NCBI GenBank assembly: GCA_017937925.1
Contig: JAGBCQ010000020.1
Coordinates: 1 to 64,000, forward strand
Origin: Paraprevotella sp.
GTDB lineage: Bacteria; Bacteroidota; Bacteroidia; Bacteroidales; Bacteroidaceae
Length of the DNA: 64,000 nt
Direction of reading: 5' to 3'
Under the pieces are notes generated by a model, which searched no databases, was not told the origin of the DNA, and saw only the letters and a list, made by a program, of their open reading frames with translations. The position numbers and the translations under genes were made by a program. This document shows positions 1 to 64,000 of the stretch, one piece after another; position 1 is the stretch's first letter; every line of letters begins with the position of its first letter.

Positions 1-288
1 CTCTCGCGACTCGGCATAGAAAGTAAACTTTCTCTGCACTCACTGCTCGGAGATTTGTAAAAATATAAACTGTCTTGATTTGGCTCGGAGTATATCTCTT
101 CTCATCACGTCTTTATTGACTTGACGGTTCGTCTTTTTTTACCCTCGCTTACCATATTTATTCATACGGCAGCGAACTCTTGTACTACTTCTCTGTCTAT
201 GAAAATCTTTCAATGAACTCTTTCTTTTTCTGCCCCGGCTTTCCACTCACGCCTTTCTTATGTCGTGGCGGCTTTCCAAAAGCGAGTG
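1..288 (-). other. Non-coding leader, candidate rRNA operon 5' leader (cut by left edge)
   Basis: No plausible protein is encoded on either strand. It lies directly downstream of the consensus promoter at 289-320 and would be the transcribed leader of whatever lies left of position 1. Several short stem-capable stretches are present but no terminator-like hairpin with a T run was found, so transcription probably continues out of the window. Confidence 0.4.
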
Positions 289-320
289 CAAAGGTAGAAA
301 CTTTTTCATTACACTCCAAA
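289..320 (-). promoter_or_regulatory. Strong Bacteroidales-type promoter firing leftward, possibly an rRNA operon promoter
   Basis: Read on the minus strand there is TTTG (317-320), 20 bases, then TACCTTTG (289-296), a perfect match to the Bacteroidetes sigma factor consensus. The 50 or so bases upstream (about 325-380) are very rich in A and T with T tracts, like an UP element. The transcript would run out of the window at position 1 through at least 280 bases without a convincing reading frame. Such a long non-coding leader with a strong promoter is typical of ribosomal RNA operons. The promoter is seen directly; the rRNA target is inference because the gene lies outside the window. Confidence 0.7.
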
Positions 321-554
321 TATTCCGACAAGAATTTTTGAGGCGGAAAAGTTTTCAAAATTAAAACAATTTTAAATAATATGCAAGAAAACTGCTGTAA
401 AACATAATTTTAAAGGGATGCCGAAAAGGGGAAAAGGGAGCGAAATTTGGAGAAAAATAATATGGGGGATTTATTACTTTCGTCAGTTTTAGTCCCTTTG
501 GGTTTCTATCGCCGGTTCAAAATGGCAGCATCGCTGTTATCGCAGTTGGAATAT

Positions 555-642
555 GGACGAAGATTATGAAAATGACGGACGTCCGGCGTCGCGGCGACGG
601 ACGTCTTGCGTTTTGACGCCGGACGTCCGACAGTTTTGTGAC
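555..642. repeat. 22-bp-period tandem repeat, GGACGTC family, locus A
   Basis: The core GGACG occurs at 555 (as GGACGA), 577 (GGACGTCC), 599 (GGACGTCT) and 621 (GGACGTCC), so the period is exactly 22 bases. GGACGTCC is its own reverse complement. The cluster is much richer in G and C than the DNA on either side and lies in non-coding DNA. A second copy of the same family occurs at 59588-59653, including the shared stretch GGACGTCTTGCGT. Confidence 0.85.
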
Positions 643-662
643 GAGAGGAGCGCAAAAACTAA

Positions 663-828
663 GAGTGAAACATGAAACATCATTCTCGCACGCGCGCGCA
701 TTATTTACCTATAGGTTTCACAATCATGTTTCATGTTTCATTTTATTCCAAAAGCCCTTTGTGGATGCGGTTTCCAGAGTGAAACTTGATGTTTCATCAT
801 GGTTAATAAAGATTTTCATGTTTCATCA
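663..828. repeat. Cluster of ATGTTTCA / TGAAACAT motifs
   Basis: The 8-mer ATGTTTCA is at 726, 733, 789 and 818 and its complement TGAAACAT at 666 and 673; GAGTGAAAC begins both at 663 and at 777. Both orientations occur, so arms could pair over several distances. Spacing is irregular, unlike the neighbouring 22-bp repeat. A 67-codon open frame over this block is repetitive and has no family features, so I do not call it a gene. Function unknown. Confidence 0.6.
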
Positions 829-892
829 TGATTTTAATTGAATAGTGTTTAACTTTTCTCTTATCAACTTAACGCAATAAAAGCACTATAAG

Positions 893-924
893 AAAAAAAA
901 GACCGCTGAGAACATTCAGCGGTC
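893..924 (-). terminator. Rho-independent terminator of the left barrel gene
   Basis: On the minus strand a 9-bp perfect stem (GACCGCTGA at 901-909 with TCAGCGGTC at 916-924) with a 6-base loop is followed by eight T residues (893-900). It lies about 55 bases after the stop codon of the barrel gene that ends at 979. Confidence 0.9.
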
Positions 925-978
925 ATGATAATCAAATATTTTTCTTTAAACAGTTTATACTTGCAAGGTTTCTAATGC

Positions 979-1560
979 TTAGAAAGCATATCCAAGGCGT
1001 ATTAAATGATTCACAGCTCCCGCCGGTCCATTATCAAACAACTCTGCAAATCCGCGCTTAAATGTATAATCAATATTCCAACGTTTATACCACACGCCAA
1101 AACCAACCAAAATACCACCATCACAACGTTTGTAGTTATCCTTATCCCCTATTTTTATATCCCCATCTTCTGCATCAAACTTGCCTGCCATATCCACTCC
1201 GAAGAAACCTCCGATTCGTCCGTCTATCGCAATATTACTTGTTAACGCATATTTAATTCCTGCAGTAAGCGGAATGTTAAGATTATGAGCTCGGAATTTC
1301 GCTTCACTGAAATTTACATCATACCCACGTGTGCCAAACATCACACCGGTATTCCAATAAACATTTCCAATAATCGGGTGATTAAAGTCAAGTCCTACAT
1401 TATAACTTGGCAACATTGTTATACCCCTCGTATTATCTCCCTTAAAGCTATTTGAGGCAAAACCTCCACGAAGAATCAACTGACCGCCCCAAATTTGCGC
1501 ATTCACTGTAGCTGCACCTAATATAAAAGCCCCTGCTACCATCAATAATAATTTCTTCAT
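979..1560 (-). CDS. Small outer-membrane beta-barrel protein (left paralog)
   Basis: 193 residues with a clear signal peptide (MKKLLLMVAGAFILGAATVNA) followed by alternating aromatic and glycine-rich strands and a terminal phenylalanine (IRLGYAF), the usual ending of an outer-membrane barrel. The porin-family call is by architecture; no ligand can be assigned. It is clearly paralogous to the protein at 2429-3082: both share FGTRGY/FGSRGY, a KxxAHN stretch, DxAGK, EDGDI/EEGDI, GVW[YF], RGF and the last seven residues. It points away from the segment with inverted repeats at 1696-1882. As drawn, its upstream DNA has a TACATTTG (1613-1620) but no TTTG at the right distance, so it may be poorly transcribed in this orientation. 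A strong terminator follows it. Confidence 0.85.
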   Translation of the reverse strand: MKKLLLMVAGAFILGAATVNAQIWGGQLILRGGFASNSFKGDNTRGITMLPSYNVGLDFNHPIIGNVYWNTGVMFGTRGYDVNFSEAKFRAHNLNIPLTAGIKYALTSNIAIDGRIGGFFGVDMAGKFDAEDGDIKIGDKDNYKRCDGGILVGFGVWYKRWNIDYTFKRGFAELFDNGPAGAVNHLIRLGYAF

Positions 1561-1695
1561 AACTTAAGATTTTAAATATATAACATCCGAATGCTTCTTA
1601 TCAGCATCCGCACAAATGTAAGAATAATCCCGATTACCTGTACACTAAGAAAATACAAAAGAAACTGAACTTTGTTAAAAGTCTATTATAAATGA

Positions 1696-1715
1696 CTCTA
1701 AGTAAGAGAGCAACT
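1696..1715 (+). repeat. Left inverted repeat of candidate invertible segment
   Basis: A 20-base arm, perfectly complementary to 1863-1882; identity stops sharply on both sides. The arm itself contains CTCT, five bases, AGAG, a small palindrome that could be a recombinase half-site pair. Confidence 0.9.
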
Positions 1716-1823
1716 CAGTTCTTTAAATCTTAAGATTCATGAAATTAGTCACTGGCGTGTTTTGCTTTTTGTTTGAAAAGTTTAGAACTTTTAACCAGAA
1801 AGTTAAATTTAACACTCAAAATA

Positions 1824-1854
1824 TTTGCGATTATCAAGATATTATCTACCTTTG
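1824..1854 (+). promoter_or_regulatory. Consensus promoter inside the invertible segment, reading right
   Basis: TTTG at 1824-1827, 19 bases, TACCTTTG at 1847-1854: a perfect Bacteroidetes promoter. The predicted transcript start is near 1860, about 65 bases before the ATG at 1926. It is expected to drive 1926-2402 and 2429-3082. Confidence 0.85.
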
Positions 1855-1862
1855 TAACCATT

Positions 1863-1882
1863 AGTTGCTCTCTTACTTAGAG
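1863..1882 (-). repeat. Right inverted repeat of candidate invertible segment
   Basis: Perfect reverse complement of 1696-1715. It begins about nine bases after the end of the promoter's TACCTTTG element, so the transcript should start at or just before this arm and carry it in its 5' leader. Confidence 0.9.
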
Positions 1883-1925
1883 ATAAACAACCTATTTACT
1901 TGTTACATTTTTAAATTAGTACGCT

Positions 1926-2402
1926 ATGAATATCAGAAAGAAATTATTGATTGCCGGACTTATGAGTATTGTCGGCATCTGTCAAATGATGGCACAGAAA
2001 ACTGAATACAGAGAGTCTCAAGCTCGTCTAGCAGAGCCCGTAATGGGAGTGTATATCAAGCCTTTGATTGCAGAATTAGAAATCAACAAGACTGTTGGAA
2101 AGATAAAGGATCAATGGGAGTTCTCAAATAAAGAAGTCAATGCATTATCCGGAGAAGTCCCCAATTTAAAAGCTCGTGCTTTGTTCATGAGTACAGAAAA
2201 ACATAATGCAGACGTCATTGTTGCTGCATCATTTGATATTGTTTCAAAAGAAGACAATAGCGGTTATTACGTAACAGTTATTGGATATCCCGCAAAATAC
2301 GTTAGATGGAGAACTGCCACTGCCGAAGACAACGCATGGATTCACAATGAAAAGATAACTCCTATCAGATCACAAGAAGCAACTCAAGCAATTACTAAAT
2401 AA
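1926..2402 (+). CDS. Secreted protein of unknown function
   Basis: 158 residues with an N-terminal signal sequence (about residues 1-23, ending MMAQ). The mature part contains an EPVMGVYIKPLIAELEI stretch, a short helix with KARALFMSTEKHNADVIVAASFDI, and a strand region ending GYYVTVIGYPAKYVRWRTAT. I do not recognise a named domain, though the look is that of conserved secreted Bacteroidales proteins. It is the first gene behind the promoter in the candidate invertible segment and is followed after 26 bases by a barrel gene on the same strand, so the two probably form an operon; a periplasmic or surface partner of that barrel is a guess from position only. Confidence 0.75.
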   Translation: MNIRKKLLIAGLMSIVGICQMMAQKTEYRESQARLAEPVMGVYIKPLIAELEINKTVGKIKDQWEFSNKEVNALSGEVPNLKARALFMSTEKHNADVIVAASFDIVSKEDNSGYYVTVIGYPAKYVRWRTATAEDNAWIHNEKITPIRSQEATQAITK

Positions 2403-2428
2403 TTTATATTAATTAAAATAAGAACGAC

Positions 2429-3082
2429 ATGAAAAGATTTTTATCATTTGCATGCGCAGCACTATGCTGTATGATTATGAATGCGCAATTAGTTACATCT
2501 CGTAGCGTTGCCTCAGTTTCAACACCGAAAGAATCCAAAACTACTTGGATGTTTAAAGTGGGTATGGCTACCAATAATTTCGTAGGAGAAAATTGGGGCG
2601 ACTCTGACACCAAGATTGGATACAACTTTGGTTTTGAGTTCAATCGCACAATGGGAAAGAAAGGAGCTTATTGGGGCATGGATTTCTTGTTTGGAAGCCG
2701 TGGTTACAAGTACAGCGAAGGAGAGTATGACTTCAAGCACAAAGCACACAATTTCCAATGGTCACCATTTACTTTTGGATGGAAAGTTGATGTTGCTAAC
2801 AAAATCACCATTGATCCACATCTCGGTGTATTCTTAGCAATTGATTATGCAGGTAAGCAAGTTGCTGAATATGATGGAGAAGAAGGTGACATCAGCATTT
2901 GGGATGTAGAAGATTACATTCCTGTAGATTTGGGTATGAAAATCGGTGTTGGGGTTTGGTTCAACAAGAAGTTCAACCTTGACTTGACTTACCAAAGAGG
3001 TTTTGTAAATGCGTTTGATTTTGGTGAAGACTATAGTTCAAAAACCAACAACTTCTTAATCCGTTTAGGTTACGCATTCTAA
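2429..3082 (+). CDS. Small outer-membrane beta-barrel protein (right paralog)
   Basis: 217 residues: signal peptide ending MNAQ (about residue 20), a short linker, then amphipathic strands and a C-terminal IRLGYAF typical of barrel proteins handled by the Bam machinery. It is a paralog of 979-1560; the match covers most of the mature protein, with the right copy having an extra N-terminal linker of roughly 20 residues. Second gene of the unit behind the candidate invertible promoter, followed by a strong terminator. No substrate can be inferred. Confidence 0.85.
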   Translation: MKRFLSFACAALCCMIMNAQLVTSRSVASVSTPKESKTTWMFKVGMATNNFVGENWGDSDTKIGYNFGFEFNRTMGKKGAYWGMDFLFGSRGYKYSEGEYDFKHKAHNFQWSPFTFGWKVDVANKITIDPHLGVFLAIDYAGKQVAEYDGEEGDISIWDVEDYIPVDLGMKIGVGVWFNKKFNLDLTYQRGFVNAFDFGEDYSSKTNNFLIRLGYAF

Positions 3083-3105
3083 TAACAAACAATACCTATA
3101 CAAAG

Positions 3106-3144
3106 CAAGAGGTTAGCCCATTGGGTTAGCCTCTTGTCTTTTTT
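3106..3144 (+). terminator. Rho-independent terminator
   Basis: A 15-bp stem with two G-U pairs (3106-3120 with 3122-3136) followed by a T-rich tail (3137-3144), 24 bases after the stop codon of the right barrel gene. Confidence 0.85.
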
Positions 3145-3170
3145 GTGTGACCGTCAAAGAAGTTTGATTT

Positions 3171-3608
3171 TTACTTTATCTCTATGCTTCTATTGAATTT
3201 CGCCTTTTCATCGGGGGTATGCTTTGGCAAATCGATGACTAAGACACCATCGTTAACACTAGCTGAAATACGCTCTTTATCCACATCATTGGGTAATAAC
3301 AAAGACTGTTGGAATTTGGCATACGAAAACTCCCGACGTAGGAATTTCTTATTCTTTTTATCTTCCTCCTTTACTTCGTCCTTTTTCTCCATAGAGACAA
3401 CCAACTCATTTTGTTCGGTCAAATTGATGCTTAAGTCATCTTTACTCAACCCAGGAACCGCGATTTCAATCTTATAATCTTCATCACTTTCTACTACATT
3501 GACTGCCGGTGCTGATGTATTCACCTTAACCATCCAATCGCTAACAAAAAAGTCATTAAACAGACTTGGGAACCAGCTTTGTCCACTGTACTTTCTAATA
3601 GGTAACAT
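3171..3608 (-). CDS. Small heat shock protein, Hsp20/alpha-crystallin family
   Basis: 145 residues. The alpha-crystallin domain spans about residues 33-145, with the conserved DDYKIEIAVPGLSKDDLSI-like entry strands and the ending NDGVLVIDLPK, close to the family's A-x-x-x-N-G-V-L signature. These proteins are ATP-independent holdases that bind unfolding proteins in the cytoplasm. I chose the ATG at 3608 rather than the one at 3614 because an AGGAGG (3617-3622 on the minus strand) lies 8 bases before it; such a strong ribosome binding site is unusual for this phylum. A TAATTTTG at 3793-3800 with a TTTG 22 bases further upstream is a possible promoter but the spacing is long. Confidence 0.92.
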   Translation of the reverse strand: MLPIRKYSGQSWFPSLFNDFFVSDWMVKVNTSAPAVNVVESDEDYKIEIAVPGLSKDDLSINLTEQNELVVSMEKKDEVKEEDKKNKKFLRREFSYAKFQQSLLLPNDVDKERISASVNDGVLVIDLPKHTPDEKAKFNRSIEIK

Positions 3609-3616
3609 AATCATTT

Positions 3617-3622
3617 CCTCCT
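3617..3622 (-). promoter_or_regulatory. Shine-Dalgarno sequence of the hsp20 gene
   Basis: AGGAGG on the minus strand, 8 bases before the ATG at 3608 and only 2 bases before the alternative ATG at 3614, so it decides the start. Most genes in this window have no such site. Confidence 0.7.
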
Positions 3623-3916
3623 TATTTTAAATTAAACATATCTTGGTCTGAGTCATCATACAGACCTTGAATCTCATTTAATCTTATGACAAGAGGCACA
3701 CCAATGTGACATAATGTGCAGGATTTGCTTTGTTTATTAAGTATTCGTAAGGCTTTTTAAAAGGCGCAAGGAAAAATTTGAAATATAAAAAGCAAAATTA
3801 AGATTCTAAGAGATAATTATGCCAAAGCGACATAAAAGGACGAACATTATGGCAGTAAACTTAAAATTAACACCGCTTTAAGTAAGATTCACTTAACATG
3901 ATTGCTTTACTACAAC
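3623..3916. other. Intergenic region between hsp20 and thrC
   Basis: About 290 bp with no plausible gene on either strand. Apart from the weak promoter candidate for hsp20 (3793-3826) and the thr operon terminator at its right end I see no repeat or RNA structure. Confidence 0.5.
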
Positions 3917-3951
3917 AAAAAGGGGCGTATCATTTTAAATTGACACGCCCC
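3917..3951 (-). terminator. Terminator of the thr operon
   Basis: On the minus strand a GGGGCGT...ACGCCCC stem (3922-3951, up to 11 pairs) followed by five T residues (3917-3921), about 25 bases after the thrC stop codon. Confidence 0.8.
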
Positions 3952-3976
3952 ATTCATATATACTTCCAATAAGAGG

Positions 3977-5278
3977 TTACTCGTTCATCAAGTATTTCTT
4001 GAAATCTTCAAAATTCTTGGTCATTTCAACACTCTTCTTCTCGCCTTTCATAAAAGCCGCCAACTTGTTTGGTACTGCTACAGTTTCTCCAATTATATCT
4101 TCCACTGTCGTTTTGAATTTTGCGGGATGCGCTGTCTCTAAGAATACGCCACACTCTCCTTCTTTCAAGTTTTCGCACAACGCACGATAACCACATGCTC
4201 CATGAGGGTCTAACATATAACCGGTTTCTTGGTAGCACGTTTTCATGGTATCAGCTATTTGCTCATCCGTATAAGTCGTTCCGCTGATTTCAGATGAAAT
4301 TGCCGCATGATTACCTTTATACAAGTCGTAGATTCTCGCAAAGTTACTCGGATCGCCCACGTCCATTGCATTCGCTATTGTCTGTACGGACGGACGAGGA
4401 TTGTATTGTCCTGTCTTCAAATAGTTATAAAAGATATCATTCGCATTGTTTGCAGCAACGAAACGTTTAATCGGCAATCCCATAACCTTACCAAACAATC
4501 CGGCTGTAATATTTCCAAAGTTTCCACTTGGCACACACATGACCAGATTGTCTGCCTTACTAAGTTTCTTCATCTGCGCGTAAGCATAGAAATAATAAAA
4601 TGCTTGAGGAAGGAAACGCGCCACGTTAATAGAGTTGGCAGAAGTCAGTTTCATGTGTTCATTTAATTCTGCATCCATAAAGGCATTTTTCACCAAAGCT
4701 TGGCAATCGTCGAACACTCCATCCACCTCTAATGCGGTAATGTTCTGGCCTAACGTTGTAAACTGACACTCTTGTATCGCACTTACTTTTCCTTTCGGAT
4801 AAAGGACATAGACATGAATCCCTTCAACTCCTAAGAAACCATTTGCAACTGCACTACCGGTATCACCTGAGGTCGCAACCAACACATTCACTTGCTTGCA
4901 ATTCTCCTTCTTGATGAAATAGCCCAACAAACGTGCCATAAATCTGGCACCAACATCCTTAAATGCTAAAGTCGGGCCATGGAACAATTCCAAAGAGTAG
5001 ATATTATCCGTCACTTTTACTACCGGACAGTCGAAGTTCAACGTGTCGTAAACGATTTGTTTTAAAGTTTCTGCCGGAACATCCTCTCCAAAGAACGCAT
5101 CCGCCACACGATATGCCACCTCTTGGAAGGTTAAATCCTGTATCTCATCAAAAAAACTTTCCGGAAGATGTTTAATAACTTCCGGCATATATAAACCTTT
5201 ATCGCTCGCCAAACCCTTAACCACTGCTTCATGCAATGTCGCTCTGTCTGCCTTTCCGTTTGTGCTATAATATTTCAT
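3977..5278 (-). CDS. thrC: Threonine synthase
   Basis: 433 residues, the usual length of the bacterial enzyme. It converts O-phosphohomoserine to threonine with pyridoxal phosphate. The PLP lysine motif is visible in HGPTLAFKDVGARFMARLLG (about residues 105-124), followed by a substrate-binding VATSGDTGSAVANGF stretch and the phosphate-binding PSGNFGNITAG. It is the last gene of the thrA, ApgM-like, thrC operon, 20 bases after the ApgM-like gene, and a hairpin terminator follows. Confidence 0.97.
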   Translation of the reverse strand: MKYYSTNGKADRATLHEAVVKGLASDKGLYMPEVIKHLPESFFDEIQDLTFQEVAYRVADAFFGEDVPAETLKQIVYDTLNFDCPVVKVTDNIYSLELFHGPTLAFKDVGARFMARLLGYFIKKENCKQVNVLVATSGDTGSAVANGFLGVEGIHVYVLYPKGKVSAIQECQFTTLGQNITALEVDGVFDDCQALVKNAFMDAELNEHMKLTSANSINVARFLPQAFYYFYAYAQMKKLSKADNLVMCVPSGNFGNITAGLFGKVMGLPIKRFVAANNANDIFYNYLKTGQYNPRPSVQTIANAMDVGDPSNFARIYDLYKGNHAAISSEISGTTYTDEQIADTMKTCYQETGYMLDPHGACGYRALCENLKEGECGVFLETAHPAKFKTTVEDIIGETVAVPNKLAAFMKGEKKSVEMTKNFEDFKKYLMNE

Positions 5279-5298
5279 ACCTTATTATATTATATAGA

Positions 5299-6510
5299 TT
5301 AGTGTTTCATGAACTCTTTGATAAACTCATCACCTTGGAGTATTCCGTAACAGCCCTCTTTAGCCGCATCCTCATCGAATGTCTGAACTGAATCCGGTTC
5401 TATGCCGGGATAGTAAATAGCAAAAGGTACAGCATCTGCCGTATGCGTCCGATACTCACATGGTGTCGGATGGTCGGGCAAAACTGCGACTGCTACCGGT
5501 TCGTCCCATGTTTCTATTTCGTTAAGTATAGGACCTATAAGACGTTTATCCAAATCCTCTATCGTTCTCAGTTTGAGTTGTACGTCTCCATCATGACCTG
5601 CTTCATCACTAGCCTCAACATGAAGATATACAAAATCGTCCGTACGCAATGCCTCAATAGCGGCTTGCGCTTTCCCTTCAAAATTAGTATCGTACAAGCC
5701 TGTGGCACCTTCCACGTTGACAACTCTCAGTCCGGCATAATGACCAATGCCGCGTATTAAATCTACAGCTGTTATCACCGCACCGCTTTTCATCTGTGGA
5801 TATGTTACCGTCAATGGTGTCATCGCCGGACGATAACCTCCTCCCCACGGCCAAATACTGTTAGCCGGATCACGACCTTCTGACTGCCTTTTCAAGTTCA
5901 AAGGATGTACCGACAACAATCGTTGAGACTCCTCTATCAAATGATTCAACAAGTCAGCTGTTTCTTGAGCTGCATCCACTTGTGCTTTTATCATACACTC
6001 TTTATAAGGTGTGCCCGGCACATCATGCGGTGGTGTACAACGCAAATGCTTATTACCTCCCTTTATCACTAATAAATGCCTGTACTGAACACCCGTATAG
6101 AAATGAACTTTTTCATTTCCTAGTTGCTCTTGCAAGAAACGTATCAGTACATCGGCTTCTTCAGTTTCCAACCGACCGCAAGAATGATTTTTAATCTTTC
6201 CTTCTTCGATGCAAATCAGATTACACCGCATCGCCAAGTCGTCATCATTCAACTCAACTCCTATACTTGCGGCTTCTAAAGGACCTCGACCTTCATATAC
6301 CTTATTTTGATCGTAACCTAATATAGCTGAGTTTGCTACCTCACTTCCGGGATGAAAACCTTCCGGAACCGTACATAGCAATCCGGAACGCCCTAATCGG
6401 GCAATCCTATTCATATTCGGTGTTTCCGCGTATTGTAATAATGTCTTGTTACCTAATGACGGTACTTTCCAATCGGCCATACCATCACCTAATATGATAA
6501 TATGCTTCAT
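5299..6510 (-). CDS. ApgM-like phosphoglycerate mutase family protein, probable homoserine kinase stand-in
   Basis: 403 residues from the ATG at 6510 (MKHIIILGDGMADW). A longer frame beginning with GTG at 6558 adds 16 residues that overlap thrA and do not look like the family, so I rejected it. The alkaline phosphatase-type metal site is visible: GDGMAD at the start, GSEVANSAILGY holding the active-site serine, and late HVEASDEAGHDGD and DHPTPCEYRTHT blocks. The family name is cofactor-independent phosphoglycerate mutase, archaeal type. Its place between thrA and thrC, with no thrB in the operon, fits the comparative-genomics proposal that such proteins replace homoserine kinase in Bacteroidetes. 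The family call is certain; the reaction is inferred. Confidence 0.85.
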   Translation of the reverse strand: MKHIIILGDGMADWKVPSLGNKTLLQYAETPNMNRIARLGRSGLLCTVPEGFHPGSEVANSAILGYDQNKVYEGRGPLEAASIGVELNDDDLAMRCNLICIEEGKIKNHSCGRLETEEADVLIRFLQEQLGNEKVHFYTGVQYRHLLVIKGGNKHLRCTPPHDVPGTPYKECMIKAQVDAAQETADLLNHLIEESQRLLSVHPLNLKRQSEGRDPANSIWPWGGGYRPAMTPLTVTYPQMKSGAVITAVDLIRGIGHYAGLRVVNVEGATGLYDTNFEGKAQAAIEALRTDDFVYLHVEASDEAGHDGDVQLKLRTIEDLDKRLIGPILNEIETWDEPVAVAVLPDHPTPCEYRTHTADAVPFAIYYPGIEPDSVQTFDEDAAKEGCYGILQGDEFIKEFMKH

Positions 6511-6541
6511 ATTTATCTTTTTACCTTGTATTTGATTTGGC

Positions 6542-8974
6542 TTAGACGTTCGCCACACTCATAATATCTGCAAACACACCCGCTGCTGTCACGGCAGCTC
6601 CCGCTCCATATCCTTGTATCAACATGGGATATTCCTTATAGCGCTCGGTTGTCAACAATATGATATTATTTGACCCTTCCAGATTATAGAATGGATGTTG
6701 CATCTCTACTTCACAAAGCGCAACACTTGCCTTTCCGTTCTCATACTTAGAGACAAAACGCCAACGCTTATTTTCGCTTTCCAACACCTTTCTACGTTCC
6801 TCAAAACCGGCATCTAAACTCGGAAGAGCGGCCCAAAATTCGTCCAATGTTCCCTCAAAGAATTTATCAGGAACAAACAAATGCTTTTCTACTTCTGTCT
6901 GTTCAATCTGATAGCCGGATTCGCGCGCCAATATCACTAACTTACGGATAACATCCTTACCACTTAAGTCCACTCTTGGATCCGGTTCACTATAACCTTC
7001 TTCCTTCGCCATTTGAACTGTTTTACTAAAAGGAATATCCGCAGAAATCTTGTTGAAGATATAATTCAATGTACCGCTCAACACAGCCTCTATCTTTAAT
7101 ATTTTATCACCGCTGTTGAGCAAGTCATTTATCGTTCGGATGATAGGAAGTCCTGCACCGACATTCGTCTCAAACAAGAATTTTACGCCTCTCCTACGGG
7201 CTGTTGACTTAAGTTTTTCGTATGTTGCATAATCGGCAGACGCTGCCTCTTTATTGGCTGCAACGACTGAAATATTGTGTTCCAAAAACTCTTGGTATAG
7301 TCCGGCAACTTCAACACTAGCTGTACAATCAACGAACACAGAATTAAAAATATTCATTCCTATAACTTCGTTGCGCAAACGTTGAATATTACTCGGTTCG
7401 CTCGCAGCTAGCAACTCACGATAGTTTGAAAGTTCAATACCTTCTCTATCAAAGATTGCATGATGACCACTTGCTATACCTACGACTTTCAACTTAAGGC
7501 CTCTTTCCTCCATCAGTTTCTCACGCTGACTTGACAACTGCGCTATCAAGCTACTTCCCACCGTCCCTACTCCACACAGAAAAAGGTTCAGTTCCTGAAA
7601 CTCGGACAGAAAAAAACTATCGTGGATAACATTAAGTGTTTTACGCAAATACTTACCATCTACAACAAAAGAGATGTTTGTTTCTGATGCTCCTTGAGCA
7701 CAGGCTATCACATTGATACCACTGCGACCTAGTGTTCCGAATAATTTTCCTGCAATACCGGGGGTGTGCTTCATGTTTTCGCCTACAATCGCCACAGTTG
7801 CCAATCCGCTTTCAGCTTTCATATGGTACATTGCTCCGGTCTCTATCTCCTTAGCAAACTCTGCATTCAATACGTTGCAAGCAGCGTCTGCATCCTCATC
7901 ACGCACACCGATTGATGTACTATTTTCGGACGATGCCTGTGAAACCAAGAACACGCTTATACCATTACCTGCCAATGCTGAGAATATGCGTCGGTTTACA
8001 CCAATCACACCCACCATTGACAAACCGGAAACCGTAATCAATGAGGTACCGTTAATACTTGAGATACCTTTAATGGGTTTCTTTTGGTCGCCCTCAACAT
8101 CTTTCTTGATGATAGTTCCCTTTCCTTTTGGATTAAAGGTATTTTTGATGCAAATAGGAATATCCTTAACACAAACGGGGTATATGGTAGGAGGGTAAAC
8201 AACTTTAGCACCGAAGTTACACAACTCCATTGCTTCCACATAACTGAGTTCATTGATGGTATAAGCCGTTGAAATAACCCTTGGGTCTGCCGTCATAAAT
8301 CCGTCCACATCTGTCCAGATTTCCAATACCGAAGCGTCTAATGCCGCTGCAATAATGGCAGCAGTATAATCCGAACCGCCTCGTCCTAAATTTGTTACTT
8401 CGCCTGACTCAGCATCAGTAGATATGAATCCCGGCACCAATGACACCTTCGGCAACTCAACGAATGCTTTTTTAACCAACTCATTGGTAAGTTCTGATGC
8501 CAATCGACTACGTCCCGATTTGACCTCTGTCTTTATAAAAGTTCGTGAATCAAACCATTTGGCGCCATCTATTAACACTGCAACTATATTTGACGAAATA
8601 CGTTCGCCGTAGCTTACTATAGCAGCAGATGTTTTGGGAGATAAATCACGAATTAAATAAACACCTTGATATATACTTTTCAACTCTTCCAAAAGAGCGG
8701 TTACTGTATCGACCAAAGAATCCTTATCCTTGCCTTCAGGGATAATGGCGTCTATCATTTGATAATGGCGCGTAGCCATCTCCTCAAATTCTGTTAAGTA
8801 CGTTGTATCACCGGCTAATGCCAACTGTGACGTTTTAATCAATCGGTCAGTGATGCCTCCTAATGCGGAAACGACTACAATAACAGGCTCTTGTTCAGCC
8901 TCAACAATCTTCTTTACGTTTAAAATACTCTCTGCGGAACCTACGGATGTTCCTCCAAATTTTAATACCTTCAT
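6542..8974 (-). CDS. thrA: Bifunctional aspartokinase / homoserine dehydrogenase
   Basis: 810 residues from the ATG at 8974 (MKVLKFGGTSVG); a TTG-initiated extension to 8995 is not supported. N-terminal aspartate kinase (about 1-290, KFGGTSVG and GRGGSDYTAA motifs), two ACT regulatory domains (about 310-450, STSIGV and INVIACAQGASETNISF), then NAD(P)-dependent homoserine dehydrogenase (about 460-810, GVGTVGSSL nucleotide loop and the FETNVGAGLPIIRTINDLL and LSGTLNYIF catalytic stretches). It catalyses the first and third steps from aspartate to threonine and methionine. The next gene starts 31 bases downstream. The ACT domains imply feedback control by threonine. Confidence 0.97.
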   Translation of the reverse strand: MKVLKFGGTSVGSAESILNVKKIVEAEQEPVIVVVSALGGITDRLIKTSQLALAGDTTYLTEFEEMATRHYQMIDAIIPEGKDKDSLVDTVTALLEELKSIYQGVYLIRDLSPKTSAAIVSYGERISSNIVAVLIDGAKWFDSRTFIKTEVKSGRSRLASELTNELVKKAFVELPKVSLVPGFISTDAESGEVTNLGRGGSDYTAAIIAAALDASVLEIWTDVDGFMTADPRVISTAYTINELSYVEAMELCNFGAKVVYPPTIYPVCVKDIPICIKNTFNPKGKGTIIKKDVEGDQKKPIKGISSINGTSLITVSGLSMVGVIGVNRRIFSALAGNGISVFLVSQASSENSTSIGVRDEDADAACNVLNAEFAKEIETGAMYHMKAESGLATVAIVGENMKHTPGIAGKLFGTLGRSGINVIACAQGASETNISFVVDGKYLRKTLNVIHDSFFLSEFQELNLFLCGVGTVGSSLIAQLSSQREKLMEERGLKLKVVGIASGHHAIFDREGIELSNYRELLAASEPSNIQRLRNEVIGMNIFNSVFVDCTASVEVAGLYQEFLEHNISVVAANKEAASADYATYEKLKSTARRRGVKFLFETNVGAGLPIIRTINDLLNSGDKILKIEAVLSGTLNYIFNKISADIPFSKTVQMAKEEGYSEPDPRVDLSGKDVIRKLVILARESGYQIEQTEVEKHLFVPDKFFEGTLDEFWAALPSLDAGFEERRKVLESENKRWRFVSKYENGKASVALCEVEMQHPFYNLEGSNNIILLTTERYKEYPMLIQGYGAGAAVTAAGVFADIMSVANV

Positions 8975-9012
8975 GTCTGTGTTTCTTAAAATCAAGCCTC
9001 GCGCAAACGGGA

Positions 9013-9045
9013 TTACAACACCCGCACCAACAACGACACGGCCAT
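9013..9045 (-). other. Ten-codon open frame in the thrA leader
   Basis: On the minus strand ATG GCC GTG ... TTG TAA encodes MAVSLLVRVL and ends 38 bases before the thrA start. It lies within the predicted leader, downstream of the TACTTTTG at 9078-9085. It is rich in valine and leucine but lacks threonine codons, and I see no terminator hairpin after it, so a classical attenuator is not supported. It may be chance. Confidence 0.2.
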
Positions 9046-9077
9046 AATTCTTTATTTACTATTAGTTATAAACTTCG

Positions 9078-9085
9078 CAAAAGTA
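9078..9085 (-). promoter_or_regulatory. Candidate -7 element for the thr operon
   Basis: TACTTTTG on the minus strand, 103 bases before the thrA ATG. No TTTG at 19-21 bases upstream was found, so only the -7 half is supported. Confidence 0.45.
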
Positions 9086-9128
9086 GCAATTATTTATATA
9101 ATTACCTTTATAAAATAAATATAATTTG

Positions 9129-9136
9129 TATTTTTG
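9129..9136 (+). promoter_or_regulatory. Candidate -7 element for the barrel gene at 9170
   Basis: TATTTTTG fits TAnnTTTG and lies 33 bases before the ATG. A TTTA at 9107-9110 (18 bases away) is the best -33 candidate. Confidence 0.5.
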
Positions 9137-9169
9137 CCTCACAAATCAATCACCTAAAATACAATCATC

Positions 9170-9871
9170 ATGACCAAAAGATTATTTCTTTCTTTGATAA
9201 TATCATTCTTCATTTTATCACAGACAAACGCTGAACCTTTGAAGAGCGAAAATCAAACCACTACAACAAGCAGATGGAAGAATTACAAACGGACGTCATA
9301 CATGGGTTTGAGATTTGGTCTTAACGTTCCTACAATTAGATATAAAGGGACAGGCGGTCTTGCTCAGACCAATCCCCAACCACGCTTTCACGTAAACTTT
9401 GTTTATGGAACCAAATTGGGTAAAGGATTACCTTTCTACCTTGAAACCGGTGTAGGCTACACCGAGAAAGGCGCTGAGATAGAGGCAACCGAAGAATATG
9501 AATTGAGAAAAATCAATTTGAAGTACATACAAATCCCGGTCGTATTAAAGTACAAATGGGAAACTAACGTTGACGATTTAGTGGTTCAGCCTTTCTTTGG
9601 CGGTTACTTCGCTTGTGGTGTTGGCGGTCAAACAAAGTTATACGACGTCCGTGTCAAACGCTCTTCTTTCGGCAATGACCGTTATGGTCGCTTCGATGCC
9701 GGCATACGATTGGGCTGTGGCTTATCATTCCAAAACTTCTATTTTGAGACCGGCTATGAGATAGGTTTATACAACATTGCAGGAGACCAATATACCGATT
9801 ACCACTACGATGATTTCGACGGACATATCCGCAATGGTAATTTCTTCATGTCTGTTGGAGTAGATTTCTAA
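9170..9871 (+). CDS. Outer-membrane beta-barrel protein, PorT-like fold
   Basis: 233 residues; signal peptide of about 21 residues (ending TNA), a charged linker, then alternating strands such as GLRFGLNVPT, FYLETGVGYTEKGAEI and FYFETGYEIGLYNIAG, ending in GVDF with a terminal phenylalanine. The arrangement fits the small 8-strand outer-membrane barrel family common in Bacteroidales. It is not close to the pair at 979-3082. The stop codon overlaps that of the convergent FAD gene by four bases and no terminator separates them. Function unknown. Confidence 0.8.
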   Translation: MTKRLFLSLIISFFILSQTNAEPLKSENQTTTTSRWKNYKRTSYMGLRFGLNVPTIRYKGTGGLAQTNPQPRFHVNFVYGTKLGKGLPFYLETGVGYTEKGAEIEATEEYELRKINLKYIQIPVVLKYKWETNVDDLVVQPFFGGYFACGVGGQTKLYDVRVKRSSFGNDRYGRFDAGIRLGCGLSFQNFYFETGYEIGLYNIAGDQYTDYHYDDFDGHIRNGNFFMSVGVDF

Positions 9872-11469
9872 TCCTTCTCATAATAAGCAACTGCAGCTTC
9901 AGCACAGCGCTCGCCGTCAATGGCTGCTGACACGATTCCTCCGGCATACCCTGCGCCTTCACCGCATGGAAACAATCCTTTTATACGAATGTGTTGCAGT
10001 GTCTCATTGTCGCGGACTATTCTAACCGGTGCGGACGTTCTGCTTTCCACTCCTATCATTACGGCGTCGTTCGTTAAAAAGCCATGCGATGCTTTCCCAA
10101 ACCTTCGGAAACCTTCTGCCAAACGGGTTGTGACAAACTTAGGCAACCAAAAATGTAGTGGTGAAGCTATCAATCCCGGCGCATACGAGGACGGTGGCAA
10201 ATCATAACTTAAACGACCATTGACAAAATCTGCCATGCGTTGCGCTGGTGCCGTCTGACGACAACCGCCTTGTTGCCAATTTTGTTGTTCCAACGCTTCC
10301 TGAAAATACATCATTGCCAAAGGATGACTATTATCTATCGGTTCTGAAATTACCGACATGAAGTCTTTTATCGATGTTTCGGACAAATCCTCCGGGCGCA
10401 TCTCTACCACCATTCCGGAATTACTCCATTTTGACCCTCTGTTACTGGGCGACATACCATTGACAACAGTTTGTCGAGGACCGCTTGCCGCAGGAACAAC
10501 AAATCCACCCGGGCACATACAAAAACTATATACGCCACGTCCTTCTACTTGCTGTACAAAACTATATTCTGCCGCCGGTAAGAACTTGCCACGTCCATTT
10601 TTATTGTGGTATTGAATACAGTCTATCAAATGCGACGGATGTTCCAGACGCACACCGACTGCCAAACCTTTACTTTCTATCTCAACACCATTTTGATGCA
10701 ACCACCGATACACATCGCGGGCTGAATGGCCGGTAGCCAAGATTACAGCTCCATAAAACGCTCTTCCTGTGTTGGTTTCTATGCCTACAACTTTTTCGCC
10801 TTCGACAATCAAAGCGTCCATCCTCGTTTCAAAATGAACTTCGCCACCGCATTGCAATATGGTATTTCTCATATTTTCAATGACCCTTGGCAGTTTGTCT
10901 GTCCCGATATGCGGATGGGCATCTTGTAATATCGACACGCTGGCTCCATGTTGGCAAAACACATTCAATATCTTTTCTACGCTACCTCGTTTTTTGCTAC
11001 GGGTAAACAATTTCCCATCCGAATAGGCACCGGCTCCTCCCTCACCGAAACTATAATTGCTCTCGGGGTTGACCTTATGCTCCCGCGAAATCTTCGCCAA
11101 ATCCACCTTTCTGTCACGGACATTTTTCCCTCGCTCCACCACGATGGGTTTATATCCGAACTCTATCAGACGCAATGCTGCAAACAAGCCTCCCGGTCCG
11201 GCACCGACCACCACCACCGGTTTGCCCTTTTCCACATTCGGATATTCCGTGTGCACAAACTCGTCATCATTAGGGAGTTCATTTATATATAAACGTATTT
11301 TCAAATTGACGTATATAGCACGTTGTCGGGCATCTATACTACGTTTTAATATTCTTATTGCAGTAATGGTACGTTCGTCCAATCCTTTTTCTCGCGCCAT
11401 ATACCGACGCAGAGTTTGCTCAGTGGCAGCAAACTCCGGAAGTACTCTGATTTGATATTCTTCTATCAT
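9868..11469 (-). CDS. FAD-dependent oxidoreductase (uncharacterised COG2509-type)
   Basis: 533 residues. About 85 N-terminal residues precede a dinucleotide-binding VVVVGAGPGGLFAALRL motif, followed by a GEGGAGAYSDGKLFTR loop, a second flavin-contact VILATGHSARDVY, and a C-terminal GLFPCGEGAGYAGGIVSAAIDG that closes the FAD site. This is a widespread family annotated as NAD(P)/FAD-dependent oxidoreductase with no agreed substrate. It ends against the convergent barrel gene with overlapping stop codons; radA lies 22 bases upstream on the same strand, so the two may be co-transcribed. Confidence 0.9.
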   Translation of the reverse strand: MIEEYQIRVLPEFAATEQTLRRYMAREKGLDERTITAIRILKRSIDARQRAIYVNLKIRLYINELPNDDEFVHTEYPNVEKGKPVVVVGAGPGGLFAALRLIEFGYKPIVVERGKNVRDRKVDLAKISREHKVNPESNYSFGEGGAGAYSDGKLFTRSKKRGSVEKILNVFCQHGASVSILQDAHPHIGTDKLPRVIENMRNTILQCGGEVHFETRMDALIVEGEKVVGIETNTGRAFYGAVILATGHSARDVYRWLHQNGVEIESKGLAVGVRLEHPSHLIDCIQYHNKNGRGKFLPAAEYSFVQQVEGRGVYSFCMCPGGFVVPAASGPRQTVVNGMSPSNRGSKWSNSGMVVEMRPEDLSETSIKDFMSVISEPIDNSHPLAMMYFQEALEQQNWQQGGCRQTAPAQRMADFVNGRLSYDLPPSSYAPGLIASPLHFWLPKFVTTRLAEGFRRFGKASHGFLTNDAVMIGVESRTSAPVRIVRDNETLQHIRIKGLFPCGEGAGYAGGIVSAAIDGERCAEAAVAYYEKD

Positions 11470-11491
11470 TCTATCAATCTTTTAATCGCCA

Positions 11492-12916
11492 TTACCCAAA
11501 CAGCACACGCAAGGCTTCTTCCACCTTACGCACGGGTACTAATTCTATTTTCAACTTCGATGTATCCAAACCTTGAAGATTGTATTTCGGCACTATCATT
11601 CGGCGAAATCCTAATTTTGAAGCCTCAGCCACTCGTTGCTCAATACGATTGACCGGACGAATCTCTCCACTCAAACCCACTTCGCCCGCCATACAAACTC
11701 CTGCTTCTATACCTGTATCCACATTGCTACTCAACACGGCTGCTATCACGGATAGATCGATGGCCGGGTCAGTAACTTTAAGGCCTCCGGCAATGTTTAA
11801 AAAGACGTCCTTTTGTGCCAACTTAAAACCTACTCGCTTTTCTAACACAGCCAACAGCATATTCAAACGTCGCAAGTCAAATCCTGTAGCAGAACGTTGC
11901 GGTGTTCCATAAGCAGCAGTACTCACTAAGGCTTGTGTTTCTATCATAAAAGGGCGAACACCTTCTATGGTAGATGTTATTGCAACTCCACTCAGCCCTT
12001 CATGATTCTCCGTGAGTAACAGTTCCGACGGGTTCGACACCTGTCGCAATCCATCCTGACGCATCTCATAAATACCGAGTTCGGCGGTACTTCCGAATCG
12101 GTTCTTTATGCTCCGCAAGATACGATACATATAATGTTGGTCGCCTTCAAACTGCAGTACCGCATCGACAATATGTTCAAGAACCTTCGGTCCGGCCAGC
12201 GTTCCCTCCTTGTTGATATGGCCTATCAGAATAACCGGAATGTTTGTCTCCTTTGCAAACTTCAATAAGAGAGCCGCACATTCGCGCACTTGCGAAATAC
12301 TTCCCGGCGAACTATCTACGCTTTCGGTCATGATGGTCTGAATGGAATCAATGACTACCAACTGCGGTTGCTCGTTCTTGATGTGAAGGAATATATGTTC
12401 GAGCGACGTTTCGCACACCACACGGCATTGCGACTCGTCCAGCACATCGGTTGCAGACTTTCCCATATCCGCCACCCGACGGGCCAATCTGTCGGCACGC
12501 AACTTTAACTGTCGCGCGCTCTCCTCGCCACTGACATAAAGTACACGTTTATCTGTCAGAGAAAGAACGGTTTGCAATATCAATGTTGATTTTCCGATAC
12601 CCGGCTCTCCGCCTAGTAGCACCAACGAACCCGGGACTAAACCGCCCCCAAGCACTCTGTTGAGTTCGCCGTCGTGCATATCAAGTCGCGGTTCCTCGTC
12701 CGACACTATCTTACCTACCGGAATGGGACGCGCGCCCTGCGTGCCGTCCGCATCTGCCGTCCCTAAGATAGAGGATGTAAAAGATACCTGCTTCTCCTTA
12801 CGCACCGTAAACTCCTTGAACGAGTTCCATTCACCGCACGACGGACACTTACCAACCCATTTGGCAGACTCTTGACCGCAATTGGAACACACGTACACCG
12901 TTTTTTCTTTCGCCAT
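11492..12916 (-). CDS. radA: DNA repair protein RadA
   Basis: 474 residues from the ATG at 12916 (MAKEKTVYVCSNCG); the frame stays open for 18 codons upstream but that stretch is lysine-rich and outside the family. An N-terminal zinc finger (CSNCG...CPSCG), RecA-like ATPase with Walker A GGEPGIGKST, the diagnostic KNRFGST motif, and a C-terminal Lon-like domain (about residues 330-474) are in order. RadA drives branch migration of recombination intermediates. The full-length protein matches the family size of about 455-475 residues. Confidence 0.96.
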   Translation of the reverse strand: MAKEKTVYVCSNCGQESAKWVGKCPSCGEWNSFKEFTVRKEKQVSFTSSILGTADADGTQGARPIPVGKIVSDEEPRLDMHDGELNRVLGGGLVPGSLVLLGGEPGIGKSTLILQTVLSLTDKRVLYVSGEESARQLKLRADRLARRVADMGKSATDVLDESQCRVVCETSLEHIFLHIKNEQPQLVVIDSIQTIMTESVDSSPGSISQVRECAALLLKFAKETNIPVILIGHINKEGTLAGPKVLEHIVDAVLQFEGDQHYMYRILRSIKNRFGSTAELGIYEMRQDGLRQVSNPSELLLTENHEGLSGVAITSTIEGVRPFMIETQALVSTAAYGTPQRSATGFDLRRLNMLLAVLEKRVGFKLAQKDVFLNIAGGLKVTDPAIDLSVIAAVLSSNVDTGIEAGVCMAGEVGLSGEIRPVNRIEQRVAEASKLGFRRMIVPKYNLQGLDTSKLKIELVPVRKVEEALRVLFG

Positions 12917-13048
12917 AGCTTTTTCTTTTTTGAGAGGATAAAAATACGGAGTTTCTCTGACTTTACACATTTTTTGAGAGGAAAAACTCTTTTAAACACC
13001 CTGTAAATGGTGTTTAAACATCATACAAACAATTTTTCGGCAAAAAGT

Positions 13049-13180
13049 GTACACAAAAAGGCTATCGTGCGTACACAAAAATGTACTCACGTGTACACAA
13101 AAATGTACTCAGGCGTACACAAAAATGTACACGGGCGTACATTAAAATGTATCAAGGCATGTATTTTTAGTCATGGCGCA
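13049..13180. repeat. 22-bp-period tandem repeat, GTACA-N-TGTAC family, locus C
   Basis: GTAC-type cores begin at 13049, 13071, 13093, 13115, 13137 and a weaker one at about 13159, each exactly 22 bases apart. Most units read GTACAcaaaaaTGTAC, an inverted repeat with a 6-base AT centre, followed by about six variable bases. The block fills the space between btuD and radA. A 65-codon frame across it is an artefact of the repeat. Confidence 0.9.
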
Positions 13181-13190
13181 ATGTGCCTTT

Positions 13191-14210
13191 TTAATGTGCT
13201 GTGAGGGTTCGTAAATAAGTTATCAGTTCCGCAAACGAACCAAAGTTGATAGCGGTTTTCCCCTTCGTCCAAATGATTCGGTCGGGCGACTCGACCGAGA
13301 GCGTGGGCAATAGTTGTCCATCTGACGTATGGACACAATCATACCCATTGCGTTCCAGCGCATTCTGCGCCCAATAGTACAATGACGGTTCGGCACAATG
13401 CAAACTTACTGCCTTTTCGTTCTTGCGGATGGATTGATAACACCCTCTGAGTTGGTCGAAACTAATGGTTGGATGCTCAAACAAGCGATTCATCACATCG
13501 CATAGTACAAGGTCCTCTGTCACTCCGCAATACATTTTTCTGTCGGTGGTCATGGTCCACAATCTATCACCAAGCGTCATAGCTTGCTCAACATCGTGAG
13601 TAGAAAGAAGAACAGCCTTCGACTCCTCCGTAGCGACTTTCCTCAACAAGGTCATTATCTCTATCCTGCTTTCCACATCAAGAAAGGCCGTAGGCTCGTC
13701 CAATATAATCAGCGGACATTCTTGTACCAACGCTTTCGCTATCATTGCCTTTTGCCTTTCGCCATCGGAGAGTTCGGCAACATAGCAATTCGTTTTTTTC
13801 TTCATGCCCACCGCTTCGATTGCCTCCGCCACAAGTTCCTTATCATTACGGGTCAACCGACCGAAAAAACCGGTATGCGGTTGGCGACCTAATGCCACAA
13901 GTTCATACACCGTCAATCCGCCCGATTGTGTCCGTTCGGTAAGTACTATTCCGATGTTTTTAGAACGCTCCCGTTCGGTATATTCCTCCAAACGCTTGCC
14001 CATGAGCAGAAGTTCGCCACCCAAAACAGGTTGAGAGGCTGTGAGACTACGCAGTAACGTGGATTTTCCGGCACCGTTACATCCCAAAAGACAGGTCAAT
14101 TCGCCCGAATATAGCGTAAAGTCAAGGTTCTCATGGATTACCGTGCGCCGTGCGCCCTTTTCATAACCTGTAGTGACGCCTCTACCCTCATATATAATAT
14201 TTTGGTCCAT
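13191..14210 (-). CDS. btuD: Vitamin B12 ABC transporter ATP-binding protein
   Basis: 339 residues. The ATPase core shows Walker A GCNGAGKST, signature LSDGERQ, Walker B LIILDEP and the switch histidine STHD within the first 210 residues. The BtuD/FecE family usually stops near 250-260 residues; here about 100 further residues follow, with a mixed alpha-beta look (RNEKAVSLHCAEPSLYYWAQNALERNGYDCV) and no motif I know. The start codon overlaps the stop of the permease gene (TGATG). Its position as last gene of a riboswitch-controlled operon gives the cobalamin assignment; on sequence alone it could equally serve heme or iron chelates. Confidence 0.88.
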   Translation of the reverse strand: MDQNIIYEGRGVTTGYEKGARRTVIHENLDFTLYSGELTCLLGCNGAGKSTLLRSLTASQPVLGGELLLMGKRLEEYTERERSKNIGIVLTERTQSGGLTVYELVALGRQPHTGFFGRLTRNDKELVAEAIEAVGMKKKTNCYVAELSDGERQKAMIAKALVQECPLIILDEPTAFLDVESRIEIMTLLRKVATEESKAVLLSTHDVEQAMTLGDRLWTMTTDRKMYCGVTEDLVLCDVMNRLFEHPTISFDQLRGCYQSIRKNEKAVSLHCAEPSLYYWAQNALERNGYDCVHTSDGQLLPTLSVESPDRIIWTKGKTAINFGSFAELITYLRTLTAH

Positions 14211-15241
14211 CAGTTAAAGTATTGAATACGTCTTTGGTTCACTATCACATAAATAATTACCGGTGCACCGAGCATAGGGGTTACTGCGTTCAGCGGTATA
14301 ATTCCCGATTCGCCGGGCAGGATGCAAATCAAGTTACATAATAATGCCACGCATCCTCCCACCAATATAGTGACGGGCATCAAACTATTGTGGTTGGAAG
14401 TGCCTAACATCAATCGCGCCATGTGCGGCACTGCCAATCCGATAAAGGATATAGGTCCGCAAAAGGCGGTGGTCACTGCGGTAAGAAGGCCTGTGGCAAT
14501 AAGCAAAAGATTACGGGTGCGACGTATGTTCACCCCTAAGTTCTCAGCATAATTCTGTCCTAAAAGCAAGGCATTGAGTGGCTTTATCAACATGATAGCC
14601 ATAAGCAATCCGACACTCATGACTAGGATAAACAGAGGCAATTGGTCGCGCGCCACACCACCAAAATTGCCCATGCCCCATATCATATAGGAATGAACGC
14701 CCTCTGCCGTTGAAAAGAAGTTCAACAAGGAAATAGCCGACGATGCGATGTACCCAATCATTATACCGGCTATCAATAACATCACATTACTGCGTATCAA
14801 GGTGGAAAGAAACAAAATGACAGACAGCACCAACGCTGCGCCCAAAAAGGCTCCTAATAAAATCGCAAAGAAACCGGACAGGGAGAATGTGGCTGTCGCT
14901 ATACTACCCCCACCTGCCAACATAACAAAGGCGACACCTAAACTTGCACCCGAATTGATGCCTAATATAGAAGGTCCTGCCAACGGATTGCTAAATGCAG
15001 TCTGCAACATCAATCCTGATACAGCTAAAGCAGCACCACTGAATATCGCTGTTATGGTCTGCGGGAAACGCGTCTCCCACACGATAAATTGCCAACCGGC
15101 ATTTTCATGTTCCTTCCCAATCAGGATGTCGCAAACGTCAGCAAAAGGAATGCTGACAGTCCCCACTGTCAAGTTCGCCATGACCAGCAGTATTACTAGT
15201 ACTACTAAAACACCACTACAAATATAACCTTTACTCATCAT
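14210..15241 (-). CDS. btuC: Vitamin B12 ABC transporter permease (FecCD family)
   Basis: 343 residues, the standard length of BtuC/FecCD permeases, with about ten hydrophobic segments and the family's PLAGPSILGINSGASLG and FIGLAVPHMARLMLG stretches, the latter being the coupling region that docks on the ATPase. It forms the inner-membrane channel with BtuD. The frame opens with two adjacent methionines; the first is given. It lies 18 bases after btuF and overlaps btuD by one base. Confidence 0.92.
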   Translation of the reverse strand: MMSKGYICSGVLVVLVILLVMANLTVGTVSIPFADVCDILIGKEHENAGWQFIVWETRFPQTITAIFSGAALAVSGLMLQTAFSNPLAGPSILGINSGASLGVAFVMLAGGGSIATATFSLSGFFAILLGAFLGAALVLSVILFLSTLIRSNVMLLIAGIMIGYIASSAISLLNFFSTAEGVHSYMIWGMGNFGGVARDQLPLFILVMSVGLLMAIMLIKPLNALLLGQNYAENLGVNIRRTRNLLLIATGLLTAVTTAFCGPISFIGLAVPHMARLMLGTSNHNSLMPVTILVGGCVALLCNLICILPGESGIIPLNAVTPMLGAPVIIYVIVNQRRIQYFN

Positions 15242-15259
15242 TCTCCTCTTCTCCTATTG

Positions 15260-16405
15260 TTACTCCGCTAATTTACGGAAATATCTTAAACTATCATCTT
15301 CCAAAACTCCCGGATGAAAAATCTTAATAAACTCTTCCAACAAACGGTCCGGATGAAATGGGACTTCTTCGTAAAAAGGTTTCTCTCCCGTATTACACCC
15401 ATATATGTTACGTTCACGAAAGGCTTTAAAAGCGGAATACGGTGAATACTCATCCAACAGACCGGAATAGGTCTTGTCCTTTTCTGCATTATATTTTATA
15501 AGCCACACATCGGCATTCACCGCTTTATCATAAACGACTTCAAAACTTAACGGTACGGAACCGCTATCATCTAAATAATCAAAAGAATAATTTCCTCCGG
15601 CATCATTATACAACTGCCCTAAATAACTTTTTCCTCCGGGAACATACCATGCCGCTCCTCCCTTCAAATCACATAGAAGTTGAGGACCATTCTTCTTTTC
15701 GGCCACCAACGCTTTCATCTCATTGTACCTACGTTCAATGGAACTGAATAAAGAATCAGCCTCTTTACCCTTACCATATAAAAGTCCATAGAATCTCATC
15801 CACTCGGCACGTGCCAAAGCGGATGTCTCCATATAGTCAGCACATTCCACAATAGGGATTCCATATTTCTCAAAACGTCCATACCCTCCTGAATTTTCAA
15901 AAGGCGACAAAAGAATGGCATCAGGAGTTAGTTGGATAATACGTTCCACGTCCGGAGTCATGGCATCACCTACATCAGCAATTCGCCCCCCGGCACATTG
16001 TTCCAAAATACATGGACGCATAATATACTTGACGTCACACACTCCCGCTATTTGCTCTAACGCGCCCAAATCATCAATCAAAGCACAATGTACGGAAGTA
16101 TATACAATCGTTTTTGATAAAGGGATACGCACAACGGTAGCATTCGGAATTTCTTGTGAGACAGTATCATCCTTTTCTATCAACACGTACTTATGCAGTA
16201 CTTTGGACGTATCCCATGGATTACGAATCTCTGCCGTCATATAATCCTCATAATCCACCAAAGTAAGATTTTCCAAATACCGGAACCGTACCGTATCGCC
16301 CCCTTGAGCATAAAAAGAGGTCTTGCCCCCTCCACTACACGCGGAGAGTAACAAGACCACAACAACTACGGCGATAGTATTGTTTATGACACTTCTCTGA
16401 ATCAT
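15260..16405 (-). CDS. btuF: Vitamin B12 ABC transporter substrate-binding lipoprotein
   Basis: 381 residues. A signal peptide with lipobox LLSAC places it as a lipoprotein facing the periplasm. The periplasmic binding fold of the BtuF/FhuD class is recognisable: first lobe with TVVRIPLSKTIVYTSVHCALIDDLGAL and ITPDVERIIQLTPDAILLSPF, a long backbone helix, then the second lobe ending with RNIYGCNTG. It sits 6 bases after btuG and 18 before btuC in one operon. It should pass cobalamin from the outer membrane to BtuCD. Confidence 0.88.
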   Translation of the reverse strand: MIQRSVINNTIAVVVVVLLLSACSGGGKTSFYAQGGDTVRFRYLENLTLVDYEDYMTAEIRNPWDTSKVLHKYVLIEKDDTVSQEIPNATVVRIPLSKTIVYTSVHCALIDDLGALEQIAGVCDVKYIMRPCILEQCAGGRIADVGDAMTPDVERIIQLTPDAILLSPFENSGGYGRFEKYGIPIVECADYMETSALARAEWMRFYGLLYGKGKEADSLFSSIERRYNEMKALVAEKKNGPQLLCDLKGGAAWYVPGGKSYLGQLYNDAGGNYSFDYLDDSGSVPLSFEVVYDKAVNADVWLIKYNAEKDKTYSGLLDEYSPYSAFKAFRERNIYGCNTGEKPFYEEVPFHPDRLLEEFIKIFHPGVLEDDSLRYFRKLAE

Positions 16406-16411
16406 TCTTCT

Positions 16412-17515
16412 TTAATTTGTAAAGACTGTTTTTGTAGGATTCATTCCACCGCTAAGCATCGCATCAATCAAGTCACCATCACTTTCAAATCGATATACTG
16501 TTCCATCCGATACATAGTCTGAAACGCTGACATAAAAGTCTCCATTACTAGGGTCTATATCAATCATATAGATACCATTACTTGAAAGCTGTGCCGGCAT
16601 ATCCTTCAAATAATTCTCAGTTTTTAACTCTCTCGTTTTGATATTATAGGTTGAAAAAACATTCGTCGTTGTGTAAGTTGTCCAATCTGTATCTGAATAT
16701 ACTATGTAAACAACGTCACCATACGCCGCTAATTTGGTGGCAGCAGTCAATCGTTCTAAACTACCTGATGCCGGGTCATACATTTGTACTTGATAATCGT
16801 AATCCGGATATGCTCCGCCATATGATTGAATAAAAATCTTTCCTCCGGCAGCGATTATCTCATTGGGATTGGTCGCAACTTCAACAGTTTTCTCCACTGT
16901 AAACGTCGCAATATCTATAACACTCATGGTATTATCATATCCCCAACCACTGTTACATACATACAACTTACCATTACATTCAACAATGCCTTCAGGATTA
17001 CTTCCAACTTGGACCATCGCTTCTTTTTGGAAACTTCCGGCATCTATTTTCGCAACATAGCCACCATAAAGTGTAACATAGATTTTGCCATTCTTTGCAG
17101 CCAAATAACGAGGCTGTCCCTCACTCGCATCAAAACTGATCGTTGCTAGTTTCTTTGCCGCATTATCCATTTTAACTAAAAGTGAAGACCCCGTGATTGA
17201 AGCATAAAGGTTTCCGTCGTGCGAAATCAAATCTTGTCCGGTATCGCCTAATCCCTCACCATTTTGGTTCATATATACATTTTTAACAAACAGACTTGTT
17301 CCGTCTGCACCACCACAAGGTGAATACATGTCTATACCGGAATTATTACTATTATAATTACCCTCGTTCAAGATGAACACGCGGTCGCTCGGGTCTATAT
17401 TCTCAATAACATTGCCCCCTCCTCCGTTATCTCCATCGTTATTCTCATCACATGACGTAAACACAAGTCCAAACACCATGCATAACATCAACAAAAACAA
17501 ATTTTTCCGTTTCAT
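16412..17515 (-). CDS. btuG: BtuG-type surface B12-binding beta-propeller lipoprotein
   Basis: 367 residues. Signal peptide ending in a lipobox (FTSCDENNDGDNGGGGN) with acidic residues right after the cysteine, the pattern that exports lipoproteins to the cell surface in Bacteroidetes. The rest is a YncE-like beta-propeller with repeated blades (for example GNLYASITGSSLLVKMD, GKIYVTLYGGYVAKID, GKLYVCNSGWGYDNTMSVID, GKIFIQSYGGAYPDYDYQVQMYD). Bacteroides BtuG proteins of this type cap BtuB and capture cobalamin with very high affinity. Position between btuB and btuF under a cobalamin riboswitch makes this assignment strong. Confidence 0.88.
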   Translation of the reverse strand: MKRKNLFLLMLCMVFGLVFTSCDENNDGDNGGGGNVIENIDPSDRVFILNEGNYNSNNSGIDMYSPCGGADGTSLFVKNVYMNQNGEGLGDTGQDLISHDGNLYASITGSSLLVKMDNAAKKLATISFDASEGQPRYLAAKNGKIYVTLYGGYVAKIDAGSFQKEAMVQVGSNPEGIVECNGKLYVCNSGWGYDNTMSVIDIATFTVEKTVEVATNPNEIIAAGGKIFIQSYGGAYPDYDYQVQMYDPASGSLERLTAATKLAAYGDVVYIVYSDTDWTTYTTTNVFSTYNIKTRELKTENYLKDMPAQLSSNGIYMIDIDPSNGDFYVSVSDYVSDGTVYRFESDGDLIDAMLSGGMNPTKTVFTN

Positions 17516-17550
17516 AATTTTACTTTTTAAAAATTTATACTCATTTTGTT

Positions 17551-19572
17551 CTAGAACTTCACTTCTACAATGCCTCTATACGACCGCCCCGGCATGGGGT
17601 AATACTTTATCACGTCGTACTGAGTATCCGTTAAATTCGCCACATCTGCCTGTAGGCGAATACTACACCTCTTTAAATCAAAGGTCTTTGATAACGAAAG
17701 CGTATGTTCGTTATACCCATGTACCAAATTCGCCGAAGTATTCTGACGCATACAATAACGGTCGCCAACCAACACAACACTATAACCTATATTGACCCAT
17801 GGATTTTCTACTTGAATTGCGACATTACCACTATGCTTCGGTGTATAGGGTATTTGGTGCTTGTATGTCTTGGACGATTGTTCTGTCATGTCCAAAGCAC
17901 GTTGCAAAGAGTAAACACCGGAAAGTGACAAACCCACAATATCGGCAACGTTAATACGACTTTGTAAGGATATATCAACACCCGTTATATCCACACGACC
18001 GTAGTTCATCATTCTCCAAACATACATAGAGGGTAACGCAACTATTTTGTCATCCACCTTATTATAATAGGCATCTGCTGTAAGCATCATGGATTCTACA
18101 AAGCGCCAAGGTTTGCTTTTCCACGTTATTCCGAAATTATATTCATGGGCATTTTCGGGGCGCAATGCCGTATTGCCGGTTTGTTCGTAATACATATCAT
18201 TAAAACTTGGCACTCTGAAAGTTTCCTTATACATCACTCTAAAGAACAAGTCATTTGAGAGGAACGGTTGACAGGCTAAAGAGAAACAAGGAGACAAACG
18301 TCTTTTATCAGCCGGTTTATTCCCCGATTTCACATGCTCATCAACAACTGTCGATACCAATGTTCCGCTTAACATAAACCATTTCCATTTCCAACGTGCA
18401 TTTAAAGCTGATAACCATGTCAAGCGGTATGGTTCTTGGTTTTCCGGAAAATTATTTTGCAGAGTATTCAAAGCAGCATCATTCGACCATGATACGGACA
18501 GACCGTCAATAGGCATCCACAAGGCTGCCGCCGAAAGATAATATTCCTGTTGCTTGTTAACATCAGTTTTCTTCCCACCTTGGTATTTTACATTCGTATC
18601 TTCGTACTTCGTCCACGAATAGTTGTACTTTCCTTCCGCTTGTATTCTCCATTTTTCTGAAAATGCCTTTTGATAACGTGTTTGTACAAAAGCATTTTTA
18701 TCCCACAAACGTTCGTTCGACATATTGTTATATAGTATAACGGAGCCGGGCAAGCCACGTTCGGAATCGTAATAATGAATCTTAGTATTCAAACGACTTC
18801 CGTCTTTGAATTTTTGATAAAGATTCCCTTCTGCGTACCACGACATCACATCCGAATTGTACCTTTTCTCTTCTGATATTCGCTTGCCATTCACTAATGT
18901 AAAAGGATATTGACCATCTGCACGCGTCATATTACCGGTTAGGCTGAACGTTGTCGTTGCACCAATACGTTGCGCCCATAATACAGAAGGATTTATCATT
19001 CCATAAGAACCACCTTTCATTCGCGCTTTCAGTTCAAAAGGCTTATCAGTCCCTTCTAACGGATTTTTTGTCTTTAATGATAACACACCGGCTGAAGCAT
19101 ACGAACGAGCAGATTGCAACAAATCATTTTGCTGACCGACAGATAAAGTCAGAGTTTCCACATCGTCCATATTAAATCGGCCTATATCAATCTGACCGGC
19201 TTGACAATTGCTAACCATAACTCCATCATAAAGGACCGCTGTATGTTCTGCTCCCAAACCTCTGACTGAAACGGTTTTTAAACCTCCCAAACCGCCATAA
19301 TCCTTTACCGTGACACCGGGAAGACGTCTCGCAGCATCCGCCAAACTTTGCATTCCTAAATTTTGCATAGTACTTGACGTGATAGTTTGCGTAGGCATCG
19401 GCGCAGAAATATTCTGCGTCGCACGCTCTGCGCTAACTGTCACACGTTTCAAATTACGAATCCTGCTCGAAACGCTGTCAGCATCATTCGCATAAACGAC
19501 CGTTGTATAAAGGGTACAGCATACACCTATCACTACAAACAGCCATCCTCTACGGAAAGCAAACTGTTTCAT
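17551..19572 (-). CDS. btuB: TonB-dependent outer-membrane receptor for vitamin B12
   Basis: 673 residues, close to the size of BtuB receptors (about 600-700). A signal peptide is followed by a VTVSAERATQNISAP region leading into the plug domain (about residues 45-160, RRLPGVTVKDYGGLGGLKTVSVRGLGAEHTAVLYDGV), then a 22-strand barrel ending with a terminal phenylalanine. First gene of the operon, directly below the cobalamin riboswitch, and followed after 35 bases by btuG, its likely lid. Confidence 0.92.
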   Translation of the reverse strand: MKQFAFRRGWLFVVIGVCCTLYTTVVYANDADSVSSRIRNLKRVTVSAERATQNISAPMPTQTITSSTMQNLGMQSLADAARRLPGVTVKDYGGLGGLKTVSVRGLGAEHTAVLYDGVMVSNCQAGQIDIGRFNMDDVETLTLSVGQQNDLLQSARSYASAGVLSLKTKNPLEGTDKPFELKARMKGGSYGMINPSVLWAQRIGATTTFSLTGNMTRADGQYPFTLVNGKRISEEKRYNSDVMSWYAEGNLYQKFKDGSRLNTKIHYYDSERGLPGSVILYNNMSNERLWDKNAFVQTRYQKAFSEKWRIQAEGKYNYSWTKYEDTNVKYQGGKKTDVNKQQEYYLSAAALWMPIDGLSVSWSNDAALNTLQNNFPENQEPYRLTWLSALNARWKWKWFMLSGTLVSTVVDEHVKSGNKPADKRRLSPCFSLACQPFLSNDLFFRVMYKETFRVPSFNDMYYEQTGNTALRPENAHEYNFGITWKSKPWRFVESMMLTADAYYNKVDDKIVALPSMYVWRMMNYGRVDITGVDISLQSRINVADIVGLSLSGVYSLQRALDMTEQSSKTYKHQIPYTPKHSGNVAIQVENPWVNIGYSVVLVGDRYCMRQNTSANLVHGYNEHTLSLSKTFDLKRCSIRLQADVANLTDTQYDVIKYYPMPGRSYRGIVEVKF

Positions 19573-19636
19573 ATTACAATCTTAAAAATCTCTTGCATGA
19601 CCTCTCATCCTATCCTCGAAGATTTGAGCACGACTT

Positions 19637-19831
19637 ACGTTTTGCAGGTCTTCTGACTTACTCCGATTTGTTTGCCTTCCCACCTTATTATATATAAAGC
19701 AGTGGCTATTGGTAATAAACAAATCGTAAAATGAGCTTACAGCAGCGGGACTGTTCGGGACTTTCACCCGATTCCCTTTTCATCCGACACTCCGAAATGG
19801 GATTCCAAATGGCTTGTACGGAACAAAACAT
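19637..19831 (-). promoter_or_regulatory. Cobalamin riboswitch controlling the btu operon
   Basis: Read on the minus strand the conserved blocks occur in the right order: AAAGGGAATCGGGTGAAA, then CCCGCTGCTGTAAG, GCCACTG (19700-19706), GGTGGGAAGGC (19674-19684) and the B12 box AGTCAGAAGACCTGC (19644-19658). A closing P1 stem is seen between 19824-19829 and 19639-19644 (GTTTTG with CAAAAC). Cobalamin binding is expected to shut the operon down. About 65 bases separate it from the btuB start and contain no terminator, so control is probably at translation. Confidence 0.95.
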
Positions 19832-19833
19832 TG

Positions 19834-19864
19834 CAAAGGTATCAAATTAAGTCTTTCTCCCAAA
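19834..19864 (-). promoter_or_regulatory. Promoter of the btu operon
   Basis: On the minus strand TTTG (19861-19864), 19 bases, TACCTTTG (19834-19841): a perfect consensus whose transcript would start at the 5' edge of the riboswitch aptamer. Confidence 0.85.
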
Positions 19865-19884
19865 CGATTTATCTGTTTTTTTTC

Positions 19885-19892
19885 TAACTTTG
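19885..19892 (+). promoter_or_regulatory. -7 element of the LuxR-type regulator gene
   Basis: TAACTTTG fits TAnnTTTG. No exact TTTG occurs 19-21 bases upstream; that position overlaps the -33 element of the divergent btu promoter. The surrounding block (TTTCTAACTTTGTGCCACA) recurs almost unchanged at the promoter of the next gene. Confidence 0.65.
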
Positions 19893-19914
19893 TGCCACAT
19901 GAATTAGAAACGAT

Positions 19915-20532
19915 ATGCCACATACTCCGGAAATCGCTATTATTGAAGCCAACACTTTAACCTGCATCGGACTTAGAACTATCATAGAACGTATGATGCC
20001 ATTTGCTACTGTCAGGACATTCAATTCATTCGAACAGTTTGTACGTGACACACCTGATATGTATTTCCATTATTTTATCTCATCTCAAGTGCTCTTAGAA
20101 CATAGCGCTTTCTTCATTGAGAGAAAGAACAAGACCATTATTCTGACAAATGGGATAGCAGGCACACCACAAATAGCGAAATTCCATACGCTTAATATTT
20201 TTCAAGATGAGGATAACATGGTACGTTCCATGTTACGCCTTCAACAAAGCGCTCATGCTCATGGCAATCACATTCCTACCCAATTTAAGCAAGCCCATGA
20301 TACGGGAAAATCTCTCGAAGATCCCAACGGCCTTTCTTTAAGAGAAATTGAAGTTCTTACGCTCATTGTTAAAGGACTGACTAATAAAGAAATCGCTGAG
20401 AAACTTTTTATAAGTACCACGACTGTCATATCGCACAGGAAGAACATTATGGAAAAACTGAATGTTCGTTCAGTATCAGGTCTGACCATCTACGCCGTCA
20501 TGAATGGATATATAGAAGCCGATTGTATCTAA
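19915..20532 (+). CDS. LuxR/NarL-type transcription factor with a degenerate receiver domain
   Basis: 205 residues. The C-terminal 65 residues are a textbook LuxR helix-turn-helix (LSLREIEVLTLIVKGLTNKEIAEKLFISTTTVISHRKNIMEKL). The N-terminal 120 or so resemble a response-regulator receiver (IAIIEANTLTCIGLRTIIE), but the acidic pair that binds magnesium is replaced (IIEAN) and the strand that should end in the phosphorylated aspartate reads FHYFISSQVL. So it is probably not phosphorylated, and may sense a ligand or partner instead. It is divergent from the btu operon and 72 bases before a TonB receptor gene on its own strand. Regulation of either is inferred from position. Confidence 0.88.
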   Translation: MPHTPEIAIIEANTLTCIGLRTIIERMMPFATVRTFNSFEQFVRDTPDMYFHYFISSQVLLEHSAFFIERKNKTIILTNGIAGTPQIAKFHTLNIFQDEDNMVRSMLRLQQSAHAHGNHIPTQFKQAHDTGKSLEDPNGLSLREIEVLTLIVKGLTNKEIAEKLFISTTTVISHRKNIMEKLNVRSVSGLTIYAVMNGYIEADCI

Positions 20533-20550
20533 AAATCCTCATAAATTAGG

Positions 20551-20582
20551 ATTGACACCTTATTGTAGTATTTCTATCTTTG
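20551..20582 (+). promoter_or_regulatory. Promoter of the TonB receptor gene at 20605
   Basis: ATTG at 20551-20554 (one mismatch to TTTG), 20 bases, TATCTTTG at 20575-20582. The block TTTCTATCTTTGCGCCACA matches that of the upstream regulator promoter at 18 of about 20 positions. Confidence 0.7.
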
Positions 20583-20604
20583 CGCCACAAAAATATTTAT
20601 TAGC

Positions 20605-23040
20605 ATGAAGAAATACTTTTTTATGATGATGTTGACTTTTGTTTTCAATCAAGTCAATGCCACCAATCATACAGAATTTATAGAAGACAGCACTCGAGTT
20701 AAAGACATTGAAGAGATAGTTATTATTTCTACACCAAAAGAAACAAACAAACTACGACAGATACCAATATCGGTTTCGCTATTCGACGAAACAACATTAA
20801 GCAACAATCACACTACATCATTAAAAGAACTCTCACAATTCGTTCCCAATTTCTTTATGCCGGATTACGGAAGTGGATTAACTTCAGCTGCCTATATACG
20901 AGGTGTAGGTTCGCGAATTAACACACCGGCTATCGGATTATATGTTGACAATGTCGGCTATGCTGATAAAAGCGCTTATGACATTGAACTTTTGGACGTA
21001 GAGCGTATAGATGTACTGAGAGGTCCACAAGCTACTTTATATGGTAGAAACTCCATGGGAGGAATCTTACGTGTATTTACTCGCAATCCGTTCCGCTATC
21101 AAGGTACTGATTTAAAAATGGGGACTTCAATAAAAGACAATGGTTACAACATCTCACTTTCTCATTATCAGAAAATCAACAACCATTTTGCTTTTTCCGT
21201 AGCCGGATTTTATAAGAACTCTGACGGTTTTTACAAAAACATAACCAGGAATGAAACGGTGGGCGGAAAAGAAGTCAGTGGCGGACGTGCACGCATCATT
21301 TGGATGCCTAACGAATCATGGAAATTTGACTTTACTACCGACTATTCATATAGAGTAGATAATGGGTACCCTTACCGATATCTTGGAGAAGAAGACCCAA
21401 GCAAAGAAGAAATGACTGAATATATTGGGCGAATAATATACAACGAGCCATCATTCTATCGACGCAGTCTGTTTAATGCCGGTTTAAATGCGCAATATAA
21501 TGCTGAACGTTATGTAATGTCATCGGTTACAGCCTACCAAAACCTTAATGACAATATGACGATGGATCAAGATTTTATTGATAAAAGTTTCTTCACACTC
21601 AGTCAAAAGCAACGCATCAATTCATGGAGTGAAGAACTAACATTCAAAAGTCGATACAACAAAAAATGGGAATGGATAGGTGGCATGTACGCTTTGTATC
21701 AAGCCAATAGGACTAAGAGTCCAGTTTCACTTACAGACCGTTTCATGAACACTGTATTCGATGCTGCCAACCAAGCTATGCAATCTAAAGGAATGAGTCT
21801 TGAAATGAATATGCACCAGTCTCCATTTGTAGCAGATGGATTCTTTGAAACTCCGACTATTGATATAGCAGCTTTCCACCAAAGTACATTCAACCACATT
21901 TTCGGCGTTGAAGGACTAAGTGTTTCTGCAGGAATACGATTAGAATATGAGATATTAAAACTCAAGCACAACTATGGCGGTCAAATGGATTACGATATAC
22001 TATTGAACTCACCTATGATGCCGTTGTCTTTAAAAAACATATCCGACAAAGTGAACCTTGAAGGGCAACTTAACCGAGATTACTTACAATGGCTCCCTAA
22101 AGTAGCTATACAATACAACTTCAACAATAAGAACAATATTTACGCTAGTTGGAGCAAGGGATATAGAAGCGGTGGTTACAACATTCAGATGTTTAGTGAT
22201 TTGGTGCAGGGAGAGATGAGAAGCAAAATGATGGCATCTACTCAGGCTAAGACTAAAGAAGAATTTGAAAAACCCATGTACAACAGAATGCCTGAAGCCG
22301 TAAAACAAATGATAGTAAACCAAATTCCGCAAGAAAGTTTCACAGGAAAACCAGAACAAACTTTCTACAAACCTGAATATAGTTATAATTATGAAGTTGG
22401 AGGACATTTCTCATTCCTTGACGATAAGGTCCAAATGGATGCAGCCGTTTTCTATATGGACATTTATGACCAACAGATTTCTAAGTTCGTAAGTAGCGGC
22501 TTAGGTCGTGTTATGGTCAATGCAGGTAGAGGTAGAAGTTATGGCGCGGAAATGAGTTGGAAAGGAAGTTTACTTGACAATCGAATCACGTGGAATGCTT
22601 CATACGGTTACACCAACGCACAATTTAAGGAGTATGAAGTACAAACTGCAGACGAGAGCGCACAACAAGATGCTATCAATTACAATGGCAACGCTGTTCC
22701 GTTTGTCCCCAAACATACGATGGCGGTTGGTTTGGATTACTACCAACCTCTTAAAAGACATCATGCTGTCAAAGGATTATTCGTAGGCATCAATTCTACT
22801 GGTGCCGGAGACATCTATTGGGGAGAAGATAATATGTACAAACAACCATTCTACGCACTACTCAATGCTCACATGGGAATTGATTTTGGTGCAGTTCAAG
22901 TTAATGTATGGGGAAAGAACCTGACTGATACAAACTACGATGTCTTTTTCTTTACCTCAGCAGCAACCACACGCAATCTAAAGTTCGGTCAATGTGGCAA
23001 TCCGCTACAGTTTGGAATTGACCTCTCCTTACATTTCTAA
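20605..23040 (+). CDS. TonB-dependent outer-membrane receptor, substrate unknown
   Basis: 811 residues. Signal peptide (about 1-19), a short N-terminal region, then a plug (about 45-165: IPISVSLFDETTLSNNHTTSLKELSQFVPNF, YIRGVGSRINTPAIGLYVDNVGY, VLRGPQATLYGRNSMGGILRVFTRNP) and a barrel ending LSLHF. There is no carboxypeptidase-like N-terminal domain and no SusD partner, so it is not a SusC glycan importer; siderophore or other metal-chelate receptors look most alike. The adjacent LuxR-type regulator shares its promoter block, which suggests co-regulation. The plus-strand gene ends 17 bases before the convergent U32 gene. Confidence 0.9.
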   Translation: MKKYFFMMMLTFVFNQVNATNHTEFIEDSTRVKDIEEIVIISTPKETNKLRQIPISVSLFDETTLSNNHTTSLKELSQFVPNFFMPDYGSGLTSAAYIRGVGSRINTPAIGLYVDNVGYADKSAYDIELLDVERIDVLRGPQATLYGRNSMGGILRVFTRNPFRYQGTDLKMGTSIKDNGYNISLSHYQKINNHFAFSVAGFYKNSDGFYKNITRNETVGGKEVSGGRARIIWMPNESWKFDFTTDYSYRVDNGYPYRYLGEEDPSKEEMTEYIGRIIYNEPSFYRRSLFNAGLNAQYNAERYVMSSVTAYQNLNDNMTMDQDFIDKSFFTLSQKQRINSWSEELTFKSRYNKKWEWIGGMYALYQANRTKSPVSLTDRFMNTVFDAANQAMQSKGMSLEMNMHQSPFVADGFFETPTIDIAAFHQSTFNHIFGVEGLSVSAGIRLEYEILKLKHNYGGQMDYDILLNSPMMPLSLKNISDKVNLEGQLNRDYLQWLPKVAIQYNFNNKNNIYASWSKGYRSGGYNIQMFSDLVQGEMRSKMMASTQAKTKEEFEKPMYNRMPEAVKQMIVNQIPQESFTGKPEQTFYKPEYSYNYEVGGHFSFLDDKVQMDAAVFYMDIYDQQISKFVSSGLGRVMVNAGRGRSYGAEMSWKGSLLDNRITWNASYGYTNAQFKEYEVQTADESAQQDAINYNGNAVPFVPKHTMAVGLDYYQPLKRHHAVKGLFVGINSTGAGDIYWGEDNMYKQPFYALLNAHMGIDFGAVQVNVWGKNLTDTNYDVFFFTSAATTRNLKFGQCGNPLQFGIDLSLHF

Positions 23041-23057
23041 AAAAGTACGGATTTTAC

Positions 23058-24926
23058 TTACTGAATATCGTCCGCATAGATTTTCATCTGGCAGTTTTTA
23101 CAATCAAATGCCAGACGAAATCTTCGGCCGTCAGAGGCAACCAAGAAGAATGGCTCTTTAAAGGAAGATTTCTCACTGCCATATTTAGGACACCACCCCA
23201 TGCTATAGCGCAAACAATGCTTACAAAACATTAAGATAGCTCCGACTGGCATATTCTTCTCAAAGGCAGGAGCTATTTGTATTGCACCATGTTTCTTGTA
23301 AAACATTTCTGCTTCACGGTTCATAACATTGGCCAGATAAGTCAAAGTCTCAGGGACATATCCATTTCTTTGTTTTCCATGACGTTCGTCAAGTTTATTC
23401 GTAAAAGGTGTTGGCAACATTCTTACCTGACGTTGATAATTGACTTTTCTTGCAGAGAGCAACCGTTCAACCATTATTCGCCGCCACTCGGAAAGTAAAG
23501 AAGAAGGTATAAACCAGTTTTCAGAGAACTTGACAATAACATTCGAGGATTCAAAGGGAGTATTTCCTAATTTCCCTAACTGGACTTTGATATTTTCAGT
23601 TTGTGATGTCCGCGCAATTTCTTTCTTTACCGGGAATGACTTACACACCATGACATCATCCTCATCTCTTATTTCCAAAGAAAAGCCTTCAGTATATTCA
23701 GTAACAGTCCAAACAACAGACAGCTTACGAATTGCCGATGGACGAGCAAGAATATCATCAAACGATTTATCATAGTTACGGAACAAACGAGTACGCAGTT
23801 GTATTTTCGGCATCTCTACCGGATAAATCTTGTTCGCATCTACTTTATTTACACGGAATCCTTGCAAAGAGCCTTTTGCATCGACAAAACAAAGTCCATC
23901 GCCATTAGCAAACGATTTAATACCCGCTACTACAATATAGTTTCCTCTTATTTCTTTTACAACACCAACCTCTTCCCCAAAAGATTTAGGAGTTGTGAAA
24001 GAGAAAATATCCGATGTTCGACCTTCTAAAAAATATCGTGTAAAGCCTCTATTGAAACTCTTATCCAATTGCGGAGTGAATTTCAAAGTAGATGTTCCAC
24101 TAGAAGCCTTGCGATATTCCGGACGTCGCTTAAAAATTGCATCCAAGCGCTTACGGTAAAAGGCTGTTACATTCTTAACATAAGCTACGTCTTTCAATCT
24201 CCCTTCTATCTTTAAAGAAGAAACTCCCGCATCCAACAAACGCTCCAAATCTTCACTACGGTTCATATCCTTTAATGAGAGAAGATGCTTACCCTTTACT
24301 ATAGTTCGCCCCTCATTATCAACCATATCAAACTTCAATCGGCAGAACTGGGCACATTCCCCACGGTTAGCACTTCGCCCGAAACAATACTGTGACACAT
24401 AACATTGTCCGCTATAACTGACACATAAAGCACCATGCACAAAGACCTCTAATGGAACTTCACAATTACAATGAATATCTTTTATTTCATCTAAGGAAAG
24501 TTCACGCGCCAATACCACTTGACTAAATCCTTGTTGCTGCAAGAATTTCACTTTCTCCACCGAACTATTATCCATTTGTGTACTGGCATGCAATGGGATA
24601 GGTGGCAAATTCAAGTTCAAGAGTGCCATATCCTGAACTATCAGTGCATCAACTCCTACACGATATAATTCCCACACCAACCTTTCTGTGTCGGCTAGTT
24701 CATCATCTCTCAAAATGGTATTAATAGTTACATACACTTTCACGCCATAGACATGAGCATATTCCACCAACCTTGATATATCCTCAACCGAATTGCCGGC
24801 TGATGCTCTCGCACCATATTTGGATGCACCTATATATACTGCATCTGCGCCATGGTCCACTGCGGCCATACCACAATCAATATTGCGAGCCGGTGCTAAG
24901 AGTTCTATCGGACGTTGTCGTATCAT
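23058..24926 (-). CDS. Peptidase U32 family protein, RlhA-like
   Basis: 622 residues. The N-terminal half is the U32 catalytic-type domain with ELLAPARNIDCGMAAVDHGADAVYIG and the signature EVFVHGALCVSYSGQCYVSQYCFGRSANRGECAQFCR, which supplies the cysteines that in relatives bind an iron-sulfur cluster. The middle resembles the DUF3656-type extension of E. coli RlhA, which hydroxylates a 23S rRNA cytidine; other U32 proteins act on tRNA. The C-terminus adds CKHC, a third cysteine (GWC) and CKNC, a likely metal-binding ribbon. The start overlaps the stop of metA (ATGA), so the pair is translationally coupled. Despite the family name, protease activity is doubtful. Confidence 0.85.
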   Translation of the reverse strand: MIRQRPIELLAPARNIDCGMAAVDHGADAVYIGASKYGARASAGNSVEDISRLVEYAHVYGVKVYVTINTILRDDELADTERLVWELYRVGVDALIVQDMALLNLNLPPIPLHASTQMDNSSVEKVKFLQQQGFSQVVLARELSLDEIKDIHCNCEVPLEVFVHGALCVSYSGQCYVSQYCFGRSANRGECAQFCRLKFDMVDNEGRTIVKGKHLLSLKDMNRSEDLERLLDAGVSSLKIEGRLKDVAYVKNVTAFYRKRLDAIFKRRPEYRKASSGTSTLKFTPQLDKSFNRGFTRYFLEGRTSDIFSFTTPKSFGEEVGVVKEIRGNYIVVAGIKSFANGDGLCFVDAKGSLQGFRVNKVDANKIYPVEMPKIQLRTRLFRNYDKSFDDILARPSAIRKLSVVWTVTEYTEGFSLEIRDEDDVMVCKSFPVKKEIARTSQTENIKVQLGKLGNTPFESSNVIVKFSENWFIPSSLLSEWRRIMVERLLSARKVNYQRQVRMLPTPFTNKLDERHGKQRNGYVPETLTYLANVMNREAEMFYKKHGAIQIAPAFEKNMPVGAILMFCKHCLRYSMGWCPKYGSEKSSFKEPFFLVASDGRRFRLAFDCKNCQMKIYADDIQ

Positions 24927-25840
24927 TTAATATTGTTAATGTCGTAAGGCGTTTCTTGATAAACGTAATAATTCAACCAATTAGAGAACAAGAGATTGCC
25001 ATGAGCCCTCCAGGTTACGAGCGGTCCCTCATTGGGATTATCATTCTTATAATAATTGATTGGCATCTCTATCGGCAAGCCTTTATCAAGGTCGCGACGG
25101 TATTCGGTATCAAGTGTATTCGGCGAATATTCGGCATGCCCGGTTACATAAATCTCGCGCCCACCTCGTGCCATTACCATGCTCACACCTGATTGAGGAG
25201 ATTCCGCAATCAGCGTCAAATCTGAATTGGCTAAGATATCCTCCCGCCGTATTTCCGTATGGCGACTGTGTGGCATAAAGAACACATCATCAAAGCCCCT
25301 AAAGATAGGAAGTTTCGCATCTAATGGATACTGTTTAAAGATGCCGAACATCTTCTTATCTAATTTATACTTAGGCACACCGAAATGATAATATAAACCG
25401 GCTTGTGCTGCCCAACAGATATACAAGGTTGAAGTAACATGTGTACGAGCCCAATCAAAAATTTCCGTGATTTCGTTCCAATAAGTTACTTCATTGTACT
25501 CAAGATGCTCTACAGGAGCACCTGTTATTATCATGCCATCGAATTTCTCATGCTTCATTACCTCAAAGTCCCGATAGAATGCTTTCATGTGTTCAATGGG
25601 AGTATTCTTTGAAGTATGTCCTTTAACCTTCATGAAAGAAATTTCCAACTGCAATGGTGTATTCGACAACAAACGTATCAAATCGGTCTCAGTAGTAACC
25701 TTTAGAGGCATCAAATTCAATATTGCAATACGCAACGGACGAATGTCTTGAGTAGAAGCTCTCGAACTGTCAATAACGAATATGTTTTCTTCTTTTAACA
25801 AGTCGATAGCAGGAAGTTGGTCTGGTAAATTTAATGGCAT
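24923..25840 (-). CDS. metA: Homoserine O-acyltransferase (MetA family), probably acetyl-CoA specific
   Basis: 305 residues, the family norm. The catalytic cysteine is C142 in LYICWAAQAGLY, and FMPHSRHTEI and VTGHAEYS supply other active-site residues. The specificity position is E111 (TGAPVEHLEY). In MetA enzymes a glutamate here goes with acetyl-CoA use and a glycine with succinyl-CoA use, so O-acetylhomoserine is the predicted product. First step from homoserine to methionine, branching from the thrA product. Overlaps the downstream U32 gene by four bases. Confidence 0.95.
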   Translation of the reverse strand: MPLNLPDQLPAIDLLKEENIFVIDSSRASTQDIRPLRIAILNLMPLKVTTETDLIRLLSNTPLQLEISFMKVKGHTSKNTPIEHMKAFYRDFEVMKHEKFDGMIITGAPVEHLEYNEVTYWNEITEIFDWARTHVTSTLYICWAAQAGLYYHFGVPKYKLDKKMFGIFKQYPLDAKLPIFRGFDDVFFMPHSRHTEIRREDILANSDLTLIAESPQSGVSMVMARGGREIYVTGHAEYSPNTLDTEYRRDLDKGLPIEMPINYYKNDNPNEGPLVTWRAHGNLLFSNWLNYYVYQETPYDINNIK

Positions 25841-25884
25841 ATCGGATTTATTTTCTTTATTTCACGGTGTTATAATGTTTGAGA

Positions 25885-25912
25885 CACATGACACCCTCAA
25901 GAATGTCATGTG
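25885..25912 (-). other. Hairpin between the M13 peptidase gene and metA
   Basis: A perfect 9-bp stem (CACATGACA at 25885-25893 with TGTCATGTG at 25904-25912) with a 10-base loop. No T run follows it on the minus strand, so it is either a weak terminator for the peptidase gene or a leader element of metA. Confidence 0.4.
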
Positions 25913-25929
25913 CCCGTTTTATTTTGCTG

Positions 25930-27960
25930 TTACCAAATAGTAACTCTTTGCTCCTTCGGTATAAACATGGAATCTTGCTCTGTAACACCAAAAGCATCAT
26001 ACCAAGCATCCACATGAGGAAGCGCTCCATTCACTCTCCAACGTCCTAGAGAATGAGGATCGACTTTTGTCAAACGACGCATTTCCTCCTCACGAATATT
26101 AGAAGCCCATAGGTTAGCATAAGCCAAGAAGAATCGTTGCTCCGGTGTGAAACCATCTTTTGTTTCTAACGGATTCTCCTTCATGGCATTTTGCAAAGCA
26201 CAATAGGCAACTTTCAAACCACCATGATCAGCTAAGTTCTCGCCTAATGTCAACGAACCATTTGCTTTTAAGTCAGGCAGTACGTTGATATTATCGAAAA
26301 ACTCTTTCATCACTTTGGCACGCTCGTCAAAGCGCTCTGAATCACCGGGTGCCCACCAATCTGTTAAGTTTCCATTTTTATCAAACTGACGTCCTTTGTC
26401 ATCAAACCCATGTGTCATCTCATGACCTATCACGACACCGATTGCACCAAAGTTGCAAGCATCGTCCGCCTCCATATTGAAGAACGGTGGTTGAAGAATG
26501 CCGGCCGGGAAACAAATTTCGTTGGTGGTAGGATTGTAATATGCATTCACTGTTTGAGGAGTCATAAACCACTCTTCACGATCTACCGGTTTGTTCAACT
26601 TCGTCTCAACCATGTGCTTTAGGTCAAACTCATTGCTTCTTACAAGATTTGCCCAGAAACTATCGTCCGTAATAGTCAGCCCGGAATAATCGCGCCATTT
26701 GTCGGGATAACCGATTTTGACATAGAACGCAGACAACTTGTCAAGAGCCACCTTCTTTGTCTCTTCGCTCATCCAATCCTGTTCTTGAATACGTTCAGCC
26801 AAAGCGTCTTGAAGATGCTTTACCAAATTTATCATACGTTCTTTTGCTTCTGCCGGAAAGTACTTCTCCACATAAATACGACCAACACCTTCTCCTAACA
26901 CTCCCTCTACAGTAGCTACCGAACGTTTCCAACGTGGACGGTCTTGTTGCTTACCACTTAATATGCGACCATAGAATTCAAAGTTACGAGCACGGAATTC
27001 ATCGCTCAGATAAGATGATGCTAGATTGATTAAAGTCCACTGCATATATGCTTTCTGTTCCTCAACTGAAACTTCTGCCAATATATTCTCTACTTCATGA
27101 ATGGCCTCCGGCTGACCTATACTCACCTCTTTGGCAGCAGTAAGTCCTATGCCGTTAAACAAAGTGTCCCAATCTATTCCACTGAAATCTTTTTTCAAGT
27201 CTTCAACGCTCATCTTATGATAATTAGACTCCGGATCTCTTAATTCCGTTGCCGACCTTGAGCTTTGCGCTATACGTGTTTCTATTTCCAAAACTGCCTT
27301 CGCTTTGTCTGCCGCAACGTCTTCCGGATAACCACACATTTTAAATAAGTCTGTCATGTAAAGGTTAAATCCATCACGGATTGCCATTGTCGCTGAATCT
27401 GTTTCAATATAATAACCTTTCTCACCGAGACTCAACCCGCCTTGATTAAACTCCAAAAGGTTTTGCTTACTGTCTTTGATATCTGCTCCGATATAAAAGC
27501 TGAAATAGCCACGTACACCTTTTTTCATCAAATTCACCATCATGGGGAACACATCGCCCCTTGCACTGATGGCTTCTATCATTTCCAAATCGGCTCGTAT
27601 GGGTTCAAATCCTTCTTTGTTCAACTTGACACTATCCATTACCATATTGTACAAGTCACCTATCTTCTGTTCCAACGAACCTACTGCATGCTTTTCACTC
27701 GCAACTGTTTCTATCAACTCACGCAATTGCTTGTTGTTATTCTCGTAGAGTACTTCAAAACTACCATAACGGCTGTACTCTGCCGGTATTGGATGAGTTG
27801 CTCTCCAACCACCGGTAGCAAACTGATAGAAATCATTTCCGGCAGAAACCGTCTGATCTAAATTCGCTAAATCTATTCCTGTTCCAACAGTCTGTTGCTT
27901 GCATGACACCAAAGTCATTGAAGCCAAAGGAACTGATAATAATAAATGTTTAAATTTCAT
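25930..27960 (-). CDS. M13 family zinc metallopeptidase, lipoprotein
   Basis: 676 residues, typical of neprilysin-like PepO enzymes. A lipobox (LVSCKQQ) at about residue 20 predicts a lipid-anchored, periplasmic or surface protein. Zinc site: GHEMTHGFDDKGRQFD with the HExxH motif, and ENLADHGGLKVAY with the third ligand glutamate; NAYYNPTTNEICFPAG, and near the end VDPHSLGRWRVNGALPHVDAWYDAFGV, are the usual family blocks. It probably degrades oligopeptides. It follows the ABC-F gene by 27 bases. Confidence 0.93.
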   Translation of the reverse strand: MKFKHLLLSVPLASMTLVSCKQQTVGTGIDLANLDQTVSAGNDFYQFATGGWRATHPIPAEYSRYGSFEVLYENNNKQLRELIETVASEKHAVGSLEQKIGDLYNMVMDSVKLNKEGFEPIRADLEMIEAISARGDVFPMMVNLMKKGVRGYFSFYIGADIKDSKQNLLEFNQGGLSLGEKGYYIETDSATMAIRDGFNLYMTDLFKMCGYPEDVAADKAKAVLEIETRIAQSSRSATELRDPESNYHKMSVEDLKKDFSGIDWDTLFNGIGLTAAKEVSIGQPEAIHEVENILAEVSVEEQKAYMQWTLINLASSYLSDEFRARNFEFYGRILSGKQQDRPRWKRSVATVEGVLGEGVGRIYVEKYFPAEAKERMINLVKHLQDALAERIQEQDWMSEETKKVALDKLSAFYVKIGYPDKWRDYSGLTITDDSFWANLVRSNEFDLKHMVETKLNKPVDREEWFMTPQTVNAYYNPTTNEICFPAGILQPPFFNMEADDACNFGAIGVVIGHEMTHGFDDKGRQFDKNGNLTDWWAPGDSERFDERAKVMKEFFDNINVLPDLKANGSLTLGENLADHGGLKVAYCALQNAMKENPLETKDGFTPEQRFFLAYANLWASNIREEEMRRLTKVDPHSLGRWRVNGALPHVDAWYDAFGVTEQDSMFIPKEQRVTIW

Positions 27961-27987
27961 ATCTTAATATTTTAAATGATTATATAC

Positions 27988-29940
27988 TTATATTTGCGTA
28001 TTCTGTTCTTCTTCCAATGCCATGAGATGTTCCTCCCATTCCTGTTCAACGGTTGACAATTGCTTCTTCAACGAAGTATGGCGTTCGTACAAAGTCATAT
28101 CCGCCGCGCCTTCCGGTGTTGCCATTTGCGTTTCCAGGATTTTGACAGCCGCTTCTAACTCTCCGATTTGCGCCTCACACTGTTCCACTGCCTTCTCCAA
28201 CTTACGAAGTTTCTTTTGTCGCTCTTTTTGTTGTTCGTAAGTCAATCTGTTTTGACTAACCGTCCGTTCGGTTTGCACCTCTCCGCTTAAAGACAAGGAC
28301 GTCGATGTCCCTTTTTGTAATTCTTGCAATGAATCTATTTTCTTCTTCTGCAAGAAATCATAAATACCACCTAAGTGTTCCTTAACCTGACCGCCTCCAA
28401 ATTCATAGACCTTCGTTACAAGACCGTCAAGAAACTCTCTATCGTGACTCACCACAACAACCGTACCATCGAAATCCTTGATAGCTTCTTTCAATACATC
28501 CTTTGAACGCATATCCAAATGATTGGTCGGTTCGTCTAATATCAAGAAGTTAACGGGTTCCAACAATAGTTTTATCATTGCCAACCTACTGCGTTCGCCA
28601 CCGGACAACACTTTTACCTTCTTATCCGAAGCCTCACCACCAAACATAAAGGCACCAAGTATGTCACGAATTTTTAGTCGTACATCGCCTTTCGCCACAT
28701 AATCAATCGTTTCAAATACTGTCAAATCCTCATTCAATAGTTGTGCTTGATTCTGAGCGAAATAACCAATTTGTACATTATGTCCTAGTTTCAGTCCTCC
28801 CTCAAACGGTATTTCATTCATGATACACTTTACAAGAGTAGATTTCCCTTCTCCGTTCTTACCTACAAAAGCCACCTTCTCGCCACGTTTAATCGTAAAC
28901 GTCACATCTTTAAATACGGTATGCTCGCCGTAATCTTTTCTAAGTGCGTCACATATTAAAGGAAAGTCACCACTGCGCAGTGAGGGCGGGAATTTCAAGC
29001 GCAAGAACGAGTTATCTACTTCGTCAACCTCTATAGGGACTATCTTTTCCAACTGTTTGATACGACTTTGTACTTGAACTGCTTTTGTCGGCTTATAACG
29101 GAAACGCTCAATAAAATCTTTTATGTCAGCTATTTCTTTTTGTTGATTCTCATAGGCACGCAACTGCTGTTCTCGGCGTTCCGCTCTCAGACGAACATAA
29201 TCATCGTACTTTACTTTATAATCGAACACTCGACCACATGATATTTCAAGCGTTCTGTTGGTTACATTATTGATAAATGCTCTATCGTGACTCACCAAAA
29301 CTACTGCATTAGCCTTGGTTGCCAAAAAATTCTCTAACCATTGAATACTTTCTATATCCAAATGATTGGTCGGTTCGTCAAGAAGAAGCACTTCAGGACA
29401 GCGCAATAACAACTTTGCCAACTCTATTCGCATACGCCATCCGCCACTGAATTCACTTGTAGGGCGATTGAAGTCCGAACGAGAGAAGCCCAAGCCTTGC
29501 AATGTCCGCTCCATCTCAGCCTGATAATTCATTCCCCCCATCATTTGGAAACGTTCGGTTTCATGGGTGAATTTTTCCACAAGTTTCATATATTCATCGC
29601 TTTCATAGTCGGTGCGCTCTGCCAATTCATTGTTCATGCGTTGCAATCGTTCTTGCATCTCTCCTATGTGCGAAAATGCCTGCTCTGTTTCCTCTATCAC
29701 AGTGCGTTCATCGCTCAACACCATCACTTGTGGCAAATAGCCGATGGTCATATCATTCGAAACAGACACCGTCCCGGAAGTGGGTTGTTGTATGCCTGCT
29801 ATTATTTTTAACATCGTTGACTTGCCGGCACCATTCTTTCCGACCAAAGCAATTCTGTCCTTATCGTTTATGACGTAAGAGACATCGTGGAACAACGGTG
29901 TCGCTGCAAATTCTACTTTTAAATTTTCTACTGAAATCAA
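27988..29940 (-). CDS. ABC-F family ATPase
   Basis: 650 residues with two ABC cassettes and no membrane domain. First cassette: GKNGAGKST, FSGGWRMRIELAKLLL, LLLDEPTNHLD. Second: GKNGEGKST, LSGGERSRLAMIKLLL, LILDEPTNHLD. The two are joined by an arginine- and lysine-rich linker (about residues 240-310) and followed by a C-terminal coiled coil (about residues 540-650). Such soluble proteins act on the ribosome; the architecture is closest to the Uup/YheS-like translation factors. Resistance function cannot be told from sequence. Seven bases or fewer separate it from the BNR gene upstream. Confidence 0.92.
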   Translation of the reverse strand: MISVENLKVEFAATPLFHDVSYVINDKDRIALVGKNGAGKSTMLKIIAGIQQPTSGTVSVSNDMTIGYLPQVMVLSDERTVIEETEQAFSHIGEMQERLQRMNNELAERTDYESDEYMKLVEKFTHETERFQMMGGMNYQAEMERTLQGLGFSRSDFNRPTSEFSGGWRMRIELAKLLLRCPEVLLLDEPTNHLDIESIQWLENFLATKANAVVLVSHDRAFINNVTNRTLEISCGRVFDYKVKYDDYVRLRAERREQQLRAYENQQKEIADIKDFIERFRYKPTKAVQVQSRIKQLEKIVPIEVDEVDNSFLRLKFPPSLRSGDFPLICDALRKDYGEHTVFKDVTFTIKRGEKVAFVGKNGEGKSTLVKCIMNEIPFEGGLKLGHNVQIGYFAQNQAQLLNEDLTVFETIDYVAKGDVRLKIRDILGAFMFGGEASDKKVKVLSGGERSRLAMIKLLLEPVNFLILDEPTNHLDMRSKDVLKEAIKDFDGTVVVVSHDREFLDGLVTKVYEFGGGQVKEHLGGIYDFLQKKKIDSLQELQKGTSTSLSLSGEVQTERTVSQNRLTYEQQKERQKKLRKLEKAVEQCEAQIGELEAAVKILETQMATPEGAADMTLYERHTSLKKQLSTVEQEWEEHLMALEEEQNTQI

Positions 29941-29946
29941 AGCGTT

Positions 29947-31815
29947 TTATTTATCCTTTGTCAATGTATATTTCTCTACCTCACCGTTGAAAGCGCCGAG
30001 TTTAAGCCCCTTCAAACCACAAACTCCTTCTGCCACCATATCAACGAGACCATTTACATAAACCGTCATTTTATGATTTGAATAAGACAATTTCAAATTC
30101 ACTCGTTCATAAGGTTGTACAGGATACCATTGGCCATTGGTCCCCCTTCCATAATGTTTCCAAGAGTCCGCTGTTCCCCATATATTACAACTTTTCACCG
30201 TTTCTTTTCCAACTTTTAAAAGGGGTTTAAACGTTGTTGAATCAATGCTTAAAGACCAATTATCGCCTGAACAAATCATACCGTCGGCTTTGGCTTGACG
30301 CACGTCTAAATCCAATGTCAAAGTAAAATCAATGTCGTAAGATGCCTTAGGAACTTTTACTTTTAATGTCTTACCTTGTTTTACTACATTTTTGTCATCT
30401 GCTGTGCCGGTTGCAATGACTTCGGCCACAGCATTACATTTCTGAGATTCCCAATCGAAATGACCATGTATAGATGTCGGATAACCCGGTCGTGCAGCGC
30501 TGAGAATCCAATCGTAATAATTACCATGCATCCATGCCACACGCAACGGAGAAGTCTCCGATTGTTCCAAAACATAGGGACGCACATTGTTTTTACGCGA
30601 GTTCCTCGTTATTTGTTCCGCCTCCACAACTCCCGACGAAATATTAACAGTATATTTCACGATTTCGTATGTTCGCCCAAATGCGCCGACGACAGGCACG
30701 GAACAATAGATTTCATTAGCGCATACCGGGTCAATAGCCATACCTCCGCTATAACAATGTTCTATATCCGGCGACTGATGGAAATGTCCTCCGGCGTGAG
30801 CCAAAAATATCTTTTCCCACTTTGCTCCGGTCCAATAAGCATAATAATAATCGTGCGTTTTCTTGTCGCCACTTATTCTGACCATCGCTATTACGGGATG
30901 TCCCTCATCGTTTTTGGTTACTTGCCAAACCCAATCGCGCCAACCGGGCGTATTATCGACCACTGCCACCGGATTCTGTACGGCATAATCCTCTTTGCGT
31001 GTCACTCTGAGCGGTCCTTCTGATATTGTAGAGAGCACTCGTCCCTGAACATCCTGCAACTGCAATGTGTTAATGTTCACCTCATTATAATACAACCAAT
31101 TGGGGTTCTCATTGTCCGGGTGTCCGGTTGTATAGGTCAACATAATACGGTCCTTGCCATTGGAACAATATTTGGCATAAGGTCGCGCTCCCGTTGACTG
31201 CACCATCTGATAGGGTCCCCAATCCATACGCACATCACCATTGACATCGGGCATGGTCAACCTTGCGATTGTCGGGTGCCACTTGATGCCTCTCCAACAA
31301 AGGTAGATATGTTCCGGATCGTCCGACAAGATAAAAGGCGATGGATAAGTGGTATTATCTTTCGTCATGATTTTCTTTTCTTCGCCCAATGTCGTAATAT
31401 CGCCGGGTTTCTGCGAAACGCGATAATAGAAACAAGGTTCGTCGGTATGTCGCGAGTAGAATATCATAACACGCTCATCAGGAAGTACGAGAAAGGTCGG
31501 ATTATTATGGTCGTCCGGTTGGAAATAAGAACGCACCAACACCTCCGTCTGACTATTAGTGTTGAAATCGTACTGCATTGCCTTGATAGCACCATGCACA
31601 TCTATATACCCCACATAACTGCGGTTGATACTTCCATCCTCGCTTTCGTAATGCACTGCACGAGGGTCGGCGAACCAACACCAAGCGCCTTCCGCTGCTA
31701 TCTGCTGCCCTTCGTAGATGGTGCGTTTCTCCAATGGCAATTTATACTGAGCCACCACGTTCAACACTCCTATCATGACTAATAGGAATGATATTGTAAT
31801 CTTCAACTTACTCAT
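29947..31815 (-). CDS. Secreted BNR-type propeller protein with C-terminal lectin-like domain
   Basis: 622 residues. Signal peptide of about 22 residues, then a large domain (about 35-440) that looks like the BNR_4 type seven-bladed propeller: AAEGAWCWFADPRAVHYE, NNPTFLVLPDERVMIFYSRHT, YPSPFILSDDPEHIYLCWRG and HFHQSPDIEHCYSGGMAIDP. The last 170 residues (LDLDVRQAKADGMICSGDNWSLSIDS, KMTVYVNGLVDMVAEG) resemble a concanavalin-like fold. Some polysaccharide lyases (ulvan and related) have this propeller, so a role in glycan breakdown is plausible, but I cannot point to catalytic residues. No SusC/SusD genes are nearby. Six bases separate it from both operon neighbours. Confidence 0.7.
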   Translation of the reverse strand: MSKLKITISFLLVMIGVLNVVAQYKLPLEKRTIYEGQQIAAEGAWCWFADPRAVHYESEDGSINRSYVGYIDVHGAIKAMQYDFNTNSQTEVLVRSYFQPDDHNNPTFLVLPDERVMIFYSRHTDEPCFYYRVSQKPGDITTLGEEKKIMTKDNTTYPSPFILSDDPEHIYLCWRGIKWHPTIARLTMPDVNGDVRMDWGPYQMVQSTGARPYAKYCSNGKDRIMLTYTTGHPDNENPNWLYYNEVNINTLQLQDVQGRVLSTISEGPLRVTRKEDYAVQNPVAVVDNTPGWRDWVWQVTKNDEGHPVIAMVRISGDKKTHDYYYAYWTGAKWEKIFLAHAGGHFHQSPDIEHCYSGGMAIDPVCANEIYCSVPVVGAFGRTYEIVKYTVNISSGVVEAEQITRNSRKNNVRPYVLEQSETSPLRVAWMHGNYYDWILSAARPGYPTSIHGHFDWESQKCNAVAEVIATGTADDKNVVKQGKTLKVKVPKASYDIDFTLTLDLDVRQAKADGMICSGDNWSLSIDSTTFKPLLKVGKETVKSCNIWGTADSWKHYGRGTNGQWYPVQPYERVNLKLSYSNHKMTVYVNGLVDMVAEGVCGLKGLKLGAFNGEVEKYTLTKDK

Positions 31816-31821
31816 ACTTGC

Positions 31822-32700
31822 TTACTTGTTATACACAAAGGTAGTGTTACCAATATTATGCCCGTCGGCGAAAATCGCCACGCGATAGGTTCCTGCGCTC
31901 AAGAACTCACTGACATTCCAGTACACCGTAATCGGCGTTTGTTCTCCATTATATTCTATATCTTTCTTGATAGAATACTCCAACGTCGTGTTTTCATACT
32001 CAAAAGTACCGCCCGTTGTCAAAGGTTCGTTATTGGGCTTTAAGATTCTTACGTAAATACTTCTATTACCGGCTTGTGCCGTAATATTCCTTGAAATAAC
32101 GAAACTGATGACAAACTTCTTCACGTCCTTTATTTTCTTTGCCACACGGCCGCGCTTGGTTTCTCCCTTAACTGTAATAGAAGTGGCATCCAGCTGTGCG
32201 GCTATGGCCACCTGTTCGCTGAGGCTTTCCTTCTCTGTTGTAAGCGTACTGATGGTTTGAGTCGCTTCATTGAATTGCTCCTTGACCTGCTTATTCTCGT
32301 TCATCAAGCGCTCATTCATTCTATTCAACGAATCTATCTCATGCACATAACTTTTCAAAATATTGCGCAACGTCGCCAGTTCCTTCTTTAAACGCTGTAT
32401 TTCTATGGCATTGTTCGCCTTGACGTTTCTCAGTTCCTCCAACAACTGTTCCGTTCGTTGCTGCTCTTTGTCGAGTTGAGCAATGAGCGAATCGTTGTTG
32501 ATTTGCGTCTTCATCTCACTATATTGTTGGGCAAACTGAGCATACTCATTCTCCATTTCGCGTTTGTCCATTTCTGCCAATTTGAGCAGTTCCTCATGCT
32601 CAGCACTCTTTTGCTGGAACGAATATGCCATAAAACCAAAACCGACACACAAAAGCAAAATAACAGCCGAAGCGATAGTGATAATCTGTTTCTTCTCCAT
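31822..32700 (-). CDS. Membrane-anchored coiled-coil protein of unknown function
   Basis: 292 residues. One N-terminal transmembrane segment (about 7-26, IASAVILLLCVGFGFMAYSF), a long coiled coil (about 30-165, heptad-rich with many E, K, Q and L), then a 120-residue C-terminal domain of beta character (SITVKGETKRGRVAKKIKDVKKFVISFVISRNITAQAGNRSIYVRI, TYRVAIFADG). Topology suggests an inner-membrane anchor with the coil and domain in the periplasm. First gene of the run that continues with the BNR protein, ABC-F and M13 peptidase. I recognise no family. Confidence 0.75.
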   Translation of the reverse strand: MEKKQIITIASAVILLLCVGFGFMAYSFQQKSAEHEELLKLAEMDKREMENEYAQFAQQYSEMKTQINNDSLIAQLDKEQQRTEQLLEELRNVKANNAIEIQRLKKELATLRNILKSYVHEIDSLNRMNERLMNENKQVKEQFNEATQTISTLTTEKESLSEQVAIAAQLDATSITVKGETKRGRVAKKIKDVKKFVISFVISRNITAQAGNRSIYVRILKPNNEPLTTGGTFEYENTTLEYSIKKDIEYNGEQTPITVYWNVSEFLSAGTYRVAIFADGHNIGNTTFVYNK

Positions 32701-32761
32701 AAAAATATCGTTTGATAAGCGTTAAAAATTCACTTTTACACATTATAATATATAATGCCTA

Positions 32762-32769
32762 CAAAGATA
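32762..32769 (-). promoter_or_regulatory. Candidate -7 element for the gene run ending at 32700
   Basis: TATCTTTG on the minus strand, 62 bases before the ATG. No TTTG at standard spacing was found (closest is a TTTA 18 bases upstream), so only the -7 half is supported. Confidence 0.5.
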
Positions 32770-32868
32770 GTTCATTTCTCGCACCTCTAAAAATAATTCC
32801 CCACTTTTATAATCTATCGCACGTGTATTCTCACTCTTTCGTCAGTATAATTTTGTCGTGTAGCATTT

Positions 32869-32934
32869 GCTTCACGCGCGTGACACGGCCGTGTCACATG
32901 CGTGCATCCATCGTGTCACATGCGTGACACCGTC
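32869..32934. repeat. 22-bp-period tandem repeat, GTGTCAC family, locus D
   Basis: Three units begin at 32869, 32891 and 32913. The second and third share GTGTCACATGCGTG, and the third is a near-perfect palindrome (GTGTCAC, four bases, GTGACAC). An 18-bp perfect palindrome GTGACACGGCCGTGTCAC spans the junction of units one and two (32880-32897). The block is much richer in G and C than its surroundings and lies between two divergent genes. Confidence 0.85.
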
Positions 32935-33068
32935 GGGTAACGCCAACACCTTACGCTGAAACCATCAACAATGTACGAATAGAGGGAGAAAAAAACACGT
33001 AATAGACACCGAATTATCAGGGATGATTTCGTATTTTTGCGGTCAATAAAATATTTACGAATAAGTAT

Positions 33069-35042
33069 ATGAGACATTTTCCAATCAAACGTTTCGGTCT
33101 TTCTATAGGTTATCTGCTAAGCATTCATGTGCTCGCCCTTCTATTTTTCTTCGTATTTCGCTTTGTATTGTTCATACATACCGATTATACTTTTCCCGAA
33201 AGCATAGCAACAAATCGCTTATTGCAAAGCATTGCTTTCGTGCGCGGTTTATGGTTTGACAATGTCATCGGATGCTACATTCTCATCGTCCCGCTCGTTG
33301 TCTTCTGGATTGCCGGATTGTTCTCATATACAGCCAAGTGGCTATATCGATTCGCAAACATATTTTTCTGCGTATTCTATGCCATTGCTTTCGGTATTAC
33401 CGCAGCCAACATTCCCTACTTCGGTTATTTTTTCAAAATCATCAACTCATCCATATTCAATTGGTTCGGATATGCCGGGACTACGACCGAAATGATTGTG
33501 GGTGAGACAACTTATTATTTCCCTATCGCTCTTGGCATCTTGGCGATAGTAGTTTTTGGATGGATTGTATGGCGATGGTCAGCATGGTTCTATGAGATGA
33601 GCCGCCGCATCAATGAACGTAGCTCACTGAAAGGGGCATCTTTAGTTTTGCTTGGAGGAGCCGCTCTTGTTGGGCTCTGCTTATTCGGCATTCGCGGTCG
33701 TAGGGGGTACAATCCAATCAAAGTAAGTCAAGCCTATTATTGCAACGACCCGTTTTTGAACCAGATAGGAGTAAATCCTGTCTTCAATCTGCTAACCAGT
33801 TATATAGATGACAACCGAAAAGAGAATCGCGCATTAACTCTTATGAACGATGAAGAGGCTGTCAAGAAGGTGCAAGAATACCTGAATAGGAGTGGTATTG
33901 AAGGATTATCGCCCATCGCAAGAAATGTCATGGCAGACAGTATTCCTACTCGCAAAAACGTAGTCATGATTTTGATGGAGTCCATGTCGGCCCACCTTAT
34001 GAGCGCATACGGCAACACCGGCAATCTGACGCCATTCTTAGACAGTCTTTACAAGGAATCGCTGACTTTCAGCAACTTCTACTCTTCCGGTATTCATACC
34101 AATCACGGAATGTATTCGACGCTCTATTCTTTTCCTGCCATCATGAAAAGAAACGCCATGAAGGGTTCCGTCATCCCCATCTATAGTGGACTGCCCACCG
34201 TTTTGAAAGCCAACGGTTATCACAACTCATTTTTCATGACGCACGAATCACAGTACGACAACATGAACGCCTTTTTCCGAACAAACGGCTTTGACGACAT
34301 CTATGCGCAAGAGAATTATCCAACCGAAAAAGTAGTCAACGGTTTCGGCGTACAGGACGACTTTTTATTTGAGTTTGCCTTGCAGAAACTGAATGAGCAA
34401 GCACTTTCCGACCAACCTTTCTTCAGCGTATTGCTAACCATCAGCAACCATCCGCCATACATCATTCCTCCTTATTTTAAACCGACTCGCGAACGTATTG
34501 AGGAACAAATCGTGGAATATGCCGATTGGTCTATACGTCAATTCATGACTGAGGTTGCCCGACAACCTTGGTTTGAGAACACTATATTCGTACTATTGGG
34601 CGACCATGGCAAATTGGTGGGAACACCTGAATGTGAAAGCCCTCAATCGTACAATCATATTCCACTGATGATTTACGGCAAGGACATAAAGCCCGGTAAA
34701 ATCGACAAATTCTGTGGTCAGATAGACCTCGCCCCGACTTTGCTGAGTCTGCTTAACATCAGTTACACACAGAATAACTTCGGCATCAATCTATTCAAAG
34801 AGGAGCGCCCATGTATGTTCTTTACTGCCGACAACCTGATTGGCGCTAGAGACTCATCCGGTGTTTACATTTACATCCCTGATAGTCAACAAGAATTAAA
34901 ATACGAAATTACCGACAAAGGATTGACAGCCGCTGAAGACAACGTCAAATTCCAAACACTCAAGGAGTATTGTTTCTCTATGCTTCAGTGCGCCGAACAC
35001 ATGGTCAGCAACCAACAAACGGTTGACTCAAAAAGGCAATAA
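33069..35042 (+). CDS. LTA synthase-like sulfatase-fold membrane enzyme
   Basis: 657 residues. The N-terminal 200 residues hold about five transmembrane segments; the remainder is an alkaline phosphatase/sulfatase fold facing the periplasm. The metal site is visible: NVVMILMESMSAHLMSAYG (first ligands), GIHTNHGMYSTLYSFP, where the threonine is the likely nucleophile, and FVLLGDHGK, with a later SYNHIPLMIYG. The family transfers phosphoglycerol or phosphoethanolamine head groups from lipids to surface polymers. Gram-negative bacteria have no lipoteichoic acid, so modification of lipid A, a capsule or a glycan is more likely. No neighbour gives the substrate. Confidence 0.85.
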   Translation: MRHFPIKRFGLSIGYLLSIHVLALLFFFVFRFVLFIHTDYTFPESIATNRLLQSIAFVRGLWFDNVIGCYILIVPLVVFWIAGLFSYTAKWLYRFANIFFCVFYAIAFGITAANIPYFGYFFKIINSSIFNWFGYAGTTTEMIVGETTYYFPIALGILAIVVFGWIVWRWSAWFYEMSRRINERSSLKGASLVLLGGAALVGLCLFGIRGRRGYNPIKVSQAYYCNDPFLNQIGVNPVFNLLTSYIDDNRKENRALTLMNDEEAVKKVQEYLNRSGIEGLSPIARNVMADSIPTRKNVVMILMESMSAHLMSAYGNTGNLTPFLDSLYKESLTFSNFYSSGIHTNHGMYSTLYSFPAIMKRNAMKGSVIPIYSGLPTVLKANGYHNSFFMTHESQYDNMNAFFRTNGFDDIYAQENYPTEKVVNGFGVQDDFLFEFALQKLNEQALSDQPFFSVLLTISNHPPYIIPPYFKPTRERIEEQIVEYADWSIRQFMTEVARQPWFENTIFVLLGDHGKLVGTPECESPQSYNHIPLMIYGKDIKPGKIDKFCGQIDLAPTLLSLLNISYTQNNFGINLFKEERPCMFFTADNLIGARDSSGVYIYIPDSQQELKYEITDKGLTAAEDNVKFQTLKEYCFSMLQCAEHMVSNQQTVDSKRQ

Positions 35043-35054
35043 GGAGTTATAAAG

Positions 35055-35095
35055 AAGAAAGTCCTGTTAAATCAGTCCAAAACAGTGACTTTCTT
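35055..35095. terminator. Possible shared hairpin between convergent genes
   Basis: AAGAAAGTC (35055-35063) pairs perfectly with GACTTTCTT (35087-35095) across a 23-base loop that includes the stop codon of the cyclophilin gene. There is no clean T run on either side, so termination activity is uncertain. Confidence 0.35.
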
Positions 35096-35896
35096 TATCA
35101 CGACATCTTGTAGCGGACGCTCCTTTGAGGTTTTTACCTTACTGATGGCTTCTGCTACATGAATACCGCTTACGACTTCTCCAAAAACCGTATATGCCCC
35201 GTCCAAATGAGGCGCACCTCCCACAGTGGTATAGGCTTGTTTCTGACGGTCGCTAAATGGTGTTGGCGGATTGTCCGCAACTTGCTTTTCGGCACTGTGT
35301 AACAAGGAGTCCTTCAGTGCTTCATACTTCTCGCGTTCACCTTTCTTACGGAACAAATACAATTCTTTCATGTGTTCGCGAGACAATTCATCAAATATTT
35401 TCTCCACCTGCTGCTGATAAATAGCCGAATACAGTTCCATCAATGATGAATGAGAAAATTCACTCCCGGTAACGATATAAAACTGTGTGCCACTCGATGC
35501 CCGCTCCGGATTCACGTCGTCACCCATTCGGGCTGCTGCCAAAGCACCACGACGATGGAAATAACGCGGATAAACGATTTCAGCCGGCACGGTATATCTA
35601 TATTGATTGGTATCAACGGACAATGGTTCTCCCATAGGCTTCAATGCAGGGTCACCTGTTTGAATCATAAAATTGCGTATCACTCGATGGAAAATGATAT
35701 TGTCATACACACCTTCCTTCGCCAACTTTATGAAATTATCACGGTGTTGGGGTGTCTCGTTGTAAAGCTTGACTTTAATGTCTCCCAATGATGTCTCTAT
35801 CAGTACTTCAGTCTCTTTCATATCTTTTTTCTTTGTTGAACCACACGATAACAATACGATTGCGCATAAGGCAGAAATAAATCCGAAAAATCTCAT
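35072..35896 (-). CDS. Cyclophilin-type peptidyl-prolyl isomerase, lipoprotein
   Basis: 274 residues from the ATG at 35896 (MRFFGFISALCAIVLLSCG); a start three codons upstream is possible. The lipobox LLSC predicts an exported lipid-anchored protein. The cyclophilin core is clear: ETSLGDIKVKLYNETPQHRDNFIKLAKEGVYDNIIFHRVIRNFMIQTGDP, then SGTQFYIVTG and VFGEVVSGIHVAEAISKVKT. Between these last two there is an insertion of about 60 charged, helical residues (YQQQVEKIFDELSREHMKELYLFRKKGEREKYEAL) not present in minimal cyclophilins. It likely folds proteins in the periplasm. The tamB gene starts divergently 130 bases away. Confidence 0.93.
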   Translation of the reverse strand: MRFFGFISALCAIVLLSCGSTKKKDMKETEVLIETSLGDIKVKLYNETPQHRDNFIKLAKEGVYDNIIFHRVIRNFMIQTGDPALKPMGEPLSVDTNQYRYTVPAEIVYPRYFHRRGALAAARMGDDVNPERASSGTQFYIVTGSEFSHSSLMELYSAIYQQQVEKIFDELSREHMKELYLFRKKGEREKYEALKDSLLHSAEKQVADNPPTPFSDRQKQAYTTVGGAPHLDGAYTVFGEVVSGIHVAEAISKVKTSKERPLQDVVIKKVTVLD

Positions 35897-36025
35897 ATAA
35901 ACCACAAATAATGTTTATCAATGCACAAAAATAAATAATTCACACTGAAAAAGTCCCTATTTTTCGATAAAAGTCCGTCAATCTCAAAAAAAAGTTTTTT
36001 CTTTGTATTACTCTTAAGGAAACAA

Positions 36026-39000
36026 ATGAAGAAACGAATCATCAAATGGTCAGTCGGTGTACTTCTCGCACCCATTATCTTGTTTTTCATACTGACCATT
36101 GCACTATATATCCCAAAGGTACAGAACTTTGCCGTCGGCAAGGCTACGGGCATTATCTCCAAAACCCTCGGGATGGATGTAAAAATAGAGGAATTCAGAC
36201 TGACATTCCTTTTGGATATCAATCTAAAGAACGTCGCTGTTACCGACAGCGTCGGGCAGCGGATATTAGAAGTTGAAAACCTTGATATTGATTTAGGTTT
36301 CAGAAAACTTCTGTTCGGCGAAATAGATGTAGAAGGCATACAATTGAACAATGCGACCGCTGACACACAAGACTTAATTCCCGGCATCGACATCAAAGGA
36401 CACATCAACTCTTTTTTTATTGACTCACACGGGGTTTCATTACCTCAAAGCAAAATAATCATCAACAATGCCAACCTTTCCGGCGCCGATATTCAAGTGG
36501 CATTAAAACCTACCGAATCGGAAGACACCACAACCTCTGCAACCGATTGGGCAATCGCACTGCAAAAGGTTTCCCTCACTGACAGCCGCTTAAAACTATC
36601 ATTGCAAGATGACAGCATGCAAATTGCCGCCAATATTCAAGCGCTATCCTTAGTTGACGGCTATTTGGATTTAGGTAAATCCGCTTACAGCATCATGCGA
36701 GCCGACTTGAACGCTGACTCCATCCGTTACGATATGGTTTACCAACCGATTACGGCAGGATTAGACCCCAACCACATACATCTTTCAGGAATAGAGGCCG
36801 GTTTAGACTCTATTCATTTCAACGGGCAAACGATGGACGCACTACTTCTTCTCAAGCATTTCAAACTCAAAGAAAAATGTGGCATAGAAGTAACTGAAGC
36901 CAAAGCAAAAGTTCTGATGGATTCTATTTCAATTCAAATCCCTGATTTCATCATTAACACTGCTGCTTCACACGTCGCAGCAAAAGGATATTTTGATTTT
37001 GCTGCCATCAGTAGTCCATCCGACGGTTCCTTCAACGCAGAACTTCTCGGTGAAATCGGTAAAAAAGACATTACGCTTTTCACAACAGCACTTCCACACG
37101 AGTTCATACGTTTATATCCTGATGCACCTATTACAATCGCTATCAATGCGAATGGAAACATTGACTCGTTAGAATTGAACAAAGCCGAAGTAGCATTGGC
37201 TGACGCTTTCAAGATAAAAGCCGTTGGCGACGCCACTTTACTTACTGACTCTGTCAAACGTAACGCTAATGTGCGAATTACTGCGGACACCAAGAATCTT
37301 GATTTCATAAAACCACTATTAGAAGATTCTGTCAGCGGAAAATTTGCGATTCCACCGATGTCAATTGACGGTAATCTTAGTATGAAAGGAACTTTATACG
37401 ACACCGATATCCGTCTGCAAGAAAGCAACGGTCATATCCTCGCTAAAGCATCGCTCGATACGGAAGGATTAAAGTACAATATGGCATTGGACATTGACAG
37501 CCTACTATTGTCTAATTTCCTTCCTAAAGATTCTCTGCGCTATGTATCTTTTTCTGCCAATGGCGAGGGACGAGGTATTGATGTTTTTGATAAACAGACG
37601 AAGTTACATTTGACAGCCGAACTCATGGATTTAGGATATGGGAAAAACGACAGATATAACTTCGGGGGCATCAAACTAAAAGGCGATATCGACAAAGGAA
37701 TAGGACAGATAGACATTGATAGTGACAATCCCATCCTCAACTTAAAGTCGCGCTTTGATGCGTTATTAAACAAGAAAAATACAAACATAACCTTCAGCGT
37801 AGATATGCGACAGATTGATTTCTACGCTCTGAACATTACGCCTGAACCGTTCAAAATGGGAATGTGTCTGCATGTGGACGGAAGTACGAATCTGAAAGAC
37901 GCCCATAAAGTAAACGGGGAAATCAATGACATAGTTCTTGTGGCAAAAGACACGATATTCCGTCCTAAGGATCTTGCTATGAATGTCCTTGCATATCCGG
38001 ACACGACCTACGCAGATATTCATGCCGGCGACTTCATGCTGAACTTAGATGGTCAGGATGGTTATATGGATTTGTTAGAAAACAGTCAGAACTTTATTAC
38101 TACAGCAAACCAACAACTCCAACGCAGGTATTTAGACCAGGACTCTCTACGATTATTACTACCACGTTTGGCTTTAAATGTTTCTTCCGGAAAAGACAAT
38201 CCAATAGCATACTATCTGAGGACACAAGGTTACGACTTTAGAGAGTTTGATTTGGATGTTAGTGCAAATCCCTCAAGTGGATTGAATGGCAATGGGCATA
38301 TCTACGACATCAATGCCAATGGGATTGTTTTAGACACGATACAATTAAATTTGTTCCAAGACACGACAGGCGTTCAAATGGTAGGGCGCGTCAGAAACGG
38401 GCCTAAGAACAAACAATTTGTCTTCGACTCAAAAGTCAATGCCTACCTTCACGCTACCGGAGCCGGTGTCAATTTTAAATATTTGGACGACAAAGGCATA
38501 ACGGGCGTTGATTTTGGTTTACGCGCAGAAATGTCTGATAGCGGATTGAATGTAGCTTTCTCCCCCATCGACCCCATTATCGCTTATAGAAAATTTCAAA
38601 TCAATAAAGACAATTACTTGTTCTTAGGCAGTGATAAAAAAGTTAAAGCTGACATCGATATGTTGGCTGACGACGGAACCGGTGCGAAAATATACTCCAC
38701 ACCCAATGAAGAAGCATTACAAGACATCACTGTTTCCTTATTGCGATTGAATTTGGGCGAACTGACCTCTGTCATCCCGTACGCACCCAACATTACCGGA
38801 TTCCTAAATGGTGACGCCCATCTCATACAAACACCGACTGACTTATCCGTTGTTGTTGATATGTACGCCAACGATATGGCATACGAAAAAGCGCCACTCG
38901 GCGACATCAGTCTTAATGCGGTTTATCTACCAAACTCTGACGGAACCCATTTCGTTGATTCTCGTATCAACCATAACGAGAACGAGGTTTTAGTTCTTTC

Positions 39001-40627
39001 CGGTTCTTACAAACAGGAAGACGAGGACGGTATTATTGATGCAGGCATGGAATTGATAGACTTCCCTCTATCCTTGGCGAATGGATTTATCTCTGATGGC
39101 ATCGCCGTTCTAGAAGGCTTAGCAAATGCCAACTTAACCGTATCGGGAGTTATTGCAAAACCTGTAATCAATGGATGGTTATCAACGAAAGATGCAAAGA
39201 TAAAATCACCGACATATAGCCTAAATCTAAGACTACAAGACGACTCTATCAAGATAGACCGCAGTCATTTGAATTTCGACAAACTCCTTGTTTATTCTAC
39301 CGGTAAAAACCCATTGGTATTTGACGGTACTGTCAATTTCGCTGACTTTGAGAAGATTTTATTAAACTTGCGCGTTAATGCGTCGAACTTCGAACTGATT
39401 AACGCAAAACGAACGCAGCAAGCCTCAGCATACGGTAAAGTATATGTAGATATTGCCGCTATGATGACGGGCAATTTGAGTAATAATATTGACATCAGAG
39501 GAAGGTTAGGAGTTTTGGGTAACACAGACGTTACATACGTACTGAAAGACTCGCCACTGACTGTAGAAGACCGCTTAAGCGACCTTGTAACATTCGTTGA
39601 CTTCAGTGATACAACAAAAGTCAAAGCAAACCAAGAAGTCCAACCATTGAACGTCAATATGTCAATGTCTGTCAACATAGACCAAGGTACACAAATTCAC
39701 TGCTTATTAAGTGCCGACCGTTCAAAATATATCGATTTAGAAGGAGGAGGCGAACTCACCATGAACTACTCCCCTCAAGGCGAACTGACTCTGAACGGAC
39801 GATATACCGTCCTCAGTGGAGAAATGAAATATTCATTACCTATCATACCTTTAAAAACGTTTACCATCCTATCGGGTAGTTATGTCGATTTTAACGGACC
39901 TATCTTGAATCCGACACTAAACATTGCTGCTACCGAACGTGTACGCACCACCATTACAGAAAATGACGTCCCACGTTCCGTCAATTTCGATGTCGGACTT
40001 TCCATTACTCAGACCCTTAAAAACATAGGATTGGAATTTACATTGGAAGCTCCTGAGGACATGACGCTTCAAAATGAGTTGGCTACAATGTCTGCAGAAC
40101 AAAGGGGACGTTTGGCCGTCACTATGTTGGCTACGGGCATGTACTTGGCTGAAGGTAATGAAAACGGAGGGTTCTCTACGTCAAACGCATTGAATGCGCT
40201 GCTCCAAAGTGAAATCAACAATATCGCCGGCAAGGCTCTAGAGACAATCGATTTGAGTGTTGGAGTGGACCAAAGTACAACTGCCGAAGGTAGTTCAAGG
40301 ACCGATTATTCTTTCCGTTTCGCCAAACGTTTCTGGGGTAATCGCATCAGCATCATCATAGGCGGTAAAGTTTCATCCGGCGAAGATGTGCAAAACACAG
40401 GTGCATCACTCATAGACAATATTTCGTTAGAGTACCGATTGGACAAGAGCGGAACAAGATATGTCACCCTCTTTTATGACAAAAATTACGAGTCACTCAT
40501 GGAGGGAGAAGTCACAGAAATGGGAGCCGGTTTAGTTCTTAGACGCAAAATGACACGTTTGGGTGAACTATTCATTTTCAGAGATAAAAAGAAGAAAGTA
40601 CCACAAGTGAAAGATAAAGAGCAATGA
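36026..40627 (+). CDS. tamB: TamB-like translocation and assembly protein
   Basis: 1533 residues. An N-terminal membrane anchor (about 8-30) is followed by over 1400 residues of repeating short beta strands rich in D, N and I, the pattern of the AsmA/TamB bridge that spans the periplasm. The last 400 residues fit the DUF490 (TamB C-terminal) domain, with GGGELTMNYSPQGELTLNGRYTVLSGEMKYSLPIIPLKTFTILSGSYVDFNGPILNPTLNIAATERVR. It probably moves outer-membrane proteins or lipids between membranes. Its stop overlaps the start of the TamA-like gene (ATGA), so the two are translationally coupled partners. Confidence 0.92.
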   Translation: MKKRIIKWSVGVLLAPIILFFILTIALYIPKVQNFAVGKATGIISKTLGMDVKIEEFRLTFLLDINLKNVAVTDSVGQRILEVENLDIDLGFRKLLFGEIDVEGIQLNNATADTQDLIPGIDIKGHINSFFIDSHGVSLPQSKIIINNANLSGADIQVALKPTESEDTTTSATDWAIALQKVSLTDSRLKLSLQDDSMQIAANIQALSLVDGYLDLGKSAYSIMRADLNADSIRYDMVYQPITAGLDPNHIHLSGIEAGLDSIHFNGQTMDALLLLKHFKLKEKCGIEVTEAKAKVLMDSISIQIPDFIINTAASHVAAKGYFDFAAISSPSDGSFNAELLGEIGKKDITLFTTALPHEFIRLYPDAPITIAINANGNIDSLELNKAEVALADAFKIKAVGDATLLTDSVKRNANVRITADTKNLDFIKPLLEDSVSGKFAIPPMSIDGNLSMKGTLYDTDIRLQESNGHILAKASLDTEGLKYNMALDIDSLLLSNFLPKDSLRYVSFSANGEGRGIDVFDKQTKLHLTAELMDLGYGKNDRYNFGGIKLKGDIDKGIGQIDIDSDNPILNLKSRFDALLNKKNTNITFSVDMRQIDFYALNITPEPFKMGMCLHVDGSTNLKDAHKVNGEINDIVLVAKDTIFRPKDLAMNVLAYPDTTYADIHAGDFMLNLDGQDGYMDLLENSQNFITTANQQLQRRYLDQDSLRLLLPRLALNVSSGKDNPIAYYLRTQGYDFREFDLDVSANPSSGLNGNGHIYDINANGIVLDTIQLNLFQDTTGVQMVGRVRNGPKNKQFVFDSKVNAYLHATGAGVNFKYLDDKGITGVDFGLRAEMSDSGLNVAFSPIDPIIAYRKFQINKDNYLFLGSDKKVKADIDMLADDGTGAKIYSTPNEEALQDITVSLLRLNLGELTSVIPYAPNITGFLNGDAHLIQTPTDLSVVVDMYANDMAYEKAPLGDISLNAVYLPNSDGTHFVDSRINHNENEVLVLSGSYKQEDEDGIIDAGMELIDFPLSLANGFISDGIAVLEGLANANLTVSGVIAKPVINGWLSTKDAKIKSPTYSLNLRLQDDSIKIDRSHLNFDKLLVYSTGKNPLVFDGTVNFADFEKILLNLRVNASNFELINAKRTQQASAYGKVYVDIAAMMTGNLSNNIDIRGRLGVLGNTDVTYVLKDSPLTVEDRLSDLVTFVDFSDTTKVKANQEVQPLNVNMSMSVNIDQGTQIHCLLSADRSKYIDLEGGGELTMNYSPQGELTLNGRYTVLSGEMKYSLPIIPLKTFTILSGSYVDFNGPILNPTLNIAATERVRTTITENDVPRSVNFDVGLSITQTLKNIGLEFTLEAPEDMTLQNELATMSAEQRGRLAVTMLATGMYLAEGNENGGFSTSNALNALLQSEINNIAGKALETIDLSVGVDQSTTAEGSSRTDYSFRFAKRFWGNRISIIIGGKVSSGEDVQNTGASLIDNISLEYRLDKSGTRYVTLFYDKNYESLMEGEVTEMGAGLVLRRKMTRLGELFIFRDKKKKVPQVKDKEQ

Positions 40628-43110
40628 GAGGACTGATGATATATATATGTGTGATACTGATTGGTGGGTGCATCATTCTGACCGGATGTTCTACCACGAA
40701 AAATTTACCTGAAGAAGAAGTATTATATATAGGTATAGAAGACATCTTATACGGTGAGCAAGCAAAGAAAAAAAAGACAAAGAAGGACACGAAAGATGCC
40801 GGCGTCATTACATCCTTTGCCGAAGCATATAAAAGTATTGACGAAGCGCTCAGCCAAAAAGACTTGTCGGTATTAAAACATGAGAACTTAAGCGAAGAAC
40901 AACTTGACTCTATCAAAGAAGAACAACGCATAGAAAGTGAAGCGTACTCAACAGCGAAGACTGAGGTTGAAGCTGCGTTGGCTTACGCTCCCAACAATGC
41001 GCTTTTTGGAAGTTCATCACTGCGTTTTCCTTTTCCATCCGGGCTTTGGCTGTATAACGCCACCGTAGGTAAGGAATCAAAATTCTCAAAGTGGATTTTC
41101 AACAACTTTGCGGCTACACCTGTTTATATCAGTACGGTCAATCCGGAAGTTCGTGCGCTCGTGGCACAAAACACGTTACACAACTATGGTTATTTCAACG
41201 GTACGGTCAAATACGATGTTATTCCGCAAAAGAATCCTCGTAAAGCGAAAATAAGTTATACCGTCAAACCGGGTAAACTCTACCGACTGGATTCTATCGC
41301 ATACATGAACTTCCCGATAGGAAATGACAGCCTGATCAGAAAGACTTTTCATAAACGCACACTTTTCAGAGGTGACCCTTTCAGTGTTATCAATCTTGAC
41401 GCTGAACGGACACGCTTGAACAACTTGTTTAGGAACGCTGGTTATTTCTATTACAAACCGGAATATATTACCTATCGGGCCGATACCATACAACGACCCG
41501 GATTCGTCCAATTGCAAGTTGTCCCATCGCCTAATATCCCCCAAATAGCTCAAAAGAAGTATTACTTAGGCAATACTACTATTAACCTTTACAATGAGGA
41601 CAGCTATCAATTATCTGACACATTGAAACGTCGTGATTTCACCCTACATTATAAAAAAAATAAAAAGGGAAAATCGCCATTGAGACTAGGCGCTATGCGA
41701 AGAAACTTCTTCTATCGCAAAGGTATGCCCTACCATCAAGACATAATGAACTTTGTACAAGAACAACTTTCAGGCATGGATGTATTCAGTTCCGTGTCAC
41801 TTAAATATGCTCCACGCGACACAACCGAAACTAATGATACACTTGACATTATTGTAACAGGCGTTCTTGACAAACCATACGATGGTGAATTTACCACCAA
41901 AGTTACGTCTAAAAGTAATGGACAAGTAGGTCCCGGCCTTTCTTTCAGCTTAGCAAAACGCAACGCATTCAGAGGTGCGGAAAAATTAAAGTTTGAAGTG
42001 CATGGGTCATACGAATGGCAAACCAAGTCGAGCGTCGTCGGAAAAAGTTCTGTTATCAACTCCTTTGAGTATGGAACGTCTCTTTCTTTGGACTATCCTC
42101 GTTTGATATTTCCCGGCGCACGTAAATTCTCCCGAAGAGCAAGAACCGCCACATCATTCGTTTTGGATGCGACATGGCTGAATCGCGCCAACTATTTCAG
42201 CATGGTTTCATTAAGCGGACGTATTTCATATTCCTATCAGGCACGCCCTACCCTCAAGCATGAGTTCACACCGTTCCGCTTGGATTACGATAAACTATTG
42301 AGTGCAACCGGAACATTTGATTCTATCATGAAGGCCAATCCCGCATTATATATAAGTATGCGCGACCAGTTCGTACCATCTATGATGTACCGATTTACCT
42401 ATTCAAGCAGACGTAACGCACGCAACCCACGTTCTTTCATTTTAGAAGTTAAAGAGAGCGGTAATGTCATGTCAGGCTTATATGCCGCCTTCGGCAAACC
42501 TTTCAAACAAAAAGACAAGATGTTGTTTAACGTCCCATTTGCTCAATATATTCGCTTTTCTGCCGAGTTTCGTGAAGAATTCCGATTGACACCTCGAACC
42601 AGCATTGCCACCCGTATAGGGACTGGCATTATCTACAGTTATGGCAACTCAACCGCAGCGCCATATAACGACTTATTCTGCGTAGGTGGCGCAAACAGCA
42701 TTCGTGCATTTACAGTACGCGGTGTAGGTCCGGGCCACTATACACCCGGTAACTCCGAGTTCTCATACATTGATCAAATGGGAGATTTCAAAATTGAATT
42801 GAATGCTGAATACCGTTTCCCTATCGTCTCTATCCTCAAAGGCGCTGTCTTTTTAGATGCCGGCAATGTATGGCTACTCAATACTGACGAGAACCGTAAA
42901 GGTGGAACGTTCAAAATTTCTCGTTTCGGAAAAGATTTGGCATTAGGAACCGGAGCAGGATTGCGACTTGACCTTGATTTCCTCATACTTCGTTTTGACG
43001 TAGGTGTGGGAATTCATGCACCGTACGACACTGGCAAGAGCGGTTACTACAATATGCCACGTTTCAAGGATAGTTTAGGTTATCATTTCGCCGTAGGTTA
43101 TCCTTTTTAA
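40624..43110 (+). CDS. tamL: TamL: lipidated TamA/BamA-family outer-membrane protein
   Basis: 828 residues. The signal ends in a lipobox (ILTGCSTTKNLPEEE), a feature of the Bacteroidetes version of TamA called TamL. POTRA-type domains occupy about residues 130-430, followed by a 16-strand barrel whose last third has FCVGGANSIRAFTVRGVGPG, the conserved lid-lock region with its VRGF-like motif, and ends in VGYPF with terminal phenylalanine. It forms the outer-membrane half of the Tam system with the TamB encoded just before it. Confidence 0.92.
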   Translation: MRGLMIYICVILIGGCIILTGCSTTKNLPEEEVLYIGIEDILYGEQAKKKKTKKDTKDAGVITSFAEAYKSIDEALSQKDLSVLKHENLSEEQLDSIKEEQRIESEAYSTAKTEVEAALAYAPNNALFGSSSLRFPFPSGLWLYNATVGKESKFSKWIFNNFAATPVYISTVNPEVRALVAQNTLHNYGYFNGTVKYDVIPQKNPRKAKISYTVKPGKLYRLDSIAYMNFPIGNDSLIRKTFHKRTLFRGDPFSVINLDAERTRLNNLFRNAGYFYYKPEYITYRADTIQRPGFVQLQVVPSPNIPQIAQKKYYLGNTTINLYNEDSYQLSDTLKRRDFTLHYKKNKKGKSPLRLGAMRRNFFYRKGMPYHQDIMNFVQEQLSGMDVFSSVSLKYAPRDTTETNDTLDIIVTGVLDKPYDGEFTTKVTSKSNGQVGPGLSFSLAKRNAFRGAEKLKFEVHGSYEWQTKSSVVGKSSVINSFEYGTSLSLDYPRLIFPGARKFSRRARTATSFVLDATWLNRANYFSMVSLSGRISYSYQARPTLKHEFTPFRLDYDKLLSATGTFDSIMKANPALYISMRDQFVPSMMYRFTYSSRRNARNPRSFILEVKESGNVMSGLYAAFGKPFKQKDKMLFNVPFAQYIRFSAEFREEFRLTPRTSIATRIGTGIIYSYGNSTAAPYNDLFCVGGANSIRAFTVRGVGPGHYTPGNSEFSYIDQMGDFKIELNAEYRFPIVSILKGAVFLDAGNVWLLNTDENRKGGTFKISRFGKDLALGTGAGLRLDLDFLILRFDVGVGIHAPYDTGKSGYYNMPRFKDSLGYHFAVGYPF

Positions 43111-43211
43111 TAAGGGTATATCGGACGTATAAATTAGGTCATACACCTATCATCGACAGTTGGACAAGAAAAAAAGAGTGAAAAAAGCTTACGTTTTTCA
43201 ACTAAAAAGAC

Positions 43212-43219
43212 TACATTTG
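43212..43219 (+). promoter_or_regulatory. Candidate -7 element for the nucleotidyltransferase gene
   Basis: TACATTTG, 42 bases before the ATG at 43262. No good -33 match was found. Confidence 0.45.
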
Positions 43220-43261
43220 CATCAATAGAACTTAAATCTTTTAATATTTAAACAAACTTAT

Positions 43262-44179
43262 ATGAAACCTACTTTGTTCTTATTGGCTGCCGGAATGGGT
43301 AGCCGTTATGGCGGTTTGAAACAATTGGACGGACTTGGTCCAAATGGTGAAACAATCATGGACTATTCCATTTATGACGCTATCCGCGCAGGATTTGGCA
43401 AGATTGTATGGGTTATCCGTAAAGATTTTGAAGAGCAATTCCGCACTCAGATTCTTTCAAAGTACGAGGGAAAAGTGGCTTGCGAACTATGCTTCCAAAG
43501 CATCGATGCTTTACCTGAAGGCTTTAAGTGCCCGGAAGGTCGCGTTAAACCATGGGGAACAAACCATGCCGTTCTAATGGGTAAAGACGTTATCAAAGAG
43601 CCATTTGCTGTTATCAATTGCGATGACTTCTATGGTCAAGACGCTTTCGCTTCTGTTGGTAAGTTCTTAAGCGAACTTCCTGAAGGTAGCAAAAACAAAT
43701 ATGCCATGGTTGGTTTCCGTTGCTGCAACACTTTGAGCGAAAATGGATCCGTAGCTCGCGGTATCTGCGTTTACGATGAAAACCATCATTTGACTGACGT
43801 TGTAGAACGTACAGAAATTATGCGTGTACCTGCAGACGGTCCGATTTGCTACAAAGATGAAAATGGTGAATGGATTGCAGTGGATGAGAATGTTCCTGTA
43901 TCTATGAATATGTGGGGATTCACACCCGATTACTTTGAGCACAGCGAAGCTTACTTCAAGGAGTTCCTTTCTGATCCTAAGAATATGGAAAACTTGAAAG
44001 CAGAATTCTTCATACCATTGATGGTCAACAAACTTATTAATGACGGTACTTCAACTTGCGAAGTTCTTGATACTACCTCCAAGTGGTTCGGTGTAACTTA
44101 TGCTGCCGACCGTGAGGCAACTGTAGAGCGTATCGCTCAATTAGTTAAGGATGGTGTATATCCTGAAAAGTTGTTCTAA
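43262..44179 (+). CDS. Sugar-phosphate nucleotidyltransferase family protein
   Basis: 305 residues. The N-terminus has the nucleotide-binding loop LLAAGMGSRYGGLKQLDGLGPNGE of this superfamily, and FAVINCDDFYGQDAF is the metal-binding aspartate block. The fold is that of GalU and RmlA enzymes, which make NDP-sugars, but the sequence belongs to a Bacteroidetes branch whose sugar is not known to me. It stands alone with its own promoter candidate and a strong terminator, so context gives no hint. Confidence 0.85.
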   Translation: MKPTLFLLAAGMGSRYGGLKQLDGLGPNGETIMDYSIYDAIRAGFGKIVWVIRKDFEEQFRTQILSKYEGKVACELCFQSIDALPEGFKCPEGRVKPWGTNHAVLMGKDVIKEPFAVINCDDFYGQDAFASVGKFLSELPEGSKNKYAMVGFRCCNTLSENGSVARGICVYDENHHLTDVVERTEIMRVPADGPICYKDENGEWIAVDENVPVSMNMWGFTPDYFEHSEAYFKEFLSDPKNMENLKAEFFIPLMVNKLINDGTSTCEVLDTTSKWFGVTYAADREATVERIAQLVKDGVYPEKLF

Positions 44180-44199
44180 AAAACAATAAACCATACATT

Positions 44200-44241
44200 A
44201 AAAAACTTCCTCATCGGTATTTGCTGATGAGGAAGTTTTTT
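44200..44241. terminator. Bidirectional terminator between convergent genes
   Basis: A perfect stem of 16 pairs (44200-44215 with 44226-44241) whose ends are six A and six T residues, so it works in either direction. It separates the nucleotidyltransferase and methyltransferase genes. Confidence 0.9.
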
Positions 44242-44262
44242 AATCTCCGTAGCGAAGTTATT

Positions 44263-44994
44263 TCATAATACCGTATTTCGTCTAGGCGTTAATCGAACCA
44301 AGTAGTCATAATGTTCTCCCTCCGCAACCAATTCTGCAACAAAACCATTTTGTTCTGCATAATAAGATAAGGTGGAAAAATCAACGTAAAGCCAATCAAA
44401 AGGTTCTCCTTTGATGCCTTTATACTGCATCCGGTAGTTCATTTCTCCGTAATAACCATCATTTAAGTCTATGTCAAGACTACCATCTTCATTCTCAAAG
44501 ATATAACGCAAATCGCTGGAGTCCATTAAAATAAAGCCTTCGGGTGCCAATAATTGTTTCATACGGTGAAAGAATTTCGGCATACCTTCAAGTCGTCCGA
44601 TGATACCCGAACCATTCATTAGCATCAGCACTGTGTCATATTGTCCCATGAAGCATTCATCATACAAATCAGACTCAAGAGCGACTTTCACCCCTCTTTG
44701 ACGCATCACTTCAACGGATTTGGGAGAAATATCTATCGCAGTCACCTGCATCCCCTTCGCTTGTAGAGCCAGACTATGGCAACCGGCTCCGGCTCCCACA
44801 TCCAAAACACGACCTTTACACAACGATAACGCCTGTTTTTCTAGCATAGGCATGTCATCTTCTTTCCTAAAAAGTGTTGCCACCGGCAACTCGTCTTCAT
44901 CAAACCCCGTAGCAAAAACTCGCAATCTTGCAGCCTTACCTGTTTCATAAAAATCTCTTATAGCCGCACCCATCGGGTCATTACGTTTATCCAT
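44263..44994 (-). CDS. Class I SAM-dependent methyltransferase
   Basis: 243 residues from the ATG at 44994 (MDKRNDPMG); ATGs at 45006 and 45024 are open but the last is too close to the -7 element at 45027-45034. The SAM-binding motif I is GRVLDVGAGAGCHSLALQAKG, followed by VTAIDISPKSVEVM (motif post-I) and YDTVLMLMNGSGIIG (motif II). Substrate unknown; the long C-terminal part (DLRYIFENEDGSLDIDLNDGYYGEMNYRM) may recognise it. Divergent from the copper ATPase gene with about 100 bases between the chosen starts. Confidence 0.87.
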   Translation of the reverse strand: MDKRNDPMGAAIRDFYETGKAARLRVFATGFDEDELPVATLFRKEDDMPMLEKQALSLCKGRVLDVGAGAGCHSLALQAKGMQVTAIDISPKSVEVMRQRGVKVALESDLYDECFMGQYDTVLMLMNGSGIIGRLEGMPKFFHRMKQLLAPEGFILMDSSDLRYIFENEDGSLDIDLNDGYYGEMNYRMQYKGIKGEPFDWLYVDFSTLSYYAEQNGFVAELVAEGEHYDYLVRLTPRRNTVL

Positions 44995-45026
44995 TATTTT
45001 TGTCATTTTCCGTTGTTTTTGCAAGG

Positions 45027-45034
45027 CAAAGATA
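45027..45034 (-). promoter_or_regulatory. Candidate -7 element for the methyltransferase gene
   Basis: TATCTTTG on the minus strand. Transcripts would start near 45020, which favours a start codon at 45006 or 44994 over 45024. Confidence 0.5.
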
Positions 45035-45067
45035 CGATAAAAATCCTTGTGTACGCAGATAATTCAC

Positions 45068-45075
45068 TATCTTTG
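45068..45075 (+). promoter_or_regulatory. Candidate -7 element for the copper ATPase gene
   Basis: TATCTTTG with a CTTG 18 bases upstream (45046-45049). It lies inside the longest open frame for the ATPase and so argues for a start after about 45082. Confidence 0.55.
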
Positions 45076-45096
45076 CGTCAAAGAACGATGTCATAT

Positions 45097-47562
45097 ATGA
45101 AATCTAATCAATATATAAAACAAACATTTCCTGTTCTGGGTATGAGTTGTGCCGCATGCGCTACTAGGATAAGCAAAACACTTAATAATCAAAATGGAGT
45201 ACGCTTGGCATCCGTTAATTATGCATCTTCCACCGCTACGATTGAATACGACGAATCCGTTTGCAATCCTCAAACATTAAAATACTCATTGCAATCTATC
45301 GGGTACGACTTACTCATAGAAACTGACAAAAAGCAATTGGAAGAAAAGGTCAAGACGGCACGTTCTGAAAAGTTCAACTTACTGAAACGACAAACCATCA
45401 TTGCTGCATTACTTGCATTTCCTGTAGCTATTATTGGAATGTTTTTCATGAATATCCCCTACGCCAATATAATTATGTGCCTTCTCGCTACACCGGTTGT
45501 TTTCGTATGTGGCAAGGATTTTCATATCAACGCTTGGAAACAATTACGCCATGCGACCGTCAATATGGATACGCTCGTATCCAACAGCACACTTATCGCC
45601 TACTTTTTCAGTCTTTTCAATATGCTCTTTCCCGAATTCTGGTTACGACGCGGGATTGAGCCTCATGTTTATTTTGAAGCATCAAGTGTTATCATAGCCT
45701 TTATCCTTTTAGGACGACTTTTGGAAGAACGCGCAAAAGGTAATACATCTGCCGCCATACAAAAGTTGATGGGATTGCAACCAAAAACTGTCATACTTGT
45801 CAATGAAAAAGGAGAAAGTAAAGAAATAAATATTGATGACATCCGTATCGGCGACATTATCAAAGTCAGACCGGGAGAAAAAATAGCTGTGGATGGGATT
45901 ATCACTGAGGGCAGTTCATACGTTGACGAGAGTATGTTGAGTGGCGAGCCCATTGCGATTGAAAAAAAAGAAGGGACGCATGTTTATGCCGGAACGTTAA
46001 ACCAACGAGGTTCCTTCTGTTTCAAAGCCGAGAAAGTTGGTAGTGACACATTGTTATCTCAAATCATTCGCTTGGTACAAGAAGCACAAGGCAGTAAAGC
46101 ACCAGTACAACATTTTGTTGATAAAATTGCTTCTATATTCGTTCCTACCATTATCTCTATAGCGATACTCTCATTCATTCTTTGGTGGACACTTTCACCC
46201 GAAAACGGTTTTACGCATGGTCTTCTTGCTCTAGTTACCGTACTGATTATTGCCTGTCCTTGCGCTCTCGGTTTAGCAACTCCGACGGCCATAATGGTGG
46301 GCATAGGAAAAGGGGCGGAGAACGGCATCCTAATCAAAGATGCAGAGAGTTTGGAAATTGCCCGAAACATTGACACCATTGTTTTAGATAAGACAGGCAC
46401 CATTACCGAAGGGCAACCACATGTAATAAGTTTAGTGTGGAATGACTCCGTACCGCCTTTAAACGATGTCCTATATAGTTTGGAAAAATTATCCGAACAT
46501 CCTTTAGCAGAAGCCATTACCCAACATCTTAAAGGTAAGGAACTTCATATTGATAATTTTGAAAGTCTCACCGGTTTTGGTGTCAAAGGACAATACAATG
46601 GAATAACTTATTATGCCGGGAATCGCAGACTTTTGTTAGATAAAAACATCTCTATAGAAGATAAATTAGAAAAAGTTGCTGATAAAATGCAACAAAAGGG
46701 ATATACAGTTATTTGGTTCACCAACGAAACAACTACACTCGCTGTATTATCTATTAGCGACCGTGTAAAAGAATCCTCAAGACAAGCCGTTGCAGAATTA
46801 AAAGAAATGGGCATTGAAATTTATATGCTTACCGGTGACAATCAAGATTCTGCCAAGCACATTGCCGAAGCAGTTGGTATTCAGCATTATCATTCAGAAG
46901 TTTCACCGCAAGAAAAGCACGATTTCATCGAAAGAATACAAGATAGCGGTCACGTTACTGCCATGGTAGGCGATGGCATCAATGACAGTGCAGCATTGGC
47001 ACGCGCTGATTTAAGTATCGCAATGGGACACGGCAGTGACATCGCCATGAGTGTAGCACAAACGACTATTATATCGTCCGACCTTCGTAAAATTGCTGAG
47101 ACAATCCGCCTATCACGCCACACCGTCCGCACCATACGCCAGAACCTGTTTTGGGCTTTTTTCTATAACATCATCAGCGTACCCATTGCAGCCGGTATTC
47201 TCTATCCCGTATGCGATTTTCTATTGAATCCCATGATTGCAGGTGCCGCTATGGCATTAAGCAGCGTCAGCGTGGTAAGCAATAGTTTGCGATTAAGGAA
47301 AGCCAATATAAAAGGAGAAGATAAAATTTTGCCCAAACCTATTCAAATCGTCCAAAAGGCCTACCGAATAGAGGGAATGATGTGCCAACACTGTCAAGCG
47401 CGCGTTGAAAAAGCTCTCAATAGCATTGAAGGAGTTCATGCCTCCGTCAGCCTGAACCCTCCGATAGCTGTTATTGAATTTGATGAAGAAGTTATCCCTT
47501 TGGATAGATTACAGGAGCCACTAACTGAAGACGATTATAAAATATACGAATCAGACTTATGA
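45097..47562 (+). CDS. copA: Copper-exporting P-type ATPase with N- and C-terminal metal-binding domains
   Basis: 821 residues from the ATG at 45097 (another at 45088 is possible). The order is: metal-binding domain with GMSCAAC (C18, C21), membrane pairs, actuator domain with LSGEP, the CPC metal channel motif (IIACPCALGLATPTA), phosphorylation site DKTGT, SEHPLAEA, GDGINDSAAL, and two last membrane helices. After these comes a second metal-binding domain with GMMCQHC at the very C-terminus, an uncommon place for it. CPC with these domains means Cu(I) or Ag(I) export. Its stop overlaps the start of the following flavodoxin-ferredoxin gene. Confidence 0.94.
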   Translation: MKSNQYIKQTFPVLGMSCAACATRISKTLNNQNGVRLASVNYASSTATIEYDESVCNPQTLKYSLQSIGYDLLIETDKKQLEEKVKTARSEKFNLLKRQTIIAALLAFPVAIIGMFFMNIPYANIIMCLLATPVVFVCGKDFHINAWKQLRHATVNMDTLVSNSTLIAYFFSLFNMLFPEFWLRRGIEPHVYFEASSVIIAFILLGRLLEERAKGNTSAAIQKLMGLQPKTVILVNEKGESKEINIDDIRIGDIIKVRPGEKIAVDGIITEGSSYVDESMLSGEPIAIEKKEGTHVYAGTLNQRGSFCFKAEKVGSDTLLSQIIRLVQEAQGSKAPVQHFVDKIASIFVPTIISIAILSFILWWTLSPENGFTHGLLALVTVLIIACPCALGLATPTAIMVGIGKGAENGILIKDAESLEIARNIDTIVLDKTGTITEGQPHVISLVWNDSVPPLNDVLYSLEKLSEHPLAEAITQHLKGKELHIDNFESLTGFGVKGQYNGITYYAGNRRLLLDKNISIEDKLEKVADKMQQKGYTVIWFTNETTTLAVLSISDRVKESSRQAVAELKEMGIEIYMLTGDNQDSAKHIAEAVGIQHYHSEVSPQEKHDFIERIQDSGHVTAMVGDGINDSAALARADLSIAMGHGSDIAMSVAQTTIISSDLRKIAETIRLSRHTVRTIRQNLFWAFFYNIISVPIAAGILYPVCDFLLNPMIAGAAMALSSVSVVSNSLRLRKANIKGEDKILPKPIQIVQKAYRIEGMMCQHCQARVEKALNSIEGVHASVSLNPPIAVIEFDEEVIPLDRLQEPLTEDDYKIYESDL

Positions 47563-48404
47563 TGAAACTAGACAAATTGTGCGTAGGGTACTACTCTCCT
47601 ACACGAACTTCAAGAACCATTGCTCACGCGATTGCCGAAGGCATGAACATCGCACGACGTGAAGATTTAGACCTCACAACTGATAATGGAATAGGACCTA
47701 TTCTCGTAAAAGATTCCATTTGCATTATCTCCGTACCGGTTTATGGAGGGCTTATTGCGCCAATCGCAGCACAACGTTTACGAAGACTACAAGCAACCAA
47801 TTGTGTTGCCATTCCGGTAGTGGTATATGGCAACCGTGACTATGAGGACGCATTGGTACAACTGCGCGATTTATTGATAGAGCAAGGGTTTACAATACTA
47901 TGCGGTGCCACCTTCATTGGGGAACATTCGTATAGTCGTAGTGAAATGCCTATTGCTGAGGGACGTCCCGATAAGATAGACATACAAATTGCGAAAGATT
48001 TCGGTAGAAAAGCCTTGATACGTTTACAAGAGCAACTACATATCGGAAATATTACCGATACTTATGACAAAGACTTCGCTTTAATGTACGAACAGCCTTT
48101 AAACTCGCTCATCACTTCTCCGAAAATAAAAGGGAACATCCCTTATAAGACGCTTCGGCCATCGACTCCGCAAGCCCCACTTGTCAACGAGAACTGCTAC
48201 GGATGCGGCGAATGTTTGGATTGGTGTCCTACAGGCGCCATCACGTTGACAGATGGTCGTTCCATTACTCAAATAGAACTATGTACCAAGTGTTGCGCAT
48301 GCGTTAAATTCTGTCCCGTCGGAGGACGAACTTTTGACACACCATACACAGCCATGCTTCATGAGAAGTGCAAAGAACGGCGAGAAGCCGAACTTTTCAT
48401 ATAA
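47559..48404 (+). CDS. Flavodoxin-like protein with two 4Fe-4S clusters (EFR1-type)
   Basis: 281 residues. The first 180 form a flavodoxin-like fold (LCVGYYSPTRTSRTIAHAIAEG for the FMN phosphate, then SICIISVPVYGGLIAPIA and AIPVVVYGNRDYEDAL). The C-terminal 80 hold two ferredoxin motifs, CYGCGECLDWCP and CTKCCACVKFCP. It is an electron-transfer protein of the cytoplasm with unknown partners. Start overlaps the copA stop (ATGATG), so it is translated together with the copper pump; whether it helps redox handling of copper is only a guess. Confidence 0.88.
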   Translation: MMKLDKLCVGYYSPTRTSRTIAHAIAEGMNIARREDLDLTTDNGIGPILVKDSICIISVPVYGGLIAPIAAQRLRRLQATNCVAIPVVVYGNRDYEDALVQLRDLLIEQGFTILCGATFIGEHSYSRSEMPIAEGRPDKIDIQIAKDFGRKALIRLQEQLHIGNITDTYDKDFALMYEQPLNSLITSPKIKGNIPYKTLRPSTPQAPLVNENCYGCGECLDWCPTGAITLTDGRSITQIELCTKCCACVKFCPVGGRTFDTPYTAMLHEKCKERREAELFI

Positions 48405-48455
48405 TGTCCTTAATAGTTCAGCCAATGGTTACAAAGTACTTTTTACAATTTTATG

Positions 48456-48486
48456 CTTGTATTCCCGATATTTTTTCTTAATTTCG
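48456..48486 (+). promoter_or_regulatory. Possible promoter of the EIIC-kduI pair
   Basis: CTTG (48456-48459), 19 bases, TAATTTCG (48479-48486): one mismatch in each element, with good spacing, 49 bases before the ATG at 48536. Confidence 0.5.
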
Positions 48487-48535
48487 CCAAACCTTAAACT
48501 GCATTATATTAAAAATTAAATAAACTATTGAAAAC

Positions 48536-49909
48536 ATGGAAGCTGTATTCAGTTACATTATCGGTTTGGGCGCTGCCGTTATGATGCCCATTATCTTTAC
48601 CATCTTGGGTGTTTGCATCCGTATCCCTTTTGCTAAGGCTCTGAAAAGCGGTCTGTACGTAGGTGTTGGTTTCGTCGGTTTATCCGTCATTACCGGTTTG
48701 CTCACCAGCAGTCTAGGCCCTGCCCTTTCAAAAGTTGTAGAAATTTATGAGTTGGAATTAGGCGTATTTGACATGGGTTGGCCGGCTGCAGCATCAGTGG
48801 CATACAACACTTCGGTAGGTGCGTTCATCATTCCCGTGTGCTTAGCTGTAAATCTCGTTTTATTACTATGCAAATGTACTCGTACCGTCAATATTGACTT
48901 ATGGAACTATTGGCATTTTGCCTTTATAGGAGCTGTAGTTTATTTTATGACTAATAGTATTGGATGGGGCTTTTTCGCAGCTATCATTTGCTACATCATA
49001 ACGTTGGTATTGGCAGACTATACTGCGGAGAAATTCCAAAAGTTCTATGACAAAATGGATGGTATTTCTATACCTCAGCCATTCTGTCAAGGATTTGTAC
49101 CCTTTGCCGTTGCTATCAACAAACTATTGGACTTGATTCCGGGTTTTGACAAATTGAACATTGACGCAGAAGGGATGAAAAAGAAGTTCGGATTATTGGG
49201 CGAACCTCTTTTCCTTGGAGTACTTGTCGGCTGTGGCATAGGCACTCTGGCTTGCAATGGAACACAAGAACTGATTGACGGTATTCCCGGCATATTAGGA
49301 TTAGGCATCAAAATGGGAGCCGTTATGGAACTTATCCCACGTATCACAAGTTTGTTTATCGAGGGATTGCGTCCTATTTCAGACGCTACACGCGAACTTA
49401 TCTCAAAGAAGTTCGGAGAAAAAGCAAGTTTGTACATCGGAATGAGTCCTGCTCTCGTTATCGGACATCCCGCAACACTCGTCGTTTCATTGCTTTTGAT
49501 ACCTGTAACGTTAGTTTTGGCTGTTGTACTTCCTGGTAATGAGTTCTTACCCTTGGCCTCACTTGCCGGAATGTTCTACGTTTTCCCATTGATTCTTCCT
49601 ATAACAAAAGGCAACGTACTGAAAACATTTATCATCGGTTTGGTCATGATGATAATCGGACTTTATTTCGTAACCTACATGGCCAATGACTTTACGTTGG
49701 CAGCTCACGACGTGTATGCAAAAACACAAGATGCTGCCGTTAAAATTCCGGAAGGGTTCAAGGGCGGTGCGCTTGACTTTGCATCAAGTCCGTTGGCAGT
49801 CCTCATTTATGCGCTTACTAAGTATAGCACATATATTGGTGCAGCAGTGTTAAGTCTTATAACATTGGCACTTGTCTTTTGGAATCGTCATAACATCAAC
49901 AAGAAATAA
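48536..49909 (+). CDS. Orphan GatC-type (galactitol EIIC) membrane transporter
   Basis: 457 residues with about ten to eleven hydrophobic segments. It matches the PTS galactitol EIIC family in length and layout (FSYIIGLGAAVMMPIIFTILGVCIRIPFAKALKSGLYVGVGFVGL near the start; GLLGEPLFLGVLVGCGIGTLACNG in the middle). No EIIA, EIIB, HPr or EI gene is near, so it probably works as a secondary transporter and not by phosphotransfer. The exported KduI encoded 22 bases downstream makes a uronic acid breakdown product its likely cargo; that is inference. Confidence 0.87.
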   Translation: MEAVFSYIIGLGAAVMMPIIFTILGVCIRIPFAKALKSGLYVGVGFVGLSVITGLLTSSLGPALSKVVEIYELELGVFDMGWPAAASVAYNTSVGAFIIPVCLAVNLVLLLCKCTRTVNIDLWNYWHFAFIGAVVYFMTNSIGWGFFAAIICYIITLVLADYTAEKFQKFYDKMDGISIPQPFCQGFVPFAVAINKLLDLIPGFDKLNIDAEGMKKKFGLLGEPLFLGVLVGCGIGTLACNGTQELIDGIPGILGLGIKMGAVMELIPRITSLFIEGLRPISDATRELISKKFGEKASLYIGMSPALVIGHPATLVVSLLLIPVTLVLAVVLPGNEFLPLASLAGMFYVFPLILPITKGNVLKTFIIGLVMMIIGLYFVTYMANDFTLAAHDVYAKTQDAAVKIPEGFKGGALDFASSPLAVLIYALTKYSTYIGAAVLSLITLALVFWNRHNINKK

Positions 49910-49930
49910 TCTATTAAAACAATTATAATC

Positions 49931-50872
49931 ATGAAAAAATTAGTTATCGCATTGTTTATGGGGTTAGGCTCATTAGCCTCATATGCCCAAGTGAATTATA
50001 CTGTACAAACAGCTTGTCATCCACAAGACGTTAAGCACTACGACACTGAGCGCTTACGCGAAGCATTCTTAATGGAAAAAGTCATGGTGACAGACGAAAT
50101 CAACGTGACTTATACTCTTTACGACCGCTTGATTTTTGGTGGCGCCATGCCTGTTAACAAGGTTCTTAAATTGGAAAGTTTCTATGAACTAAAAGCTGAG
50201 CATTTCCTTGACCGCCGTGAGTTAGGTGTCATCAACGTTGGTGGCGACGGCGTTGTAACAGTTGACGGCAAGGAATACCCTATGAAGTTCAAAGAAGGAT
50301 TGTATGTAGGTTGTGGAAAGAAAGAAGTTACATTCAAAAGTAATGACCCCGCAAACCCTGCAAAGTTCTACATCAACTCAACTCCTGCATACAAAGAATA
50401 CGTCACTCAATTGATTACTACAGACAAAAATGCGGATAAGAAAAAATATGCTATCGCACAATCTGACAAATATGGCAAAATGGAAGACAGCAACGACCGC
50501 GTTGTAAATCAACTTATCGTAAGCTCTGTATTAGGAAAAGTCAAAGGTGGTGGTACCAACCAACTACAAATGGGATTAACTGAGTTAAAACCGGGTTCTG
50601 TTTGGAACACAATGCCGGCACACACACATACCCGCCGTATGGAAGCTTATTTCTACTTTAACGTTCCTGAAGGCAATGCTATCTGCCATTTGATGGGCGA
50701 GCCCAAACAACAACGTTTGGTTTGGATGCACAACGAACAAGCCATTACATCACCGGAATGGTCTATCCACGCAGCTGCAGGAACAAGCAACTACATGTTC
50801 ATTTGGGGCATGGGTGGCGAGAACCTGAACTATGGCGACAAGGATGAAATCAAGTACACTGAAATGAGATAA
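49931..50872 (+). CDS. kduI: 5-keto-4-deoxyuronate isomerase with a signal peptide
   Basis: 313 residues. The body aligns well with KduI: EFLVEKV-like [34 protein letters not shown]-like [21 protein letters not shown] and [22 protein letters not shown]. The zinc ligands of the family fall at H231, H233, E238 and H280. Unlike the cytoplasmic E. coli enzyme (278 residues) it begins with a classical signal peptide ([20 protein letters not shown]), so it should act in the periplasm. An insertion of about 25 residues occurs near 165-190. It isomerises the 4-deoxy uronate released from unsaturated glycan fragments. It pairs with the EIIC-like transporter just upstream. Confidence 0.93.
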
Positions 50873-50894
50873 AAAAGAAGAATCAGCCATAAAC

Positions 50895-50935
50895 AATAGA
50901 ACCGCTAGGAAAGTCTTAGCGGTTCTATTATTTTC
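50895..50935 (+). terminator. Terminator after kduI
   Basis: A perfect 13-bp stem (50895-50907 with 50917-50929) with a 9-base loop and a short T-rich tail on the plus strand, 23 bases after the kduI stop. Confidence 0.75.
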
Positions 50936-50947
50936 GATTGAATTATC

Positions 50948-51718
50948 TTAAAAATTCACTCCTATGTTTGCAGAAAAGATACCACATTTTGTTTTTTCCG
51001 TAATTTCATTAAAATCTAAAGCATATCCTATTCCAATATTGATTCTTTTATAATCAAGCGAAGCTCCAATTTGCCAACCGACTTGCGCTCTATTCCACAC
51101 ATATTCTCTGCCAATTTCATCTTCATCAAAACAATTTACTTTCTCTTCAAAGTTTAATGAAGAGTAAAATTCAGCCCATGCTTCACTTCCTAAATTATAA
51201 AATATATCATTCATTAAATCACTTGAAATAGTTGTTTCTAATTTAGCCTTCTCTTTAGCCATTAGATTTACCCTAACATAGAAACCGGTATAAGGTTTTA
51301 TTGAAACATTATCATTTATCTTAACGCAATATACGATATTCAATGGTATCTTTAGTCCTAATTGCGTAATAGAAGCCTCTGCTTCTGTAAGCACATCACT
51401 ATAACCATAATCTGACATATCAATTACCTGTTCCTCTGTTTCTTTGTACTTCGCAAAATTGATTGTCCCTCCGAGTTCCATAAATAAAGGAACTTTTTTT
51501 GCCAATTTAAAAGCATGTACATACCCTACACTTGCACCATTGAATTTATAATCAAAAGCGCCATCAACATCTACTTTTGCTTTAGTTCTATCATAAGAGA
51601 ACCGTAATCCTTTCCATCCTTCATTGTTGCTTTTTAGCATCTTGCCAGAATCCTGTGCAATAGCTGATGATGAGCACAAAAGCGCAACCAACAGAATAAA
51701 TAAATTAATTCTTTTCAT
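50948..51718 (-). CDS. Outer-membrane beta-barrel protein
   Basis: 256 residues: signal peptide of about 21 residues (ending SSAIAQ), then strands such as GLRFSYDRTKAKVDV, PLFMELGGTINFAKY, IPLNIVYCVKINDNVSIKPYTGFYVRVNLM and RINIGIGYALDFNEI, ending GVNF with terminal phenylalanine. It is of the same broad barrel type as the protein at 9170-9871 but not close to the 979/2429 pair. A promoter with TATCTTTG precedes it. Function unknown. Confidence 0.8.
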   Translation of the reverse strand: MKRINLFILLVALLCSSSAIAQDSGKMLKSNNEGWKGLRFSYDRTKAKVDVDGAFDYKFNGASVGYVHAFKLAKKVPLFMELGGTINFAKYKETEEQVIDMSDYGYSDVLTEAEASITQLGLKIPLNIVYCVKINDNVSIKPYTGFYVRVNLMAKEKAKLETTISSDLMNDIFYNLGSEAWAEFYSSLNFEEKVNCFDEDEIGREYVWNRAQVGWQIGASLDYKRINIGIGYALDFNEITEKTKCGIFSANIGVNF

Positions 51719-51746
51719 ATTACTTAATTTTAGTTTACATACCTTA

Positions 51747-51778
51747 CAAAGATAAGAAGTCTAATTATCATTAACAAG
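51747..51778 (-). promoter_or_regulatory. Promoter of the barrel gene at 50948-51718
   Basis: On the minus strand CTTG (51775-51778), 20 bases, TATCTTTG (51747-51754); one mismatch in the -33 element. Leader of about 22 bases. Confidence 0.65.
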
Positions 51779-51854
51779 TCCTCATTAATATAAAATAACG
51801 CTCGCTCATAAAAATACTAAATATTGTTTAATTAACTTTGACTAACTAAAAGCT

Positions 51855-51886
51855 TTTGGTTCTTCCACCAAATAGCCTTACCTTTA
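51855..51886 (+). promoter_or_regulatory. Promoter of the amidase gene
   Basis: TTTG (51855-51858), 20 bases, TACCTTTA (51879-51886), one mismatch. The -7 element ends only 5 bases before the chosen ATG at 51892, so the transcript would be nearly or fully leaderless. Confidence 0.55.
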
Positions 51887-51891
51887 CACAC

Positions 51892-52887
51892 ATGAAAAAG
51901 ATAATTACCACCTTATTCTTTCTTATTTTTATATCTTTTCTCTCTGTTAAGGTCGCCGCTCAAGAACAAGCTAAACCCAAAAGCGGTGAGGGCGTTTCGG
52001 CTTTCTTGAAACGTCATGGCTACACCAGCAAAGCAGCCAGAGAAGAATTCAAGCAGATTAACAAAGGGAAGTTGACTAAAGATGGTGGTTTGATGATGGG
52101 TAAAACTTACCGTTTACCATCAACTTCAACTAAAGGAAAGAGTGGTAAGGTTGGTACGGTTGTCACAGAACCTCTTTTTGGGAAAGACTTACAAAAAGTA
52201 ACCATAAAATCTAATGAACTTTCGGGCGCTTGCCTGTATTTAGTGAGCGGACATGGCGGTCCCGACCCCGGTGCTATAGGCAGAGTGAACGGTAGAGAAT
52301 TGCATGAAGATGAATATGCCTACGATATCGTTCTGCGACTAGCCCGCTCACTGATGGAAAAGGGAGCAAAAGTACATATTATCATTCAAGACAAGAAAGA
52401 TGGTATTCGTAATGACAAGTTCCTTTCCAATAGCAAACGAGAAACTTGTATGGGTAAAGCCATTCCTTTGGACCAAACGCAACGTCTTAGACAACGATGT
52501 GATGCTATCAATCGTTTGGTAAAAAAAGATAGTGAAAAATATAAACGCGCCATATTCGTCCATGTAGATAGCCGACGCAAGAAAGAACAAATAGACGTGT
52601 TTTTCTATCACGCACCTAATAGCAAATTAGGGCGTCGCCTTGCCAATAATATCCACCAAACAGTGGAGGCGAAGTATGACAAGCACCAACCAAATCGTGG
52701 CTTTACCGGAACGGTAAGCAGCAGACCGCTTTACGTTCTACGTAGGTCCAATCCTGTTGCGACCTTCCTTGAATTAGGTAATATCCAGAATGAAAAGGAC
52801 CGTAAACGATTGGTCATATCTAACAATCGCCAAGCACTTGCCGACTGGATATGTCAAGGTGTCGTAAAAGATTTCAAGAATAGATAA
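51892..52887 (+). CDS. N-acetylmuramoyl-L-alanine amidase, exported
   Basis: 331 residues from the ATG at 51892 (MKKIITTLFFLIFISFLSVKVAAQ); the open frame starts 12 codons earlier but those come before the signal peptide. Residues 30-75 resemble a short LysM-like or peptidoglycan-binding segment. The zinc amidase (Amidase_3) domain has the family landmarks: LVSGHGGPDPGAIG with the first histidine, ELHEDEYAYDIVLRL with the catalytic-site glutamate, AIFVHVDSR with the second histidine, and TFLELGNIQNEKDRKRL with the C-terminal glutamate. It cleaves the bond between muramic acid and the stem peptide in the periplasm. Confidence 0.9.
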   Translation: MKKIITTLFFLIFISFLSVKVAAQEQAKPKSGEGVSAFLKRHGYTSKAAREEFKQINKGKLTKDGGLMMGKTYRLPSTSTKGKSGKVGTVVTEPLFGKDLQKVTIKSNELSGACLYLVSGHGGPDPGAIGRVNGRELHEDEYAYDIVLRLARSLMEKGAKVHIIIQDKKDGIRNDKFLSNSKRETCMGKAIPLDQTQRLRQRCDAINRLVKKDSEKYKRAIFVHVDSRRKKEQIDVFFYHAPNSKLGRRLANNIHQTVEAKYDKHQPNRGFTGTVSSRPLYVLRRSNPVATFLELGNIQNEKDRKRLVISNNRQALADWICQGVVKDFKNR

Positions 52888-52895
52888 CATCATAA

Positions 52896-52942
52896 AAGAG
52901 TGGGTTGCGCATGATGACGACAACCCACTCTTCTTTTTCTTT
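52896..52942 (+). terminator. Terminator after the amidase gene
   Basis: A perfect 12-bp stem (52896-52907 with 52921-52932) followed by a T-rich tail on the plus strand. Confidence 0.85.
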
Positions 52943-52960
52943 CACGCTGTTTATATGCAA

Positions 52961-54070
52961 CTATTTCTTTGTTTCAACTATCTTAGTAGGTTCCATTGAC
53001 TCATTACGATAGTTTGTTTGCTCTACGACGTTATTTGCTAAACTCATGAACGCCTGTCCTACAAGACTCTCACCATTCAATGCCTCAGGTGTACCATTAT
53101 CACCGTTCTCACAAATACTCTGTACAATAGGAATCTGTCCTAGAAGTGGCACATTCATTTCTTCCGCCAAATTCTTAACGCCCTCTTTTCCGAACAAGTA
53201 ATATTTGTTTTGAGGCAACTCGGAAGGCGTGAACCATGCCATATTCTCTACCAAACCAAGAATAGGTACGTTGACTTTCTCGTTCTGATACATATTGATT
53301 CCTTTTCTAGCATCGGCCAAAGCCACCTTTTGTGGCGTACTGACAACGACCGCACCGGTAATGGGAAGTGTCTGCACTAAAGTAAGATGTATGTCACTTG
53401 TTCCGGGAGGTGTATCTAGGATGAAAAAGTCCAAATCCCCCCAATCGGCATCCCCTATCAACTGTTTCAAGGCATTACAAGCCATCGCACCTCGCCAGAG
53501 TGTGGCCTGATCGGGATTGACAAAGAAACCAATGGACAACATCTTCACTCCATAGTTTTCTATTGGTACAATCAAATCACGACCGTTAATATTCTCTGAA
53601 TACGGACGGGCATCTTCAACTTGGAACATTTTGGGCATACTCGGGCCAAAAATATCGGCATCAAGCAATCCTACTTTGTAACCCATCTTTGCCAAGGCTA
53701 CAGCAAGATTGGCTGCAACTGTAGATTTTCCTACGCCTCCTTTGCCGGATGAAACAGCAATGATATTCTTCACTCCCGGCAACAATTGTCCCACCTCCGG
53801 GCGCGGTGCTTGCAAGGTTTTTGTATGAATTTCCACCTCTACATCCTTACTTACATAAGCATGTATCGCCGCTTCTGCAGCCTTTACCAATGATTTCAAG
53901 AATGGATTGGTGGGCTTATCAAAAATCAGAGAGAAACTGACATGAAGACCGCTGATACGCAAGTCATCCTCAACCATCTCCATTTCTATAATATTTTTTC
54001 CTGTTCCGGGATAACGCACCGTTGCCAGCGCATCCATAATCATCTTTGGATATATATTCATCTGTGGCAT
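52961..54070 (-). CDS. mrp: Mrp/ApbC-type iron-sulfur cluster carrier ATPase
   Basis: 369 residues. An N-terminal MIP18-like domain (about 1-90, IMDALATVRYPGTGKNIIEMEMVEDDLRISG) is joined to the Mrp/NBP35 P-loop ATPase: deviant Walker A SGKGGVGKSTVAANLA, then DADIFGPSMPKMF, TPPGTSDIHLTL and LVENMAWF. The usual CxxC of the ATPase domain is not evident (NMAWFTPSELPQNKYYLFGKEG), as in many Bacteroidetes copies. It is thought to deliver Fe-S clusters. It lies 12 bases after trmB. Confidence 0.92.
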   Translation of the reverse strand: MPQMNIYPKMIMDALATVRYPGTGKNIIEMEMVEDDLRISGLHVSFSLIFDKPTNPFLKSLVKAAEAAIHAYVSKDVEVEIHTKTLQAPRPEVGQLLPGVKNIIAVSSGKGGVGKSTVAANLAVALAKMGYKVGLLDADIFGPSMPKMFQVEDARPYSENINGRDLIVPIENYGVKMLSIGFFVNPDQATLWRGAMACNALKQLIGDADWGDLDFFILDTPPGTSDIHLTLVQTLPITGAVVVSTPQKVALADARKGINMYQNEKVNVPILGLVENMAWFTPSELPQNKYYLFGKEGVKNLAEEMNVPLLGQIPIVQSICENGDNGTPEALNGESLVGQAFMSLANNVVEQTNYRNESMEPTKIVETKK

Positions 54071-54081
54071 CTTGATGTTTA

Positions 54082-54861
54082 TTATTTAGAAGTTTCCAAA
54101 CCGCTTCGTTTACTGCGGTTATAACTGCGATAATCGTCCAATTCAATTTCAACATCGGGTTCAACCAAATCCCCTGTTGAGGGTAATAGGAAACGAAGAT
54201 ATTTGATATTCAATCCGCGGTCAAGCCATTGTTGTTCATAATACGTCTGGATACTTAAGATACGTGCTTCTTCGCTTTCAGGCTGCTCTGTCAACGAACT
54301 ATGGTATAAGTCTGTGGTTGAAAATTCTACAGGCAGATTATTTTTCTCAACCATGTAAGTGGTATAGGTAAAAAGGAAATTTGAGTCTGTCTTCAAATGA
54401 ATCCGTCCTTCCTCCTTCAAGAAACGACGATAGCGTTGCATGAAATAAGTGGAAGTCAGTCGCTTTGTAACTTTTTTCATTTGCGGGTCACTAAAAGTCA
54501 ACCAAATTTCTGCCACTTCACCGGCGGCGAAAAACCGGTCTATAATCTCTATGTTTGTACGTAAAAAAGCCACATTCTTCAATCCCTCTTTCATAGATTC
54601 TGTCGCACCGGTCCACATTCTGGCTCCTTTTATATCAACGCCTATAAAGTTCTTATCGGGATAGAGACGTGCTAAACCGACAGTGTACTCTCCCCTGCCA
54701 CAGCCTAATTCCAATACGATTGGATTATCATTATGAAAAAAATCTTCATGCCAACGTCCTTTCATATCAAAAGGCACATCGTCCATGACTGAATATGGAT
54801 ATTCAAACACGTGCGGATAATTCGCCATGTCTGCAAACTTCGCTAATTTACCTTTTCCCAT
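54082..54861 (-). CDS. trmB: tRNA (guanine-N7-)-methyltransferase
   Basis: 259 residues. The SAM site is [37 protein letters not shown], followed by [21 protein letters not shown], the TrmB signature (usually FPDPWPKxRH; here [13 protein letters not shown]), and the C-terminal [13 protein letters not shown]. It makes m7G46 in the variable loop of tRNA. The deviation in the signature block is common for Bacteroidetes members but I cannot verify that here. Confidence 0.9.
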
Positions 54862-54877
54862 TTATTACATTTTAAAA

Positions 54878-54931
54878 GTCATTCTGAACGGAGCTCGTAT
54901 CCTATAGATTCTTCACTACGTTCAGAATGAC
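54878..54931. repeat. 54-bp inverted-repeat element (GTCATTCTGAACG family)
   Basis: GTCATTCTGAACG (54878-54890) pairs perfectly with CGTTCAGAATGAC (54919-54931) around a 28-base centre that includes GATTCTTCACTACG. This resembles short non-coding palindromic elements with a TCATTCTGA core scattered in many bacterial genomes. It sits between trmB and an uncharacterised membrane gene; one arm of the same motif recurs at 56721-56731. Confidence 0.75.
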
Positions 54932-54977
54932 ATATTCTTACTTATATCTATCAAAGGGGACTAAACCCTGATATTTA

Positions 54978-55646
54978 TTATTCTTCGGTTGCTGGGGCTT
55001 CTGTTGCTGTTTCTGCAGGAGCTTCAGCCGGTTCTTCTGTTAGTCCTTGTTCATCAGTCAATACCAATTGCTTGTAGATGCAAGCCATACATCCTAAAGA
55101 GATAGCCTGAGTTATTAAAAGAGCAATCACTAACCACAATAACGGCCAGAATAATTCTCCTAACCATTGTGCGATTATATTCAGCAATAGGTTAATAAAA
55201 AATAGTATAAGACCAACAAAGAAAATAGACCATTTATTGCCATAAGTTGCTTTGTTACTTCTTATCATCGCCTCACCGGGTGCTACACCTTTATCTAATA
55301 AGATGTAAAGTGCTAATGACCATCCTAAAGCAATGATGATACCGGGAACAATCATAAAGAACAATGCCGGAATAATAGCCAAACCCATCAATCCTATCAA
55401 TGTAAAATATTCACCCATATATTTACGGTACTTACCATCAAAAATAAAGAAAGGAGAAATAACTTTTCCCTTACTTAATTCCAATGGAATTGTATTTATG
55501 GCAATGGTAGTTCCAACATTTAAATAAGGAATCCAAATAGTAATAATCCACAAAAACAATGCTCCTACTAATGATGCGGCATTCTTTACACCAATTTCAC
55601 ATCCGCCTTTAACGACCTCAATAACATTCAATGATTTCTTTTCCAT
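54978..55646 (-). CDS. Integral membrane protein of unknown function
   Basis: 222 residues with about five hydrophobic segments (roughly 20-42, 76-105, 107-117, 138-160, 163-190) and a 30-residue acidic, alanine-rich tail (EEPAEAPAETATEAPATEE). The body resembles DUF975-type or glycerophosphodiesterase-membrane-domain proteins, without a catalytic motif. No operon partner is obvious: 31 bases separate it from ilvE downstream. Confidence 0.75.
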   Translation of the reverse strand: MEKKSLNVIEVVKGGCEIGVKNAASLVGALFLWIITIWIPYLNVGTTIAINTIPLELSKGKVISPFFIFDGKYRKYMGEYFTLIGLMGLAIIPALFFMIVPGIIIALGWSLALYILLDKGVAPGEAMIRSNKATYGNKWSIFFVGLILFFINLLLNIIAQWLGELFWPLLWLVIALLITQAISLGCMACIYKQLVLTDEQGLTEEPAEAPAETATEAPATEE

Positions 55647-55676
55647 AATAGTTGATTTTAGTTAATAATGATATAA

Positions 55677-56702
55677 TTAAGCATCTATAATCACCTTTGT
55701 CCATCCATGCACATCCGGTTCAATACCATATTGTATATTGCGCAAATGGTTATAGAGTTTTGTAGAAACCGGACCCGGTTTACCATCCTTGCTGATGACG
55801 TAACTCTTTTTGTTCTCCAAATCATCAATACGCTCAATCGGACTGATGACAGCTGCTGTACCACACGCACCGGCTTCCTCAAATGTAGCTAACTCTTCTT
55901 CAGGAATCTGACGACGTTCTACAGTCATACCCATATCCTCTGCCAATTGCATCAAACTCTTATTGGTAATTGACGGCAAAATGGATGAAGATTTTGGAGT
56001 AACGTATGTATTGTTTTTGATACCAAAGAAGTTGGCAGCACCACACTCGTCAATGTATTTTTTCTCTTTTGCATCGAGATAGAACTCACAAGAATATCCT
56101 AAATCATGCGCCATTTTGTTGGCTCTCAAACTTGCCGCATAGTTGCCACCCACCTTATAAATACCAGTTCCTAACGGAGCTGAGCGGTCGAACTCACGGA
56201 TAATGACGTAAGGATTAGTCGCAAAACCTCCTTTGAAATACGGACCTACCGGAGTGACAAAAATCACGAACATATACTCATTGGCAGGATGTACGCCCAC
56301 TTGGGCTCCCGTTCCAATCAAAAGCGGACGAATATAAAGCGTCGCACCACTTTCGTATGGCGGAATGAAGCGTTCGTTCAGACGCACCACTTTAGTTACC
56401 ATCTCTTCAAATCGTTCTGTTGGCAACTCCGGCATTAAGATTCCACGACAAGTACTTTGCAAACGCGCTGCATTCTCATCCATGCGGAACACACGGACTT
56501 TACCATCAGGACAACGGTATGCTTTCAATCCCTCAAAAGCCTCTTGACCATAATGCAAACAAGTTGCAGCCATGTGTATGTTGATAGTTGCTTCAGAGCA
56601 AACCTCAATTTCTCCCCATTCTCCGTTGCGATAATAGCAACGTACATTATAATCTGTCGGCATATAGCCGAATGATAAGTTGGACCAATCTATCTCTTTC
56701 AT
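55677..56702 (-). CDS. ilvE: Branched-chain amino acid aminotransferase
   Basis: 341 residues, the length of the longer (eukaryote-like) fold-type IV enzyme. Motifs: LHYGQEAFEGLKAYRCPDGKVRVFR near the start, the PLP lysine in GIYKVGGNYAASLRANKMAHDLGY, and DECGAANFFGI with EEAGACGTAAVISPI for cofactor phosphate binding. It makes or breaks down leucine, isoleucine and valine. Confidence 0.96.
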   Translation of the reverse strand: MKEIDWSNLSFGYMPTDYNVRCYYRNGEWGEIEVCSEATINIHMAATCLHYGQEAFEGLKAYRCPDGKVRVFRMDENAARLQSTCRGILMPELPTERFEEMVTKVVRLNERFIPPYESGATLYIRPLLIGTGAQVGVHPANEYMFVIFVTPVGPYFKGGFATNPYVIIREFDRSAPLGTGIYKVGGNYAASLRANKMAHDLGYSCEFYLDAKEKKYIDECGAANFFGIKNNTYVTPKSSSILPSITNKSLMQLAEDMGMTVERRQIPEEELATFEEAGACGTAAVISPIERIDDLENKKSYVISKDGKPGPVSTKLYNHLRNIQYGIEPDVHGWTKVIIDA

Positions 56703-56720
56703 CGTCTGTTGTTTTATTTA

Positions 56721-56731
56721 GTCATTCTGAA
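56721..56731 (+). repeat. Half-copy of the GTCATTCTGAA element
   Basis: GTCATTCTGAA upstream of ilvE matches one arm of the inverted element at 54878-54931; the second arm is missing, so it may be a relic or chance. Confidence 0.35.
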
Positions 56732-56795
56732 AGACAAAAATACGGAAAAAAGCCAAAAGTCGGTATGCTAAAGCGATTTTTATTACACTTTATCA

Positions 56796-57008
56796 CTATT
56801 TTTCGTCATCTGCCAAAACTTTCTTTATTTCTTCCTCTGTTGCATAGAGTTTATCTTTGCAATAAGCTATCAATTGCTTTGCCTCTTTCAGGAGTTCTGT
56901 CAAACTATCGATACTAGTTTCACCACGTTCTACTTGACGGACAATGTCCTCCAATCTCAACATAGCTTGTTCGTAAGTCATTTTTTCTTTTCCCATATCT
57001 CGTTTCAT
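56796..57008 (-). CDS. xseB: Exodeoxyribonuclease VII small subunit
   Basis: 70 residues, normal size. MTYEQAMLRLEDIVRQVERGETSIDSLTELLKEAKQLIAYCKDKL is the conserved two-helix body of XseB. ATG codons at residues 1, 5 and 10 are all possible; the first is given. It lies 8 bases after xseA in one operon with mnmA. Confidence 0.93.
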   Translation of the reverse strand: MKRDMGKEKMTYEQAMLRLEDIVRQVERGETSIDSLTELLKEAKQLIAYCKDKLYATEEEIKKVLADDEK

Positions 57009-57016
57009 TATATTAT

Positions 57017-58312
57017 TTACTTCACTACCGAATGTACTTCACCTTCAGCCAATCGGGTTATTATTTCATCACCGGATTTAATATCGGCAACGCTTTTCAA
57101 AAGTTCTCCGTTACAGAAAGTCATGCTGTAGCCACGTTTTAACAGAATTGCAGGATCGGCAGCCTCACAAGTTTTCTCTAATAGGAGCAATCGTTGACGG
57201 GCACGTTCTATTCGTGCAGGTAGAATCATGTTCAACCTCTCGCCGGTTTGTTCTATCTTATGAGTTGAGTTTACCAAGAATTGATTGATGCTATGTTCCA
57301 ATCTTTGCAACAGTAAATCCATGCGATGCTCAGCTTGACTTCTTACTTGCTTAACGACAACAGACGTCTGCACCGCCAAACGTTCCAATCGAACCTTTTC
57401 CTGCTCCAAACACCTAGTACAGTTTCTTGCCAAATCATGACCAATTTGATCCAGACGTACCGCTATTTCCTGTTGATGGTTGATTAAAAAGGCGGCAGCA
57501 GCCGTTGGTGTTTTTACTCGCAGATGTGAAACGAGGTCAATCACTGTGTCATCACGTTCGTGACCAATGCCGGTTATAATAGGTATTGGGAACTGAGCGC
57601 AAGCGGCAGCTAAAAGGTAAGTATCAAAACCTGACAAATCGCTTGTCGCACCGCCACCTCTGATTATCACTACCGCGTCCCATTTCACAGTATCGTTCAA
57701 AATGGCATCCAATGCATCTAATATAGAAGGTTCCACACTTGCGCCTTGCATTATAGCCGGGAATAGGCGAACATGGAACGAAAGTCCATAGTCATTGTTT
57801 AATAATTGGTCACAAAAATCACCATAACCTGCCGCATTGGACGACGATATGACTGCTATTTTATTTGCGAACAAGGGTAAACACAAATTCTTATTATCAT
57901 TCAATATACCCTCTTTACTGAGACGTTCCAAAATCTCTCTGCGTTGCCTTGCCATATCACCCAACGTGTATGTCGGGTCAATATCGGTAACCGTCAACGA
58001 ATACCCGTATAGTTCATGAAAAGCGACACTGACCTTTACCAATACTTTTAGTCCCGAAGCAAAAGGTCTGCCTGTCTCACGCTCGAACATCGGTTTAAGC
58101 AATCGATAAATGTTCGCCCATATTGTGCCTCGCGCTTTGGCTATTAAATCTCGTCCGCTCTTGTCTTTCTCGATAAACTCCAAATAACAATGTCCATTAT
58201 ATGCTTCACGAACCTCGCTCAACTCGGCCTGTAACCAATACTCCTCATTGAGTACGTTTTCCAACGTACCTCTTACCAATCCATTAAGTTCGTGTAGAGT
58301 CAATGCTTCCAT
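57017..58312 (-). CDS. xseA: Exodeoxyribonuclease VII large subunit
   Basis: 431 residues. N-terminal OB fold with YWLQAELSEVREAYNGHCYLEFIEKD, then the catalytic core with GRPFASGLKVLVKVSVAFHELYGYSLTVTDIDPTYTLGD, IRGGGATSDLSGFDTYLLA, and ITGIGHERDDTVIDLVSHLRVKTPTAAAAFLI, and a coiled-coil C-terminus that binds XseB. It degrades single-stranded DNA. One base separates its start from the mnmA stop. Confidence 0.96.
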   Translation of the reverse strand: MEALTLHELNGLVRGTLENVLNEEYWLQAELSEVREAYNGHCYLEFIEKDKSGRDLIAKARGTIWANIYRLLKPMFERETGRPFASGLKVLVKVSVAFHELYGYSLTVTDIDPTYTLGDMARQRREILERLSKEGILNDNKNLCLPLFANKIAVISSSNAAGYGDFCDQLLNNDYGLSFHVRLFPAIMQGASVEPSILDALDAILNDTVKWDAVVIIRGGGATSDLSGFDTYLLAAACAQFPIPIITGIGHERDDTVIDLVSHLRVKTPTAAAAFLINHQQEIAVRLDQIGHDLARNCTRCLEQEKVRLERLAVQTSVVVKQVRSQAEHRMDLLLQRLEHSINQFLVNSTHKIEQTGERLNMILPARIERARQRLLLLEKTCEAADPAILLKRGYSMTFCNGELLKSVADIKSGDEIITRLAEGEVHSVVK

Positions 58313-58313
58313 C

Positions 58314-59444
58314 CTATTCCTGCAAATATGCTTGTAGTCCTTTTTGCGAACAAATATATGCGCCTCCTACCATTTTGTCGTTTATATAAAATACTGCGGA
58401 TTGCCCGGGCGTTACTGCCGAAGCTTTTGTCATAAACCGTACAAGCCACATATCTTTTTTAACCGATTCATCGGGGAAAAGGTCATCTACCTTACTTATC
58501 TTGCAGGGTATAGGGCGACTGCGATAACGTATCCTGACAGACAAATCCACATCCTCTAAATCCGTTTTATTCACAAAACGCGCGTCTGATACCAACATGG
58601 CTTCTGTCTCCAATTGTTCTGCATCACCTAAAACCACCGTATTTTTCAGGGCATTTATACGAAGGACGTATGCCGGTTTCCCTAATGCTACACCCAACCC
58701 TTTCCGCTGCCCTACGGTATAATACGGGAATCCTTCGTGCGTGCCAATAGTACGCCCTTGAACATCCACGAATTTTCCTTGACCGATGCGTTGATTGATG
58801 TCAGGGACTTGCTCAGACAAAAAGTCACGATAGTCTTTATCTATAAAGCAAACTTCCATCGACTCGCCTTCACGCGCTTTCATCTCAAAGCCCTTCTTAT
58901 CTAGGTACGCCCTGACATCCGTTTTTTTCATTCCCCCTAAAGGAAAGATGCAACGTGACAATACATCTTGTCCCAATCTCCATAAAAAGTAAGATTGGTC
59001 CTTTGACACATCTTCACCACAATGGATATAATACAGTCCGCGTTCTTCACGAACTTGTACATAATGTCCGGTGGCTATATAGTCACACTCTAATCGGTCT
59101 GCCCATTCTATCAACATACGGAACTTAAAAGTAGGATTGCACATGACACATGGATTCGGGGTTCTCCCCTGCATATATTCATCTATAAAGTTACGTACCA
59201 CCGTATTCTTAAAATCATCACGCTCGTCCGCTACATAATGCGCAATACCAAGTCTTTGTGCCAATGATTTAGCCTCCTCTATAAAGTCGGGGTGCTCCTG
59301 ATTCGGCTGCGAAAATTGACGCGGTAAGTCCCAAACTCTCATAGTAACACCTACCACTTCGTAACCTTGTTCTTGCAACATCATGCAGACCGCCGAACTA
59401 TCAATACCTCCGGACATGCCTACCAAAACTCTTTTAGTTTTCAT
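58314..59444 (-). CDS. mnmA: tRNA-specific 2-thiouridylase
   Basis: 376 residues. PP-loop [27 protein letters not shown] at the start, the first catalytic cysteine in [16 protein letters not shown], and the second in [13 protein letters not shown]; the [13 protein letters not shown] block is the family's target-binding loop. It thiolates U34 of tRNAs for Lys, Glu and Gln. First gene of the mnmA, xseA, xseB run. TACTTTTG at 59474-59481 is a possible -7 element but lacks a -33 partner. Confidence 0.96.
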
Positions 59445-59793
59445 CGCCTCTTTGCATTAACTATCTCAACAAACAAAAGTAAGCAATATTTCGCAATATC
59501 GCATTGATGAAATGGATTTCTTTAAGTTCGAAAGGAATAAATAATTTTTTTATACATTTTTCAACCTACTGAGATTGTTTCAACGCCGGACGTCCGAAAT
59601 TTTCACGCCGGACGTCTTGCGTCACGACGACAGACGTCCGACGACTTTACGACATCAGTCCGTCGCTAAAAATACATCAAGCAACTGTGTAATCATCTAA
59701 ATATCAAGACTCTGCACTTTTAAGGTTTACAATTCATCAAGAAAATAATAAAGTAAACTTTATTTACAGATAAATACAATCTCATATAAGGAC
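59445..59793. other. Intergenic region between mnmA and the mmd operon end
   Basis: About 350 bp with no gene. It holds the mnmA upstream region, the GGACGTC repeat cluster, and AT-rich DNA with a small palindrome (AATAAAGT, two bases, ACTTTATT, about 59744-59761). Confidence 0.6.
59588..59653. repeat. 22-bp-period tandem repeat, GGACGTC family, locus B
   Basis: GGACGTCC begins at 59588, GGACGTCT at 59610 and AGACGTCC at 59632: period exactly 22 bases. The family is the one at 555-642, 59 kb away; both contain CGCCGGACGTCCGA and GGACGTCTTGCGT. A fourth degenerate unit may follow. The block is GC-rich inside AT-rich intergenic DNA. Confidence 0.85.
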
Positions 59794-59836
59794 AAAAAAA
59801 AGAGTGTGCTACATTCTTATTCGTAGCACACTCTTT
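59794..59836 (-). terminator. Terminator of the mmd operon
   Basis: On the minus strand a perfect 12-bp stem (59801-59812 with 59823-59834) followed by seven T residues (59794-59800), 25 bases after the mmdB stop. Confidence 0.9.
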
Positions 59837-59859
59837 ATATCTCAATAAAAAGATTCGTC

Positions 59860-61014
59860 TTAGCTCAAGAAACCAAGCAACACACCGGCTGCAACCGCAG
59901 AACCAATCACTCCGGCTACGTTCGGTCCCATAGCGTGCATCAACAGATAGTTCTTTGAGTCGTATTCCAAACCTATGTTATGTGAAATACGTGCAGCCAT
60001 CGGAACGGCAGATACTCCGGCATTACCAATCAATGGATTGATTTTCTTATGCGCCGGCAAGAACAAGTTAAAGAACTTAACGAACAATACTCCTGAAGCC
60101 GTAGCTATGATGAACGCAAATGCTCCAAGTGCAAAAATCTTAATTGTATCCAAAGTCAAGAACTCGCTTGCTTGAGTAGAACATCCTACAGTAAGACCCA
60201 ACAACATAACGATAATGTCGTTCAATGCATTGCCGGCAGTTTTAGCCAAACGAGTTGTCTTTGTACTCTCCTTCAACAAGTTTCCGAAGAACAACATACC
60301 CAACAATGGCAAACCGGAAGGCACAATAAATGTTGTCATCAACAAACCAACTATCGGAAATATAATTTTCTCTGTTTGAGAAACTTCACGTGTAGGTTTC
60401 ATACGAATCAGGCGCTCTTTCTTTGTCGTAAGCAAACGCATCAAAGGAGGTTGTAACACTGGCACCAATGCCATATATGAATACGCACACACTGCAATAG
60501 CTCCCATCAAGTTAGGCGCCAACTTAGAGGATAAGAAGATAGCTGTCGGACCATCTGCACCACCAATAATAGCGATACCTGCTGCCTGAGCCGGTTCAAA
60601 TCCCAATGCCAATGCAATCATGTAGGCACCAAAAATACCAAACTGCGCTGACGCACCCACCAACAAAAGTTTTGGGTTGGCAATCAAAGCAGAGAAGTCG
60701 GTCATGGCACCAATTCCCAAGAAGACAAGGGGTGGGTACCAACCGGTCTTTACTCCTTGATAGAATATATTCAACACCGAATGGTCCTCATACAAACCAA
60801 TCTCCAAACCAACTGACTTGAATGGGATGTTACCCAAGATGATACCTAATCCGATAGGAATCAAGAGCAACGGTTCAAAATCCTTCTTTATGGCAAGCCA
60901 TAAGAAGAATGCTCCCACCAAAATCATAATCCAGTTTCCTAACTCAGCATTGGCAAAGCCGGTGTAAGTCAAGAAATCGGCAAATTTTGTTCCAATGAAA
61001 TCAAATATTTCCAT
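59860..61014 (-). CDS. mmdB: Sodium-pumping decarboxylase beta subunit
   Basis: 384 residues, an integral membrane protein with about nine to eleven segments. Family blocks are GIGAMTDFSALIANPKLLLVGASAQFGIF, GIAIIGGADGPTAIFLSSKLAPNLMGAIAVCAYSYMALVPVLQPP (the sodium-binding region with its aspartate) and GNAGVSAVPMAARISHNIG. It couples decarboxylation of carboxybiotin to sodium export. Three bases separate it from the biotin carrier gene. Confidence 0.95.
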   Translation of the reverse strand: MEIFDFIGTKFADFLTYTGFANAELGNWIMILVGAFFLWLAIKKDFEPLLLIPIGLGIILGNIPFKSVGLEIGLYEDHSVLNIFYQGVKTGWYPPLVFLGIGAMTDFSALIANPKLLLVGASAQFGIFGAYMIALALGFEPAQAAGIAIIGGADGPTAIFLSSKLAPNLMGAIAVCAYSYMALVPVLQPPLMRLLTTKKERLIRMKPTREVSQTEKIIFPIVGLLMTTFIVPSGLPLLGMLFFGNLLKESTKTTRLAKTAGNALNDIIVMLLGLTVGCSTQASEFLTLDTIKIFALGAFAFIIATASGVLFVKFFNLFLPAHKKINPLIGNAGVSAVPMAARISHNIGLEYDSKNYLLMHAMGPNVAGVIGSAVAAGVLLGFLS

Positions 61015-61017
61015 AGC

Positions 61018-61461
61018 TTACCCTATTGTTACCAAGATTGCACCTTCGCGAACTGAATCGCCCTTGCTTACATGAACTGCAGTCACCGTACCATCACACT
61101 CGGCATTGATGTTGTTTTCCATCTTCATTGCTTCGAGCACAACTACCGGTTGACCTTTCTTAACGGCTTGACCCACTGTTACAGCTACAGCATTGACTGT
61201 TCCCGGGAGCGGAGCGCAAACTGCGACTCCATTGCCTGCAGGCACCTCTACTTTCGGTTGTGGCTGCGCTGCCGGGGTTGTCGGAGCTTGATGAACATGA
61301 GCTACCGGACGAATTACCGGTTTATGGGTGAGGTTCATAGGACGATCCATTTCCACCTCAAAAGGAATACCATTCACTTCCACTTGCGCCTTGTTACCTT
61401 CTACCTCGTTGATTTTAACTACGTATTCAGCGCCTTTCACTTTATATTTATATTCTTTCAT
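61018..61461 (-). CDS. mmdC: Biotin carrier subunit of the decarboxylase
   Basis: 147 residues. The C-terminal 70 are a biotinyl domain with the biotinylated lysine in VLEAMKMENNI. A proline- and alanine-rich linker (about residues 55-75) joins it to an N-terminal domain of about 50 residues (EYKYKVKGAEYVVKINEVEGNKAQVEVNGIPFEVEM). It carries CO2 from the alpha to the beta subunit. Confidence 0.94.
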   Translation of the reverse strand: MKEYKYKVKGAEYVVKINEVEGNKAQVEVNGIPFEVEMDRPMNLTHKPVIRPVAHVHQAPTTPAAQPQPKVEVPAGNGVAVCAPLPGTVNAVAVTVGQAVKKGQPVVVLEAMKMENNINAECDGTVTAVHVSKGDSVREGAILVTIG

Positions 61462-61489
61462 GACTTCTATAATATTTTTATTTACTCAA

Positions 61490-62458
61490 TTAAAAAAACA
61501 ATTCAGGCCATTCGCGCATTGTGTGACCTTTGGCATTCCATTCGGTATGCTCTTCGTTGTTGAACGTCAAGACGTTACTTTCTACGTCGTGAACATCCTC
61601 ATCATATTCATGAAGTGCCATTGCGATAACCGCCATATACACCTTCATATCAACACCTTGAGTTTCCATACCTTGTTTCGCCATAACAGCAGCCTTATCC
61701 ACTTGTTTGGTTACAAAACGGACACCTCCGGTTTGAGCCAATTTGGAAACATAAACAACAATTGCTCCAAAGATTCTGAAGAAGATATAAAGAGAAGCCA
61801 AACAACCAAACACGATGCACATAGCCATTATTGACATAGCAAAACCATGTGGGTCTTTCTCTTTAAATTCTTCAATCTTATCTTGCACTTTACCTTGCCC
61901 TACATTAGGACCACCGGCTGTCACCTCATCGGCATTCAATACGACCCATACATAATCTTCCGTCTTAGAATCATATACACGAGCGTATGATTGGTTCTCT
62001 GCCATAGGCGGAACGGTGATTGAATCAATCAATGAATGTCCGTTTCCGTCAAAAAGAGCAATAAAATTCTCTTCACCGGGTTTCAATATAAAATTAGTGT
62101 GTACTGTTCCCATATTGGTACGACCATCAGCAAAAAACACAATGCGCTGTTGCGCACCTACATTGGTACGTTCGTCACCCTTCGGGATTAATGACATCAA
62201 CTTAATTCTCTCAGGTACTGAAAGGCTCTCGTCCATAGCAGCACGATTGGTAGTCAAGTAACAACTACGGATGTTGTTTGTACCCCAAGCAGTGTTCGCT
62301 ATCTCAATCCAAGCCGAACGATCGCCGTACTCATCAACCAAACCGTTCGTATTGGACACTACAATCTCATTGAACTTAAAGCTATACGCTCCTTGACCAA
62401 AGGAGAATACTACTGCTGTCAAAGCAACGAGAAGTCCTAAAAATCTTTTACGTATCAT
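61490..62458 (-). CDS. OadG-type gamma subunit with an N-terminal lamin-tail-like domain
   Basis: 322 residues. It begins with a signal-like segment (MIRKRFLGLLVALTAVVFSFGQ), then about 150 residues that look like a lamin-tail domain (FKFNEIVVSNTNGLVDEYGDRSAWIEIAN, NFILKPGEENFIALFDGNG). A single transmembrane helix (about 214-237) follows and then a cytoplasmic tail rich in acidic residues. Minimal OadG subunits are only about 80-90 residues, essentially the helix and tail. The extracytoplasmic domain is therefore an addition. It sits between mmdA and mmdC with gaps of 18 and 28 bases, so it should be part of the complex. Confidence 0.85.
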   Translation of the reverse strand: MIRKRFLGLLVALTAVVFSFGQGAYSFKFNEIVVSNTNGLVDEYGDRSAWIEIANTAWGTNNIRSCYLTTNRAAMDESLSVPERIKLMSLIPKGDERTNVGAQQRIVFFADGRTNMGTVHTNFILKPGEENFIALFDGNGHSLIDSITVPPMAENQSYARVYDSKTEDYVWVVLNADEVTAGGPNVGQGKVQDKIEEFKEKDPHGFAMSIMAMCIVFGCLASLYIFFRIFGAIVVYVSKLAQTGGVRFVTKQVDKAAVMAKQGMETQGVDMKVYMAVIAMALHEYDEDVHDVESNVLTFNNEEHTEWNAKGHTMREWPELFF

Positions 62459-62476
62459 ATTATTATCTTAAAAGAA

Positions 62477-64000
62477 TTACAAAGGAATATTACCGTGCTT
62501 CTTCACCGGATTCAACAATTTTTTAGTCTGCAATTGAGCTAACGCACGAATTACACGGAATCGGGTGTTACGCGGTTCGATAACATCGTCAATATAACCA
62601 TACTTGGCTGCTTGATAAGGATTAGTAAAGAGTTTGTTGTACTCTGCCTCCTTCTCTGCGATATAAGCTTTCGGGTCTTCTGCTTCCTTAGCGCCCTTAG
62701 CATACAATACGGCTACAGCACCTGATGCACCCATTACCGCAATCTCAGCTGAAGGCCATGCGTAATTGATATCACCACGCAACTGCTTACAACTCATCAC
62801 GATGTGTGAACCACCATAACTCTTACGCAATGTCACTGTCACCTTAGGCACAGTAGCTTCTCCGAACGCATAGAGCAATTTGGCTCCGTGAGAGATGACT
62901 GCATTGTACTCTTGACCTGTTCCCGGTAAGAATCCCGGTACATCCACCAATGTCACCAAAGGAATGTTGAATGCGTCGCAGAAACGAACGAAACGCGCAC
63001 CCTTACGGCTGGCATTACAATCAAGTACACCGGCATAACACTTAGGTTGATTTGCCACAATACCTACACTCTGTCCATTGAAACGAGCAAAGCCCACAAT
63101 GATATTCTTAGCAAAATTCGGTTGTACTTCAAAGAACTCACCATTATCCACAACAGCGCCAATGACTTCATACATATCGTATGCTTGGTTCGGGTTGTCG
63201 GGGATAATTTCGTTCAAGAAGTCTTCCAAACGATTGATTGGGTCGTTGCACTCTACACGTGGCGCTTCTTCCAAATTATTTTGCGGAATATAACTAATCA
63301 AAGTACGAAGCATTTGCATGGCTTCCTCCTCTGTTTGAGCAGTAAAGTGAGTAACGCCTGACTTGGTTGCGTGCATAGAAGCTCCTCCAAGTTCCTCTTG
63401 AGTCACATCCTCACCTGTTACGGTCTTTACGACTGCCGGTCCGGTAAGGAACATATAACTGGTATTTTCCATCATCAAAATAAAGTCAGTCAATGCGGGT
63501 GAATATACAGCACCACCTGCACAAGGACCGAAGATACCGGAAATCTGTGGAATAACACCTGATGCTTCAATATTACGTTGGAAAATATTTGCATAACCTG
63601 CCAAAGCATTGATACCTTCTTGGATACGAGCACCACCTGAATCGTTAATACCGATACAAGGCGCACCCATCTTCATGGCTTGGTCCATTACCTTACAAAT
63701 CTTCTCAGCCATTGTCTCTGACAACGAACCTCCGTTGACTGTAAAATCCTGTGCGAACACATAAACCAAACGGCCATCAATGGTTCCGCTACCTGTTACG
63801 ACACCGTCGCCAAGGAATTGTTTCTTCTCCATTCCAAAGTTGGTGCAGCGATGTTGCTTGAACATATCCATTTCTTCGAAACTGCCTTCATCCAACAGCA
63901 TGTCAATACGCTCACGGGCTGTGTATTTACCTCTTGCGTGTTGCTTCTCAATAGCTTTTTCACCACCGCCCATACGCGCTTTGGCACGAAGCTCTACTAA
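62477..64000 (-). CDS. mmdA: Methylmalonyl-CoA decarboxylase alpha subunit (5' end outside window)
   Basis: At least 507 codons; the frame continues past position 64000 (residues LVELRAKAR precede the internal ATG at 63973), so the true start lies outside the window. It is a carboxyltransferase of the acyl-CoA carboxylase beta type: [80 protein letters not shown] and [14 protein letters not shown]. With mmdB, mmdC and the gamma subunit it removes CO2 from methylmalonyl-CoA in the succinate to propionate route, storing energy as a sodium gradient. Acyl-CoA specificity rather than oxaloacetate is judged from the alpha-subunit type. Confidence 0.94.

Follow-up and report, generated by a model that had tools for sequence, protein, structure and literature searches.

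Results

Organization of the locus

We analyzed a 64,000-bp stretch of DNA (hereafter, the window) that makes up positions 1–64000 of contig C17 in a Paraprevotella genome (G000) of 2.06 Mb; the genome is 78.6% complete, with about a fifth missing. Outer-membrane barrel genes lie on both sides of a short segment bounded by inverted repeats, in the following arrangement.

979–1560, minus strand: outer-membrane barrel of 193 aa (PF13568), paralogue of 2429–3082
1613–1620, minus strand: fixed −7 box TACATTTG of the left barrel gene, 60 bp before the ATG
1696–1715, no strand: left inverted-repeat arm, with the core CTCT-AAGTA-AGAG at 1696–1708
1716–1862, no strand: putatively invertible spacer between the arms, without an ORF of at least 80 aa
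1824–1854, plus strand: Bacteroidota-type promoter TTTG-N19-TACCTTTG, reading right as assembled
1863–1882, no strand: right inverted-repeat arm, with the core CTCT-TACTT-AGAG at 1870–1882
1926–2402, plus strand: protein of 158 aa with a hydrophobic stretch at its N-terminus and no Pfam match at E 0.01
2429–3082, plus strand: outer-membrane barrel of 217 aa (PF13568)
3105–3137, plus strand: terminator-like hairpin 3′ of the right operon (a consensus scan found 2 in the region, with 1.3 expected)

An initial annotation of this DNA had described a perfect 20-bp inverted repeat around a single TTTG-19-base-TACCTTTG promoter. We confirmed both parts: the arms are complementary at 20 of 20 positions and enclose 147 bases, giving a segment of 187 bp overall, and our mapping agrees that a flip would carry the promoter to 1724–1754 on the minus strand. 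Inverted repeats around a short promoter-bearing segment are the layout of Bacteroidales invertible promoters. No coding sequence of the kind that a shufflon or coding inversion would carry was found in the segment, the 147-bp spacer having no ORF of that minimum length.

A chance origin of the arms was rejected given their rarity and the outcome of resampling. Thirty first-order Markov resamplings of the 64-kb window contained no perfect inverted repeat of either 20 bp or 14 bp (spacing 50–300 bp), compared with one in the real window, and at up to three mismatches the arm occurs in the window at just its two places (chance expectation 0.01). The TTTG-N19-TACCTTTG pattern alone is not rare, with 3 occurrences in the window against 0.47 expected and 2 of 100 shuffles reaching 3, and a sigma-70 scan was uninformative (8 found, 7.3 expected). 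Two more inverted repeats (22 nt, 91%; 19 nt, 95%), accompanied by TGAAACATG-like repeats, lie at 569–636 and 666–740, upstream of the 3′ end of the left barrel gene.

A family of related sites in the genome and the genus

In the whole genome, the arm at up to three mismatches gave seven matches, compared with one for a backward control. The initial annotation had pointed to a search for further arm copies, and pairs of the same site type do occur at three more loci: with a looser core, four paired elements were found, on contigs C12, C17 (the window), C18 and C23, those on C18 and C23 having perfect arms of just 13 bp. The C12 element (L008:5801–6402) has as neighbours a lipoprotein-like ORF and a repeat protein of 1414 aa; the promoter reads away from both and is off as assembled. 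At the C18 element (L178:1821–2006) a −7 box is directed into a 580-aa ORF. One more dyad of this site type, at C6:210646–210672, stands alone: a T-run follows it, and the pattern used gave no partner arm.

Across the genus, GCTCTCTTANNNAGAG was present in 10 of 18 genomes (58 rows, compared with 2 rows for the backward control). The half-sites of 29 elements, 168–322 bp in length, flank a 5-bp centre and have the consensus RTYKMTCTCT, which defines the site type RTYKMTCTCT-N5-AGAGAKMRAY; CTCT and AGAG are invariant in these profiles by construction. The profile draws on 29 of 41 element rows, the 12 excluded being eight beside recombinase genes, two with other flanks (L117 and L118) and two duplicates at N gaps. 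A strict whole-element pattern, which fixes spacing and core and so leaves room for looser relatives elsewhere, found eight loci across the GTDB 220 collection, all titled Paraprevotella, and the exact whole-element pattern had no matches in the viral contigs searched.

The central variable triplet was identical within all 18 opposite-strand row pairs lying 100–340 bp apart (17 elements, one arm being duplicated at an N gap). It varies from locus to locus, with 10 triplet kinds among the row pairs and a probability of 0.10 that random rows match. Identity within a pair combined with difference between loci is as expected of the overlap region of a tyrosine recombinase.

When the 29 profile rows were taken together with L117 and L118, 22 of the 31 elements carried both promoter boxes, six the −7 box only and three neither by the pattern used. 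Mechanically called ORFs of at least 90 aa, some of which are perhaps not real genes, face outward on both sides of 11 of the 31. The ORFs beside L028, L175 and L177 resemble capsule regulators of the UpxY/NusG type.

Orientation of orthologous elements in related species

We compared five orthologous element pairs between P. clara YIT 11840 (G001) and P. xylaniphila YIT 11841 (G017), with one genome representing each species. Three pairs lie in opposite orientation between conserved flanks (L016/L023, 260 inverted and 28 same; L026/L019, 257 and 18; L175/L177, 198 and 26), and the other two share an orientation (L064/L068, 169 same and 16 inverted; L069/L065, 186 and 20). Homologous elements are therefore found in both orientations, as in Bacteroidales invertible promoters, indicating that such sites do invert in nature.

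The same three loci bear on the idea that the arms do not recombine at all and serve only to bind a regulator or form a hairpin. The partial dyad symmetry of each single arm and the solo dyad on C6 could fit such a role, but inversion of same-site elements between species makes a hairpin or attenuator function unlikely. Unless the orientation differences had some other origin, they contradict arms that never recombine, which is the least credible of the explanations we weighed.

The window locus has its orthologue in one of the same-orientation pairs, L064/L068, whose left barrels are 72% and 62% identical to that of the window and whose arms measure 23 and 21 bp. The promoter of this pair is directed to the left barrel in both species, whereas the window promoter is directed right. 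The window spacer gave no alignment with the P. clara and P. xylaniphila spacers in either orientation (20 and 17, with a 95% shuffle level of 23–24), and because the inner sequences do not align, the orientation contrast at this locus rests on the promoter motif; the window locus itself is known in one orientation.

Indirect signs of mixed orientation come from assembly breaks at these sites. All three site matches in G010 are no more than 76 bp away from a contig end, and two of them are probably halves of one element because a single centre and the same flanking dyad are common to both. One of three site matches in G013 and one of six in the fragmented G004 are likewise near a contig end, and in two P. 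xylaniphila elements an N gap separates two copies of one arm. We consider it very probable that the 187-base segment can be turned around in this bacterium.

A candidate recombinase encoded elsewhere in the genome

The initial annotation had called for a recombinase acting in trans, of either tyrosine or serine type. The tyrosine search yielded a candidate among five PF00589 proteins in G000, whereas PF00239 (serine recombinase) had no match in this 78.6% complete genome, and a serine invertase of the Mpi type was accordingly set aside.

C6:148544–149749, unlinked to the window: candidate tyrosine recombinase of 402 aa (PF13102/PF00589)

The candidate has the catalytic residues expected of a master tyrosine invertase (R250, K276, R350, H373 and Y382), all conserved in a 10-row alignment. 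Two of the other PF00589 proteins, on C5, are presumably housekeeping enzymes of the XerC and XerD kind, judged from length and neighbours, and the tree places the remaining two outside the family of interest; the candidate alone belongs to the family associated with CTCT-N5-AGAG elements. A search by sequence for relatives of the recombinase with solved structures gave none at E 0.001.

Might the window copy be a locked relic that has lost the capacity to invert? A single orientation has been seen here, and the left site deviates from the site-family consensus in its outer half, AAATGACTCT. Set against this degeneration are arms still identical at 20 of 20 positions, a matching centre and an intact candidate recombinase, and we regard a relic as very unlikely.

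We searched the whole genus with the candidate protein. Orthologues (at least 57% identity, a cut chosen after seeing the hits) were present in nine other genomes, and the ten together form one clade (100/100). In the seven genomes read (G001, G004, G006, G010, G012, G013 and G017) the clade member is divergent from its neighbouring gene, which we take to be MATE-like, and both P. clara and P. xylaniphila have, close by, a look-alike of the gene that precedes the candidate in G000; these recurring surroundings mark the recombinase as chromosomal and not as a passenger gene. In 9 of the 18 genomes the site and the orthologue occur together and in 7 both are absent, with one genome having the site alone (G011) and one the orthologue alone (G003, 70% complete) (Fisher p 0.0019, for genomes that are related and with the post hoc 57% cut).

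Before the genus-wide search, 40 regions with recombinase genes had been retrieved to supplement those in the data set. No CTCT-N5-AGAG element was seen beside clade members (the 3′ side is off the contig in G004). Among the nearest loci outside the genus (the best 10 from 301 genomes, 52–58% identity), seven have a CTCT-N5-AGAG element immediately downstream of the recombinase gene, one has no element and two have other repeats. Within the genus, eight recombinase paralogues have such an element at or just past their 3′ end and others have unrelated repeats. On the recombinase tree the CTCT label requires 9 changes, compared with a shuffled mean of 12.2 (21 of 500 shuffles as low), which is modest clustering, and absence of the adjacent element maps to one branch. 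Adjacency in relatives and the tree together tie this recombinase family to the CTCT core, and the pattern suggests a single loss of the local element in the Paraprevotella clade, which would act in trans. The observations bearing on action of the candidate at many loci are this adjacency in relatives and the 9/1/1/7 co-occurrence, and a single unlinked enzyme may operate the genus set of switches. Other recombinases of the genus (L135, L138, L146, L147 and L149) are adjoined by inverted repeats of unrelated sequence with arms of 14–29 bp, which are probably local switches with their own sites.

The element could also be real and be inverted by a different recombinase, for instance one encoded in the missing part of the genome, and with roughly one fifth of the sequence lacking, such an enzyme may exist. 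Genus genomes hold several members of this family, some beside CTCT-N5-AGAG elements, and G011 has its one site match without an orthologue while G003 has an orthologue without a site. We nevertheless judge this improbable, given that no other PF00589 protein of G000 belongs to the family with such elements, that no PF00239 protein was found there, and that, of the 18 genomes, 9 have both clade and site and 7 have neither.

Genes probably under the control of the element

The barrels encoded at 979–1560 and 2429–3082 are both of the OMP_b-brl_2 family and are 39–42% identical. The initial annotation had proposed that the inversion toggles between these two surface barrels and had stated that the left gene lacks a full consensus promoter. 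The flanks do encode related barrels, and the left gene indeed has no −33 box in the window; that box alone is absent, however, and the statement is misleading in that the gene keeps its own conserved −7 box. A TAnnTTTG box lies 55–72 bp before the left-barrel start in 9 of 11 sequences, including the window, and six of these nine have no element; the remaining two have TACATTCG instead. The left barrel is thus probably not dependent on the element. On conservation of the arms, part of the refuting condition set by the initial annotation, the outcome is mixed: they are kept beside the left barrel in P. clara and P. xylaniphila, but none were found upstream of the other 8 of 10 left-barrel orthologues, in eight further genomes, which counts against an invertible promoter.

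On the right side, TAnnTTTG is missing from the 43-bp interval that separates the right arm from position 1926, for which reason the right operon should depend on the element; a near match to the −7 box (7 of 8 positions), TACATTTT, in the same interval counts against this reading. The right-hand genes of P. clara and P. xylaniphila differ from those of the window; they encode a protein of 328 aa and a barrel with hardly any similarity to the one found here. G006 has an orthologue of the right operon of the window at another place, behind its own 20-bp repeat and with other flanks (L117).

A strict two-way toggle, with the promoter driving either the left or the right paralogous barrel and the other one silent, would account for the related barrels encoded by two outward-facing neighbours, for the leftward promoter of P. 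clara and P. xylaniphila, which is directed to the left barrel, and for the missing −33 match. It sits poorly with the TAnnTTTG box that left-gene orthologues retain where there is no element, and we find it only partly supported and doubtful. Because the left barrel has this conserved box, we prefer an on/off reading of the right operon, and the element is best read as an on/off switch of that operon which may serve as an extra promoter for the left gene in its other state.

A FopS-like RNA block beside one element

One orthologous element is found in six genomes (L026, L019, L018, L039, L047 and L052, in G001, G017, G004, G012, G013 and G006, respectively). It is adjoined by a conserved block of about 70 nt that ends in a covarying hairpin and a T-run, with both sides changed in 5 of 34 predicted pairs. 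A 30-base part of the block is exact in 8 of the 18 genus genomes and is absent from G000. In an Rfam search with five loci, FopS (RF04319) matched over its full length at 28.6–33.8 bits, below the gathering score of 56. The invertible promoter is directed to the block in two of the six genomes (G001 and G006) and away from it in four, and the block is possibly a phase-variable small RNA. The available part of the FopS paper does not mention phase variation of this kind (PMC11697453). The same 30-mer adjoins an element and its adjacent recombinase gene at G015:C22:1586–3080 (L174 and L218), where Rfam gave no FopS match for either locus.

Discussion

A probable phase-variable promoter switch operated in trans

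We consider it likely that window positions 1696–1882 are a phase-variable invertible promoter that is turned by a tyrosine recombinase acting in trans and that drives the right operon as assembled. The initial annotation's reading of an invertible promoter served by an unlinked enzyme is well supported, by homologous elements, by three orthologous loci in opposite orientation and by a candidate recombinase elsewhere in the genome. In the mechanism that we propose, a tyrosine recombinase encoded elsewhere, for which C6:148544–149749 is the candidate, would bind both dyad sites, and strand exchange in the central 5–7 bp would turn the 187-bp segment round. In the assembled orientation the promoter would drive the operon of the 158-aa protein and the 217-aa barrel. 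In the inverted orientation that operon would have no evident consensus promoter, and the promoter would read into the 193-aa barrel gene, which also has its fixed −7 box.

More tentatively, we propose a genus-wide network in which one orphan tyrosine invertase arose once from a cis-linked local invertase by loss of the adjacent element, and in which the 5–7 bp centre would act as a locus address that guards against cross-recombination. The switched genes would be paralogous outer-membrane barrels, capsule-type regulators and a FopS-like small RNA, such that one enzyme would phase-vary both surface transcription and post-transcriptional control.

Comparison with known systems

The kind of switch is known from Bacteroides; in the openly licensed literature we found neither this member, its site and its likely enzyme nor any paper on a Paraprevotella inverton set. 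The main text of one survey of Bacteroidota invertons does not name Paraprevotella (PMC11892184). The inverton groups described there, from PhaseFinder-type analysis, resemble the elements of this study in having short inverted repeats around promoters and in being grouped by repeat motif; the likeness is one of description, and a published repeat motif may match ours. A further report tabulates resistance genes that lie behind invertible promoters and includes P. xylaniphila (PMC8748976). Those promoters come from the same genus, but, in the part of the report available, their classes lie within integrative elements, whereas the elements here would control other genes.

Close parallels are the master invertases of B. 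fragilis, which the available text of PMC4747536 gives as Mpi (13 regions), Tsr0667 (three SusC/SusD clusters and nine other regions) and Tsr19/BF2766. Like the Mpi regulon, the proposed set would pair one enzyme with many promoter inversions that affect surface architecture; unlike the enzyme found in this study, Mpi is a serine recombinase, a type of which none was found in this genome (PMC4747536; PMC12632263). Tsr19/BF2766 and Tsr0667 are each described as one tyrosine recombinase that inverts promoters at local and distant outer-membrane-protein loci, as our candidate may do, and they share the TAnnTTTG −7 box (PMC4747536). Tsr0667 differs, by a comparison of descriptions rather than of protein or repeat sequence, in making shufflon-type inversions, and Tsr19 in adjoining one of its targets (PMC4747536), whereas the Paraprevotella clade has no visible adjacent CTCT-N5-AGAG element. 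Our findings would carry promoter inversion in trans, a mechanism known in Bacteroides fragilis, over to Paraprevotella. Both the site and the enzyme are predicted here, and since the enzyme is the product of a single gene, the prediction is testable at many loci at once. The findings also suggest a route by which local switches could turn global, and the targets of the same enzyme may include a small RNA.
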